In this document: in pieces, positions 1 to 64,000 of the stretch
Layout of the letters: each line of letters opens with the position of its first letter
How positions within the stretch are numbered: the stretch's first letter is position 1
Source: Deuterostichococcus epilithicus
Lineage: Eukaryota > Chlorophyta > Trebouxiophyceae > Prasiolales > Stichococcaceae
Length of the DNA stretch: 64,000 nt
Assembly: GCA_033439295.1 (NCBI GenBank)
Contig: JAVTLE010000013.1
Coordinates: forward strand, 2,542,001 to 2,606,000
Direction of reading: 5' to 3'
Position numbers and translations under genes: made by a program
The notes under the pieces: model-generated
Told to the model about the DNA's origin: nothing
The model's database searches: none
Seen by the model: the letters and a program-made list of their open reading frames with translations, nothing else

Positions 1-3000
1 GCTGATAGCCCCACGGATTATGCGCCAGGCACCCAAACCGCAATGAGGCATTGATAAGGGTCTGATAACTGCGAAAATGCAACTGGGCCAGGGCTGCCAT
101 GGAGGAGGTGGCCAAGCAGGTCAACGAGCACGCCAAGGCGGCGGGGCAGCCGGCAAAGAGCACCGACGAGGTGGCGATGGGCTTCATCCGCGTCGCCAAC
201 GAGACCATGTGCCGCCCCATCCGCGCGCTCACCCAGATGCGGGTGCGGGCAGGGAGCGGCAGAGTGCTGTGTTGCATTGGCACGGGTCTGGCATCAGGCC
301 GCAGGCTTCCGCAGGCAGAGGGTCTGTGCCTTCCGGCAAATGCATCCTCAAGTCCCTGAAGCATGGGCTGGCCGATGTCCAGGCACAAGCACCTGGCGTC
401 TGCCATGTCCACATGTAGTTGTGCCACGGCAGAGTCTAGATCAGCACGAGGTGCGATCGTTGACTGCCGTGTTGCAGCTGGATGTCCACATGCCAGGCGC
501 CAAATTGTCAACACATGACACTGTCCACCGACCATTGTCCGCAGTGTTTTGAAACTCAGGCAATGCTGCCTGGTGTGCAGGGCTACGATGTGGCGGCGCA
601 CGTGCTGGCCTGCTTCGGCGGCGCTGGCGGGCAGCACGCATGTGCCATTGCCACAGCGCTGGGCATGCACACTATCTTCGTGCACCGCTACTCCGGCATC
701 CTGAGCGCTGTCGGTGGGTGTCGCGAGGCTCCATGAGCAAGCTGATGTCCAACTTAGTGGATGCGGCCATGTTTGATCTGGACGTCCTGCCGCCCAATTG
801 CAATCATGGCAAGCTGGAAGTTGCCGCAGGGTTGGCACCCGATAGCTAGGGACGGAGGAGGCGGCACAACGTCCCCACAGCACTTGCGTTGAGCTGGTGT
901 GGAGGCGCAGAGCGGGGCATGAACGAAAACGGCAGCAACCGCTATATCAGCCGCAATTTGCTTGATGGCTACCTGATACGAACGCAGGCATCGGCCTGGC
1001 GGATGTGGTCGCGGAGAAGCAGGAGCCGGCCGCGGTGCCGCTCAACAGCGGCAGCCTCGGCAAGCTACAGCAACGGCTGCAGGCGCTACAGGAGCAGGCG
1101 ACTGCCACGCTCAGGGAGCAGGTGTGTTCGCAAGCTATGCGTCGTGGCCGATGCTGCGGTGGGACTGACATGCAGAGCAGCGGTGGTTGTGAGGTGGCCC
1201 CTCAGGCTGCAGTCGCAGTCGGTTGCTAGCGACTTCTGCTGCAGCCAGAAATGGTCCTGTTATAACGTGGCGCGGAAGGCCCTCCGGCATCAGGAGATGT
1301 GGCCCCGGCCAGCAATGGACCCTGCTCAAGCAATCCATATCTTTCTCTTCTCAGTTTGTTCAAGAGGGCTTCAAGGATGACCTGAATGCCGCTGACGATA
1401 CATCGAACCGCGGTCTCTGGCAAAACATCGTGAGCAGTGCTGAATCCGCTGTCCATCACCCCAACAGGGCTTCAAGGAGGACCAGATCAGCGTGGAGCGG
1501 TTCCTGAACCTGCGGTACGACGGCACCGATGTCCCTGTCATGACGCCCTGCCCCGCCGAGGGCGGCGATGCGGCCAAGGCCTTTGAGGAACAGTACAAGC
1601 GCGAGTTCGGATTCGTGCTCTCGGTGAGCACTTGCATTTGCCTCGGGTCTCATCTCGCTCAATCTGCTGTTGCAAATCCATGCCGCGAGTGGTGCTTGCC
1701 CATCGGTCATTGGCCGCGCTCACACCTGCCATGCTGGGGTTGCCAGTCCTCCTGCCATGGCCAGGCGTCGACAGCAGCAGCATGCGAGAGCAGCCATGGC
1801 CGTCGAGCAACACGTAATGCAGGTCTTGCAGCACCATTGCTTCTTTGCGACAGGAACGTGACATCATCGTCGATGACGTGCGGGTCCGGGCAACAGGGCG
1901 GTCTGTGGAGCTGCCCAAAGCCGGTTCTATCGACAAGGACCCAGGTGAACCTTGTTTCGAGCCGCAGAGTCGATAGCGTCGTGCGTGCCTGCACAGCGCA
2001 GTGTGCATCTTCCAAGCATCCTCGGGAACGGTGCCGCACCAGGGGGTTGGCTTGGTCTACCTCGGCCACCACTCTGAGGCATGGACGCCCCTTCTTGTCA
2101 GGTGTCACGATTGCTGTCAGCTCAGAGCATGTTTTTCCACGGCAGGTGCGCTGCCGCAGCCGGCGGCGGAGCTGTCTGCATACTTTGAGAAGGGGGGCCG
2201 GCAGCAGACGCCCGCCTACCGGCTGTCCGACCTGGCGCCAGGGCACACTGTGCCCGGTCCGACGCTGCTTATCGACGACATCTCCTGCATCGTGGTGCGC
2301 TGTTCCTCAGGGGCTACGACACCCGCCAATCTGCAGGGTTGTGTGGTCTGTATCTGCACATGGGCCAGATCTGGCAGGGGGTTTCAAATCCTTGCTTCTA
2401 CCGGACAGGCCTTCCTGTCGGAAGTCCACCATCATCGTGGCTCCTGCAAACGGCTGCGCCACCAGCCTGTGCCGATCATCCATCCGGCATCACATACGTC
2501 CATGCACTGACAGTATCCTGAGGTGCAGGTGGAGCCGGAGAGCACGGCGCACATCACGCCTGGCGGCGACGTGCGCATCGAGATCGACCGCAAGAAGCGG
2601 GGCACCAAGTCAGCCACCACGGAAAAGGACCCGGTGCAGCTGGCCATCTTCTCGCACAGGCACGGGTTGCTTCTCCCTTTGCAGTGGGGTGCAGCTGCTG
2701 CTGAACAAGACACGTTGCCGCAGCTGTCCTGAACCCGTGCACCAGTGCTGCTATCCTCATCTTCTCACAGAGGCGCGGCTCCTGTCCCTTGCACCTAGGT
2801 ACGCATGCTGCTGAGCAGCCTTGATCAGGTGCCTTGCTCAGCAACCTCGCCCTGCAAACCTTGAGCTGCAGCTCAGTCGTGCTCCATTGGGTGCGATGAA
2901 AACGTGACAGTGTGCGAGTCCATCGCCGCAGTTGAGCAGGACTGTACACTAGCTCTGGAATCGCCAGTACCGTGTTGTGCGGGCGCTGCTAAGACTCCTC

Positions 3001-6000
3001 GTCAGCAGGAGCCACTCTGCAGCCGCGCATGTGTGGCTGTCGAGGCGGCGTCACAGTGCATGCCACCTTTGTAGATCGCTTCGCGATGATGCAAAGGCCT
3101 ACAGCTTCCACCAGAACCTGTGTTGCAGCAGCAACCCAGCCCACCTCCTCGGCAGGAGGAGCGACAGAGGTCCGTATCACTTGGCAGATCTTTGTTGAAA
3201 CCTTCGCAGCAAACCCGCCACACGACTTCCAGAACCCGCTGGCGACTCCGGCCCCGTCCCCCGCAGGTTCATGGGGCTGGCCGAGGAGATGGGGCGCACG
3301 CTGCAGCGCACCAGCATCAGCGTCAACATCAAGGAGCGCCTGGACTTTTCCTGCGCGCTGTTCTCCCCGGACGGCGGCCTGGTGGCCAACGCGCCGCACG
3401 TGCCGGTGCACCTTGGCGCTATGTCCTCCGCCGTCAAGGCGCAGGTGGGGATGCATCGGGCGGCACCAGCGGCCAGTCGTGATCCATTCGTGGCCTGCGC
3501 TGGCCCTGACTCTCTGCCTTGGCGAGGACTGCGCCCGTGCAGGGCGCTGGCACCAGCGTGTCGGGCAGCACTGATGCCAGGCGTAATTCAGCCTGGCATG
3601 CTGGTCCAGCCACCCTGCACGGGCATGCGGGTCCTTGCAGGAGAAGACAGTCGCAGCCGGAAAGCATGCCAAGTGCGAAAAAATGCAAGCTGTCCCTGTC
3701 GCTGGAAAAGAAGAAATTCCTCCGACGATGCCCTGCCCTGTACATCACTACAGTAAGAGTTCTCTCGTTCGGACCGCAGCTCAAGTACTGGAACGACGCC
3801 ACGGGTCCCGGCAAGGGGGAAGGCATCCAGCAGGGCGACGTCCTGGTGACCAACCACCCGCAGCTGGCTGGCGGCTCCCACCTGCCGGACATCACCGTCA
3901 TCACGCCCGTCTTCGAGGGCGGCAACATCGTCTTCTACGTGGCGTCGCGGGGTACGCTGCCACCCGTTCACACACACTATTAGTGTCGAGCAGGGGCTGC
4001 CGCGACGCACCCCACAGAGCCTCCAGATGGCCCCTGCGGGCCGCATCTGCCCGCGCAACTGACCGTGTGACCCGCAGAGCAACTACACCATCCTTGCAGG
4101 CCGCCACCGACAGAGTGTTGGTATTTAGCTGCGCCCTCTGCAAGCTTGTTCAGCGTCAACAGTCCAGAACCGGTGGGACTCCATGAGCAGGTCACCACGC
4201 GGACGTGGGCGGCATCACGCCGGGCAGCATGCCGCCTGCCAGCAAGCGGCTTGTGGAGGAGGGCGCCGCCATTGTTTCCTTCAAGCTTGTCCGCGGCGGC
4301 AAGTTTCAGGTGACCCCGGCCTTGCTGCTGATCCTGCTACAGGCTTCCGCTTTGCTGCTCGAGGGAAAAGATGCCCCTCGTACTGCCGGTGCAGCGAAAG
4401 GCAACCTGCGCTTTCCTGCTGAGGGTGGCCTCCTTGATGTCGGTCCTGTTGAGCAGTGTTTTGTTTGTGACACCTCTCTCTTTACTAGAAATATGTTTGC
4501 CCACCGTGAGTGTGCGACGTCCTCGGGCTTCTGTCTGCTCTGTTGGTGGAGCGCCTGGTGCAGCTGGCGGTGCACTCAGGGAGCACAGCACACGCATGGC
4601 CACCTTGATCTGCCACATCCATCGTCAGCTTCAATCCAGGACTATGACATATGATGACGTGGCATATGATATATAGTGCACAACCCATGCAGGAGGAGGG
4701 CATGACGGAGCTGTTGCAGGCGCCTGGCAAGCTGGCGGATCAGATTGACGGCATCAGCGGCACCCGCAACCTCGGCGACAACCTGTCTGACCTGCGCGCC
4801 CAGGCAAGTGGTGCCTGCAGCAATCTTTCATTTACCTGTTCATCCTGAACAGCACCTAGATTGCGAACGTCAGTCGCAGCATGTCGGTGTCTCTGGCCTG
4901 CTCAGGTGGTCTGCTGCAGTCATGCCGCCAGGGGACACTAAGGTCAACAGTCCAACAGTCATACTTAGTGTTTCCTGATGCCGCCTGCAGCCCCTGACAC
5001 CCATTGAGCAGCATGTGGCTGTCAGCAACTGTCACCATCCAGAGTGGATGTCACGTCTGCAGGTGGCGGCCAACAACCGGGGCATACACCTGGTGGGCAC
5101 GCTCATCGAGGAGTACGGCCTCGATGTTGTGCACGCCTACATGGGCTTCATCCAGGTGCGCCCCGCCACAGTTTGGTGCTGCGTGCCGCCCATGAAAAGC
5201 ATCTGCTGCTGTGCTGGCAGCCGTGCGCCAGCAGCCTCGCTGCTTCAGAGCAGCAGGCCCTTGGCTGTCTTGGATGGCACGAGACATTCCTGCATCCTCT
5301 CAACCCGCGACGGCTGCTCCTGATTGCCCAGCTGGCGACCTCGTGCCGTTCACACTGCGTAAAGTTGAGTGAGTACTGCCCTAATCTCTGATTGCTGCCC
5401 TGTTTCTCGGTCCTTGCTTACTGCTCGCCAGCTGTCTTGTGCGATGGCAGGAGAATGCGGAACAGGCGGTGCGAGAGATGCTGCAGCAGTTCTCCGAGGA
5501 ACAGGGGCTGCCGGAGGTGACCCCACCCCACATCTGCTGCACTCCATTGCATGCTCAGCGGGGCAGCCAGCTAGCCGGGATGGCGACTGCAGTGGTGCAC
5601 TCTGCACATGTGGCAAGCGATGGCAGTGCCGCAGGTGCAACCGATCACTTCGTCGCAACCTTTCTTTGTGACCCGCTGCTATCATATCAGTCCACCCCAC
5701 AACAGTCATTGACGATCAGCAGTCCCCGCGGCGCCACAGGTGGGCATCGTGTCAGCGGAAGACACAATGGACGACGGCACGCCCATCAAGCTGGCCGTCA
5801 CCATCGACCGCAGAGATGGCAGCGCCATCTTCGACTTCGAGGGTGCTTTTTTCCGTTGTGTCTCCACATGATCCTGTCTTTCATTTAAGCAGCAACCGTG
5901 CTAGTTGGTACACCCGGTGTATAGAGAGAGGTTGCAAGGCAAACCGGCAACTCCCCTGATCGGATTAGAGCGGATTGCATGGCGGTTCGTGCTGACACGC

Positions 6001-6826
6001 GATCGGCTCAGATTCCTTGCTCGGCACGACGCAGGTACTGGCCCGGAGGTGTTTGGGAACACCAACGCGCCGCCGGCCGTCACCAGCTCAGCGGTCATCT
6101 ATGCACTGCGATGCATGGTCCCCGCCGACATCCCGCTCAACCAGGTGCCCCTGCGGCGCTTCCCAATGTCGAGCTGCTGCTGGGCACTGTGCCCTGCTGC
6201 AAGCAGCAGGCCACAGTCATGCGTTCATTTAAGGAAGTCGATAATCAAATGGCACGGACATGGAGCTTTCGGCGACCTGGTGCAGGTTCAGATGCCCATG
6301 GCGCAAACTCTCGGCAGACAGGCACACAAAACCGCGCTGGCCTCGACCACTGGTTGAGCAGCAGTCCACACCGCTGGTTCATCGCTCGTCTGCAGGGGTG
6401 CCTGAAGCCGGTGGAGATTAGGATACCTGAAGGCAGCATCCTGTGGCCTGGGGCGGAGGCAGCAGTTGTTGGCGGCAACGTGACGACCAGCCAGCGGGTG
6501 ACGGATGTCCTGCTAAAGGCTTTCTCCGCGGCAGCCGCCTCACAAGGTCAGACGATGAACACTGCCAGCTGGTGCACCTGCACGTGTGCAGCCTAGAGGG
6601 GAGGACCTGTCCTGAACAGCAGCTGCACCAGCAGCTGGCCATGCACAACCCCATGCAGGCCTTATGCACGAGTGACTGCTGCATGCATCAGCTGAGCGTG
6701 TCCCCTGGATGCGCAGGCTGCATGAACTCGCTCACCTTCGGCGACAAGAACCTGGGCTACTATGAGACCATCGGCGGCGGCGCGGGCGCGGGCCCGGGGT
6801 GGCATGGCCGCTCAGGCGTGCACACA

Positions 6827-6858
<32 letters not shown>

Positions 6859-8044
6859 GATCCTGGAGCGCCGCTACCCGGTATGACATGTTCATCAATC
6901 CCGAGACACCACAACAACGATGTTGCGCATGATGTGTTGTGATCGCGCGTGACAGCACTGCCATGCACATTGTGGTACTCGTCTTGGTGGTTGCCTGATG
7001 GTTACGACCTGACGCTGTGCAATTTCAGAGAAGCTACCTTGTACCGTTGAGGCAAGTCCGCAGAACTGTTGGCGGACGCAGGTGGCGCTGCGGCAATTCA
7101 AGCTGCGGCAGGGCTCTGGTGGCACAGGGCGGTGGCGCGGGGGCGAGGGCATCGTACGAGAGGTGCGCTGCGGCTCGGCGCCCCCTGGCCCACTCACTTT
7201 TGCTGAGCTTGGCAGCGCGCCACAAGAGGCAGTTAGGGGGGAGGGGAATGCAGACTCCGAAACGCCTTTGCATGTCTGCATGCTTGCGAGTCCCGAGAAG
7301 GATTGTGTGCGGCATCGCACATCGGAAAGCTGGCTTTGTTTGCTCGATCTGCTCGACGGGACTGTGATCTCTGCTGATGACCGCGCAGCTGGAGTTTCTG
7401 CGGCCCATCACGGCTAGCATGCTGAGCGAGCGGCGGTCTGTGCGGCCCTTCGGCCTGGCGGGTGGCGGAGCGGCGGCCGCCGGGCTAAACCTCATCGTGC
7501 GGCGCTGCGGCCACACCGTCAACATGGGCGCCAAGGCCACCGTCAGCCTCCAGGTCTGGCGCTCGGCCAGCCTCCGCCATCCGCCACTGTCTGCGTGATG
7601 CATGAAGTGTCTCTGGCCTGCCATGCATGTGACCCACCACATACATTGCTGGTCCCTGTGCAGCCTCCAAATTTTTGATGTCTTTCCCGGCTTTGTTGGT
7701 CAAGCATCTGTGATGATGTGCAGGGGGGCGACCGGCTGTTGATTCATACGCCAGGCGGCGGCGGCTACGGGGACCCAGACGAAGTGGCAGGCGCAGACGA
7801 AAGTGTCAGCGACCGCGAGGCAGACGGCGACGATGCAGCAGAGGGTGGCGCCGCCCAGAGCCCGGCGACCGGCGGCGGCAGGAAGCGCAAGGGGGCCACG
7901 GCTGGAGCCAAAGCTAAAAAGGGCGGCAGCGCAGTGACAGAGGCGAAGAAGCGGAGGCTGCCGCCGCGGGAAGCCCGGCCGCAGCGGCCACTGAGGGATG
8001 GCGGCAGCTTGTCCACGTACAAGTCGGCACAGGAGGCTGCCTGA
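1..8044 (+). CDS. OXP1: 5-oxoprolinase (ATP-hydrolysing), 5'-truncated by window edge
   Basis: This enzyme of the glutathione (gamma-glutamyl) cycle hydrolyses 5-oxo-L-proline to glutamate using ATP. About twenty exons carry family peptides in order. The end of the hydantoinase A half reads [20 protein letters not shown] (near 170-230), [20 protein letters not shown] (near 583) and [12 protein letters not shown] (near 1495). The hydantoinase B half begins near 3270 with [20 protein letters not shown] and continues with [20 protein letters not shown] (near 3843), [13 protein letters not shown] (near 4200), [20 protein letters not shown] (near 6047), [20 protein letters not shown] (near 6757) and [10 protein letters not shown] (near 7747). 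The ATP-binding N-terminal part lies outside the window. After the usual GGGGYG ending the last exon adds about 90 residues rich in Lys/Arg/Ala/Gly. Exon limits are inferred from GT-AG signals and peptide continuity. The family call is very secure. Confidence 0.95.
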
Positions 8045-8104
8045 ATTATGGCGCTGTCAAGCTGCTACAGATCGACCATTGACTGCTTGCCTCGTTGGTC
8101 GATA

Positions 8105-8503
8105 CTCACCCATTCTATATTTAAAATATAAAATTATATAAAATTCTTTGGCGGCACACGGTGGCCGGTGTGCGCAGCATCTGGCATTGAGTCTCGGCGC
8201 TAGGTAGGTTCAGGTTGCGCAGCTTGGCGTCGAGTGCAATGAAAAGTCGTTTGGTGGTCACGTTTCTGGGTTGCATGCAGAGCCTGCAGCATCTGCAGGG
8301 TGAGCAGCAAATTTGGAGCAGCAGGGGCGAAATGGAAGAAGTGGTTCTCCGAGACCTGGCCTGCCTCACTGTCGTTTTGCTGAGTCAGTCTATCAGATAG
8401 TTTCGAGAAGTCAGTTCGCATCCGTGAGGTCGAGCCATGTCCGCTTGTCGCGCCGAGAGCTAATGCACAGGCAACCTGCTGACGACTCTCGGCGTCAGCG
8501 ATC
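8105..8503. other. Intergenic spacer with AT-rich patch
   Basis: This is the spacer between the 5-oxoprolinase stop and the first supported TraB-family exon. A strongly AT-rich stretch (about 8115-8155, runs of TATA/AAATAT) stands out from the GC-rich surroundings and may belong to the 3' end region of the upstream gene or to the promoter of the next. No TGTAA motif was found just after the 8044 stop, and no convincing coding exon is seen. Confidence 0.4.
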
Positions 8504-10524
8504 ATGTTGCAGTCGACAGCTTCTCACCTGGTCCTGCCCTCCGTGATGTGCCCCAGCATCATGAGACATTGCTTACAGCATGCATCGGCCTATGTCAGCG
8601 ACGCGGTGGTGACCGTGAAGTCGGCGTTCGTTCTAGGGCTTGTCGAGGCCCAGGCGCGCATCATAGACCTGGCCTTCCAGCAGGATAGCTCAGGTGCCGC
8701 TTCCCCGCAGCCGCTGATCAGCGCCGACTGTGAGCAATCGCAGCTTGCGGGCGGAGAGCAGCCGATTTTCGCAGAAACTGAGGACACTGGCGCCAAGCGG
8801 CGGCGGCTCAACCCAGAGACGATGACCCTCCTGCACAACCCAGCGACCGGTGCCGAGGCGAGTGATGGGCTTGAATGATACGAAGTTATTTATGCACACC
8901 ACATCAAAGCCCGATCGCGTTGATCGCGTGAATATTTTGAGAGCCGCCCTGCCAAAGCGTCTTCCTTGCCAGCGCAATTGAGAGGCCCCTGCGGTGGAAA
9001 GCAGGGCTCAGCTGAACAAACTGCGAGAGCACTTCATGTCCTGAAGTTCGGGTGCAGATCTTAATGATCGGGACCCGGCCGGCATACGCTGCCAGCCTCG
9101 AGGAGGTTCGGACCGTTGTGCGCGGCGCTCGGCAGCCAGCGACGGTCTTCCTGCAGCTCAGCAGCGACGCACCGGTGCGACGGTCTCGGAACCCTTGGGG
9201 TCTGTACAGAAAGCCCTGCATTACGAGTGTGTTTCCGCGAGGCGAGCCATCTCGGCAGCCTCGGGGAGGTGCCGCACACCAGTCCATCACCAGTCGATCA
9301 ACAGTAGGCTGCTGACATAACAGACATGCAAGGCTCACATTAGCGCATGCAGGCGATCCGGGGACGCCAGTTGCTCGAGGCTTTGGCAGCAGTGCGCCCG
9401 CGGCTGCTGGCGGCGGTCTGTCGGTGGTGCATGGAATATGCGCTTGCACGCGAGACTGTCAAGACGCTGGATGGTCACCTCGCCCCGATCGCCGAGGAGG
9501 CGCGGGCTGCGCGCGGCAGCAGGATCATCCTTGGCGACATGCCAGCCGCGGCCATTAAGGCCTCACTGGCAGCCTGCCTCAGCCTGAGGGTGAGCCCCTA
9601 CAGGGCCCCTCTTTAGCAGCAAGGCCAGAATCCAGTGAGCGCGGCCAGGAGCCAGACTGCCTGGCGCGACAGCTGTCTCTGGCCTCCATAGCACCACAGA
9701 GTGCTCCAGGCACAGATATGGTGGCAGCTGCTCGGTGCGACAACCTGCTGTCATGCGTGTGCCATGTGCTCTGACAACTCTTGCGCCGGGTTTTCTTGGT
9801 GCAGGGCGTCACCTCGGCCCTGTCCACGCTTCCAGACGAGCTGCCAAAGCCGCCCGACACAGACCTGTTCAGCTGCAGCAGGTGCGGAGGCATGAGCCTG
9901 GCGACGTGCCCGCAGTTCACTGGTTCCAAGAGCACACAAGCGGAGCCATGTCAGAGCTGGCTCTGCATTGGTGTCCATGATCCTCTGCAACACCAGAGTG
10001 AGGTGCGCCTGCGAGCAGCGCGGTGATGACAACGATCCGCTGCAGGCCTGAGCCGGTGCTGACGCGGGCGTCGTCGGCTGCCTTCCTGAGCTGGCTGCGG
10101 GCCGCCAGCCCCGACGTTGCCGCGGCCTACGTTGGTGCACGCGACAAGGCAAGCAGGCAGCCGGCTCTATCTCTTCCCCTAGGCCTCGTCAGGCTCGGGT
10201 TGTAGCAAGACGGACGAGCTGCGCGCCGCGGCTGCTGCCGGGACTTCGGCTCGAGCCCACTCATAGTCGTCAATCTTTGTTCTTGCTCGAACCTTCGCGT
10301 CCGTGCACGAGCTGCAAGATGGGCGCCCGGTGAATGCGTGGCTCTCGGTTTTGATCTGGTCCAATGACTCCCTGCTGCTGCAGCACATGGCGGAGCAGCT
10401 GCTGAAGCTGGAGGGCCGGGTGGTCGCCATCGTGGGGCACGTCCACATGGACGGCATCGAGCGGCGCTGGCGGGAGGTGTTGCTGGCAGGCGGTGGCGCA
10501 GACAGCAAGGATGCAGGTTGCTGA
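8504..10524 (+). CDS. TraB/PrgY/GumN-family protein (TraB domain)
   Basis: The family is defined by conserved Gly-Thr, Glu and Gly-His motifs; eukaryotic members are generally associated with mitochondria or other membranes, and the biochemical role is not settled. Seen here: an N-terminal exon (8504-8857) ending in LLHNPATGAE, spliced to ILMIGTRPAYAASLEEVRTV (9058 on), which matches the family's opening 'G..V.LVGTAH.S..S..EV' segment. Downstream are exons GRQLLEALAAVRPRLLAAV (near 9362), LGDMPAAAIKASLAA (near 9530), ASPDVAAAYVGARDK (near 10107) and VVAIVGHVHMDGIERRW (near 10420), the last matching the C-terminal 'V.VVG..H..GI...W' motif. The usual HVS of the opening motif reads RPAYA here. 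The start ATG (8504) is the first in the open frame; later ATGs at 8546 and 8558 are possible. A TGTAA motif lies 128 nt past the stop. Confidence 0.72.
8858..9057 (+). other. Probable GC-AG intron in the TraB-family gene
   Basis: The reading frame of conserved sequence ends ...GCC GAG at 8857, followed by GCGAGT. The next conserved exon resumes at 9058 after ...GGGTGCAG. Joining GAG to ATC keeps frame and joins GAE to ILMIG, as the family alignment requires. No GT donor fits equally well nearby, so a GC-AG intron is inferred. Confidence 0.55.
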
Positions 10525-10651
10525 GTGTCTTGCCAGCGCTGCGGCGCTCCGCTGCTCTACCTGCTGGCGGCGGGGATTGCAAGGGGGCTCACCATTGTGC
10601 CAGTGCCTCAGCGCACATCTGTTTCTCTGCTTCCTGGCAGCGCCAGCCTAA

Positions 10652-10656
10652 TGTAA
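10652..10656 (+). terminator. TGTAA polyadenylation motif after TraB-family gene
   Basis: TGTAA lies 128 nt downstream of the TraB-family stop. This pentamer is the usual poly(A) signal of chlorophyte nuclear genes. The position is plausible but unproven. Confidence 0.4.
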
Positions 10657-10659
10657 TTC

Positions 10660-11811
10660 GAGTGCGACTAGGGTCAGGTTCATCACATGGAGTCGTGGCA
10701 GCTAGACACCAATGAACCGAGTCGCGGCGCCAGTTTTGTTAGTGAAGCTGTGTCTGAGGCTCAAGCAGCAGCCGGCGGCAGCCTGCGGCCTATTTGTATC
10801 TTAGTGTACCAGGATGTTCACTCGGCTGCTGCATGAATGTAGTAGTACACAGTTTTTGGATATGCAGCCAGGTCCGTTGTTCGTGCAGCTGCGTTGCCGA
10901 GCAACACATGCACCATTTGGTGCAGATTTGGTTTCGCCTCGTCGCCCACTTGTCAAGATCAGAAGTTCAGTGCTGTCCGCCCGTCGTCCTTCGTGCTGCC
11001 GTTCGGTTCTGCAAGCTCCCTGTGCGAGCCGGCCGCCAGTGCGCAGGCGTCGCCGCATATCCCAACCATGCCGCTTATGCTTGCTGATCGGCTGTGCCGC
11101 AGCTTGGCCCAATACGGAGCCAGGGTCATCTGGTCGTATACACTGACCTTCAACGACGGACACTGTACGGGCGCAAGCTAGCTGCAGACCAACCTGTTCG
11201 ACAGTGAGCGCCGCAGACCCTCCACCAGCTGCTCTGCTTCGGGCGGTGATCAGCCCCCGAAAGTCAACCACGAGAACTCTTGGGGCAGATCATTTGGCTC
11301 TCGGATTCTAGCACGTGCCTTGTAAGCCGTCAATGACAATTGTACTTGATGCGCTTGATGACCCACCGCTGTGCCTTGCTCAGCCGATGCACCTGCGATG
11401 ATATTGCCGTCCATAGCGCGAATGTCGATTAGTAATCAGTGCATGACGAACTTGCAGCAGGGGTGGATTGCCGTGTGGTTGCAACCTGGTGTCGACTGCA
11501 AGCATCCTCGCAAAATCCGCACTTCTGCCGCCTTCACCCGCACAACATATGCGGGGAAATGAGAATAACGGTGGAATCCGGCGTCTGCTCTTGTATTGCA
11601 CATCAAGCAACCACTCGGCTTTCGGCGCCCGCGCGCGCGGATCTCTCGGAGATCGGTGGCAGGAAGCTGAGGAAGCTCGTGTCTGACAGAGCTGCTGATC
11701 CGCGGTTTGAATTAACCTGGTCAGCGTCGAACACCATCCGCGCGCGCCCGGCGAAATGCCTACCGACCTGCGCACTGACAAGTGACAGAATTTCATTTCA
11801 AGCGCGGCGAC
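10660..11811. other. Long region without a supported gene; possible 5' exons of the next gene
   Basis: No family peptide is recognised in this stretch. Two exon-like plus-strand pieces are noted: one near 11180-11275 encoding TNLFDSERRRPSTSCSASGG, and one near 11640-11720 encoding DLSEIGGRKLRKLVSDRAAD followed by a possible GT donor. Either could be an early exon or leader of the long gene that follows, but neither could be joined with confidence. Minus-strand open frames here have no splice or family support. The region also serves as the promoter area of the next gene. Confidence 0.35.
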
Positions 11812-14800
11812 GGACAATTGGTCGCCTGAAGGCGGGCTGCCAGAAACCCTGCGGCCATCAGTACTTCTGTCAGTACCCCAGCATCGAGGAGGACAGCAAT
11901 GTGCACATGTCCTGTAGCAAGCATCCGATGGCTGTCAGCCCCGCGTCAGTGGACCTGAACAAGGTCGGCCTGCCTGCCTGCCCGGCACGGCTACATGGAG
12001 TGCGGTTCGCAGACATTGTCTGCAGGGTTCTTCGGGCGCAGCTTCAGCAGAATCACTGACTGTTGGTGCCGCTGCACAGGTGGAGGCGGACATTCTCGCC
12101 TGCGAGCAATTCCTCCAGGCCAGGCGCAAGTCCGGCACGCCGCCGCCAAGTGCGACCCCCTCGTCACCCTTCAGTTGGTATACGCTTTTTCGGATACGTC
12201 CTGCTTCCATAGCTGTTGTGGCCTTTCAACCTCACGCTGCGGGTTGCCCGTGCAGGGAGGCTGCTGCGGCGCAGGCAGACGGTCCCACTGGCGCAGCCTG
12301 CCGGCGACGCCGGCTTCGCTGCGGCACTGCAGGCGGCAGCGGACGTGCGCCACGTCCAGCGGTGCAGCATTGGCACTCGGCGCGCAGGTGACGCCGCCTG
12401 CCACAGCACGGCTTCTGAGGCGCCGCTGCATGATGTCACGGCAGCAGGCGGAGGCGCTGCGTCCCAGCCGCAAGTGCCAGAGCCAGGGCGGGAAGCGTCT
12501 GCCCATGGCAGTGCAACGCAGCAATCGCTCGACCCGACGATCCCGCTGCTGGCGCACATCGTGCTGAACACGCCCGGCAGCCGCTGCGAGCGGCGTCCGC
12601 CGCCGCTGCCGCTGCAGCGGCCGCAGCCGCTGCCAGCACGTTCGTCGGCAGTGGCGGCTGGCATGGCGGAACCTGGTAGCGATCGTGTAGCACACATGAT
12701 GAGGCGGCGGCCGCCAGATCCCACCGACTCGCCATCTCTGGTCTGCCCGCCGCAGCCAGTGAGTCCGCTAGGCGGCTGGCGCCAGGCGCCAGCTGATGAT
12801 GATCGGGCTGCAGCGCCGCAGCAGCCGGCCGCAGCATGTGCCACTGCAGCAGCAGCGCCGGCGGCAGCGGTGGCGCAGCCAGAGGGGGCGGGCATATCGC
12901 CGCCGGCGTCGCCTGTGCTCTATCAGGCGCAGATACACACAGCAGCTGCACCTGCAGGGCGCCTGGCATCAGATATCTGGGGCTCTGGAACGACGGACTC
13001 AATGTCAGCTGCGCGGCAGGCGGACCAGACCCGCTGGCAACAGCGAGGGGCGCAGCAGCAGCTCGATGCAGCAGCGAGCCCAGCCGCCCTGGCGCCCGGC
13101 GGTATGGCAGCGACTGCGAGCTCACAGGCGCTGGCGTCTGTCGAGCAAATTCGAGCCCCAGCTGGGCGTGCAGCGCCAGCGGACAGGTCCCCAGCTGCAG
13201 CTGTGTTGGCGGCTACAACCGCTTTTGAAGCAAATGCAGGCGAGCAGGCAGCAGGCGCCGAGTCGCCATCCGACGAATTCATCAGCCCGCAGGACCGGCA
13301 GACGATGCTGAGGCAGCTGCTCGCGGAGCGGCGGCAGAGGCGGCAGCGGCAGCAGGAAGCGGCGATCGGCGGCCGAGCAGGCAGCGGCGCAGCGCCAGGC
13401 CGCAGCCCTGCACAATCAACAGCAGCAGCAGCAGGAGCCACCCAGAGCAGCCTGGCCGTCGAGGATGGAGGCCAGGAGGCGGCAGGCGCGGCCACGGACA
13501 TGGCGCGGCTGGGCTCGCACTCAGGCTTGTCGAGCACGCCGCCAGGCCTTGCTGCCCCTGACATGCAGCAGCAGCACGGCGGTGCCGATGGGGAAGCAGC
13601 CAGCCCGGCGCAGGCGCGCACGAGCCCGCCCGAGGGTCTGGCCGAGGCTGGGGCTGCTGCGCAGTCGCCGGCGTCCTCGTTAGAGCCTGCCACGCCGCAG
13701 AGCGCTTCACCGTCCAGGGAGGCGCCAGGTGGCAGTCCACTCGCTCTGCACTGCGTTCACGTATCTCGCCTCGTTCATCGTGCTGTGTAGGCCAGCATCA
13801 TCGACAATTCCATCCTGTGCCAGACCTACCTGCTGAAGCAAGACAATGTACGACGCCGATCTCCCATATGCACCAGTCTGGTCGCCAGGGTGCCCCCAAA
13901 ATAAATGCAAAAAGCCATCCTGCATGAGCCTATGCAGGCACAGACTGGCAGGCGGATGAAGCGCGGCTGGTGGCGCTGGCCGCTGCGCTCGGGCAGCGGA
14001 GGGCCGGCGACCCTCCCGGTGCCTTCGAGATCGACACTTCGCTGCTGTACAGGTGTCCTGAGTTGTATCTCGTCTGCAGGATGTACCCAGGATGCAGAGT
14101 ATGTGTTCGCCGCTGTTGCATGCAGCAGTTGCTGAGCAGTGGGGCAATCTGCGTATGCATATACATTATTGGATCACAGCTATGATTGCCTGGCTGAAAG
14201 GTGCCCATTGATGGCCGCTGTTCACAGCTCGCACATTCTGAGGCTTCATCAGAGTAATCCGATGATCTATATGCGTGCAGTCCGCAATCTTCGGGCGCCA
14301 CCCTGTCGGTGGCGGGCTCGGACGACGGCTGCAGCGACAGCGGGGCTGGGGACGAAGCAGTCCCGCATGCGTCTGCCGGCCCCAGCGAGGCGGACCAGTC
14401 TCTGGGCGGCGCACGGGAGCCTGCCAGCTGTGCGAAGCAGTGCGTGCGTCCTGGCGCGGCTGTTGCCAGCGCCGGCGACAGCAGCAGCGGCGCCAGCAGT
14501 CCCGCGAGCAGCGCTGCCGGCTCTGGGGTTGCCGACAGGACGCCAGGATCTCCTGCGGCGGCAACTCCGCGTGGCGGCGGCAACTCCCGGTCCGGCACCG
14601 CTGGGGCAGGGCTGCACGACAGCCTCGCCAGCCTGCCCGGCAGCGGGCAGCTCCCAGCAGCGAAAGGGCCGCAGCCGGCCAGCGGCGGCGCTGCCAGGCA
14701 GCTGCGGTCCCAGAAGCTGGCCAGGCTCAAGTGAGGCCCTTTTTATCAAGCTGGCTGATTCAATGAGAAATTGGCTGGAAGGTTCCCTTCTAATGGATGG

Positions 14801-17800
14801 ACGGAAGGCCAGCTCCAATGCTGCGGCCTGGGTCTGGTCTTACACAGGAAAGACACATTGGCGAACTGGTGTCAGCACACTGCAGCAGCAGTGTCACACA
14901 GCCAGTCAGGATTGCAATGCCGAGGAGCGACTCTCTCAGATGCAGGTCAAGCGTGCGGCCTGCGCTGCCGCCCGTGGCGCAGGCAGCCTCGCCAGCGACA
15001 GCCGGCAACCCTCCGAGACGCTCTGCCTCCGGCATGCCATCAGCGGCAGCAGGCAGCGATGCCGCAGCAGGCCGCGCAGCGTCTGCTGCGGCAGCAGCCC
15101 GCGGAGGCCGCAGAAAGCCGGCGGCGGCGGCGAGCAGCGGCGGCGGCGGCGCGAGGCTGCTGCAGCTGGCGGCGCCGCCGGTGGACCGTTGGGCACGGTG
15201 CGAGGCGCAGCGCCAGCAGCAGGAGGCGGCAGCCATGCGGCAGTGCTCCTTCCGCCCAAAGACCGCCAGGCATACAGGTTGGCTTTACTGGCGTTTGGGG
15301 AAGCCNTNACCCCCCACCCCCCCCCCACCCCCCTTTTCTGTGCGAGCGGGCGGGTTGCAGGGGGCTGATTGCATCCTACTACCGAAAATTGCTGGAGGCC
15401 TTGTGTTGCTCGACCATGCCAGTGTTTCTGCTTGGGTCCTGCGGCACAAGGAGACGGCAGTCTCGACGACGAGACAGCAGTAGGTTGCCCCGTTTCACCA
15501 GTGTGCAGCTCTGCTGATGTGGCAGCAGAGGCTTCTGGGACCTGGCTGCCCAGGCGTGTCAGGGAAGCCGCTGAGGCAGGTCCACTGTACGCCAAACGCT
15601 GCAGCAGGCACTTCAGCCATCTTGCCATCGTGCACAGGGGCGCGGCTCAGCGATGCCGGCGCAGCGCCGTCCGGCGAGAGGCTGCACAGCGCCGCTGCGG
15701 CGAAGGCGGCGCACATCGCACGGCTGCGCGCCGACGTCGAGGCTGCAGAGCTGGCGGGCTGCACCTTCGCCCCCCAGCTGGCCACAGCAGGCAGGACACC
15801 ACGGAAATGCACCTCCGTCAAGCTGTCAGTTTCTCAGCGCAAAGGCAGCAGCATAGCGCACCGTGCACTGCAGCGGATCTTGCGACCTCACACCCTCGCC
15901 TTCGCTGTTAGCAGACCCTTGCTGCTCACTGCAGACTGTGAGCTCTGCAATCAACGGGCAGCCAACCCTGTGTTGTGGCTGTGGGTGCAGGTCGCAGGGC
16001 GAACGGCGGTGCCACCGCGCCGCCGCCCCCGCACAGGCCGCTGCATGAGCGGCTGGCGGACGTCACCAAGCAGCGGCAGGAGAAGCTGCTGGCGGCTCGG
16101 GAGGTGCGCAGCTGCCTGATTTTCACTGTTTGCAGAGCTCCTCGTATGCTCTGTCGGTGCAGGCGATGCGCCCGGCCCACCGCAGCCTCCTCAGCTGGCG
16201 TATTATGAGTATTTGCCGAGGCCATGACTGGAGCAAGTTGTGCACTGTCAGAAATGACGTAGACATTTGCCTGTGCTGCAATACCCTGCTGCGCCTCTGC
16301 GAGTTGAGAGGCGACTGGCAATTGCTGCCGGCCACTTGTCGAGCAACGTAACACAGCACCTCTCTCCAACCTCTCCTCCCTCCTACTGCTGCAGGCGGAG
16401 GCCAAGCGGCAAGCGGCACTCGCCGCGCCGCCAGCCATCAACCCTAGGTCGGCAGAGCTGGCGGCTGCGGCGGCGGCGCGGCCGCAAGGACCGCAGCAGC
16501 AGCGGCCAAAGAGTAAGCCGTCTGTGCTGTTTGGGAGCCAGCATGGCCTTTGCAAGATCTTGTTCTGAGATTCCTCCTGTGCTGGCCACTTCCTCCGCAT
16601 TGGTCTGCCGCCACCACTAGCAAGCTCATAGAACAGGCTTGGACCCACTCCTCTGTGTTCCCCTTGGGATCTGGCTGTCACAGAACCCACCACCATGTTG
16701 TCTTCGCGAGTCAGCGCACAGTAGTCACCTGCACCCTGGCTGGTGCTCAGGCGCTGCCAGCGGCACAGCAGAGTGCACCTTCCGTCCGGCCATCAACCCG
16801 CGCAGCGAGCGGCTGCTGGAGGACGCGACCAACCTGCCGGCCGACTTCCGGGCGCGGCAGGCGCACTTCGACGCGGCACGCAAGGTCAAGCTGGACCGCC
16901 TGGCGGCAGAGAAGGTCGGCATGCAGACAGTCTGCAACACTGTCGTGTCTCTTCATCTCCGTGCCTATCCACTCGCCACTCAGGGCCAGCTACATGGCCC
17001 TTGCAAGACAAGGCGCTGCACGGGCTGGCTGCAATGTCGTGCCACACCCGAGCTGCCTTGCTGCCTGCAGGTGGGCTGTGCCGCATTCACTTTGGGAGGC
17101 CTGACACGTCAAGGTGTGCCCTTGCAGGAGGCGCAGGCGGGGACGTTCAGCCCGGACACAGGGAACGCGGCGCAGGTGCTGGCTCGCAGCGCGGCTGTGG
17201 AGCGCCTCTGGGAGACGCCTTCGCAGCGCACCCACCGTCTCGCGGTGCAGGTGATTGCTTTCCATTTCTATTATTGTTTTACAATTCAAGCATTATAAAA
17301 GGTGAGGTTGATGATCTTCACCTTGTCCTTCAGGGAGTCTGGCACCAGCTTGCTTGAGGTAGGCCTCTGCTGCTTATTCCGGTCGTCGGGGCTGGATGCT
17401 GCGGGTGTGCAGCTCGGCAGGGGAGTAGAATGCACGTAGCATGCATTGCCCCGCTCGTAAGACGGCGCTGATACTGGCCCGCTCGTTAGACGACAGCATG
17501 CGGCTCTCAGTGTATCACACGACAGGGCAGAGTGGACGCCCATTGCTAAACAGCCTGACGAAACCCCTGCGGCTGTCGCAGGATGCGGCGGATGTGCAGC
17601 AGGCGAGGGAGGGCGCGCAAGCACAGTACTACCGACAGTTCAGCTTTCGGCCTGCGATCAACCCCCGCTCCCAGCAACTGGCGCAGGTGTGTGGGCGACC
17701 CTCACCAGGCCGCAGCTACAACCAGCACATCATGTCTCAGCCTGTGGCAAAGCAAGCATGCGGCGCAGCAAGCATGCTTCTGAGCCTTGCAATTGCAACT

Positions 17801-19438
17801 CATCGATCTGCCCGGATATGGGGCAGTGAATGCATTTTATTGGATGAGCGTCCAGTTGAAAGCAGAGGAACGAGGGAGCATGCTCTATGCCTGAACAGCA
17901 GCTTGCGACCCTTGTACGGAGCTTGCACTGTCAGCTGCACGCATCCCTGGCTTGCAGCTCATCCAAGCCCTTAAATCACCGTGTGCAGGCTCACGACCTG
18001 GAGGCGCTGGTGAGCGACCCGAAGCGCGCGCAGACGCGGGCGGCGGCGCAGTCGGCGGCGGAAACGACCTTCCAGCAGCGCCACACCTTCCGCCCCGACA
18101 CCTCGGCCAGCCGCGCGGTGGAGCGCGGCTGCGCCGGCGCCATCGTGCCGTTTGCGCCCGCCGCCACGGCGGACCGGCTGGCCGAGGCCAAGGTCAACCG
18201 GCGCGCCCGCCTCCTGGTGGGTGATTTTGAGTCCAGTGCTGCTGCTGCTGGTACTTACGCCGCTGCTGCTGCTGCCGCCGCTGCCGCTGCTGCTGCCGCC
18301 GCCGCCGCTGCTGCTGCTGCCGCTGCCGCCGCTGCTGCTGCTGCTGCTTCGTTGACAACCGTCAGATGCTGATGATACTGAGTGTTCTTAGAGGCGGAGG
18401 AGTGTACATCAGATTGCACATTGGGGTGGAATGGCTCTCAGACCTCTTACGCAATGCAGAAGCTGTGCTATGAACGTGCCCGAGTACAAATTCATATCGG
18501 GCGCTTGGATCTGCGTTGCAACAGGCAGACGCGGCGGCGAGGGAGGCAGCAGAGCTGCAGGAGTGCACCTTCCGGCCGGAGGTGGCGCCGCTGCCGCTGC
18601 CGTCGCCGGGCGCAGACGGCGAGCCGGGCAGGTTGCCGCGGCCAGTGGTCGTGCGCGGCCTCAACGCCTTCCTGGAGCGGAAGGTCGGCTGAACGATTGC
18701 TCTTCATGCTTGATTCAATGGGCTGCAATGCCGGCTCAGACCCGAGAACACTGGGAGGTCTTCATGGTGCTGAAGGCCGCTGTGCAAGCTCGACCCACGA
18801 GGGCGCACGTGCAGCAGCGTGCTCCAGAGGAGCCGACCTCGGGTCGCTCAGAGTTTTGCTTCTTTTGCAGGATGCGGCAAGGCGGCAGGCGGAGGAGCAG
18901 GCGGCGCTGGAGGCCAAAGTGTTTCACACGCGGCCGCGGCTGCCGCCGCAGCACACCACCGTGCCGCAGCCCTTCAGCCTGTCCAGCGCCGAGGTGCAGG
19001 TGCGTGCCGGTGTCCTGGCGGCGCCTTTCCCTCTGGCTGCTTCGATCCTGAATGACATGTCCTGGAGCACGACTTCCACCCTACGCGATGCCCGGGGCCC
19101 CGGCGCACGTGGCCATGAACTGTGGCAGGGATTTTGTGTGCAATTCCAGCGCTGCGCGGAAGCGGCTCCATGAGAAGTGTCACTATGGCAGACCTGAATT
19201 GCCACGCCGCGCCGTGAGGAGACAGGTGAACGTTCGCTGTTTGATGAAATATAGCTGCTGCTCATTCTGCACAATTTTTCACCGGCCTGCAGGAGCGCAG
19301 CCGCATGCGGCAGGCGCAGCTTGCAGGCACGGTGGCGCTCGAGCAGGCCATGTCGTGCCCCTTCCGCCCAAATGCATCCACGGAATTGGGGGTCATCGAG
19401 GCGCTGCTGACGCAGGACGACTCCTGGCTGTCGGACTG
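11812..19438 (+). CDS. Large Ala/Gln/Pro-rich protein with C-terminal array of C-[ST]-F-x-P motifs
   Basis: Function is unknown. The first exon with some support encodes HQYFCQYPSIEEDSN; an in-frame 62-nt intron (11964-12025) leads to AEADILACEQFLQ-type sequence. A long exon (about 12250-13735) is low-complexity Ala/Gln/Pro/Ser. A short exon near 13930-14045 reads DWQADEARLVALAAALGQRR. The stop at 14732 is removed by a phase-matched intron (14731-14945) that joins the two halves. From 15240 to 19438 helical, Arg/Ala/Gln-rich linkers alternate with motifs CSFRP (15243), CTFAP (15756), PPAINPRSAEL (16424), CTFRPAINPRSERLLED (16772), FSFRPAINPRSQQLAQ (17641), HTFRP (18082), CTFRPE (18557), PRLPPQ..VPQPFSL (18940) and CPFRPN (19358). 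Such FxP repeats on helical linkers recur in protist and flagellar/cytoskeletal proteins (recollection, not a search). The 5' end is uncertain, and two ambiguous bases lie in an intron. Confidence 0.6.
14731..14945 (+). other. Intron that fuses two apparent genes
   Basis: The donor GTGAGG begins at 14731 inside ...CTC AA, and the acceptor ...CTCAGATGCAG ends at 14945. Splicing gives CTC AAG TCA AGC (L-K-S-S) and continues in the long open frame that contains the first CSFRP motif. Without splicing the frame stops at 14732-14734. Confidence 0.65.
15303..15340. other. Ambiguous bases in a C-rich tract
   Basis: Bases 15306 and 15308 are 'n', next to a run of cytosines interrupted by A. This is probably a sequencing or assembly weak point. 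It lies in the intron after the CSFRPKTAR exon, so the coding call is little affected. Confidence 0.8.
18238..18348 (+). repeat. (GCT/GCC)n trinucleotide repeat, intronic
   Basis: This is a nearly uninterrupted run of GCT and GCC triplets about 110 nt long. It starts 21 nt after a donor (GTGGGT at 18217) and ends well before the acceptor at 18524. It would read as poly-alanine in one frame, but the splice sites on both sides place it in an intron. Confidence 0.75.
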
Positions 19439-19451
19439 ACATTACTCAATC

Positions 19452-19456
19452 TGTAA
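19452..19456 (+). terminator. TGTAA motif just after the repeat-protein stop
   Basis: TGTAA starts 14 nt after the stop that follows ...LTQDDSWLSD. It is close for a poly(A) signal, but chlorophyte-like. Confidence 0.35.
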
Positions 19457-19459
19457 GTC

Positions 19460-20218
19460 AGTGCAACTTGAGCGTGTCGTCACAGCATCGTGCTCGCCAT
19501 CTGGTGGTGCATATGAGAAGAATTCTGCAGAGGAAAATGATGCATGGTGACGGCGGCAGCAGGCGTCAGCCTTTGTGTCCCTATTGCTCTGTACCAGACT
19601 GTCCGCGACTTATTATAGGAGTAGTCCGAACACGGAATCAGCAATCGTCATACCCCAATAATAACGTATCGACTTGGCGACCGAAAAGAAGATCACAACG
19701 TGCAGCATTAGAGATCCGGTAGTTGCAATCACTCCAATCAATTTGGCGCAGTAGTGCATCTAGCAGGGAGTTGGGAACTTGTTTTGCGGATCCAAGCAAA
19801 GTGGTCGGTGATTGTTCAGCGTGTTCAAGGGGGGTTTTCTCGTCAGTGTAGTAAAATTGTGCTCCTGATGCGGAAATGTAGTTTATCCTGCTGTCTAGTC
19901 CACCTCGAGGAGCTCCGCAGCATGCGGCGAGTGCGTAGGCGCCACGACGCCGCCGTAAATGAGGTAGAAAGCGGATACTGCAATGTGCAGGATTCTTGTT
20001 CGGTTAGGAAACGCCAAGTTTGACGTGTGTTCGTTGTTGCAACTCCGTCATCGTTCCGTGTGGAGCTCGGCCTGCGGATATTTTGCTGCCGTCTCTGCTG
20101 CTGGCTGCTCTACAGATGTGCGTGTACACTGTGGCACCTTTCCTTCAGTGCTTGAGTTGTAGCGGCACTGGGACAGCACCAGTCATCTCAACGCTCCAGC
20201 CGAGCCGCAGTCTGTAAC
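19460..20218. other. Spacer between the long repeat gene and its small satellite
   Basis: Base composition is less GC-rich than in neighbouring exons. No recognisable protein segment was found, apart from a short plus-strand MRRVRRRHDAAVNE frame near 19921 that has no clear splice partners. The stretch includes the likely 3' UTR of the upstream gene and the promoter of the next. Confidence 0.3.
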
Positions 20219-20938
20219 ATGATGTTGTTTCTCAATGCCGCATTCGTGGCCGCGAGGAACCTGCTGCAGCGGCGCACGATGCGGAGCAGCAAAGCAAGGC
20301 TGCAAGCAACTGCTGCTCGAGCCAGGTTGCAGGTTCGTTGCGTGCTGCACACCTAAATTCACTATGTCATCACCTCGCTTGCTGGGCGTCCTGTGAACAC
20401 CGCAAAATCATTATGAACACATATGTCGAGAGCTGCTCGCACAGGGCGAGCAGCAGCGCCTCCGTGCAGGCTTCGCCAAGCAGCAGCAGGAGAGGCGACT
20501 ACTGACAGCTCGGCAGGAGCGCTGCTGGCTGTGCTCCTCGGCAGGCATGATTGAACGCTGAGGATCCAGTTCTTATATGCGAACACAGATCGTGCAACAG
20601 TCCGGAATGCTGCTGGCTGTGTGAACAAGTCTTTGGTGTCTCTCGCCACATGAAGAGGTTCTGACTGAGTGGGAGCGTCTGTGGACTGTGAGCAAACCGT
20701 AAAAGGGCGGTTGTGTACGTACCCGTTGCATCCTTGTTGCGTACATCAACAGGCGAAGGCAGCGGCAGATTCGGTGGCGCCTCTGCATCAGTGCACCTTT
20801 CGGACACATAGAGGTGGCGCCACTGCCGCTGCCGGCAGCCAGGCACAGCAAGGCAATGCCAATGATCAGGTACGGCCTCAAAATCCCCTGAAGCGCAAGA
20901 AACTAGCCCTCCAACCTGCCCCAACATTGATAATCTGA
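20219..20938 (+). CDS. Small satellite gene with one C-T-F motif (partial paralogue of upstream gene)
   Basis: The first exon starts at tandem ATGs (20219) and reads MMLFLNAAFVAARNLLQRR, ending TTGCAG before a GT. A phase-matched acceptor at about 20432 opens EQQRLRAGFAKQQQERRLLT, a Gln/Arg-rich helix like the linkers of the upstream protein. A later exon reads AKAAADSVAPLHQCTFRTHR, a degenerate copy of the C-[ST]-F-x-P motif with Pro replaced by Thr. It runs into a Lys-rich tail and a stop at 20936-20938. TGTAA follows immediately at 20941. The middle splice junction could not be made phase-consistent, so it may be a decaying duplicate rather than a working gene. Confidence 0.42.
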
Positions 20939-20940
20939 AT

Positions 20941-20945
20941 TGTAA
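20941..20945 (+). terminator. TGTAA motif after the small satellite gene
   Basis: The motif starts two bases after the stop codon at 20938, which supports a transcript end on the plus strand here. Confidence 0.35.
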
Positions 20946-21017
20946 CGCAGCTTGGGCGGTCTGAACACTAAGGAGGTATTGGGCTGCCGAAGTCCAATTT
21001 AAAGCATTCAATTCGCT

Positions 21018-22120
21018 TCACCGACAGCAGGCAAGAACAGCCTGGAGGGAGGCGTCTGTTTCAACCCACAGGCTCGCTCCCTCCTTTTTATGCTGCTCGA
21101 TCTTTTGCAGTTGGCTGTCGGTGATGGGCTGGTCCGTCGACAACATGGCCTCGCGACACATTCTGCATGTGTTATTGCGTGTGTGGCTGATGCTGAGGCG
21201 GCTGCAGTTGAAGCACCACGCGTCATCATTACAGCCCAGCTGGCAGCCCAGTTTGCCGATCACTCTGCTGCGAATCCTGATGATGTCGATGAGGCAGGTC
21301 GGGGGCAGCGACTCCATCCAGTCTGTAGCCAGCTTCCCAGCCTTCTCTCTGCGAACCAATTGCTGCGCGTCAATCACAGCCTTGCAGAAGCGTCATGCTT
21401 GCGAGATGCGAGTTATGATGTCTGTCCCAAGACGCAACTTAATGCATGCTAGGCTCAAGGAGCACCTTTTGGAGATGATGAGCTGCAGGTTCTCGGCGGT
21501 GTACGTCTTGCAGCGTGTCAGGAAAGCGTCGCGATGGTATGTGCTCGCAGTGTTGATCCAGTCTGGCAGCGATGCGGTGTCCAGTTTCACCCCGTACAGG
21601 TAGGCTTCACAACTCTCGGTCAGGCGCAGCACGTTGTACTTGCCAGAGAGAGCCAGGCACTGGTTGATATTTACAGCATCAATGTCGTATTTGCCCTGAG
21701 CACGGACGAAGTCCAGCAGGCAGCCGAAGTCTGCGCCGCACTCTGACACAGTGATGCTGCACGGCTCTGCGTTCAGGTCCTTGAACACGTTCCTGCAGGA
21801 AACATGTGGGACATGAGAGACTGCTGGAAGCCTAAATGGATCTGTTTACAGCTGGCCGAATCACGACATCAGATTCGCTTTGCTTTGCACGACATCACAT
21901 CCCAGGCTCAGCTGGTCTGCGTGAGGTTCAGAGCGGTTGATGCAGACATCGAGATCGACTGATAACGCACCCAAAGACTTCAGACGACAAAGCCAGAAGC
22001 CAGGAGTGCTTTGGACGTTGCCAGCTTCGTGCTGTCTGAAGTGATGATGACCAGATCTGCCAGATTTCCAAGCCTGGAGAAGCCTTTTACGGCCTCTTCG
22101 CACTTACGCTTGCCTATCAT
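21018..22120 (-). CDS. BTB/POZ-domain protein
   Basis: BTB/POZ domains mediate protein-protein contacts and often recruit substrates to Cullin-3 ubiquitin ligases. The first exon starts at ATG 22120 and encodes LADLVIITSDSTKLATSKAL, the BTB opening 'aDv.l...g..f.aHkavL'. The second exon (about 21806 down) reads VFKDLNAEPCSITVSECGAD, then LLDFVRAQGKYDID, then ALSGKYNVLRLTESCEAYLY, the typical BTB helices. A C-terminal part (21377-21018) reads LATDWMESLPPTCLIDIIRI and carries a CxxC-like cluster (CFNC, CRMC) before the stop. Two junctions, after ALLASGF and near 21440, do not splice cleanly by eye: a stop follows GFVV directly. This may mean atypical splice sites or a damaged copy. No substrate domain (MATH, NPH3 or Kelch) was recognised. 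Confidence 0.7.
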
Positions 22121-22753
22121 TGTGATCTGCTGACGAACCTTATGCACGGCCAGTCGAGACGCTGCGATGCCAGCCTGATCAGGACATGGAACTGTAAAGA
22201 AAATTGTATCCTTGGACTGGCCCGAATTAGCAGAGATACAGTGTCAGCACGGAAACCGAGGATTTGGGTTCGTACGAGCCACCGCCGTAACTTCCGCCCA
22301 TTTACAGACCAATCTAGCTAGGTCACCTACATCTACCACAACGGAGACTCAACTTGAATGCAAAACCCACCATCCGGTGGTGCAAGATATAGGTCACTAG
22401 CCTCTTGTTCACTGGTACTAAGAGTCGTTCGACGTGCTGTCCAGTAATCCTCGCCTCCGCACACCAACCGAAAAATCATGCATACCACCAAAACTCTCTT
22501 ACCGCACGGGTAGCACACGAGCGTGCCCCTGATTATATTGGGCTCCAGATGACCTGCTGCTGCGACAGTCAACCTCCGGCTGCAGAGTAGTTGGCGAGAG
22601 CTTGCACCTGTTGGAGCTGGACACATTATCCATGCACCGACAGCAGTAGCAAATTTCCGAATCGATCGGTTCGCAGGGACAGTATCGACAGTGCTTACAG
22701 GGAATGCGCTACAAACGAAAGCAGCATCCATCTAGTTCAAGTTGACGTTCCCG
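22121..22753. other. Spacer between BTB gene and lipase A
   Basis: The BTB start and the lipase A 3' end face each other here. A minus-strand open frame (22333-22731) shows no family similarity that I recognise. It could hold an extra 3' exon of lipase A if the GTGAGG after PAEV is used as a donor. Nothing else is supported. Confidence 0.3.
22695..22699 (-). terminator. TGTAA motif (minus strand) after lipase A
   Basis: TTACA on the plus strand, TGTAA on the minus strand, lies 55 nt downstream of the lipase A stop codon. Confidence 0.4.
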
Positions 22754-25700
22754 TCAAGGACGCCTCACCACCTCAGCCGGTTGCGTCGCAAAAGGAGTGC
22801 GGTAGGCATTGGCCTGTAGAATGCACAATGAGGCCTTCAGAAACATCGATGAATAGATTCGTTCCCTGGTTGTTGGCTGCTAGCGAACGGCAAGCAGCTG
22901 CTTGGGGGGCCGGCATCAGCACTGCAGAAGCTGTCATGCGACCATGTAGTATGCTGCCGATGCAGTCGCATGGAGTTGACAGGCCCTCGGCATTCGCAGT
23001 ACCTCATAGAGGCGGCAGTTGTGGTCCGTCCAAGTGAGGTCGTCGAAGTTGACGGCAGGTCGGTCCTGCGGACGCACAGTCGCAGAAGGCAACACTCGCA
23101 TAGTGCTCGAAATTCCAGTGTGCGCAGGCGGTGGTAGACGTCGATTCAAGCTGTCAAAAGCAAACAGTACGGCCAGCCGCTCCACCTCCAGAACAATGGC
23201 GGTGCCCAGTTTCCAACACATGGAAGCAAGCCGAAGCAGCCGGTCATGCCACACGCTGGGCAGTGTGTTGCATCACCTGCACCACGGCCGTGGCGTTTGT
23301 GAGCGACTGGTTGTACGGGGTCCACCGGCCGTAGGGCGTCGGCGCGTAGTCGTCCAGCGGCGGCAGATCCGGCACAATGTCGAGCTTTTGGACCATGCGG
23401 TCCGTGTGTCCAACCAGGAACTTGACCACCTGCATGGACTGTAACCTGTGAGTGTAGACCTGTACATCGCCAAAAGTTTGTGGTGCTGCCATGCTGCAGC
23501 GTCAATGGAACTTCTGTGGCTTGCGGCATTCGAGCTGACTCGCAACCTCGGGATCTTACCTTTAGCATGGCGCAACAATATGAAAGTTTATTTAATGCAC
23601 AAGCAGGTCTGGCAGGATCTTCTTCTTGTTCTTCAAGTTTGCATTAGCAACCAGCTCCGGAGCGAATCCAATGGCCAAGCCGCACACCTCGCCAAACTGC
23701 TTGTTGCCGGGTTTGGGCGAGCCAAAGGTGGTGACGTGCACGTCGGCGGCTGGCCACTGCAGCGCCGCCCAGGCGCCGGTGATGGTCGCCAGAGCGCCAC
23801 CCAGAGAATGGCCGTTGACGACCACGCGATTTGGCGCCATTCCGCCTGGAAAACAAGGGAGATACGTTGCGAACCCCTGCAGCCGCACGGGCGTTCAGAC
23901 CATCTAATGTTGTCAGCTCGGTAACAACGGATGCCTGATTGCCTGCGAAGCCCTGCTTCTCAAGCCAGTGTTGCACTCAGAACCTGTCAGCTGCTACGCC
24001 TGCATTGCTGCAGCCTCAGAGTGATTGGACGGCGACAAGGAAGCACGTCCGCACAGTAGCCGGGCCTTGCTGATACTTTCCCTGCGTGGCGCAACAGCGA
24101 GCTTAAGTGATCCGACACAGGTCCCACAGCCTCCACTTCTTCACGCGCTGCCGAGCAGCTGACCTGACAGGCCGTACAGCACGTTGGTAACGTTGTACTG
24201 AGGCGCCGGCGCGTCCTCGGTGATGGCCTGGAAGCTCTGCAGGAAGCCCTGCAGCACAGCACGACAAGGTAGCGAGCGAATGCGCCACACAGGTTGCAGT
24301 CGTTACCTGCTCCAGCGGCTACTTGCAAAACGAACGAATCACTAAGAAGAAGCAACTGGACAAGCTCAGGTGTGCCAGTCCGTGTCTTCGCCGTGTTCGA
24401 GCGGCGAAGCTGACACCTGATGAATGTTGACGTCTGGGAATATTTGGTCCAGCGCTGCCGTGCCGGTGGTGGCCTCGTTCAAAAAGATCTTGAAGTCCTG
24501 CGCGCATACGTACACCCACGCTGCTGTCAGCAGACGGTCGCAGCACAGCATTCATAAGGCCCGAAAAATAGTCATGATCTGATCCGTCGCTATATAAATA
24601 CGGTCGGCTTTTAGGTAGACAGGCTGGCACAGAATTGGCAGAAGCAGCGACGGGGTCTTGACTCTCACACCTGCTCCCAGTCAGCTCGGCTGGTGGAGCC
24701 ACGGAAAACGATGGTGGCAATGCGTCGCTCTGGGTCCCACACCACGTGCGCTGTCGTGCCAATCTCAGGCACGGGCCCTGTGTATGCAGATACACACACC
24801 AAAGCTGCTTTGCCCACCCGGGACGCGGGTGCCAGTGTGTTATCGCGACAGTCGATGCTCGGTGACAACGTACATGAGCGCAGCGCAGGATGTGTTGTAG
24901 GTGCAGGAGCCGGACAATAGTGCAAGAATGTTGTTCCATGCTGCCAGCAGGCTGAAAGGTTTACACCATACAGATGCTGTTCCACCACGCATGCAAGCCA
25001 GGCATCAGCAGCATCACCACGTGCCGCGGCGGCCAGGGGTTTTTTCTTAGTAGGTGGGCCAAACGGTGTTGCGCACCAATTTGCACCGAGCCGGGGACAA
25101 TGGCATTGGTACCGTTGTTGTATGCGTTGCACACCTCGCTGGCCGCCGTTCTCACCTGGCAAGCGCACCGCCTGATGTAATGCCATGGGAGTCTCACGAA
25201 CGGGACCATCGGGAGGCAGTCGATATAGGTGTTTGGGCACCAACATTTTCATGGCAGGCAGCAATAACACATGCTCAGACCACACAGACGGCTGCCAGCC
25301 TCCAGGATTGGCCCCTGCCTCACAGGGACAAGCCAGCTTGCCGCAAGCCGTGCAAGTAGGCATTTTGCACGCCTTGCAGATCAGGGCTGGGCAGCCAGTG
25401 GCGGTGGCGCGTGCCGCCGCAGCGTCGGCCATTGCTGCTGCGCTGAGTGCTTCTCTCTCATCGCCGCTATACTCGACGTACGACCTGCAGTTGCGACAGA
25501 ACAGAACTCATCCTCCAATCTGCAAGTCACCAAACATCAGCCACTTTTGGAGCGCACATGTGCATGGCGGCGGGAGACTGCATGACAACACCGTGCTCAG
25601 AGGGGTCCATGCGGCTGCCAGCACAGAAGGCGGGCGCACTGTGCCGTATCTATGATGTCTCCTAAGTTTGCGATTGCGCCAAACACGCCCTGCAGCACGC

Positions 25701-27883
25701 TGCCGAGTCGGTCGAAGAAGCCCGACACACCGCCTTCATTGATGCTCGTCACGGTCGGCGCGACGCGGCTCTGGCTACCTAACGAGCGCCGTCGGACAGT
25801 GTACATGAACCGATTGGCGGGAACTCAGAATGTCTCGATCTAAAATGGAGATATGTTGGAGCAAGCGGCATGGTGTACTGTGCACAATCCTGACGGCTTT
25901 CAGGCCGCATATTGGGGAACCTTGCCTGTCGTGTTGCAGTACTCGAGGACTGCTAAAGCATACTGCCCCCAGCTAAGGGGTTCAAGGCTTGTGTTGGCCT
26001 GCGCACGAAGATTTGATCAGCACTTCGGCATCCTGCAGAGTGAGGTCATCTTGCGCCAAAGCATTCCGACTGCTGGCCATTCCTCCTCCATGGTGTGTCG
26101 CTCTGCATTTGAGAACGCCGGCACTACTCATCAAACACCAGATACCGTCTTGCTTCGCCGCAAACAGAATGAAAGGCGTACGTTCCGACCTGATGCACAG
26201 CCAGCCTGCCGTGCGGCAGGCCGCTCGTCACTGCCGTCGGCTCTGTGGTTAATACCCTGGGCCACGGCAACCACACAAGGTGCCTCGTGCGCTGTTTTTG
26301 GATGGATGAGGAGCCCACCAAAGTTGCTGTCGCGTTGAAGACGCGCACGGGCACGGCTTGCGGCCACGGCGTCGGAGCGCTGGTCACGTTCAGGTGGTCT
26401 GGGAGCGACCACAGGAGTGGCAGAACGACGAGCTGCTGCAGGCTAAAGGCAAAGTTGGCGTTGCCAACCTGCAGCATTGAGCGGCAAGGCATGCCTGAGT
26501 GAGGGCCTGCGGCACATACATGTCGCACGTTGAGCCGACTCTGCTCCATAGCAGGACCAGCGACTTGTCCAGCACTTGCAGCGACGAGGATACGCAGAGA
26601 CTCAGCTCTCACATTGCGCAATCGCAGCATCCGGCAGGCGGCAACTGCAGAGTGCTCCATGAAGAGTGCCCACCGTCGGTGCTCCGAATGTGATCACACG
26701 GATGGCCGCCAGCGGGTAGGCAGTGGCGGCCCAGATGCCGCACAGCTCAGCATACGCACCACCATCGCCGTAGCCCGTGCAGACGACCCGCTGGGGCGCC
26801 TGTGGGGCATCGGCACCAAAATGCTGTGCTTGAGACTGGTTCATTGGAGTAAGATCGACCGCACGTCGGGAGGCGTTCCCTGCAGCCATCCCGATGCTTG
26901 CCAGCGATGATTTGCAGCTATGCGTCATGCCCTCTGGCGGCCCCATGTCACCTGGCCGCCGGACAGAGTTCCGATGAGGCCACCCAGCGGCTGCGGCGTG
27001 CCGCCGCCGGTGCCCGCCAGCAGGGAGAAGAAGGGGTCGGTGGGTGGCACAGGGCTGCCGTAGGCGCCGGCAAAGTTGCTCTCCAGGAACGGCTGCACCG
27101 CGAGCGGCGCAAAGCCGGCCTCGGTGTTGTTGAAGGCAAGGTCGGAGCCGTTGGACTGCAGTAGTGCCCAAAAAAAATTGTTCTGTCACTGGTCGCATAC
27201 TGTTTGTAATTCTGTGGATTTGTTCCGCATGACTCGATCTTCAGCGTCAGGTTTGGCGATCAGCAGGCCTGATATCTAGCCAAGTGCCACAGGCACAGCA
27301 TGCTCACTGGGAAGGCAAGGAGTATGGCGCCCGTGTCGTTCTGCCAGCTGATTAACACCGATCCGGCGGTCATCGGCTGTGTCATTGACGGCACTGCACC
27401 ATAATGTACAGCGCCATGAGTCACCATTCCCCTTGCCACTGTCAGCCTGTTGTTCTGACGAATGCCTGTCTGGGCCGGGGAGGCTCGCTGACTTGCGGGT
27501 GCCAATTCCAACATTTGGGCTCGCTGTGCATGCAGGCAGCGGCACAGCACGTGCGACGCACGGTTTGGGGCGGGAGCGCCCGCTTGAGCATACGACAGAA
27601 AGTACGCTGCTTCGACGTTCTTGTATGTGATGGGGCGGCCCGCTCCAAGCTGCGGCAGCAGCTGACCGAGCTCTGCAGCGTATGGCGGCACAACCAGCGC
27701 CGGTGCTGGCACCTGCTGCAGCCGCCTGCGCAACATTGGCTGCCGTTCGATTTGCTCGGTTTGCCTTTTGGAGCCTTCATTGTAGGCCTCAGCACGAGCA
27801 TCGATGCCCAGTCCGTCTGCCGGGGCAATCAGAACTGCGCTGACAATGCAGAAAGCAGTGGACACAACCCCTCTGCCACTCAT
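22754..27883 (-). CDS. Secreted class-3 lipase A, two lipase modules
   Basis: The family hydrolyses acylglycerol-type esters. The start at 27883 (MSGRGVVSTAFCIVSAVL) gives a signal peptide aligned with those of lipases B and C; an upstream ATG at 28006 is open but hides it. Module 1 holds GRPITYKNVEAAYFL (near 27600), SVLISWQNDTGAILLAF, VVCTGYGDGGAYAELCGIWA (near 26790) and VGNANFAFSLQQL (near 26475). The nucleophile position in GYGDGG is Gly (26767-26769), not Ser. A spacer with GVSGFFDRLGSVLQGVFGAI precedes module 2: IATIVFRGSTSRADW (near 24720), VVVNGHSLGGALATITGAWA with Ser at 23805-23807, LDIVPDLPPL with Asp near 23380, and WTDHNCRLYE with His at 23021-23023. The last exon (22754-22814) encodes ANAYRTPFATQPAEVVRRP. 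Module 2 therefore has a complete triad; module 1 does not. Secretion and activity are inferred. Confidence 0.82.
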
Positions 27884-28006
27884 GCTGCCGATTGCAGGTC
27901 CCTCTATCTCGTGGTGCACGTGCACGTTTTGGCTGCGAAAATGAGAAGTCGGCGGTGCAGGTCCTTCGTCGTGCAGAGCTGCGAAGCGAGACGTGACAGG
28001 AGGCAT

Positions 28007-28400
28007 GACGGTGCCGCCAATCGGTGTAAGCCTGTCATGTTAGAGTCACAGTCCGTTTATAAATGTCTCGGCGGGTCCGAATTGTCGTATCAAGAGACTG
28101 TGGTGTGGTTTAATTGCGACGGAGCTTCAGAGATGAGATATGGGACTGTGCGCAGACCCCCTGCACAGACATGCTCTGGCTGCTAGCAGGGCGCACAGTC
28201 CTGCTGCCGCACCGCGGCGGCATGCAGACAGAGGTGCTAGCAGCACACGATGCCGTCATGCTACAAGCAGACACGATGCCGTCATGCTTCAGTGTGGTTG
28301 GTCCAAGAGTTTGTGCTGTTTGTTTTGTGCAGGCATGCAACCATTAGCATGAGTATGCATGCGCACGGCGGCGCTGCCGCGCCTGGTCTTGCGCCTGGTC
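28007..28400. other. Upstream region of lipase A with a short tandem repeat
   Basis: No exon is recognised here. It presumably holds the lipase A promoter. An 18-nt sequence is repeated in tandem at 26-nt spacing at 28245 and 28271. Confidence 0.3.
28245..28288. repeat. Two-copy 26-nt-period tandem repeat
   Basis: ACACGATGCCGTCATGCT occurs at 28245 and again at 28271. It is a simple local duplication upstream of lipase A. Confidence 0.75.
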
Positions 28401-28402
28401 GA

Positions 28403-28980
28403 TCAGGCGGCATACACCACGGTTTTGTGGATGGAGGTCCAATTGCCATCTGCCACTACCATTTGCACCGCCGAAGCGGGACGGCCAGTTGCGGCTACCA
28501 ATGACCCATTCGAACAAACCAGGCAGGATGCATGTTCACTAGAAACAAACACAACCCAGAGGAAAGCAGCACAGACATGCACGATGAGAGAGAAAACACT
28601 GTCGTACAAATCGCCCGTCTTGTGCTCATCAGCCAGGTCGAGCCCCGCTGCAGCAGCCTGAGCAAATGTGCAAGCATGGAAATGCTGTAGCGAAACAGGA
28701 GTCGCAGACGTAGGTCAACAGGTGACTTCGAAGCTTCATTCCAGACTAGGCAGCATTGCTGCCTGATTTGCGCTGTCGTGACCACAGCCCTGTGCCCTCA
28801 CCGCTGTGGGCGCTCGTTCACTCAACGAGATCAGCTTTTGTGCATGCAATGGACCTTCACCCTCCGATGTTGGTGTAGTTGACAAGAGCGCCGAGCTGCA
28901 TCCAAAATCAACACAGGCAACTTGTTCAAGATCATGACCAGCAGGTTCAGCGCAGCAACGCTGGCGCCACAAGACGTCTA
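28403..28980 (-). other. Exon-like pieces between lipases A and B, possible alternative 3' end of B
   Basis: Three minus-strand fragments look coding: LGALVNYTNIGG after a GCAG acceptor (near 28890), AAAAGLDLADEHKTGDLYDS after TTTGCTCAG (near 28655), and ASAVQMVVADGNWTSIHKTV ending at a stop at 28403. They could be extra C-terminal exons of lipase B, because PADV in its last exon is followed by GTGCGC. They could instead be remnants of another copy. Phases between the first two pieces do not match, so no gene model is offered. Confidence 0.25.
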
Positions 28981-29060
28981 GCTTATCACCAGTTTCTCAG
29001 CTTGTCTTCTGCAAGTGACGGCTGCTTTTGCGGCAGCAGTGCTATGGCATAATAGTTGGA

Positions 29061-32000
29061 CTACGATATGGGACTGTGGATGCTGGCAAACGGTGATTCG
29101 AGTAATGGGCGCACCACATCGGCTGGCTGCATAGAGAATGGAGCACGGTACACGTTGGCCTGCGATGGAGATAGCGCAGGTCGTTGGGCGTCAATGTGCG
29201 GTTGAGCACATGTAGCCAAGACACTCAGGCCGAACTTCATGTGGCAATGCAACATGATGTGCCTGACCCACGAACCTCGTACAGGCGGCAGTTGTGGTCC
29301 GCATAGTTCAGCTGGAAGATGCTCTGTGACGGTCGATCCTGCAAAGGGGGTGAACGCCGCAATATACAAGTATGCCTGTAGTGAGCAACATATAACTGAT
29401 GGCATGCCAAGAGGTGACACCCAGTCCTGCGAAAGCCAGCTGCTGCCAGCCTCATCAATACAGGATTATGGTGCAAAGCAAGAGAACTGCTGCCAAACCT
29501 GGACGATGAAGGTGGCGTTGTTGGTCGTGTTGGACTCGATCCTGTGGCAGAGCACACGCTACCCGTGGAGGTGGAAACGGAATGCAATGTGATCCTGATG
29601 AGCAGATGCTCCCACCTGGACTGATCATGCCGGACGGCGTGCATGCAGGGCTGTGTTTATAGCCATATTCATCGAAACACTGAACCACTCACCACCGGCC
29701 CCAGGGTGTGGGTGTGAAGTCGGTCAGCGGCGGCAGCGATGGCACAAGGTCCAGCACATTCACGACACGCTGCGACCGGCCCACCACCAGCTTGAAGGCC
29801 TGCAGACGACAGAGGCGCACGCCAGAAGAGTAGGAGACTGCTGCCATTTCCAAAATATCGTTGGTCGCCGTCTTTTGGCGTCGGTACCATCTCGAGGCGG
29901 CACATGTCGAAGCAATGAGCAACTGATCATCGATGATCCTGAGCACGATGGCGCTCCATGTTCTGCAAGGACGACATGCACTGTAGGTGGTCGGCACTCA
30001 CATCGCTGAACTGCAGATTGCCGACTTGCGGCGCGCCGATTGAGACTACTTCAATGTCGGCGGACGGCCACTGCAGCGCGGCCCACACCCCACCCAGAGC
30101 TGCAATCCCGCCACCAAGAGAATGGCCAGCCACAACAACCTTGCGGGGTACCTGACCGCCTGCATCACCCACTTTATCGTTACTGTCGTCGCAAAACTTG
30201 GTCTCAACCTGCCCAACATGTTCCAGCATACACACAACGAGTTGGCTGGCTGGGCACTGCCGCAATCTGCATCATATCATAATGCAGCGACTCACACATT
30301 GCTGCAGACCTGATGCAACAGAGGCACACTTGCCTGTGGCATTTGCAAAGTAGGCGCTGATGTTGAACTCCGGTGCGACAGCGGCGTCAGTCAGCGACTG
30401 GAAGGCTTGCAGCAGGCCCTGCAGGTGCAAAATGCGAGAAACAGTCGCAGCACAGCAGGTCTCGTGCAAATCGAGCATGGATGCAAGAGCTTTGCCGACG
30501 AGCGTGTGGGCTGCCGAGCTGTGCTGCCGATGCACTGCAGTTCCCTCGGTCAAGAAGTGCAGGGTAAACAAGCACAGGTCCTTGTCAAACCCGGAGTCAG
30601 GTGCAAGGAGGGAAGGTTAGGGGAAGAGCACTCGAGCGCACCGCGTGGACATCAACGCTGGGGTTGGGGCCGATGGCAAACACATTGTTCAGCACCGGCA
30701 GCAGGGTGGACGTGTTCAGGAAGGCGATGTAATCCTGCAAAAGTATGGCAACAGAGGTGGGTGCGGCGAGGTGCCGGTAGAACTTGACGAAACTGCTGTA
30801 GGGTAAGCCATGACCGTGAGCAACCCGCAAGGATCAGGTTCTGGTCGACAGGCCAGCACCCATCCGATGGCTTACTGATGCAGCGGTGCGCATGGCAATA
30901 GCAGAGCACAAGGGCGACGCCAGTCTCCCTTATGGCGGTTCATTGGCGCAATAATGCATGCACGCAGCGGGCGCCGCACACCTGCGGCCAGTTGCTGCTG
31001 TTGCTGCCCTGAACGAATACGATGGTGGCCACCTTGGTAATGTTGTCCCAGAACACCTGTGCCTCGGCAATCTGCCCCGGCTGCGGGCCTGCGGGCAGCA
31101 AACGGCTGGACACGAGGGATGTGGTGGCTGCCGCCGGGATATAACCCCGGTGAGGTGTGCAGCCCACATCGGAGACTGGAGAGGCTTGAGGGCTGCGCAA
31201 GCACTCGACGTCCAAACCAGTCAAAGCCAAGCATCAGTGGACACATCATCTTCAGAGACCGCATTGCAGCTCACCGATCTGAGTACTGCCTTGGACGACC
31301 GCATCCGCTCCTATGATAGCAATGATCGAACAGTAGGCGGCCTGCAATGCAGCAGCGCTGGCAAGACCACCACCAACGAACCATGACAGCCCTGGCCATG
31401 GTCGCACTGGCCAAAGCAAGCGCGCAGAGACCTCACCCCCTTGGTACGCATTGCAGGAATGTGATGCGCCAGGTCGGACCTGCAATGACAACCAACGGAC
31501 GCAATACTGGCAAGGTCGGGCAAGCGTGAGCATCAGCCGCCGGCTTGTGTTGTCGACACTTTCTGCTGCCGCTCAGAAATGCTGCAAATGCGACATTGGA
31601 CTGGGCGGGCCTGTGCCTGTGCGTATGCAGCGGCAAGTCCAAACTCGGCATGTGCGCGCCAGACTGCACACGACGACCCCGCACCTTGCACAGCAACACT
31701 GGGCATGGCGCAGCATTGTGGCGAGCGGAAACCACGTCGGCAATGGAATCCGGATTGAGCGAAGCATTGAAGTCTCCAGCGTACTGCGCAGTGGCGCTGC
31801 ATGTGGTAGTAGAGACCAGAGTTTCGGTGTGCTGACCGCGTCAGCACCCAGGGCATGCAGTGATCAGTCCCTCGAATTTGCACCTGCCGTCGGCAGCGCC
31901 ATGCATTCTGTTGTTTTCAAGGTCCAGCGAGCCTGACAGCGTGGTATCAAAAATCAGCAGGTTATTGAACGAAACACACACACACAAATGATAACAAAGT

Positions 32001-34795
32001 ACACGCACATGGTGGGATCGATGATGGCGCCGAGCGCAGGGAGCGAGGCGTTGCCAACGCCCGGCTGCAGGAACTGCAGAATGTTTGCGCCGCCAAGCTC
32101 CGCCGGGGTGACAAGCGGCGCCAGGGTGGTCGGGGCGCCCTGCAGCACCGAAAAAGTGCAAGGTTATGCGGACAGCAATTTGGCGCTCTGGGAAATGGGG
32201 CCACAGCGTTCAAAGGTGTGCAGGTGTCAGGGATGACTGCAGGTGCTCGTCACAATCTATGTGCTGCAGAGCTTTGATGAACACTTGGCTGCAGTGATGC
32301 ATGTAACGGCAGGCCGGCAGCGCCTCCTTTTAACCAAAATTGAAACTTGACTGGGCAGCGACGGTGCCTATAAGGAGCAGCTCTGCAAGCGGCAGCAGCA
32401 GCAGCTGCAGCAGGTCGGCAGGCAGGCAGGCAGGCAGGCATGCAGGAGAAATTACTGTGGAGTTGAAGTATTCGATGATGGCAGCCACATACTGGCCCCA
32501 CGAGTTGGCGGGAATCGTGGTGTTGGCCTGCGCCACAATGCACGGGTCCCTCAGCAGCTGTCTCCGGCATGCGCGCTGAAATCAGGCCTGCAACACCAGC
32601 TACAGCTTGGCAGCACTGACCCTGAGAAACGGTTGGAAGTGCCGCCCAGCTGCTCGAACAACCTGACTATATGATTGGGGTGCGTGCGCCACTGCGGCGT
32701 CTCTCAACTCTATCAATCTATCAAACCAATCAACCAACCGATTGCAGACGTTTGAAAGGGATGTTTGAGAGGGACGTTGAAAGGGTGTCCACTCGGAACC
32801 AGGTGTGCGCACCACCGTCTGGGCGTCGATCAGCAGGCGAACGGGCACGCCGGGAATGAACCCCGGGATTGTGGCGTTGGTCACGTTCAGGTTGGTGCTG
32901 GTGGTCCACAGGTAGGCCAGGTCCGGCAGCTGCTGCAGCGAGTACTGGAAGTTGGTGTTGCCCACCTGCAGACAGTTGGAACCCTCTGCAGACAGTTGAT
33001 GAGAGCAGGGCTGATTCGCGGCCAACCTTCGTGTGTGGTACGTGGTGACATGACAAAAGTACATATGTTGACGGACAGGCGAGCCTGCTCGTCGTGCTGC
33101 CCTGTCGAATTGCAAACCGCAGGATCTCTCGAGCGTTGGAGGTCTCTCGTCGCTGCCTGGCAACCTGCCGCAGGCTGGCTCGGCAGGGTATGCAGGTTGG
33201 TGCAGTACGCCTGCCGAGCACGGCCGAAGCTTGTGCATGCTGTAAGTGCACCTGGAGCATGTCTCAGATGAGCCTGTGCCATGTCTCTGACTTCAGTAGC
33301 TGCCGCTGAGATTGAAGCTTATCAGGCGATGGTCGGACAGCAGCTCACTGGAGGCGCGCCAAAGGTGATGACGCGAATGCTCGCGGCAGGCCACTCGACG
33401 GCCGCCCAGATGCCGCACAGCTGCGCGTATGCGCCGCCGTTCGAGTAGCCGGTGCACAGCACACGCTGCGGCACCTGCGTTTCCCAGCCCAATCGCGGTG
33501 TGACGAACTGCGGGTCCTGTTACTTAGCACTGCTCAGCGCTGAGGAGGTGCACAGTCTCTCAGTGGTGCACCTACTTTGGCATGTTTGCTGCTGAGAACA
33601 GACACCATCCTGGTCTGGGAAAGACCTCAGCGTCGAGACGGTTCCTGCAGCCTGCGTGCCGCTGCAGAGGAGCAATTGCCAGCAGCAGTCCGGCACCTGG
33701 TTGTTGGAGACGTTTGCGACAAGGCCGGTGAGGGAGATGGGCAGGCCGACGCCGCTGCTGCCGTTGACGAGGGACAAGAACGGGTCGCCACTGATGTTGA
33801 CACTGGGATAAGCGCCATAAAAGTCGCTGCTGAAGTACGGCTGCACGGACGCTGGCGCAAAGCCGGCTGACGTGTTGTTGAAGTCCAGCCGTGCGTCGCT
33901 GTGTGACTGCAAGCATGGACGCCCAGTGGTTTCCGGGTTCCGATCCCCTGCTCCACAACCCCAAGACAACCATGACCACCGCAGGCGACTGGCACCCCAG
34001 TTCGGCAGAAGCCACTCCAATGATGCAGCGCGCAGTGCAGCTCATTGATGGCGTCACACACTGCTTGCAAAGCGACGTCCAGGACACTTTCTCAAACTGC
34101 ACCGGGAACGACAGGATGCTGGTGTTGGTGACGGGGTCCCAGGCGACAAGCACCGAGGCCCCCTGCTGCATCGGCTGGATCAGCGACGGCTCTGCAGGGA
34201 GCCGCACACAGAAGTACCTGTCGACTGCTGGCAAGCGTGCCAAAGCACCCTTCCCCAGCACAGCCCTGGGGTTGCGCAGGTGCAGTGGGACACAACTTCG
34301 ACTTTCTCAAACATGCTGTAAAGAGGAGCGAGAGTAGAGATGGCAAAATGAACTCACGGCTAAAGAGCAGCACGTTGGCCTGCGCGAAACTCTGATACAC
34401 TGCAGTTTCACCGAGTCGAATATTCAGGCACTGACATCGTAGTTTTTGCCACCTGGATTCGCACCGCAGCATGAAACAGCGGCGGGAGACAGTAGGGCAG
34501 GATCAGGCGAGTGTCAACCTGCACTCTCGACGTTCTTGAACGACACCGGACGCCCAGGTCCAATCGACCCGAGCAGCGGCAGCAGGATGTTCTGGAACGG
34601 CACTCGCTGAGGCTGTATCGCCACAGCCTGCTGCAGCCGCCTGTGTGCCATCTCGGCGGCCGAGCCCGCTATCTCGGCGGCCTTGTCGAGCAGCACGGAT
34701 GCCGAGCTGACGGTGAGCCGTGCGTCTGCCGTCAAAGGAGCCAGGGCAGCCAGCACCAAAGCACAGCTGACTGTGCATACTAACGTGCCCCTCAT
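29061..34795 (-). CDS. Secreted class-3 lipase B, two lipase modules, first module keeps Ser
   Basis: This is the middle gene of the tandem lipase array. The start at 34795 (MRGTLVCTVSCALVLAALAP) gives a signal peptide; an in-frame ATG at 35002 is less likely. Module 1 contains GPGRPVSFKNVESA (near 34530), SVLVAWDPVTNTSILSF (near 34120), VLCTGYSNGGAYAQLCGIWA (near 33470; Ser at 33442-33444) and VGNTNFQYSLQQLPDLAYLW (near 32960). A helical stretch ANSWGQYVAAIIEYFNST (near 32500) follows. Module 2 contains VATIVFVQGSNSSNW (near 31020), VVVAGHSLGGGIAALGGVWA with Ser at 30119-30121, VVNVLDLVPSLPPLTDF (near 29750) and NYADHNCRLYE with His at 29294-29296. The last exon encodes ANVYRAPFSMQPADV and stops at 29061. 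The FRG motif of module 2 reads FVQGS, a small departure from A and C. Additional 3' exons down to 28.4 kb are possible. Confidence 0.82.
32415..32440. repeat. (GGCA)n microsatellite in an intron of lipase B
   Basis: GGCA is repeated about five to six times. It lies just downstream (minus-strand sense) of the exon ending ...EYFNST with a GTAATT donor, so it is intronic. Confidence 0.7.
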
Positions 34796-35476
34796 GGTGC
34801 CGTGCTTTCTGTGTGTTTCTCGAGGTCCCGCAGCTGTCTTACTGCTTGCAGTCGACCCAGTTGCGAATCCGGGCAAGACGCCTGAGAAGGATTCCTTGCG
34901 TGCCCCCTCCCATAGCGCTCTCTCTGTGAAAACTCTTCCCGCGCCACTTTGTCCAAGCCCACGTGTCGTCGGATGAAGCTGCAGATAGATTGACGAATCC
35001 AAGGCCTAGGGCTGAGCGACACCGCACTCAGCAGCTCTGTGGAAATTCCAGATGAGCCCGGCGGCGGCCACAGTTCAGCAATAATCAAATGGACGCGCAG
35101 CATGGAAAGCATGCATACTGCATTTTCTCTATCTTCTTTCCTCTGAAACAATGATGTTCACAATGGACACGACAGTTGCGACGCAGCATCAGTCGCATAC
35201 GAGCATTCAGCACTGGCACTTTTAGCTAGAGCACCACCCTGCTTCACCAGCAACTCATTCTCAGATTCCGCCAGGTTTTTCCTCGCGCTCCGCACCAGCT
35301 TGTTTTAATCGCCGTTCGGCAGCGTTGAATGGTCGGTCCAAAAATGCTGCAACATGATGTACCTAGTAACCTACCTACCTATACGAACTGCGCTTCCAGA
35401 TCACTATACCGTGGTAGCTTCTTCGAGACCAAATTTCAGGATTGCCGGCAGGAGTCCCCATTGGCCCCAGGCAGCC
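34796..35476. other. Spacer between lipases B and C
   Basis: This is the upstream region of lipase B and the 3' flank of lipase C. No exon is recognised, and no core promoter element could be named with confidence. Confidence 0.35.
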
Positions 35477-38400
35477 TCACAACACCCTTGCGGCGCCCAT
35501 CGCGAGGCACAGCGCCAGCAGCAGCGCCAGCGTGGGCGTGCTGGCGGCCGGCGCCGCCGCCTGCGGTGCCGGCGCCNGGNCGGCCGCAGGGGAGCTGCCG
35601 CTGCTGCCGCCGCCGCTGCTGCTGTTGCCGCTGCTGCCGCCCCCGCCACTGCTGCCGCTGGAGGGCGCAGAGCTCGCCATTGCGCTCTCGGCGGCAAAGC
35701 CGCCACCCGTCGTCGTGTTGGCGAGCGCCTTTGCCTGCGAGACGTGCAAGTCGATTCAGCCTCAGGTCAATAGCATGGCGCCGCTGGCGTCGCTGCCGTC
35801 ATCGCTGCTGCTGCTGCCGCCGCCCACCGCCGCCGCTGCTGCGGCTGCGAGTGATCTGCCAATTGTCCGCATGCCGCTCCACTGGAAGCTCGTGACCTGC
35901 CAGCTTTGAGCCCGCCAATGCTCAAGTGCATCGATCGGGAGGGCAGGTGGCAGCAGCAGCGCACCAGGTCGGTTGGCGGCGTGGTGTAGGGCGTCCGGTA
36001 CACATTGGCCTCGTAGATGCGGCAGTTGTGGTCGTTCCAGTTGAGCCGTGAGAAATCCGTTTCTGGCCGGGTCTGCGCATGGGCAGCGTCGAGTGTCTGA
36101 CATCCAAGCGCCCATCGAGCATCAAGGCATGACAGCGCATGCTGCGGGGCAAGCCAAGCGCCGGAAGACCCTTTGCCTTGTGAACGGCCCATCAAGGGTC
36201 ATCCTTCATGCGCAAGTGCCGGAATCACCTCCAAGATGACGGTGTCGTTCTCGGGGATCCAGCGGCCTGTGCGGGCCACGAGACAGACCCTCAGCATGCC
36301 GGCAGCAGTTCCACGTGAGGCATGCAGCAACACAACGCCGCAGGTAATGCGGCCACGAATTGGTGGAGCTTTGATGCTTGCCCGTGCACCGAAATGGGGG
36401 CTGACAGTACGTAAGGGAAGCTGCAAAGGAAGGGCGGTCAGACATTGTCAGGGTGCAAAACTGCGCACCATAGTCCACAGAGGCATAGTTGTCAAGCGGC
36501 GGCAGCGCGGGCACGATGTCCAGTGCGTGCACCACCCGGTTCTGCCGCCCCACCAGCAGCTTGTAGAGCTGCGCGGCAGCGCGACAGGGCAGTGACGCTG
36601 CCGCATGACTCGGGCTCACCCTCAGAGACTCGACTGATGCAGATGCACCAGTCCAGCGCACCGTGAAAGCAGTGGTGCGGGGCCTGTCAGCTGAACAGGA
36701 CATGGCTCGAAGGCTCGAGGCCCCTCCAGGAAGCAGACTGGACAAATCGCACGGCAGGCCGCAAAGGCAGAGTGCTGATCGTATTGAGGGAGGGGGGGGG
36801 CTTTGTGGTCACCGCCGGGCGACAAAGCGAACCAATGGAGGTGCGATCACCTCTGCAAACTGGGCGTTGCCGGGCATGGGCGAGCCGAAGGTGACGACCT
36901 GCACGTCGGCGGCGGGCCACTGCAGCGATGCCCAGACGCCGGCGATGGCGGCGACCCCCGCGCCCAGGCTGTGGCCGCTGACCTTCACGAGCGTCGGCTG
37001 CTGGTTGCCTGCCCGGTGCGCAGCGGTTTAGTGTTCAGAGTCTCATCGGTGGAAATGGAGCAACTGGCATGCCTGGCGCCACGAGATGCCAACAAAACCT
37101 GCAAACGTCCCAGGGCTACCATAGCGCAGCCGCGCCCGCCGACTCAGAGCCGGAAGGGGCAGAAGAGAGCTCAGTCCAACTGCCCGTCATCAGCCGCATG
37201 GAAGGGCGATGTGCGCACCTGACAGCCTGTACAAGACGGCAGAGATGTTCTGGCTTTGTGTCGCCGCGTTTTCGGTGACAGACTGGAAGGATTGTAGGAA
37301 GCCCTGCGGGTCAGCACGCACTCGGTCAGGAGCCAGAGTCACCTCATGCTGGAGTGCACCTCGGTTGAAGCTGGAGTGCACCTCGGTTTCTGACCTCTGA
37401 GCCCGGTCATGTCCCATCCAGGTTTCAATTTCCAGCAGGGATACAGGACAGCACATCTGTGACTCGGGGACCACGGGCGTCGAGGACACACACCACAATG
37501 GCTTATCAGAACACACCGTGTGCAGCTGCACATCCGGGAAAAACTGATCGAGCGCGGTCTTCGTGTCGGCGTCATTGAGGGCGACCTTAAAGTCCTGCGC
37601 TTGCAAATGACACTTGCTCAGCAGCGGCGCAGACCGGGCCCCTGATGCAGCCCCATCCGCACCTGTGTTGGACCCGGTCCAAGAGATGCCGCACACATGG
37701 TACACCAGCAGCACGACCCGCTGAGCGCGTCACATGCATGTGTTGAGTTCCTCACTGCGCACCGTGATCCAGTCCTCGCGGGAGGAGCTGCCCTGGAAGA
37801 CGATCGAGGCGGTCTTGGTGGTGTCGTTCCAGGCCACCGCCAGCTTCGTGCCGGTGCCGTTGACAGGGCCTGCACGAACGGGCGGGGCAGGCGTCAGCAG
37901 CTGCAGCGTCGCCCGGAACGAGCAGGCGCTCTGTGCAGCATCCGGCGATGTTGCTGTTGGCGGCAACTGGTCGACCGCAACTGTACGACCAGGCGATTGC
38001 TTGGTAGCAGGGGCTGAATTTCTGATGCACCCACCTATGGTGACGCTGCCCGGCGCGATGGTGCCTGTGCCATTGTTGTAGACGTTGCAAGAGGCTGCAT
38101 TTGGAAACGACAACACCTGAACTTCCTGAGTAACGAGATGCAGTGGTGTGCGAGGTTTAGGGACTGTATGGCATGTTGCAAGTCGTTGCAGCTAGGGCAG
38201 AGTCAGTATGCCGCAGTGTGAATGAGCAGAGCTGCGTCTGTCACCTGTTGCCAGCGGCCGGATCTGCACACAGCAGGCGCATTGGCAACCTCAGCACAGG
38301 GAGTGAGGAGTGTCATCAGACTGAAATGAGGTTTCTGCCCAGCAATGTCACTATGTCTTCCCAATTGCAGCTCGCATTCGCCCAGTTACACCACGAGCCG

Positions 38401-41354
38401 CCCAGTCTGCGAGTCGTCCGCGCGACAGCAGCAGCGTCGCGCAGAGGGTTCACCTTGCACAGCAGCGGCGGGCAGCCGGTGGCGTTTGCTCGCGCTGCGG
38501 CGGCTTCAGACTCTGCAGTTGCGTCCAGCGCTGACCCCTCATCGCCCCGGAAAGCGTACGACCTGCAGCGGAGCATTCAACGCTCCTTGATACATGGCCT
38601 GTGCGACTGATTCAGCATGTCTGCTCGGAGCTGGCCCGTGCTTTTGAGTAATCAGAGGACCTTCGACCACTTGGGTGTGCGCTGCACGCTCCCAAAGCCA
38701 AGCTTGTGGAGCGTCCATGCGTGTCGGTGGCTACGCGCGAAGCGGGTGGGATCGCCAGATCGACTGTTGTTGTGACGAATTATGCACCTCAGTTGCAGGG
38801 GACACCGACGACTGTCCTCTGTTGGCGCTGCAGGTTCGTCACCGCTGGAGCTGGCACTTTGAGAGTTCAGGGCGCACTTTACGGTGTCCAGGATGTCGCC
38901 AAAATTCTCGGCGGCGCCCACGAGAGTTTGGACTGTGCTTTTGACGTCGTTAAAGAAGCCGCTGATGCCGCCGCTGTCGCTGTCTGCGGGAGTGAAGCAC
39001 GGTGGTTGGCTGCCAGCCAGGCGGCGGGTGCGCATGATAGCGAGAAATGGCAGCTTCATCGCTTTGAGCGGCATGCCATGTGTCGAGCATAGCTGCACTC
39101 CTGAAGGTTTTTCACCAACCTGATCGTGCTCGTTCGGCTCACGAGACACGTCAGGCACATGCAACAGCACACGCACACAGCAGGAATGCGGCAAACGGTG
39201 CACTGTCTTCTCTTGAAAGGCATCTAGGAGGAAGTCGTCAAACCTGACGACGTGTCGGTGGAGTTGGATATCGTAGTGTCTCCAGAGGTAGCATTGTAGT
39301 ACTCTTCAATGGCCGACACATACTGCTCGAAGGAGTTGGGGACTAGGCTAATGTTTTCCTGCAGCAGCCCAGCACATTGTCAGGCGACAGAAAGATTTGA
39401 GTCTACCAGTGGCTCAGCGCAGGCGCAGGAAGCGGTTTGCTGCAGCGACAGGCAGGAGCAACTTCCATCCACCGAATCCGAAACGAATCAGCATACGGCC
39501 TGGGACATTGAAGTGGAGGTGACAAGCGAGCTGAGCGCGCCTGGGTGACGGTGTCATTAAGCACTCGCAGTTCGTCCGTCGGCACGAGGCCATTGGCGAG
39601 CGTGGCGTTTGTCACGTTGAGGTGCGTGCTGGTCGTCCAGAGGTACGACAGGTCGACCAGCTGCTGGAAGGCGAACGCAAACTGCACGTTGCCCACCTGC
39701 AGGGAGCAGGCAGACCGCTCAGGCGTCAGCACCTTGGTGGCTTCTGCTGCTCTGTGCATCACCCCAGTGGAAGAGCCGCCTTCCATGGTGGGGACCTGGC
39801 AGACGCTTGCAGACTGCTGCAATGTCAGTTGCACAGTGGTGCAGCTGCTTCAACCCGCTGATAAGCCATGCACAAGCCGATCGCCACCCTGAAGCAGCCA
39901 GTAATTCTGAAGTAAAGGCTGCGCAGAAGACGCACCACGGGCGCGCCATACACGATGGTCCGGATTTGGGCTGCAGGATATGTGACTGCCGCCCACACGC
40001 CGCACAGCTCAGCCATCGCGCCGCCATTGCCGTAGCCTGTGCACAGAATGCGCCGCGGCTCCTGCAGCCATGCGAGACATGCGCTGATGCAAGCACAGCT
40101 GGCCAATTTCAGGTAACAGGCCCTTGGGCCTGCAGCTGCCGTGCGTCCCAACGTACTGCTTCTTAACAGGCCAGCGCGAGTATCGGTGATATCGAAGAGG
40201 ACGCACCGCAGCTGGCTGTCATTCAAGCGAGGTTTTGTGCGAGATGCCGACGAGGCGGACGCTCGATCGACGGCGCCACAAACGGCAAGGGAAACGAATG
40301 GGCTTGCGGCTGGCCGTGCACAACGGCCCTCTGCGTGTAGCTGCGAGACATCTGCAGTGTAGATCCCTCTCAGCTGTGCTCACCGTGCCCGACGACAGGT
40401 TGGCGATCAGCTGCGTCAGGTTCTGCCCGCCGCCGGCGTCACTCAGCAGGCTGAGGAAGGGATCCGTGGCCGCCGGCGAGGCATATGCACCGGCGAAGTT
40501 GCCCTGCAGAAAGGGCAGGACCGACTGCGGCGCAAAACCCGCCTCCGTGTTGTTCACCGCCAGACTGGACTCGTTTGCCTGCGGCAGGGCCAGAGGTGGT
40601 GATGAGCGGCTGACAGATCAGTGGAGGGGTGAAACAGTGCGCAAGTGCGGCAGGCGGTAATCGATGCAGTCTCGACGGTGCAGAAGGCTGCACACAATTT
40701 TTCTGCTGCGTTGCATGGTCAGGCTATGCAATGTATAGGCCCAGCTGTTGGCGGGAGGCGCTCACATAGAAGGCGATGACCGCGGTGGCGGAGGCATTCT
40801 GCCAGGAGACGAGCACCGGCCCGGTGGAGATCTGCTCCAGGACCGAAGGCTCTGTGAAAGTCATGGCGGTGGCGTCAGACTTCTTCGTGCACATCAGCAA
40901 GAAACGATGCTGATGCAAAGCACTGGTGTACACCACCGCCAGCATGGCGCACGGTAGTGGAGGTCTGAGCAGGTGCCTGGACGGTCGAGCGTGCGAGTGC
41001 GCGAGGTTTGCATACTCTGCCACCGTCACTTCATGCATGCATCGAGCCAGTCTCACCCTCAGGGAGCGCCATTGCCTGTGCTCGAGCAATGAACAACGCG
41101 GCCTCTACGTTCTTCATGGTCACCGGACGTCCGGGTCCAGTCACTGAACCGAGAAGGCTTGTCAGCTGTGTCACGAGTGGAGCTGAGGATGCCGCTGGGG
41201 GCGGTGTCGCCTGTGCCAGGTGGCGTCTTGCTGCTGAGAGGTCCGCACCGGACACTACGGCCGACCCCGCCGCCAAGCGCGAGCAGCGAGCCTCGCTGTG
41301 ACACAAGACAAGCACAAGAACCATGGACGCAATTACCCTGCTGCGCCCCATCAT
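35477..41354 (-). CDS. Secreted class-3 lipase C, two lipase modules, GPI-anchor-like C-terminus
   Basis: This is the first-transcribed end of the lipase array. The start at 41354 (MMGRSRVIASMVLVLVL) opens a signal peptide. Module 1 holds GPGRPVTMKNVEAALFIARA (near 41120), GPVLVSWQNASATAVIAF (near 40800), RILCTGYGNGGAMAELCGVW (near 40045; Gly instead of Ser at 40029-40031) and FQQLVDLSYLW (near 39660). A spacer GISGFFNDVKSTVQTLVGAA lies near 38950. Module 2 holds ASIVFQGSSSREDW (near 37800), KVSGHSLGAGVAAIAGVWAS with Ser at 36968-36970, VVHALDIVPALPPLDNY (near 36510) and NWNDHNCRIYEANVYRTPYT with His at 36028-36030. The last exon begins AKALANTTTGGG, continues through a Ser/Gly linker with two ambiguous bases (35577, 35580), and ends TPTLALLLALCLAMGAARVL, typical of a GPI-attachment signal. 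A cell-surface lipase is inferred. Confidence 0.83.
37348..37388. repeat. 22-nt-period tandem duplication in an intron of lipase C
   Basis: GCTGGAGTGCACCTCGGTT appears at 37348 and again at 37370. It lies in intronic sequence between module 2 exons. Confidence 0.7.
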
Positions 41355-41974
41355 TCTGCGACGTTGCTGTCAGGAGATCGGACGGGCGTCTCACAGGTGC
41401 AGCCCCTGTACAGCCAGCAATGCGCAGCACGTCACTCGGCAACGGCTCCCGGTAGCTGATAACGAACTAGCTTGAGCACCGCGACCTGAAATGTGCGAGA
41501 ATGGCTGAGCAGTAGCCCATATCATGCAAGCATGACAAACCGTCACCCCCCAAAATCCGTAATCATAACCCTGCGGAGACCTACGGTGATCTACGATGAG
41601 TGGATGGTGACTATGGGTACAGATACGGTGGACCCCTGAAGGCGGTTTGTCCGGCGGTGGGTGAGAGATGATTGCCCGCCAGGAACTTGCCAGTCACCAC
41701 AACCATTTCTTCAGCGCCGACAGTTGAGCTGCAAGGCTGCTCTGCTGCCAGTGTGCCCAGGGGGTATCCGGATGCTGGCGCGGCGTGCCCGTTAGGCCGT
41801 GGGGTAGTGTGCCATCGCCACAGACGGGGTTCATCGACAGACACATGAAACAAGTCTCTGCCAGGCCCACGTCAACATGCACATGGGCTCTGTCTTATAC
41901 GTCTAAAGCCATAGGACACACACAGCGCCAAGCAAGAACGAAACCGCCAAACGATCTGAGAATTCCACTATCGC
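41355..41974. other. Spacer between lipase C and the F-box/LRR gene
   Basis: The lipase C promoter region and the 3' flank of the LRR gene share this stretch. It is less GC-rich than the exons. No exon or clear regulatory motif was identified. Confidence 0.35.
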
Positions 41975-44900
41975 CTACAAGCTACTCCTCGTCTTGTCAC
42001 GCAGGAAGTCGACAAGATCCACCTGGATCTCTCGCCCCTGCTGGCAGCCTGCTGCCCTGAGACGCAGCATCGCCTCCGCGGAGACGCCGACGCACGAGAA
42101 GACAGACCAGCGGTCCAGCTGCCGCAGGCCCAGCAGCCAGGGCAGGCACGCGTCCGTGAGCCGGGGCATGTCGGACATGACGGGACACATCGAGCGAGCG
42201 CAGCGCCTGGAAACGGCCGGCCGCGATGCCCAGAACGGCCGCATCGGTCACACGCGTTTCCCCCAGCCCGCTGCCGCTGATGCTGAGGCTCAGCAGTTCG
42301 TGCGGCCCGTGGCAAGCAGACACCAGGTCCAGCACATCACCGTCCTCCAGGTTCAGCGGCGCCACACCGGGGAGGTCCACCTGCAGCAAAGTTTTGCTTG
42401 CGCTTTTGCTGGCAAACGTGCTGTAGGGCTGACCGAGACATGTTGTCGCAGGACCTGCCGATGATGAGCCACTACAGAGCCCTTAGCGTCGGGTAGCACC
42501 CCATTCTCATGGCAGGTCGACATAGAGGCACAGCAGCCGGCAGTCTCTATGCAGCGACCAGGTCGCAGGCTCGCAGCCGTACCTGCAAGTCGTCAATGAT
42601 AACAAGCTTCGTGAGGCTCGACGGCAGCGCGGCCGACACGGCGGCAAGCGGCTGCTGCCCGGCCATGCGGTGCAGGTCTCGCAGCTCGAGGTCGCGCAGG
42701 AGCGTCAGGCTGCGCAGGTGGCGCAGCGTCCCGGCCTGCGTGCCGGTGCACCGGTCGAGACACAGCTGCCGTAGGCCTGGCGGCAAATCAGAAACCCACG
42801 CGCCAGTGAGCTTGTGGCAGCCCTCGATGTACAGCACCTGCAGCAAGAAGCCATTATGGGGCTAGGTGAATGAGATGCATAATGAAGATGGACGAAGGCT
42901 CTGGACAATGCAGATGGGCAAAGGTCGTGCATGCAGCCAGAACAAGTGGCTTGCGATGCAGCGGCATGTACTATCGACCGCTGCCAGGGCAAAGCCTGCA
43001 GCAATGCCACACACCAGCATGTGCGGCAGCTGTGGCAGCACGGCTGCCAGCTGTGTGTCTGAGATGTCCATCTCGCAGATGCGCAGCATCCTGCGCAAGT
43101 GGCGGAAATCAATGACGTCAAAAATATGTGTCAATGTTGTCGACACTATCTCACTTCACGATTGGTCAGTGTCTGGTCTGGCACACAGGTTTGGCACACG
43201 CAAGCACGTTGAGTGGCTGCTCCTGTATGTGTGCTCTGATGGCAATGAGTGCAGCTAGTCAAGGTGCACCACCTGAGGTGCCCCATCAGCTGCCGCATGC
43301 TGATGGCACAGAGCTGGACACTCCAGCGGTCGCCGCAGAAGTCGGCAGGTGTGCCGGCAGCCGTGCTGAGGGAGTTGCCGCAGGTCAGGCTGGTCAGCAC
43401 ACGGGCGCCGCGGGCTGCGGCGAGGCTGCTGGCGGCATCGAGACAGAGACCGGGCACAGTGAGCTCGCGCAGGAGGCGCTTGCAGTCGTGCAGAGTTGCT
43501 AGGGCCTCGGGGCTGACCTGCAGCCAACCAACCGCCACTTGGCATGAATGTGTGCAGCTGGCGCCTGTAACAGCAGCTACATACATGCTGCAAGTTGCCT
43601 GCACTGGTCCGAAGCTTTTTCTCCCATACAATTTTATCCCCGCATGATAGACTTGCAGTGAACTGTTTGTCTCGGGGATCGCGGCTGAGTTTGTCAGCAA
43701 TGCATGCAACTGTCAGCAATGCATGCAAGAAGGAAAGGACGCCTCGCCTCGCTGCTTGACGCCGGTAGGTGCAGAGAGGTCAGCAGCTTCAGCGCGGACA
43801 GGTGGCGCATCTCGCCGTCGCTGGTGTCCACGAGGAAGCGCAGCTGCAGGCTGCGCAGCGCGGTCAGGCGGCAGGTGAAGCCGAGGCCGGGCAACGGGCT
43901 GCTTCGGCCAGAGTAGTCGATGGGGCCGGTGTCGTGGTGCCCGATGCGCAGGCTGGTCAGCCGGACCATGCCGCTGAGGACCGCCAGCTCCGCCTGTGTG
44001 GGGGCCTGTGCATGCAGCGGGCGGCAACTCCTAACAAAGGGATTGCCTTTGATTATAAATCAGTCATTAGCCGAATCTTCCTTCAGAGCATCTGCACTTA
44101 GCACACGAGCTCCAGTACGGCCGCCGGGCGGTCTAGTCGTCGCATGCGGGAAATGCATTTGAAGGTGGCGGGTACTGATGTGTGCCTCATGGTACTTGCG
44201 GATGTTGAGGAACTCGAGGGTGTCCGCCAGGTGAGTGATGTTCGCCAGCTGCAGGCCCAGCGCCAAGCCGCGAGCCGGTCCGCCCTGCATCACAGTGTCC
44301 ACCGAATGACCTGCTGCCGAAAGGTGGACTTGCGTGCCTGAATGGTCCTGGGTATGGCAACACCACGTGATGCGTCAGTGGGCGATGAAGCAAGCTGGTG
44401 TGCAGCTAGCACACGGGGAGCGTGAGACGCAGGCGGAGGTGGTGTCCGAAAGTACCAACCTGTGCATCCATATTGAGGCCCAGGCTGCGGCAGACGCGCA
44501 GGCTGGCCAGCACCAGCGCGGCACCGCCATCTGGCTGGTCGCTGGAGAATCGGCCGCCGGTTTCGTAAGTGTCCGAATCCCATTTCAGCTCCGTCAGTCG
44601 GGCCAGCACCGGTCGCATCGCCTCTGCGACATCGTGGATCACCGGCCCGATCATGGTCAGCGCCTGCAGAGCCGACAGCGCCGGCTCGGCATTGCGCCAG
44701 ACTGTCAGCTTGAGCTGGAATTCCTGCTGGCACAGGAAGCGGGCAGAGGCCATGTGCGGCAGGCGCCCGACCGCCCGCATGAGGTTCTGGATGTTGTTGG
44801 TGTTCCAGTTGGGGTTGGTCGCGGGGTCCACGTTGAATGTCTCGTGGTAGATCTGGCTGAAGCGGACAGCCTGCAGAATGTTTCTGGGAGGTTGTCCAAC

Positions 44901-46434
44901 AATGTTGCTTTTGGAAGGGGCTTGTTTGGAGGTTTTGAAGTTTTAGTTTCGAAGCTCAACGCCTCTGAGAGTGCCTGCGCATCAGTCACGATGATTGATA
45001 GTCTGATACGACGACAGCCATGACAGGGCAATGCCTGCACATGCGCCAGCAAGCACACTCACCGTCAGGGACGCAGGAGTCTGCAGCCAGCCGATGCAGG
45101 GGTCCTCGGTGGGGACCTCGTGCGGCGGCAGCTTGGCTGCACAGTACTGCATGTGCAGCTCCCGCAGCAAGGTCAGGCGCGCGAAGCCGCACAGCGCGTC
45201 CTCAGCTTGCGGAAGCAACCGCAGTGTGCAGGAGGTGCCCCGGGACTTGGCGTCGTGCCACAGCCGCATGCTAAGCGACTGCAGGTGGGGCAGCCCGGCG
45301 GCCACTGCGGCGGCGACGTCGCCGGCAAGCTTTAAGTCAAGCTGTGTCAGGTGCGTCAGCGCCGTCAACGCCAGCGCTTCTGCATTAAGCAAGCCGAAGA
45401 ACGCACTCAGTTTATAATGAGACGAGCTTCAGCCCTCAACTCAATCAGCTCGAGCAAGACGGCCGGTAACGAAGCACATCCTCTGTGCGTGACGAGCCTC
45501 TTCCTCGGAATCCCTCGCACAAGTGCGCTGCACCGAGCTTGCAAAGATTCATGGGAGCCACACCTGCGCCCAGCAGTCCCGGCAGCGGTCGGCCAGTCGA
45601 CAGCGACTGCAGGCCAGTCAGGTGCAGGACGGCATGCACGAAGTCGACCGTCAGGCCAGGGTGGAAAACAGTCCCTAGAACCGTGAGTGCTGTCAGACTA
45701 GTCAGGGCAAACATCGGATCGAAGTCCACGGGGAAGCTCTCGGCGTTGATGGATCTGCGCACAATCACGGTCGAAATGCAAGCAGGTTTCTCACGCCGTA
45801 CAACACATGGGTGGCTGGCTTGCAAGCCAGCACACAGTTGTGTGGAGATCATGCCTCTGGATGCAGGCAGCAGGCATACGGTGCTGAGAATGACGGTGCA
45901 TTCAGCGTTACTGCAACGTCAGACATGCTTCGAAAATGGCAGCAGACAGTCAGACCCAGCCATTCAGGCGAACCGCACGGCAGCTCCAAGAAGTGCAGGC
46001 GGCTGGTCGCATCCGCCAGCAGCTGAAACCGAAATGCCTCTACATTCTGCTCGATCGAGATATGTGTGGCACCTGCGGATGCGCCAAGCAGCCACAGCTG
46101 CAGCAGCAAAGGTATGCCCTCTCGGCAGCGAAGATCACGCTGCCAAAATTGCCCAAGGATCTCCTGCTTTGATCGATTGAAAATGCAGGCCGCCGGCACT
46201 GGCAGACACACATGCGGAGAGTTCACCACGCGACCAGGCGAGTGTTTTGCGCAGCTCATCCGCGCTCAGGTGGCTGCGCAAGACCAGGCGTGGGAGGCAG
46301 CGGCCGACAATGTCTCGCAGCTTTCTGCAGCAGGCCCGCAGGTCAGCCGCCGCCAGATTGCCCGCATTATTATCTATTTGTACGATAATTTCGTCGGGCA
46401 GAGCGGCCAGCAGAGGAGAAGGCCGACACGCCAT
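41975..46434 (-). CDS. F-box-like / leucine-rich-repeat protein
   Basis: The start at 46434 (MACRPSPLLAALPDEIIVQI) is followed by AADLRACCRKLRDIVGRCLP, which has the F-box pattern 'LP.E....I.......DL.....CR..R'. Later exons carry leucine-rich repeats: MFALTSLTALTVLG (near 45710), ALTALTHLTQLDLKLAGDVA (near 45370), FARLTLLRELHMQYCAAKLP (near 45180), LANITHLADTLEFLNIRKYH (near 44240), MVRLTSLRIG (near 43965), LTALRSLQLRFLVDT (near 43870), SALKLLTSLHLPA (near 43790), LYIEGCHKLTGAWVSDLPPG (near 42830), LRHLRSLTLLRDLELRDLHR (near 42720), GRFQALRSLDVSRH (near 42220) and DACLPWLLGLRQL (near 42150). It stops at 41975-41977. F-box/LRR proteins usually select substrates for SCF ubiquitin ligases; that role is inferred. 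The LRRs are irregular, as is common in algal members. Confidence 0.72.
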
Positions 46435-47126
46435 GTCACCCGCACTTGCTGCTGACGAAGGCCAAAAGGCTGCGTTGTCGGATGTGCAACGAAGTCAGCA
46501 CCACGACAGATGGGATGCTACTATGCATGCCATGCAGTGCGAGGTAGCAGATCAATCAGCATATGGTCTGCTGCCTGCCATCGAACACAGTCCGACGCGC
46601 CAGAGGACGGAGGTCATGTGAGCGAAGTTCGATCATCTTGCAAATTTTACGTACCCCTTAATCCACGTGTGGCAATTCGGCGCCTGTTTTCCCGCCGATC
46701 GAGCCCGTGCAACTTCAGTCATCCACTTCAAAGGACAATAATCCAAATCAGTTCCGAAAGGTTCCTTGATTAAACAGCAAGCAAGCACACACCGAGTCAC
46801 TCACTAAAGATCAATTGGAGTCAACCACAAATCGCCCATGCTGCTTCAAACTCCGCTGCCCGCTGCGGCATGCTGGGGGCAGTGATATCAAAGCACGTAG
46901 TCCTGGCCTCCAGGAGACTATTAGCAGCACACTCATCACAGAAAAGATATACCAACAACCCCATCAACTGACGGCGCTGCTTGGCGGCCACTGATGCCAG
47001 AGAAGCCATTGCGCAAGTACACAGCAGCCGAACTCGTGTTGCAGTGAGCTGCTTCTTGCTTTACAAGCGATGGCAACTTTACATCAAAACGAGGGGCTGA
47101 GAAGCCACGAGCTGGTGAAGCGCTAA
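46435..47126. other. Spacer between F-box/LRR and CBM48 genes
   Basis: This is a relatively AT-richer stretch with no recognised exon. It contains the F-box/LRR promoter and the 3' end of the CBM48 gene. Confidence 0.4.
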
Positions 47127-47131
47127 TTACA
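47127..47131 (-). terminator. TGTAA motif (minus strand) after the CBM48 gene
   Basis: TTACA on the plus strand lies 38 nt past the CBM48 gene stop at 47169 in transcription direction, a usual place for a chlorophyte poly(A) signal. Confidence 0.45.
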
Positions 47132-47168
47132 ACTCATTTACTCTACTGCACGTGGACGTGGCCACCAC

Positions 47169-50100
47169 CTAATCGACACGCAGCACATTGTTTGTGCTGC
47201 CGGCGGCGTCGGTGCGCGTGGGCCAGTCGGCCGCGAGCCGCCATTGCCCGTCCACAAGAAATTTGACGATGTACTCCCCCTGCGCATTGTGCAGAAAATT
47301 CATTCGGCAGTGGTGTGGGTCTGCGCAATTCAAGGCACAAACAACACGAAGACACTGACTGCATGTAGTGGCAGAGTGTCGTTGCAATCAGCCATATGCT
47401 ATATGCCTTCTTGACGGTCGAGTATCGGCGTCAGGCATCAGAGCGGGGTGAAATTTTGCGTGCTGCTCTTTCAAAACACAGCTGCCTGTTCAAGAATCCT
47501 TGAAACAGGTGAAACTGTGCCTTGCGCACCTTGCGCGCATGCAGCGTGCCCTCGAAGCGGTGGAAAACCGAGTCGCTAGCGTCGGCGCGGGAGGACAGCG
47601 TCACACCCCGCGACCAGCCGTCAAAGGCGCCCATGAGCCGCACCTGTGCTCAGTAGCAGCAGCGGGAGTGTGCATCTTTACAGGCTCATGCCATGCATGG
47701 CCCCTTTCACAGCCTTTGTGGAATATCGTGCAGCTTCGTGCGCAATGCCTCTTGACAGATTGCCGTATTCGTGGAGCTCACCTCTTGGGCAACGCCCACC
47801 CACACGAGCGGCACTGGATAGAGTGCGCCGTCCTCCAGTTTCCTCGCGTGTTGCTGGACTTGCTGCGCGCGACAGGGTGACGCGAAATTAAGCGTTGGGA
47901 TGGGCAGCAGCGACTTTGTGCGCGCGGGAGCGCTCATGCTCGAGCAGACAGACGGACAGCCGCCACATGCGAGCTGTCTCGGACAGGCAGCCATATCCAC
48001 GACATGCAGCACGCGCTGGTTGCTGCCAGGGGCAGGGTTGAAATACGGCGGGCCATGTGCGCGTTGAAAGCGCAACGTATAAAAAACAACTTACAATCTA
48101 ACAGCTCAACAACATATATATGAATATATGCACATGCAGTCGGGTTGATCCCAGTTGCACCTGCTGCAGGCGCCCCAGCTGCTGTGCAAGAGCGTAGCCG
48201 GCAGAGCCGCCGCCGCCGCCGCTGGCGTCGCTCGCCGACAGGCCAGCCGCCCGCAACAGCTGCCCCAGCCGCGTGCTCACCTGCAGGCGTGATGCCGCTT
48301 CAGTGTTGAGCTTTTTGACACAGTCCTGTACAGCAAGCCATTGCAGCCGGGGTGTTGCCTTCGAGAGACGTCGGGAGCTTCCTGGCGCTACAGCGGCAGG
48401 TGGTTAAGGCATCCTTAGCCCGCAGCGCCGTGCGGTATGGCCACCTCCTGTTCACAAAGCCGTCAAAATACAGGTGCTTGACCCTGTGTGACTTCGGCAT
48501 TTGTTGGGTCTCCCGGCTACGGCATGGTGGTGCTCCTTTCCCCCCAAGAGATTTGCTTCTGTCCTCCACAGTTCCAAACAGCGGCTCGCCTGCGCCAGGC
48601 TGGCTGCCGCGGCGCCGACATCCGCGGATCGCCCCGCCAGCTCCGCCTCCAGGTGCGTAGCGTAGCGGTTGGCGTCGCTGAGCTTTGCCGCCAGGCGATT
48701 ACGTGAGGCCACCACCTGCTCGTACCGCTGCAAGCAGGGAAATGTTCACTGTAGAATCACTAGGGCTTGGGCAACTGTGTGCAGGGTCCACTAGGTATGC
48801 TAATGACTGCTTGCAGCATTCTGGTGAGTTGATCTGCAGAACATGGCACTCTCATGCAAAGTGACTGCGCCACATGCCACATGCGGATTCCCGGCTTTGC
48901 ATCTGGATAAGCGGCAGAACATCAATGTTCCCAAACACACAGGCCATGCTGTCCCGAAGAGGCCCTGACCCGCTCCAACCTCTCCTACCCAGCGACACAC
49001 CTGCGCGTCGACCATCGCTGTGCCGCGCTCCACGCGCCGCCGCGTCTTGGGGTTTTTCGGCGGAAACGCCGGCGCCGCGCCCTCAACGGGCGCCCGTGCC
49101 GCCGCTGNGNNNGCGGTCTCCTTCTGCCGCGCCGACCTCGCTGCCGCGACACCGCGGCTGCTGGCCGCCTCAATCTGCGCCGCGGCGGCGGCTGGCGGCC
49201 GTGCGGGCTGAGGTGGCGCCGCAGCCGCAGCCGCCGGCGGCGCGGGACCGGGGTTGCTGTGACGCTGCTGTGCCCGGCCGCGGCGGCGGCTGGGCTGGGC
49301 TGCTGTGCGCCTGCCCTGGTCGGCCGGCTCTGCGCCGCTTGCGCCGACCGCAGCATTGCCACGCGCTCCTTTGCCCTCACCTGCAGCATGACCAGTGCAA
49401 CTGAGCAGGAGTTCTGAAGCTAAAGTCTCAGCTGGGATGCGACTGTGCAGTGCCGGAAACTTTGTAGCAGGAGTCGAGCAGCGCTGTCCCTCTGCAGGCA
49501 CCGATCCTCCTAGGCATGGCCGACGCCTGACCAGCAACTCACCAGACGACGCTGCCTTGCGACAGCATCCACATTTGGCTGCGCCGCTGCCACAGCAGCA
49601 GCCGCGAGCCCCACATCGGAGTGTGCAGGCCCGATCTCTACAGCTGCCGCCAGTTGATCATCGACGCTGGCTGCTGCTGCTGGGTTTGCGCGCTTTGCTG
49701 TAGCAACCAGCGGGCTGGGACACCGCCCTGGCGTCGAGGTGCTTTGCAATCGTGCCGGAAGTGGCTGAGCAGGCTGCGCACGCCAAGATGGGCGGCTGAA
49801 GCACCGGCCTGCTCCTTCGCTGAGAATTGCAGGGCATGAAGCATCTCTGACCATGACTTGCATGCTGGCTGAGCGCCGTGCTGCACGCGCCGTATGTTGC
49901 CTGTGTCGGACTGCGCTGTAACGTGAGAGCAATGCTAACCAGAATCAGTTTCTGCCCAAGCTGTTGTGGTAGCTGTGCCGGCTGAATGCCTCTCGCAGGG
50001 CGCAGGTTGCTGTGGCAGTCGGGAAGATCAGATCAAGTCACTCCTGCAGAGCCATGCTTATGTTGTCCTCAGGCGCTGGCCTGAAAACGATCAGTCACGA

Positions 50101-50431
50101 GGCTGCTGTAAGTAAAAGTGTAGGTTTCGAGCCACCGTGCATGTGCGAATGCGCCTCGTGCAGACTGATGGCCAAAAATCGACGAAGTGCTGAACCCCAG
50201 CATCAGACCCAAGTGCCTCGCTGTCTCACCTGCACCACAACAGCGATTCTCCCAAGGTCGCCACTTCCCTGTAAGAACTGCTGTTGGACTGGCAACATTG
50301 ACGGCACTGCCGCGGCACCATCCGCGCAAGGCTCGCTGACCCTTCGCAGGTGCAAGCAGCTTCCTAGTACGAGCCGATATCCCGGCTGCAGCTTTCGCTG
50401 GCAGCAACGCGCGACACAGTACCGAAATCAT
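47169..50431 (-). CDS. CBM48 coiled-coil protein, PROTEIN TARGETING TO STARCH-like
   Basis: The C-terminus is a complete CBM48 (AMPK-type glycogen-binding) module built from three phase-matched exons: LYPVPLVWVGVAQE (near 47830-47770), VRLMGAFDGWSRGVTLSSRA (47650 down) and GEYIVKFLVDGQWRLAADWP followed by NNVLRVD and a stop (47169). Upstream exons give RYEQVVASRNRLAAKLSDAN and ATHLEAELAGRSADVGAAAA (48730-48560), a coiled coil, and an Ala/Pro-rich region. Coiled coil plus C-terminal CBM48 is the layout of plastid PTST/FLO6 proteins, which bind starch or glucans and steer granule-bound starch synthase or granule initiation; that role is inferred. The 5' end is uncertain: ATG at 50431 opens MISVLCRALLPAKAAAGISA, which could be a transit peptide, or translation may start in the exon near 49860. 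Ambiguous bases (49108, 49110-49112) and a frame conflict near 49250 suggest an assembly fault. Confidence 0.68.
49108..49112. other. Ambiguous bases in the CBM48 gene exon
   Basis: Four 'n' bases lie within five positions in a GC-rich exon. The reading frame upstream (VRAKERVAMLRSAQ) and downstream (VERGTAMVDAQ) cannot both be kept across the exon as written, so an indel error near here or in the G/C runs near 49250 is likely. Confidence 0.7.
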
Positions 50432-53293
50432 GGTCACGAAGCAGGCGGAGAACGCTGAGCAGCTGCGCGGGAGGATCGAACATCTTAGCGGCGAGGTGCA
50501 ACACTCAGAGCATGTCCTGACGCGGCGTCTGCGGCGGCAGCATTTTCACCTGCAATTACGAGCTTGAACCGAATTTGTCCTGACGCTGCGTCTGCGGCGG
50601 CAGCATTTTCACCTGCAATCACGAGCTCGAACCAAATTTTTCATGGTCACGCTTCACTGTCCGGCTCAGGAAGCAGCAAATGCATCGAGGATTACGCCAA
50701 CCTCCTGCAGGTGCAGCGGCTGCAGCGGGAGCTCGGCGATGCGCACTCGGCGGATTACAACACGCTCAAGCGGGCGTACGTGTCGCTGGTGCAGCACTTT
50801 CGGGCGCTGCAGATCGAGGCCCAGGTGTGAGGCAACCCCTGGGGCCACGCTCAAGCTATCATGGCGCGCCGCTGCCGGGGGCAGCTTCCTGGCACCACTG
50901 TTTCGAGCAGCACTTGCTGGCAGCGAGCCGGGCATCACATGCACCTTTCGGCCGCCAACATACAGCATGCACATCCGGATCTGGCGCAGCGCTGGTTCCT
51001 GAGACTGTCGACTGGCTGCACATGCCGACGAAAGCGTGCGTGCCATCCGTTGCATGGCGTTGCACCACTCGCCATGCAACGCCTTGTGTGCTGGTGCTGT
51101 GCAGGTGCTCAAGGCGCACATCGATGCGCTGGATGTCGAGGTCATGAACCCAGACGAGGTGGCGAATGAGGTGTGGTCCTCGACGATCCAGCTGCAAGTC
51201 TTAAACCCCAATTGACTGGCGTGCACAGTCTGGCAGGTTGCAAAGCAGCCTGCTGCATGCCCAACCAGGCAGCATGTACTTGCATCGGCACGGTATGCTG
51301 AACTCGTGGCAGCTCTTGCAATCAGCGCCTCGGAATGACGGTCACCTCACCACGGCGTGCAGCTGACGGCGGTGGCGGCGGTGGCGGCGGTCGCGACGGT
51401 GGCGGGACGCATGCTCCGCCACCCGCGCCTGGCGCCACTGCGCCTTGCCATCTGGTCCGCCAGCGCCCTGTTCCTGGGCTGGCGCTTCACCACCGCTGGC
51501 TTCTCCCGCATGGTGAGCTCAACAACCGGACTTGGGTTCGATGTGGCAGTTTTTGTCATCTGGCTGCGGATGAATGCGGAGCTGCCACCCGTGCATGGCT
51601 GGATTTGCATTTTTCATAACAATATGCATTTGTTGACCAAAATCGATTGCTGCAAGCACAACTGGCTGCTCGTGCATGATGGGCTGAAAGACCGATTTGC
51701 ACCGTCCTTTGTCCATTGTCAAGGCGTCGTACAGCAGCTGCTGCAAGGGCAGTGCAGCCAATCGTCATGGCAGGTTGTGGCCCACAGTCCCTGCCAGTCT
51801 GGCTGGCTTGGGCATGCAAAGCTAGACACTCCCCCAGCAGCTAGCCTGGACCACTGTCCACGGCAGGCAGCGCGCCTCTGCTGGCGCTGTAACAAGGTCT
51901 GGTTGCCGCAGGGCTCGCTGCTGGTGCGGAACAGGCAGCGCAAGCGGCGCCTGCAGCAGGACTGGGAGAGCCTTACGGTGCGTGGCACAGAAGCACCGGC
52001 GCCACGACATTGTTTGCTTGCCGCGCGTGTTGCAACCTATTTCCCCGTGCGGCTAGTGTGCGCAGCACGCACGACTGCCGTGCACTGGCGCCCGCAGCCT
52101 GCCGTCCAGCCGCCCGCGGCCTCGTTGACGCGATTCTGGCGCTGCAGCGGGCGCCTCACAGACCGATCGTGCCCCATGTCTCACGCCGCACCACTGACAG
52201 GACGGGCGCGGTCGTCGCCAAGAATTGCCACTTGTCGGTCGCCATCCAGCTGCCACCTGAGGCTGCTGCTGCCTGTGTGGCCGGGCAGGAGCGCATCCGC
52301 ATCATGGATGAGCTGACGCGGTGGGAGGGACAGGACCCAGCGCTGCAGCCGCCCGGCGCCTCGAGCGGCCCGTCCTCCGAGGGCTCTGGCGCCTCCGGCT
52401 GGGTGGACGTCAGGTGGGCGGACGTCAAGGCAGACCCTCCAACTCGCAGGACTGCTGGGGCATCCTGGGCCCAGCACTGGCCGGGCAGCACGGCTGTATG
52501 GGTGTTGCAGGGCTGCTGGCAAAGGGTAGCAAGCGGGTGCGCGCCGCCTGGCGGTGGGCGCCAACCTTGCTCGCTTGCTCTGATGACCACGCTGCAGCAA
52601 TGTTCCCGCTGCGCCGGGTTGCAAGATCGAGATCCTGATGTGTTTCACCTTTCTTTTGTCCAGCCAAGCAGACCAGGAGGCAGAGGGTCGGGTCTGCTAC
52701 CCCAAGCCCTACAGCCCGGCCGCCACGGCGGCGACGGCGCAGGACGACGGCGACGAGGGTGTCATCAGCTATCCCCAGGTGGGCACAGATGACTCCGTCC
52801 TGGGCGGTCGTGGGTCCGAACTTGGGAATAAACAAGCACACCACGCCCTGGCGACACTTCGGGGTTGCACCCTGCATGCAAATGGCAGCGCATTTGTCCA
52901 CCAGAGCTGCACCTAGTTCATTTGTCCTGGTCGAAACCTGTCGCGAGCAGCAGCCTTGCATGTACACAATTCAAATGGCAGCGCTGACGGCGTGCGAACC
53001 TTGCTTTTGGCAACACTGTGCCCGAACATCGTTCCCTGCCCTTGCTTCCCATCCGACAGTGTTTTTGTTCCCTTTGGCAGGCGCACGCCTCGCAGACGGC
53101 TGGCAAGGAGGTAGAAGAGGGCTCCGTGGCGTATCCCAGCCTGGCGGACGCCGCCTCCAAGCCGGCCACGAAAAAGGGCGGCGGCGGCGGCCAGCTGCGA
53201 GCCGAGGACCTGCCAACGGCGCCGCCGCTGCCCGCGGTCGCAGCTGCCGAGAAGGAGGAGCAGCAGCGTGTGCCGGCCATGCGCGCCGCCTGA
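50430..53293 (+). CDS. Unrecognised coiled-coil protein with a membrane segment and G-x-[VI]-x-YP repeats
   Basis: I do not recognise a family. Exons join by GT-AG with consistent frame. ATG 50430 opens MVTKQAENAEQLRGRIEHLS. DYANLLQVQRLQRELGDAHS and NTLKRAYVSLVQHFRALQIE (50690-50825) form a coiled coil, followed by VLKAHIDALDVEVMNPDEVA (near 51108). LTAVAAVAAVATVAG plus LRLAIWSASALFLGW (51357-51485) are one or two membrane segments. A basic stretch VRNRQRKRRLQQDWESLT (near 51925), MDELTRWEGQDPALQPPGAS (52300), then GRVCYPKPY, GVISYPQ and GSVAYPS follow (52690-53130). It ends PTAPPLPAV... and stops at 53293. The layout (soluble coiled coil, membrane anchor, acidic/Ser-rich then Tyr-Pro tail) suggests a membrane-tethered adaptor, which is inference only. 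The ATG overlaps the opposite-strand ATG of the CBM48 gene, so one of the two starts is probably wrong. Confidence 0.5.
50516..50641 (+). repeat. 63-nt tandem duplication (two copies), intronic
   Basis: Copy one spans 50516-50578 and copy two 50579-50641, differing at only a few positions. They begin CCTGACGC and each contains CATTTTCACCTGCAAT. They lie between the first exon (donor GTGCAA at 50495) and the coiled-coil exon. Confidence 0.85.
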
Positions 53294-53384
53294 GAGAGGC
53301 AATGCGGGTGGCCTTTACGCTGTGAGCGTCGGCCGCAGCGGCATTTCAGGTATGGGCAGGCCCAGCTGCGGGCGGTGATCTGTG

Positions 53385-53490
53385 CGGCGTTACGGACTGC
53401 AGGCGGCCAGCTGCGAGCCAAGGATTTGCCGATGGCGCCGCCGCTGCCCGCGGGCGCCGCTGCCGCACACCTGGGCGACTGCCAACCGGC
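53385..53490 (+). repeat. Partial duplicate of the last exon of the upstream gene
   Basis: The stretch reads GGQLRAKDLPMAPPLPAGAA, against GGQLRAEDLPTAPPLPAVAA in the last coding exon (near 53190). The nucleotide match extends over roughly 65 bases. It sits after the stop, so it is 3' UTR or an alternative last exon. Confidence 0.7.
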
Positions 53491-53495
53491 TGTAA
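53491..53495 (+). terminator. TGTAA motif after the duplicated exon
   Basis: TGTAA lies about 200 nt after the 53293 stop and immediately downstream of the duplicated segment, so the duplicate may be within the 3' UTR. Confidence 0.3.
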
Positions 53496-53499
53496 GACC

Positions 53500-54710
53500 T
53501 TCTGCCACCCAAAGGCGGGCTTTTCCGGTGAATGAGGCTGCTAAGACGATTGACGATCAGCCCCGCCTTGCAGCAACTTGCGGGATTTATATATATATCT
53601 TTACTTCACGGCTTCTATTTAAATTCGTGCAAGACCACTGTCGATGCCACCCCTACTGCCAATTTCAAGGAGCCACACAAAACCCTAAATAGTAGTAATA
53701 GTATTAATAGTAGAAATAGTAATAGTAATAGGGGGTGCTTTGCCTACGCCAAGCGCTGGCCCGGCCCGCCGCTTGCCTTGCGGCAGCGGCGGTGCTCGCT
53801 GTTATGGATGCCCCACCGCCCCGCCGAGCACCGCTGCCCTTGGCGCCAAACAGGGCTATCGCTCATGGTCAGTGGTCCGCATACCAGCCCTTGCGCACAC
53901 AGCGACCCATCCTGGACCGGCTCAGCGGCTTGACTTGACTACAGCTTTCCGCCGCTTGCCGCTGCTCCCTCGCTATTCAGGCTTATCGCCAAGCCCCTAC
54001 TGGTTGCTCATGCCTCGCTGAGCCAAGAGATGTAATGCCGTGCAAATCAATCATTGTCGATGCATCCAGGCGCAATGGCACGTTCGCGACTGATCAAACA
54101 CATCTTGCAGACTGCGCCGCTGTGGCCCCTAGTAAATCGAAGGTCGACCCTGGCACGCCGCACGCCTCCGCGCGAGTGAACAGAACAGGTGAGCCGCACA
54201 TAGCCTCATGCCTGATGATGCTGGATGCCTTATTGGAAGCGGATCGCCGGCGCTTCCCGGGCCACGATGACCCTCCGAGTTTAGCACACAGGTGACACTC
54301 GACCTGCAGCTGTGCGCCGCACGACGACGGGCTGATCAGCGGGCAAACCAATTTGCCCGGTACCATAACTATTATCATGTTTAGCTGTGTCAGTATTCGA
54401 AAACATCATCATCAGCATCAAATCAAAGCAGCTGCAAAATGGGAGTGGTAATATACACAGCAAACTTGCAAAACTCCAGAGAATGCACACCCCCACTGCG
54501 ACAATTTGCATGCTGTTTAATGTTATCGCCAATGCATCCCACAACATGTACAAACCACGACGCTTCCAAACGTGGTCACGAGCGTACTTTCGTCTCAGAT
54601 GGTCATGTACTTGAGAATTGGAATGACCGTTCATATACTCCCCAGGAAGTCGCCTCCGCTGCTGTTGAGACTTGGTTGCAGGGTTTCTCTTTAGCACATG
54701 CCTCGTGCCT
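53500..54710. other. Convergent intergenic region
   Basis: The plus-strand gene ending at 53293 and the minus-strand gene ending near 54711 converge here. The stretch contains a TAG/TAA microsatellite and AT-richer sequence. No exon is recognised. Open frames in 53735-54021 lack splice or family support. Confidence 0.4.
53687..53730. repeat. Degenerate (TAG/TAA)n microsatellite
   Basis: An irregular run of AATAGT/AATAGTA units, strongly AT-rich against a GC-rich background, lies in the intergenic space. Confidence 0.8.
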
Positions 54711-57700
54711 TCACGGAGTTGCCGCCGGCAGCAGTCCGCCACCGCCGCGTTTTATTGCCCGCCAAGCGCGGTGGCGTGCCCACAGCCGTCGCATTGTGGG
54801 AGCCCAGGCAAAGGGGCGGCTGAAGACCAGCAACGCCAGCACCACGCCTTGCGCGCCGATCATGATCCAGCCCATAACGACGCTGCACCAGATTCGTGCA
54901 CCCGTGAGGTCCGGCCGGCACACATGCAGGGGAGTTCCGTATTTGCTCGTCGCATCGAGCAGTTGACGGGATCTGCAGCAGAGCTTGACAACCTCTTCGA
55001 TAGATCCTGCTGATCATCCACGATGCCAGGCTCTGAGCGGCGGAACTGGTTGCTCGCGACGGGCAGCACGGCAGCTGTTGCACACACCTGTACTCTGTGC
55101 TTGAGGTGGGTGAGTACAGCAGCGCGATTGCTATCGCCCAGGTGATGACCTCTGCACCAGCGCTCGCCACCTCCAGGCCCTGCGGTGCGGCAGGCAAACC
55201 CAGCAGCTTGGCGGCAAAACCTGTGCATTCCCTCCTCCGCACCGCCGTGCAGCTCCAGACCATCAGACGGACCTCTTAGCTCACGTTGCTAGCGGTTAGG
55301 GTTTCAGTAGTAGCAGGACAGCAGGTCGCGCGGAGGCTCTGCACCTGCTCTAGGCGGTCGGCAATTGGCGTCAAGCCCCGCAGGTACGCCAGCCACACCA
55401 CGACCACCGCCAGCACGGCGATGACCTGTGATAGGATGGGGGGCCGCGGAGGACGCCTTCAGCACACTTGTGCGCGGCGATGCTCAGGGTTCAATGTCGA
55501 GCGCACTTCGTTGCTTCAACTGACGAGAGTTTCGAGATTGTGTTACGAAAGTGTGCGACAGCTCGAGGTGCTGCTGCCAGATTCTGCTGCCAGCATACCA
55601 GAAGAAAGAAATTACTGCACATCTAGTTGTGCCGCTCACCCCGGCTGCGCCGCCCTTCTCCGTGATTGACACCGTCACGAACGCCGCACAGCAGGCGACC
55701 GCCACTTGTAGCAGCGTGGCATGCGGCTGCAGATTGCTCGCATACAGGCCTCCACCGCCGCAGCAGCGCAGCAGCGGCTTCTCCGGCGCCCGTGACACGT
55801 ACAGACTGTGCGTGGCAGAGCCTTGTGGCATAGACCATTCTTTGCCAAGCGCACGTGCAAGCAGGAAAAGCTTGCAGAGCTTTCGGCTGTAGTCGAGCCT
55901 TGCGATGAGAGGCCTTCAGCGATCAGGGGTGGCTGCGGACAAAGCATGCTGCTGCTGCTCCGGCACAGTATGCAATGAGTGGGGCTGGCTGTGATGCTGC
56001 GGCAGCGCAACTGCCGCCTGCGCGGACCGTGTCGCTCATGCAAAAGCCATGTTCCCAGATATTGGCTCACTCTGGGTCAATGGGCTTGGGTGTGGGCGAC
56101 CAGGATGACGCCGCCGGCACGGTAGAGGTGGAAGATGGACTGCAGGGTGCCACCTGGGTGTCTTGCCACATGGGCCCTACGCCACAGCGGGAAGCTTCGG
56201 TGGCCATGACGCGGATCACCCAGCAACAAAGGGAAACCTCCTAAAAGCAGGCGGGGCTTGCATGCAAAGAATTCAGCCGCTAGAGCCTCGGTCCTTCACT
56301 GCAGCATCGTCTCATCTGCAATGCAGCTGACTGCGCTCACCACAAGTGGCGTGTCATCGCGCATTCGGCATTGCCACTGAAACGGAACCTGTCGCACAGG
56401 CCCTTCCCTTGAGCGCCGGGTGCCGCACTACTGGCAGTCTTGGCTGCTTGCAGCATGTGACACCGAAGAAGCAGGGCAGGCAGAATCAGCCCTCGCCTTT
56501 GTTGTCGGAGAAGAGGACGCCATGGCGCTCCAGGAAACGCAGGTGGCGTTTCCGCTGCACGTGCACCCACTCCGCGTCGGGGTAGTGGAACCCTGCCAGC
56601 GGCCCCGCTATGCAGACGTGCCAAAGCCGGCCACAGCGTGACCTGCGCGCCTGCGCAGGTCCACACGAGGTTCGGAGCAGCAGATGTCCTGACAAAGGCC
56701 TGCTCGGCTGACAAAGGGATGTAATGCTGCTGCCAACACTGCCAGGCAATGGCGCTATGGCCATGTCCTGCCAAGGTTTCAGCGTCCTCGCGACTGAGAC
56801 TTCTTGTGGACACACCACAGTGCCAGCCCCAACACGCCAACTTGCCTTGGCGGAAGGTGCATAGCTCCCGCCACTAACTCCGCCGCCGGCGGGCAGCGCC
56901 TGCCAGCGGGCACGGCGGCTCGCATCGCGATGCACCCCATGCCACACCAGCCATGCGCCCGCCAGCAGCAGGCCGCCGCAGGCCGCCAGAAAGGCTACCA
57001 GGCCGCCGGCGAGGAGGCCGCCCTCGTGCGAGGCCACCAGCTCTGCAGTAATAGCGGTGATACTGGAGCAGGGTATTCCTGCCACGCCCTTTGCAGCCGA
57101 CTAATTGCTCGACTTATCCCAGTGGCGCTCCTACATGGTTGCCAGGACGCCTCAGCCTGCTCAAGGCTCGGCGGTCCAACATGTTGAATGACAAGGAGCA
57201 GCCTGCCAAAAACAGTTGCCAAAAATTAAACTGGGCGCTGGTGCATATCTTCCAGCGGCACTGCTGCACGCATACACAGTGAGAGCACTCACGGCCTGTG
57301 CACTGAGCCGCTGGCTGCAGGATCAGCAGCACCACCGTCAGTTCCGCACGGGGAAACTCCAGCCACGCCGGCGGCCGCCACCCGGCCAGCCGTGCCACGA
57401 TGATGCCCATGACATGGACGACCAGAGTGATGGCCAGCGCGACCGCAATCCAGAAGGCAATACGCGCAGCCCTGCGGTATTTCACATTAGCAGTTTTGAC
57501 GCACGTGCAAACGTTGGTGTCAGGCACAGGCGGCTAGCAAGCACTCATCATCTCTAGCACAGAACAGATGTGTGACATCAGAGAACCTGATGTTGATCAA
57601 GTTACTGGCGCGGCAATCGGCATTGCGACCAACCTGGCAGTGAAGACGCTGCTGTCTACATCAAATGCGTTCAGCAACGTCTGTGCGTTTTGAACGGAGT

Positions 57701-60700
57701 CGACCCCGCTGAGAGCTTCGGCCAGGGCATCAGCGCCGCCAGCAGCTGGCGCATCTGCATGCACGCATCGATCAATCGCTTCCGGTGTTGATGTGGCGCC
57801 TTCGGATGATTCGGGATTGTTCCACGAAGGGCGGAACCTGGCTGCCCGACCACACGATCACGGGGCACCACTTGGGTGTCGTGCTGCAGACACGAGGTGC
57901 ATGTCACGATAAGCGGCAGCTCGATCGTACGAGCTGCACATCAGCACCGGGCTCATGATCTGAAACTTGCACCTGCATGTTGGCGGGTGAAGATGCATAC
58001 CAGCGGTGCCAGCAAGCACCACCCCATGACGCATGTTTGGCAAAGCGCGTCAAGGAGAAATATTCCATAGCCATCTGCACCTGAAGGCGCCGCGATGGCA
58101 GCCGCCATCGAAGCCTGCACCGCGGCCGAATCGCGGCTGCCCCCAAGAACCACTAGGCGCCCGGCCGGCTGGCTCACTGAAGTGGCATTGACCGCAGACA
58201 GCGCGACGAAGGTGCGCGTGGCGTTACCTGGCTCCGGCAGCTGCAGCATCTGCAGGATGGTGCGACGACAGGGTCTGCGCGCTGTGCAGTACCGTCCCGG
58301 GGGTGCAAGTCAGCTCGCCCATCACCCATTGCGGCACGCCAGGCAGCTGCAGGTCACTGTAAGCAGGCACGACGAATCTGCCGAGCCACGTACCTGCTGA
58401 GCGGGCATAGGCAGGACTCCTGCAGAGGGTCCCGCTGCGGCGCCAGCAAGGCTGCGCCGCAGGATGATGATGTCTGGCGGCGGGGGCGGCGATGGCGTCG
58501 GTGCGTTCGTGAGGCATGACCGAGTGAAGCACCGGGTGGGGGCAGTTGTGGTTGGCGCTGTGGTCGGTGGAATTGTAGGCGCCGTCGTCGGCGCCGTCGT
58601 TGGCGCCGTGGTCGGTGGAGTTGTAGGTGTTGTCGTTGGCGCCGTCGTTGGCGCTGTGGTCGGTGGACTTGTAGGTGAAGTCGTCGGCGCCGCCGTTCGC
58701 GTTGTGGTTGGCGCTGCAGTGCGGGGTGGCCTTGTGGGGGCTGTGGGTGGCGCTGCCGGGGCCGCTGTCGATGGAGCAGTGGTCGGCTGGGTCGTCCTCG
58801 TGGGTGCTGCGGTCTGTGGCGCAATGGTCGGCACGGTGGCGGCGCTCGTTGGCACGCTGGTGTTGAGCACTGTCGGCGCATCTGTGGGCGCGGCGGTAGC
58901 GCTCGTTGCGGGCGTCACAGTGGGCAAATCAGTCTTTGGCGACGTCGAAGGGGCTGGCGCGGGCGCAGCGGTGGCGGCTCCTGCGAGGTCGGCACGAGGG
59001 TCTGCACTGCTGTGGGTATATCCGGAGAGAGAGTCGGCAGACAGTCATGCCAGAGACGGGGCCTTAGGAGCTGGCCGTCGAGGCATTTCCGGCTGCCGGC
59101 CCGATGTCAGATGTGGCGCAGCGGAAAAGTAAGTTCCACGCTTTGAGCGTGATAGAGTGATTGGAACGGTGACCTGGCAGAGTGGACCAGCTTGCCACTG
59201 CCAGATACACATGCATCGACCTGAGCGTTAGCGGCTCTATCACTGCCCTTGTCAGTGATGAAAGCTCTCACCGGCAGGACCTTGGGCAGAGGGTGCTGCT
59301 CCAGAGGGGCCGGCCGATGCCGCAGTTCCTGGCGCTGTGCTGGCGCCAGGCGAGCCGCTGACAGCTGTGCCACTGGGCGTCGCCTCCGTGCTCGTCATGA
59401 TGGCGGTCGCCAGGGCTGCGCAGTCACAGGAACAAATGTCGTTACGAAAAGCACACAGCACCAAGCAGTCAGACCGGCCTGCTGTCTGAGACCTTTGCTC
59501 TTGTTAGGTGGCGGCTAGAGCTGGCCGCACTACCTGGATTGTCATCCGGCAGCGTCCAGGCGGCTCAGTGCTGACACGAGCACCGGCAGCCGCATATGCA
59601 CAAAAGGCCAGCCGCTCACGGATCGACTTTGTCGATGATGCTGCTATAGCTGTCCCGGCAGCCGCAATGTCAGCGCCAGATGCGCTGCTGTCCCGCAGCA
59701 CAAATGGCGCTGCAAATGCGGTGTCATTGACGAAGGCTGCGTTGGCGCCTCCTGCGGTCGGCCATGCAGTGTCGCCGCCGCTCTGCCATGGTGCGCTGCA
59801 TCAAAATATGAAAAGGATCTGGGTAACATCACAGCAAGTTCCCCAGCTGGCATCATTGCGCAAGCCGACTGGTCTACACGCATGCTCAGTAGGTCGGCAG
59901 CCTGGCAAGGGGTGCTGCCCATACTTGCACAAGCGGTACCATGGCAAGCTCCCTAGCGTCAACAGCTGGGCAGCAGGCGGCAGGTGTGTGCAACAAGACA
60001 CCGAAATGCAATGCTGATGACACAGCGACTGACATAAACCCACACCGCATGTTGCCGGAGAACATGCCGAACTTGCCCGCGGCCTCAACGAAATTGGGCG
60101 GCGCGCCCGGCAGCAGTGACGCAAGGTACAGCCACTGCGCAAACAGCACCAGCGCAAAGACGCCCCTCCGCATCGAGCCTGCGCGACTGAGTGCCATGAG
60201 GTCATTCCTGTGGGCTAGACAAGTGTTTAACTGAAAGGCCATGTGTATGCAGGCGCAGCAGCACCCATGCCAGTTGCACCATCAGCGTGCAGCTGCTGCA
60301 AGAGTGTGTGACTGATTTCAAACGCTGCCCAACATGATCGTGTTCAGGCCAGATGCGATGCTGCCAACCCTCAGGGGTCACGTGCACAGCTACTGTCAGA
60401 CGGTTAGTGGCCTCAGATTCAGGATGGCAGCCTCAGTACTAGTTTCAGAGTGAGCGGACGCCTCGGGTCCTTCCCTCCCCTTGGAAGTTGGCGTCATATC
60501 TGCTCGCTCACCCGAGCTGCCGACAGGAAGCTTGTGTTCGTTCTCCTCGCCAAAGCCCGCCTCAGCCGCCGTGCTGCTGTGCTCATCACCACGACTGCGC
60601 CCGCTCGCCAGTGGCAGGTTGGCGTCCGCTAGCGCTGCAGCCAGCGCAGCGAGGGTCGAGACGACCAGCACCTGCGGTAAGCACTGTCGGCAGCGTCCGC

Positions 60701-62094
60701 GGATGTGCAGGTGAAAGGTGCAACCACAGCTGGTGGTGCGCACGGATGCTTGTCTCCACCTACTGCGTCACCACTGACAGGGAGACGTTTGATGCGACAT
60801 CTCAGCTGACCAAGAAGTGCTGCCTTTCAAACGACTGTCTGCGATATAACACAGTGGCGGAAGTGTGAAGACGCTGTGGTGAGGACAGCGGACCATACCG
60901 CCAACAGCGCCCATGCAGCGACACCAGCAACAATGCGCAGCGCGTTGCTGCGTGGCACGTATTGCTGCGCCAAGGTCCTTGGCCCTTCATCCAGAGGCAC
61001 ACCTGAGCAGGTAGCACGACAATCGAAACGAGGCCGAGACATGCGGGTCTGATGATGAGCAGCCTGCTGCCCTGGGCGTCACCGCGTAACTGGGACAAAT
61101 ACGAACGGCAGAACGGCGGTGTGTGAGGTTGCACAGCAGCTGCTTGAGCGGGCTGAGGTTCCGATTTGTGCAGTCTTCGTGGCACCTTTCGCATCTGTTG
61201 CGACGCTGAGCAGGACAGTCGCCCGGCGATTGGCATCAGGCACCTCGGCCGCGATGTACAGCACCCCCGCTGCCACATCGACCATAGTGTTCACCCTGCG
61301 TCGGAAGCCGAGCAACATATCTCATGCCTCGTCCTGGATGGTCCTCTGGAGGGCCGCCACGGCACTGTCACCATCGAGTAATAGTGCGCAATGAGGCAAC
61401 TGGGAAGATGTTGCTTTAGCGCTGCCTTGACATTGACACAGCGCGTAAATCTGCCTGTCATCGCACACGAGGTAGACTGAGATCCAAATGCGTCACTGTG
61501 GCAGCGCATTGCATATGCTTCAGGGCGGGACCATGATATGACAGACCTGCGGGCACCCGTGATATTGAAGAGGCGCAGTGGGTTGGCATCGCGCGTGCGC
61601 CCGCCAAAGCGGACTTTGAAGAATTGCGTGGGGTGACTATTGACGCGCCGGTCGGGCGAGCTGATCTGCACGCTGCCTGCGTCGCTGTGTCCGCTTCGTG
61701 CATTATCGCTGCTGCCGGCAACAAGCAGCGGCCGCCGGTAGTCGATCTGACTGGCTGCCGCCACAGCCAGGGCAGGCGATGGCTGTGCCGCAGCCGGGGC
61801 CGCCGTCTGGGAAGTTTGCTGCAGCAAGGCGCGTGTGCTCTGCACTGCCAACGTCCCCGCTGCCGCCAGGGCTTTGTGTGCAGTTGCCGCCTCCGGAGTG
61901 TGGGACGCGACCAAATGGACAGCAACAAGCAGGAGTGCCAGCGGAAACCCGGCTTTCGCACTGCGGCACTGCGTCCGGATGCTGGCTCCCTGCCTTGTGC
62001 GGCGCCAGGGCTGATGTGTCTTCTCAAGCATGTGCGCCTGCAGTGCACCGTCAATGACCAGTTGGCGGCATGGCGTCATGGTGTTTGCGTGCAC
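54711..62094 (-). CDS. Large multi-pass membrane protein, TRP-like, with a Thr/Pro mucin-like region
   Basis: The N-terminus (ATG 62094 or 62031) leads to GFPLALLLVAVHLVA (near 61945), a signal sequence. Then come luminal exons such as QFFKVRFGGRTRDANPLRLF (near 61615) and VLYIAAEVPDANRRATVLLS (near 61265). Hydrophobic segments follow near 60885-60945 (RIVAGVAAWALLAVWSAVL), 60632-60675 and 60120-60165 (VFALVLFAQWLYLASLLPGA). A Thr/Pro/Ala mucin-like region occupies about 58480-59000. After ALSGVDSVQNAQTLLNAFDV (near 57740), more membrane segments appear at 57480-57400, 57345-57310 (FPRAELTVVLLILQ), 57005-56935, 55730-55660, 55430-55385, 55160-55110 and 54880-54800. RFLERHGVLFSDNKGEG (near 56530) resembles the 'FL.RYG.LF...RG' segment I associate with algal TRP-like proteins. 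It could be two adjacent genes split near 59.8 kb. Channel function is not shown. Confidence 0.5.
58540..58880 (-). repeat. Thr/Pro-coding repeat tract
   Basis: Short units reading PTTAPTTAPTTTPTTPPTTA on the minus strand are repeated with variation. The tract is typical of O-glycosylated stalks and lies inside the large membrane-protein gene. Confidence 0.8.
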
Positions 62095-62277
62095 ACTACG
62101 TGGACAACTGAGCGCTGATTGACAGGTAAGCCAATCAAGAAGCTTCTTGGTGGCTTGTGAGCTGAAAGGTTGTTGTAATGAATCACGAAGTTGACACTAC
62201 ATGCGTCCTTTCATCAAATGGCCGGGTTCCCCAGTGCTTGACGGAGTGGCGTCCGAGAGAAGAAAACGTGTGCTCCG
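62095..62277. other. Upstream region of the large membrane-protein gene
   Basis: No coding feature was found. The lower GC content fits a promoter region, but no defined element was recognised. Confidence 0.3.
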
Positions 62278-62967
62278 ATGAAAAAGGCTAGTGCGGCGGG
62301 GCTGACTGTTCACTGTGCGGGGCAGGAGCACAACCCCAGCACACCCACATCAACCGCAGACGCACCTCCGCAGGGATCGGCGACCAGCCCTCGGCCGCGA
62401 CGCGTTCGTGAGAGGGTCTTTGCTTGCAAATATAAAAAAACGCTTGCTTGGCGCGGGGGCCCTGGTGCTTCGCCGACACCAAAAGGATCACTTATTGTAC
62501 CTGCTGCATTGCCCCAGCCAGGAAGACCTAGCAATGTGACCGGCGCGAAGCGCAGCAAGAAGTGGTGCGTACCGCGACGGAAGGTCGTCAAAGACTTATC
62601 AACGCATGGCCGCTTGCGAAATGCCGAGGGCACACAACAGGCTGGCTCGGCACTCGAGATCGTGTCGAGCGATCTTGGCTCACGTCACAGCTCAGCAAAT
62701 TGTGTCCCCGCTATTCGCGTTTGTGATGATTTAAACACCTCCCCGTCATCGCGGAAAATCCAGCGGCACGACTGGTTCAGCCACACAATCCGGATGAAAA
62801 GCTGCAAGAACTCCCTTTGCGTTGCCAAGCAAGAAGGCACCGGCCAGGTGGCAAACATTTCTGGACAGAGATACACAATGTCAGGTGCTGCTGAGGTCGC
62901 GCACAGTTTACCAGCACGGCGACAGCCAGAGCAAGCGAGCAAGCATGGCAGCAGTGTTGCAAAGTGA
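62278..62967 (+). CDS. Uninterrupted 229-residue ORF of unknown status
   Basis: This is the longest open frame in the right flank. It starts MKKASAAGLTVHCAGQEHNP and is basic, Ser-rich and low in hydrophobic residues, with no recognised domain. The opposite strand is also open for much of its length, which weakens the case. Its codons are less GC-biased than those of the surrounding genes. It may be chance, a 5' exon, or a lineage-specific gene divergent from the membrane-protein gene. Confidence 0.25.
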   Translation: MKKASAAGLTVHCAGQEHNPSTPTSTADAPPQGSATSPRPRRVRERVFACKYKKTLAWRGGPGASPTPKGSLIVPAALPQPGRPSNVTGAKRSKKWCVPRRKVVKDLSTHGRLRNAEGTQQAGSALEIVSSDLGSRHSSANCVPAIRVCDDLNTSPSSRKIQRHDWFSHTIRMKSCKNSLCVAKQEGTGQVANISGQRYTMSGAAEVAHSLPARRQPEQASKHGSSVAK

Positions 62968-63558
62968 GGCGCTAGCGGCGCCGTGGTGCAGCAGGCAGGG
63001 CGCGTTGCCCGAAACTCGCACCATTCTATCTGAACCATCTGGCATCCATGCGTGCATCCCTAGCGTTGTTCTGACTACTGCCCCATGCTGCCCGGCAGAG
63101 CCTGCTGTATTTTGCGCAGTGCACTACAGTTGCATGTATGCGCGGATCACGAGTGGCGTTGTTTTTGGTGTACTTCAGTATCTGAGTACATCAGTGCACC
63201 ATTCGTTCCCCCCCCCGAACTTACTGCTGATTGAATTTCCATGTGCGGCATAGCTCCGAACCATCGTATTAATCGTTTCTAAACGTACGTACCCCAGTAC
63301 TTTGGCATGCGCCGTCATCGTCACCTCAAGTAATCAAGCACTGGGGCCAAGCGTACGATACACACGTTCAATTCGATGATTCGGACCTATGCCACTATAT
63401 GAATGCGATTAGCATTGAGCCAGGCACGTGCTGCCGCGTGGCACGTGTGAGCGCAGCTGCCCCTGCAGCCACCGAAGGTGTCGATCCTCAATGGCCTGGC
63501 CGACTGCAAACGGCTTTTCACAGTATTCCAGACCTTTTCACGCAAGCAGGGAGCCACC
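62968..63558. other. Spacer without a recognised gene
   Basis: The region is less GC-rich and contains short homopolymer runs (a C-run near 63210). No exon is recognised. It probably holds the promoter of the exon starting at 63559. Confidence 0.35.
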
Positions 63559-63651
63559 ATGAGGGTTAGCCGGGCAGCGTCTCTGCTGATCTTTAGCCTG
63601 GCCATCTCTACTACGCTCCCATCGGCATCGCTCGCGCGCCCACTCACTAGT
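63559..63651 (+). CDS. First exon of a secreted-protein gene (partial)
   Basis: ATG at 63559 lies in a strong initiation context (AGCCACCATGA). It encodes MRVSRAASLLIFSLAISTTL followed by PSASLAR, a classical signal peptide with a small-residue cleavage site. A GTGAGA donor at about 63652 ends the exon. The downstream exons are not identified in the remaining 350 bases, so the mature protein is unknown. The combination of initiation context, signal peptide and donor argues for a real 5' exon. Confidence 0.45.
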
Positions 63652-64000
63652 GGTGAGAGCCGCACTGATCTTCAAGAACGCCGCTGAAAAATGTATTGTA
63701 CATCTGCTCTATCCATAGAGGCTGTCAAGCGAAATGATCGAGATGTCCTCGCCGGGCCGATGCGCAGTGCACGTCATGGTTCGCACAATCCACACACCTG
63801 ATCTTCGTCTCGAGCGAGACTGTCTTGCAAGTTTGTTGTGTTCGGCGAGGTGATACGACGCTGGAGAGTGCGCTTAACCGACGACGAGTCGCGTCTAGTC
63901 GGGTTGAAAGTCACACGTTTTCACTGCGATGCGCGTCCTCGATCACTGTTCACGACAAGCTTTAGTCGATCTCTAGCCATGCAAAATATTCAACGATGGC
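63652..64000. other. Window end, likely first intron
   Basis: This is sequence after the putative donor of the signal-peptide exon. No further exon is recognised before the window ends. Confidence 0.25.

Follow-up and report, generated by a model that had tools for sequence, protein, structure and literature searches.

Three lipase genes follow one another in the 64,000-nucleotide stretch of the Deuterostichococcus epilithicus genome analysed here (the window), and each carries two lipase-like modules, the first of which looks eroded. The question is why a lipase copy that appears to have lost its catalytic machinery would be kept, in the same place, in three paralogues. A sequence-only reading of the locus had proposed that module 1 persists because it has a selected, non-catalytic role.

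Gene models of the array

We modelled the three genes, gA, gB and gC, by homology in place of RNA from Deuterostichococcus epilithicus: exons of the three copies were matched to each other and joined in phase at GT-AG or GC-AG junctions, with frames picked for being open. On these models the genes lie head-to-tail on the minus strand, to which all array coordinates below refer, and each splices into one protein of 673-721 residues. gA (41354-35477) has 16 exons and encodes 721 aa with a signal-peptide-like start and two Lipase_3 modules, while gB (34795-29061) and gC (27883-22569) have 17 exons each and encode 675 and 673 aa respectively. The gene limits given earlier, 22754..41354, do not hold, as the gA and gC models extend further downstream, to 35477 and 22569. 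gC ends in a short C-terminal exon (22607-22569) and gA in a tail exon (35734-35477) that is rich in Ser, Gly, Pro and Ala and closes with a hydrophobic, GPI-anchor-like segment; two N bases fall within this repetitive exon, at 35577-35580. In gB an extra intron, absent from gA and gC, lies ahead of a 42-nt exon (34399-34358).

Introns in the three genes measure 116-406 bases, and 43 of the 47 are of the GT-AG type and 4 of the GC-AG type. At 12 of the first 15 shared junctions all three genes have the same phase; the exceptions are junctions 6 and 14, which differ in phase, and junction 15, which is absent in gA, and we count these against our preferred explanation. The Pfam, PDB, tree, p-AU, dN/dS, profile-comparison, column and sequon figures given below derive from a gB model without the 42-nt exon, and the Pfam scan, the gC PDB search and the protein searches used earlier 3' ends of gA and gC; identities and Cys pairs were computed on the final models.

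Transcripts assigning the two modules to separate genes would have spoken against a fused protein, and the relatives point the other way. P0001 holds both modules in one frame of 730 aa on a 2,602-base contig and is 54% identical to gC over 94%, and P0002 holds both in a complete frame of 737 aa in an MMETSP transcriptome and is 50% identical to gC over 89%. With gA, gB and gC also splicing through from one module to the other, we rejected the possibility that the modules are two separate genes.

Adjoining the array on the minus strand, at 42000-44060, are frames with repeated leucine-rich patterns recognised by eye; a Pfam scan of two of them at E 0.001 was negative. The window gave no Rfam match at gathering scores.

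Family membership of the two modules

Both modules of all three genes exceed the 22-bit cut-off of the Pfam Lipase_3 profile (PF01764, length 140), and they occur in the same order in each gene, as the sequence-only reading had it. Module 1 scores 30.6 bits in gA (41132-39244, covering exons 1-6 from GRPVT to EYYN plus a short tail), 37.2 bits in gB (34555-32456) and 30.2 bits in gC (27640-25926), with the matches confined to profile positions 52-121 of 140. Module 2 covers nearly the whole profile (in gB from position 30 on) and scores 90.6 bits in gA (38562-35965), 65.0 bits in gB (31796-29061) and 81.4 bits in gC (25484-22769). When profiles of the two modules, built from the six secreted proteins defined below, were compared with each other, the match had a probability of 99.4 and an E value of 3.8e-21, so that the likeness of the modules is not due to chance. 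Judged by these profiles, module 1 is a member of the class 3 lipase family by descent.

In sequence searches of the PDB, gC module 2 matches fungal lipases (best E 5.4e-12), and gB module 1 matches PAD4 best but weakly (E 0.0082), followed by lipases, with EDS1 at E 0.12. Fungal lipases in the PDB also match the structure model of P0001, where the match list is filled by module 2. For module 1 of relatives, structure prediction gives an alpha/beta hydrolase, the opposite of the outcome that would have undermined the earlier proposal, in models that are weak (mean pLDDT 53 and 50, from 11-row alignments); the fold match belongs to a Coccomyxa relative and not to gA, gB or gC. Assignment of module 1 to the dienelactone hydrolases and of module 2 to the XopAP group were both rejected, the matches being weak and below cut-offs.

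Probable secreted and intracellular relatives

The protein searches returned 7, 3 and 9 overlapping hits that amount to 15 different proteins; two of these searches scored only the roughly 8,000 candidates with the most words in common, and the collection carries no inference on absence from other algae. P0006-P0008 have one recognised module and served as outgroups only. P0009, a 1705-residue model holding two intracellular-type pairs, was excluded from the counts, and P0011, which is 93% identical to P0005, a near copy of P0010, was excluded from the tree and kept in the column table. That table therefore compares 14 proteins, namely gA, gB, gC and P0001-P0003 on what we call the secreted branch and P0004, P0005 and P0010-P0015 on what we call the intracellular branch.

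Each of gA, gB and gC has one hydrophobic signal-peptide-like start, ahead of module 1. The three proteins contain 18, 17 and 12 sequons respectively, compared with means of 6.9, 5.0 and 4.0 in shuffled sequences, and each count is above the highest of 500 shuffles. The excess of sequons together with the signal-like start suggests the secretory route, and the three proteins are probably secreted and N-glycosylated. A hydrophobic C-terminal end is present in gA, P0001 and P0002 and absent from the gB and gC models; for gA the tail is suggestive of a putative GPI-anchor signal.

P0001-P0003 likewise have a signal-like start and contain more sequons than the mean of shuffled sequences, and on these grounds we place them on the secreted branch; one of them, P0003, is a Trebouxia protein. 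The intracellular branch comes from Trebouxia and Coccomyxa (P0010 is without a named source), and one of its Coccomyxa members, P0014, carries the source label 'probable lipase at C-terminar half'. These relatives share the module order of the array, with a degenerate module 1 and a full triad in module 2. In the six of the eight that were examined for it, unlike in the array, there is no signal-peptide-like start, and sequons are few. All eight are probably intracellular.

Catalytic residues of the two modules

In module 2 the catalytic Ser, Asp and His are each present in 14 of 14 proteins, with the Ser codon at 36970-36968 in gA, 30121-30119 in gB and 23807-23805 in gC. The surrounding motifs read ALDIVPALPP and WNDHNCRIY in gA and KLDIVPDLPP and WTDHNCRLY in gC. 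The earlier claim that module 2 of all three genes keeps FRG or FQG along with a full triad thus stands for the triad and fails for the oxyanion segment of one gene: this segment is FRGS in gC, FQGS in gA and FVQGS in gB, the last being neither of the two. The FVQGS region of gB lies at 30982-31088, and gB has the longest end branch among the 13 module 2 rows of the tree (0.93). Taken together with a Ser in module 1 that is found only in gB, these features suggest that gB may be drifting in function.

Module 1 presents a different picture. A complete Ser-Asp-His triad is found in 0 of 6 secreted sequences, which bears out the loss of the triad claimed for gA, gB and gC, and an F[RKQ]G segment is absent in 13 of 13 module 1 rows covering that region, in line with the proposed loss of FRG. 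At the nucleophile column the secreted branch has Gly in four proteins (gA, gC, P0001 and P0002), Ser in gB and Phe in P0003, while the intracellular branch has Cys in 8 of 8. The elbow around this column, CTG[YH]-x-[ND]-GG, is kept in 6 of 6 secreted proteins. In gA it reads CTGYGNGG with a GGC codon at 40031-40029, in gC CTGYGDGG with GGC at 26769-26767, and in gB CTGYSNGG with TCG at 33444-33442. The uniform loss of the nucleophile implied earlier is thus contradicted by gB, which keeps a Ser. Single base changes link codons for Ser, Cys and Gly (TCC-TGC-GGC), a route compatible with the Cys of the intracellular branch, although we offer it only as a suggestion.

The Asp column of module 1 contains His in gA, gC and P0001, Asn in gB and Asp in P0002 and P0003, compared with Asp in 8 of 8 intracellular proteins. 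An Asp stands one residue ahead of the column in gC, so that an alternative alignment could keep an Asp there. It had been proposed that LQQL or FQQL replaces the VP-type Asp segment, and this turns out to be a misalignment: these residues align with FKLL or VKFL of module 2, that is, with the helix before the Asp strand, and the Asp column follows about 12 residues past them, reading H in gA, N in gB and H in gC.

The C-terminal stretch of module 1, the counterpart of the end that bears the catalytic His in module 2, reads SFEQY, SWGQY and SWGQY in gA, gB and gC, and a His is found there in 0 of 6 secreted proteins. In gA, gC, P0001 and P0003 a His occurs near the Asp column, but away from the catalytic His position. 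On the intracellular branch module 1 has a DH motif 100-103 residues past the Cys in 7 of 8 proteins; the exception is P0014, with its first DH at 88 and another, KDHC, 12 residues beyond that.

Conservation of module 1

Over the 10 pairs formed by gA, gB, gC, P0001 and P0002 the mean identity is 56.5% for module 1, 57.2% for module 2 and 41.5% for the linker, and a column bootstrap places the difference between module 1 and module 2 at -6.1 to +5.2. The preservation of module 1 at about the level of module 2 suggests a retained non-catalytic job. Against our preferred explanation, module 1 shows lower identity than module 2 in comparisons with the Trebouxia protein P0003, with means of 30.8% and 41.0% respectively.

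Nei-Gojobori dN/dS values for the pairs of gA, gB and gC are 0.31-0.43 for module 1 and 0.35-0.45 for module 2, rough values given that dS is above 1 throughout. The comparison of the two modules by dN/dS, proposed earlier as a check, gives similar values well under 1 for both; it does not by itself separate the modules from the linker, which is equally low (0.28 and 0.36 in the two computable pairs).

All six secreted proteins carry a pair of Cys at positions -4 and +9 relative to the module 1 elbow; the pair occurs in none of the eight intracellular proteins and in 0 of 14 at the corresponding positions of module 2. The two positions should lie at similar height on the flanking strand and helix, which makes an elbow disulphide possible, and the pair may staple the elbow of module 1 in the secreted branch.

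Origin of the two-module design

gA is 72% identical to P0001 in module 1 and 75% in module 2, compared with 51-58% and 45-60% to gB and gC. Since gA is closer to P0001 than to its neighbours, the gA line, if not the others too, had probably become distinct before the divergence from the organism that carries P0001.

We built a tree from 29 module sequences (13 of module 1, 13 of module 2 and 3 outgroups). All 13 module 1 rows fall on one side of a branch with support 92/89, which is below the mark that the program takes for a secure branch. Within module 1 the secreted rows group together at 100/99 and the intracellular rows at 96/91. The outgroups are long and fall among the module 2 rows, and a constraint joining module 1 with module 2 of the secreted proteins, as an independent duplication on their branch would require, was not rejected (p-AU 0.0875). 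A single duplication preceding the split into secreted and intracellular branches is thus favoured, though not secure.

The presence of a Cys-Asp-His module 1 in 8 of 8 Trebouxia and Coccomyxa relatives indicates that the two-module design probably predates the three-gene array. The erosion of module 1 had been tied to this array; it is probably older, as the Trebouxia and Coccomyxa relatives share a degenerate module 1.

To find further copies we searched the genome (46.8 Mb in 21 contigs) in six frames. P0001 gave 28 matches, 27 of them in the array and one on contig C5 to a low-complexity tail, and of the 9 matches to the Coccomyxa protein P0014, 6 fell in the array and 3 on contig C12, where they cover the nucleophile region of other class 3 lipases. 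Neither search found a family copy outside the array, and an intracellular-type copy was not found at the sensitivity of the P0014 search. We considered 20 other PF01764 loci as possible members of the family and rejected them as ordinary class 3 lipases: similarity was present in 7 of the 20 and limited to the nucleophile exon (tblastn E <= 0.01). Among these, the C12 loci resemble the array family at that exon only, and the fetched C19 loci do not resemble it at all. PF01764 exon matches at C12:2107027-2132908 and C19:795856-818465 lie about 7-9.5 kb apart on one strand, and from this same-strand spacing the genome probably holds two more class 3 lipase tandem arrays.

A proposed non-catalytic partner for the lipase

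We propose, with a probability of about two in three, that each gene of the array encodes a secreted class 3 lipase covalently fused to an N-terminal pseudolipase that serves as its non-catalytic partner. The product would be one secreted, N-glycosylated chain in which the pseudolipase, module 1, is joined to the triad-bearing module 2. Module 1 would still fold as an alpha/beta hydrolase, with its elbow stapled in the secreted branch by the -4/+9 Cys pair, and would present a fixed pseudo-dimer surface that stabilises module 2. Alternatively, this surface could position the enzyme at lipid or cell-surface material, or gate access to the module 2 pocket. As to history, a lipase would have duplicated within one gene early in the algal lineage. 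Module 1 would then have lost the FRG oxyanion segment and the Ser (giving Cys in the intracellular branch and Gly, Phe or Ser in the secreted one), and in the secreted branch subsequently the His and partly the Asp; the three-gene array would have arisen later. The earlier proposal of a selected non-catalytic module 1 is therefore supported, by conservation like that of module 2 in the five closest proteins and by presence in relatives of different probable cellular location. Among possible roles we rank a structural or positioning one first, ligand sensing second and propeptide-like folding third, the partner role being deduced from sequence comparison.

Module 1 could conceivably be a ligand sensor that acts as an allosteric switch of module 2, its vestigial pocket taking up a fatty acid or another acyl ligand and leaving it uncleaved. 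The near-invariant elbow of the secreted proteins around a nucleophile position that varies looks as if the shape of the pocket was kept and its chemistry was not, but the same conservation could be purely structural and the weak models do not allow a pocket to be assessed, so that we regard such a sensor as possible at best. Somewhat less probable still is that module 1 acts as an aid to folding or secretion in the manner of a lipase propeptide, perhaps being cut off after maturation. Its position N-terminal to the enzyme would suit this role, as would the signal-peptide-like start preceding module 1 only, and complexes of a lipase with its propeptide have been described for Rhizomucor miehei lipase (6qpp and 6qpr). 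Module 1, however, is no short propeptide: with about 240 residues it makes up an entire domain, homologous to the enzyme, and it is also retained in the probably intracellular relatives. If module 1 were instead a functionless, decaying relict, retained only because its deletion would disrupt the secretion signal and the splice pattern, the differences at the nucleophile position between copies, the isolated Ser of gB and the lower conservation against P0003 would be expected. We consider this unlikely given that module 1 equals module 2 in identity over the 10 pairs, that the adjoining linker is clearly less conserved, and that the rough dN/dS values are well under 1.

There is finally the question of whether module 1 keeps a cryptic catalysis based on a substitute nucleophile, which would be Cys in the relatives and Ser in gB. 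The intracellular relatives make the case for it, with Cys, Asp and DH in all eight and an elbow of GFCVGG or GFCAAG, and PHA synthase has GFCVG at this place (PMC5509742). Against it, gA and gC have a Gly and a C-terminal stretch without His, gB combines its Ser with Asn in the Asp column and no C-terminal His, and the FRG-type oxyanion segment is missing from all 13 module 1 rows covering that region. Cryptic catalysis in gA, gB and gC is very unlikely, and as an explanation of the family it is the one to which we give the least weight. A broader and decidedly speculative scenario sees in the Trebouxia-Coccomyxa group an ancient one-chain lipase pair. Intracellular module 1 would be a Cys-Asp-His enzyme that converged on the PHA-synthase elbow, GFCVGG, and perhaps works as an acyl carrier or acyltransferase exchanging acyl groups with the Ser lipase; secreted module 1 would have lost all catalysis and become a disulphide-stapled pseudoenzyme controlling its active twin. 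We think this improbable as a whole.

Comparison with known systems

Our preferred reading of a pseudolipase fused to an active-looking relative can be set against several known systems. The array proteins resemble class 3 lipases of the Rhizomucor/Thermomyces type (PF01764) in the GHSLG, D-[IL]-VP and DH motifs of module 2 and in the above-cut-off score of module 1, and differ from them in having two modules per chain with module 1 lacking FRG and a complete triad. The intracellular two-module lipases differ from the array in the Cys, Asp and DH of their module 1 and, in those examined, in the missing signal-peptide-like start.

In the EDS1, PAD4 and SAG101 proteins of land plants a class 3 lipase-like alpha/beta-hydrolase domain serves as a non-catalytic scaffold, according to PMC6377607. 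The likeness to module 1 is that of a non-catalytic lipase-like domain, PAD4 being the best weak PDB match of gB module 1. The lipase-like domain of the EDS1 family, however, is joined to a helical EP domain and associates with a partner protein, whereas here the pseudolipase is fused to a triad-bearing lipase behind a signal-peptide-like start. Neither the gA, gB and gC halves (E <= 1) nor P0001-P0003 (E <= 10) gave a match to the EP domain (PF18117).

PHA synthase has Cys291 between Phe290 and Val292, together with Asp447 and His477 (PMC5509742). Its likeness to intracellular module 1 (elbow GFC[VA][GA]G) is limited to the GFCVG elbow and the Cys-Asp-His set; by profile it is of another family, and gA, gB and gC have G, S and G at this position and no Cys. 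An NCBIfam scan of five relatives gave as its best match TIGR01838 in P0005, with 12.4 bits against a cut-off of 622.65 (E 0.04), and we rejected the assignment of module 1 to the PHA synthases, the profile matches being far below cut-off.

Neither class 3 lipases nor their lipase-like, non-catalytic counterparts (the EDS1 family) are new. For a pseudolipase fused to a triad-bearing class 3 lipase we found no description among the literature matches listed, a scope that leaves most subscription journals and bioRxiv outside.

Pseudoenzymes usually act on active relatives as separate proteins, and fused pairs are known mainly from kinases. Here a fusion of pseudolipase and lipase would have been kept in at least Trebouxia, Coccomyxa and Deuterostichococcus epilithicus. 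Its decay shows in several states, namely Cys-Asp-His, Phe or Gly lacking the His, and an isolated Ser, and such a series would allow testing when an enzyme copy ceases to be an enzyme and why it is kept. Our analysis also suggests that a plain 'lipase' annotation can hide half of such a two-module protein.
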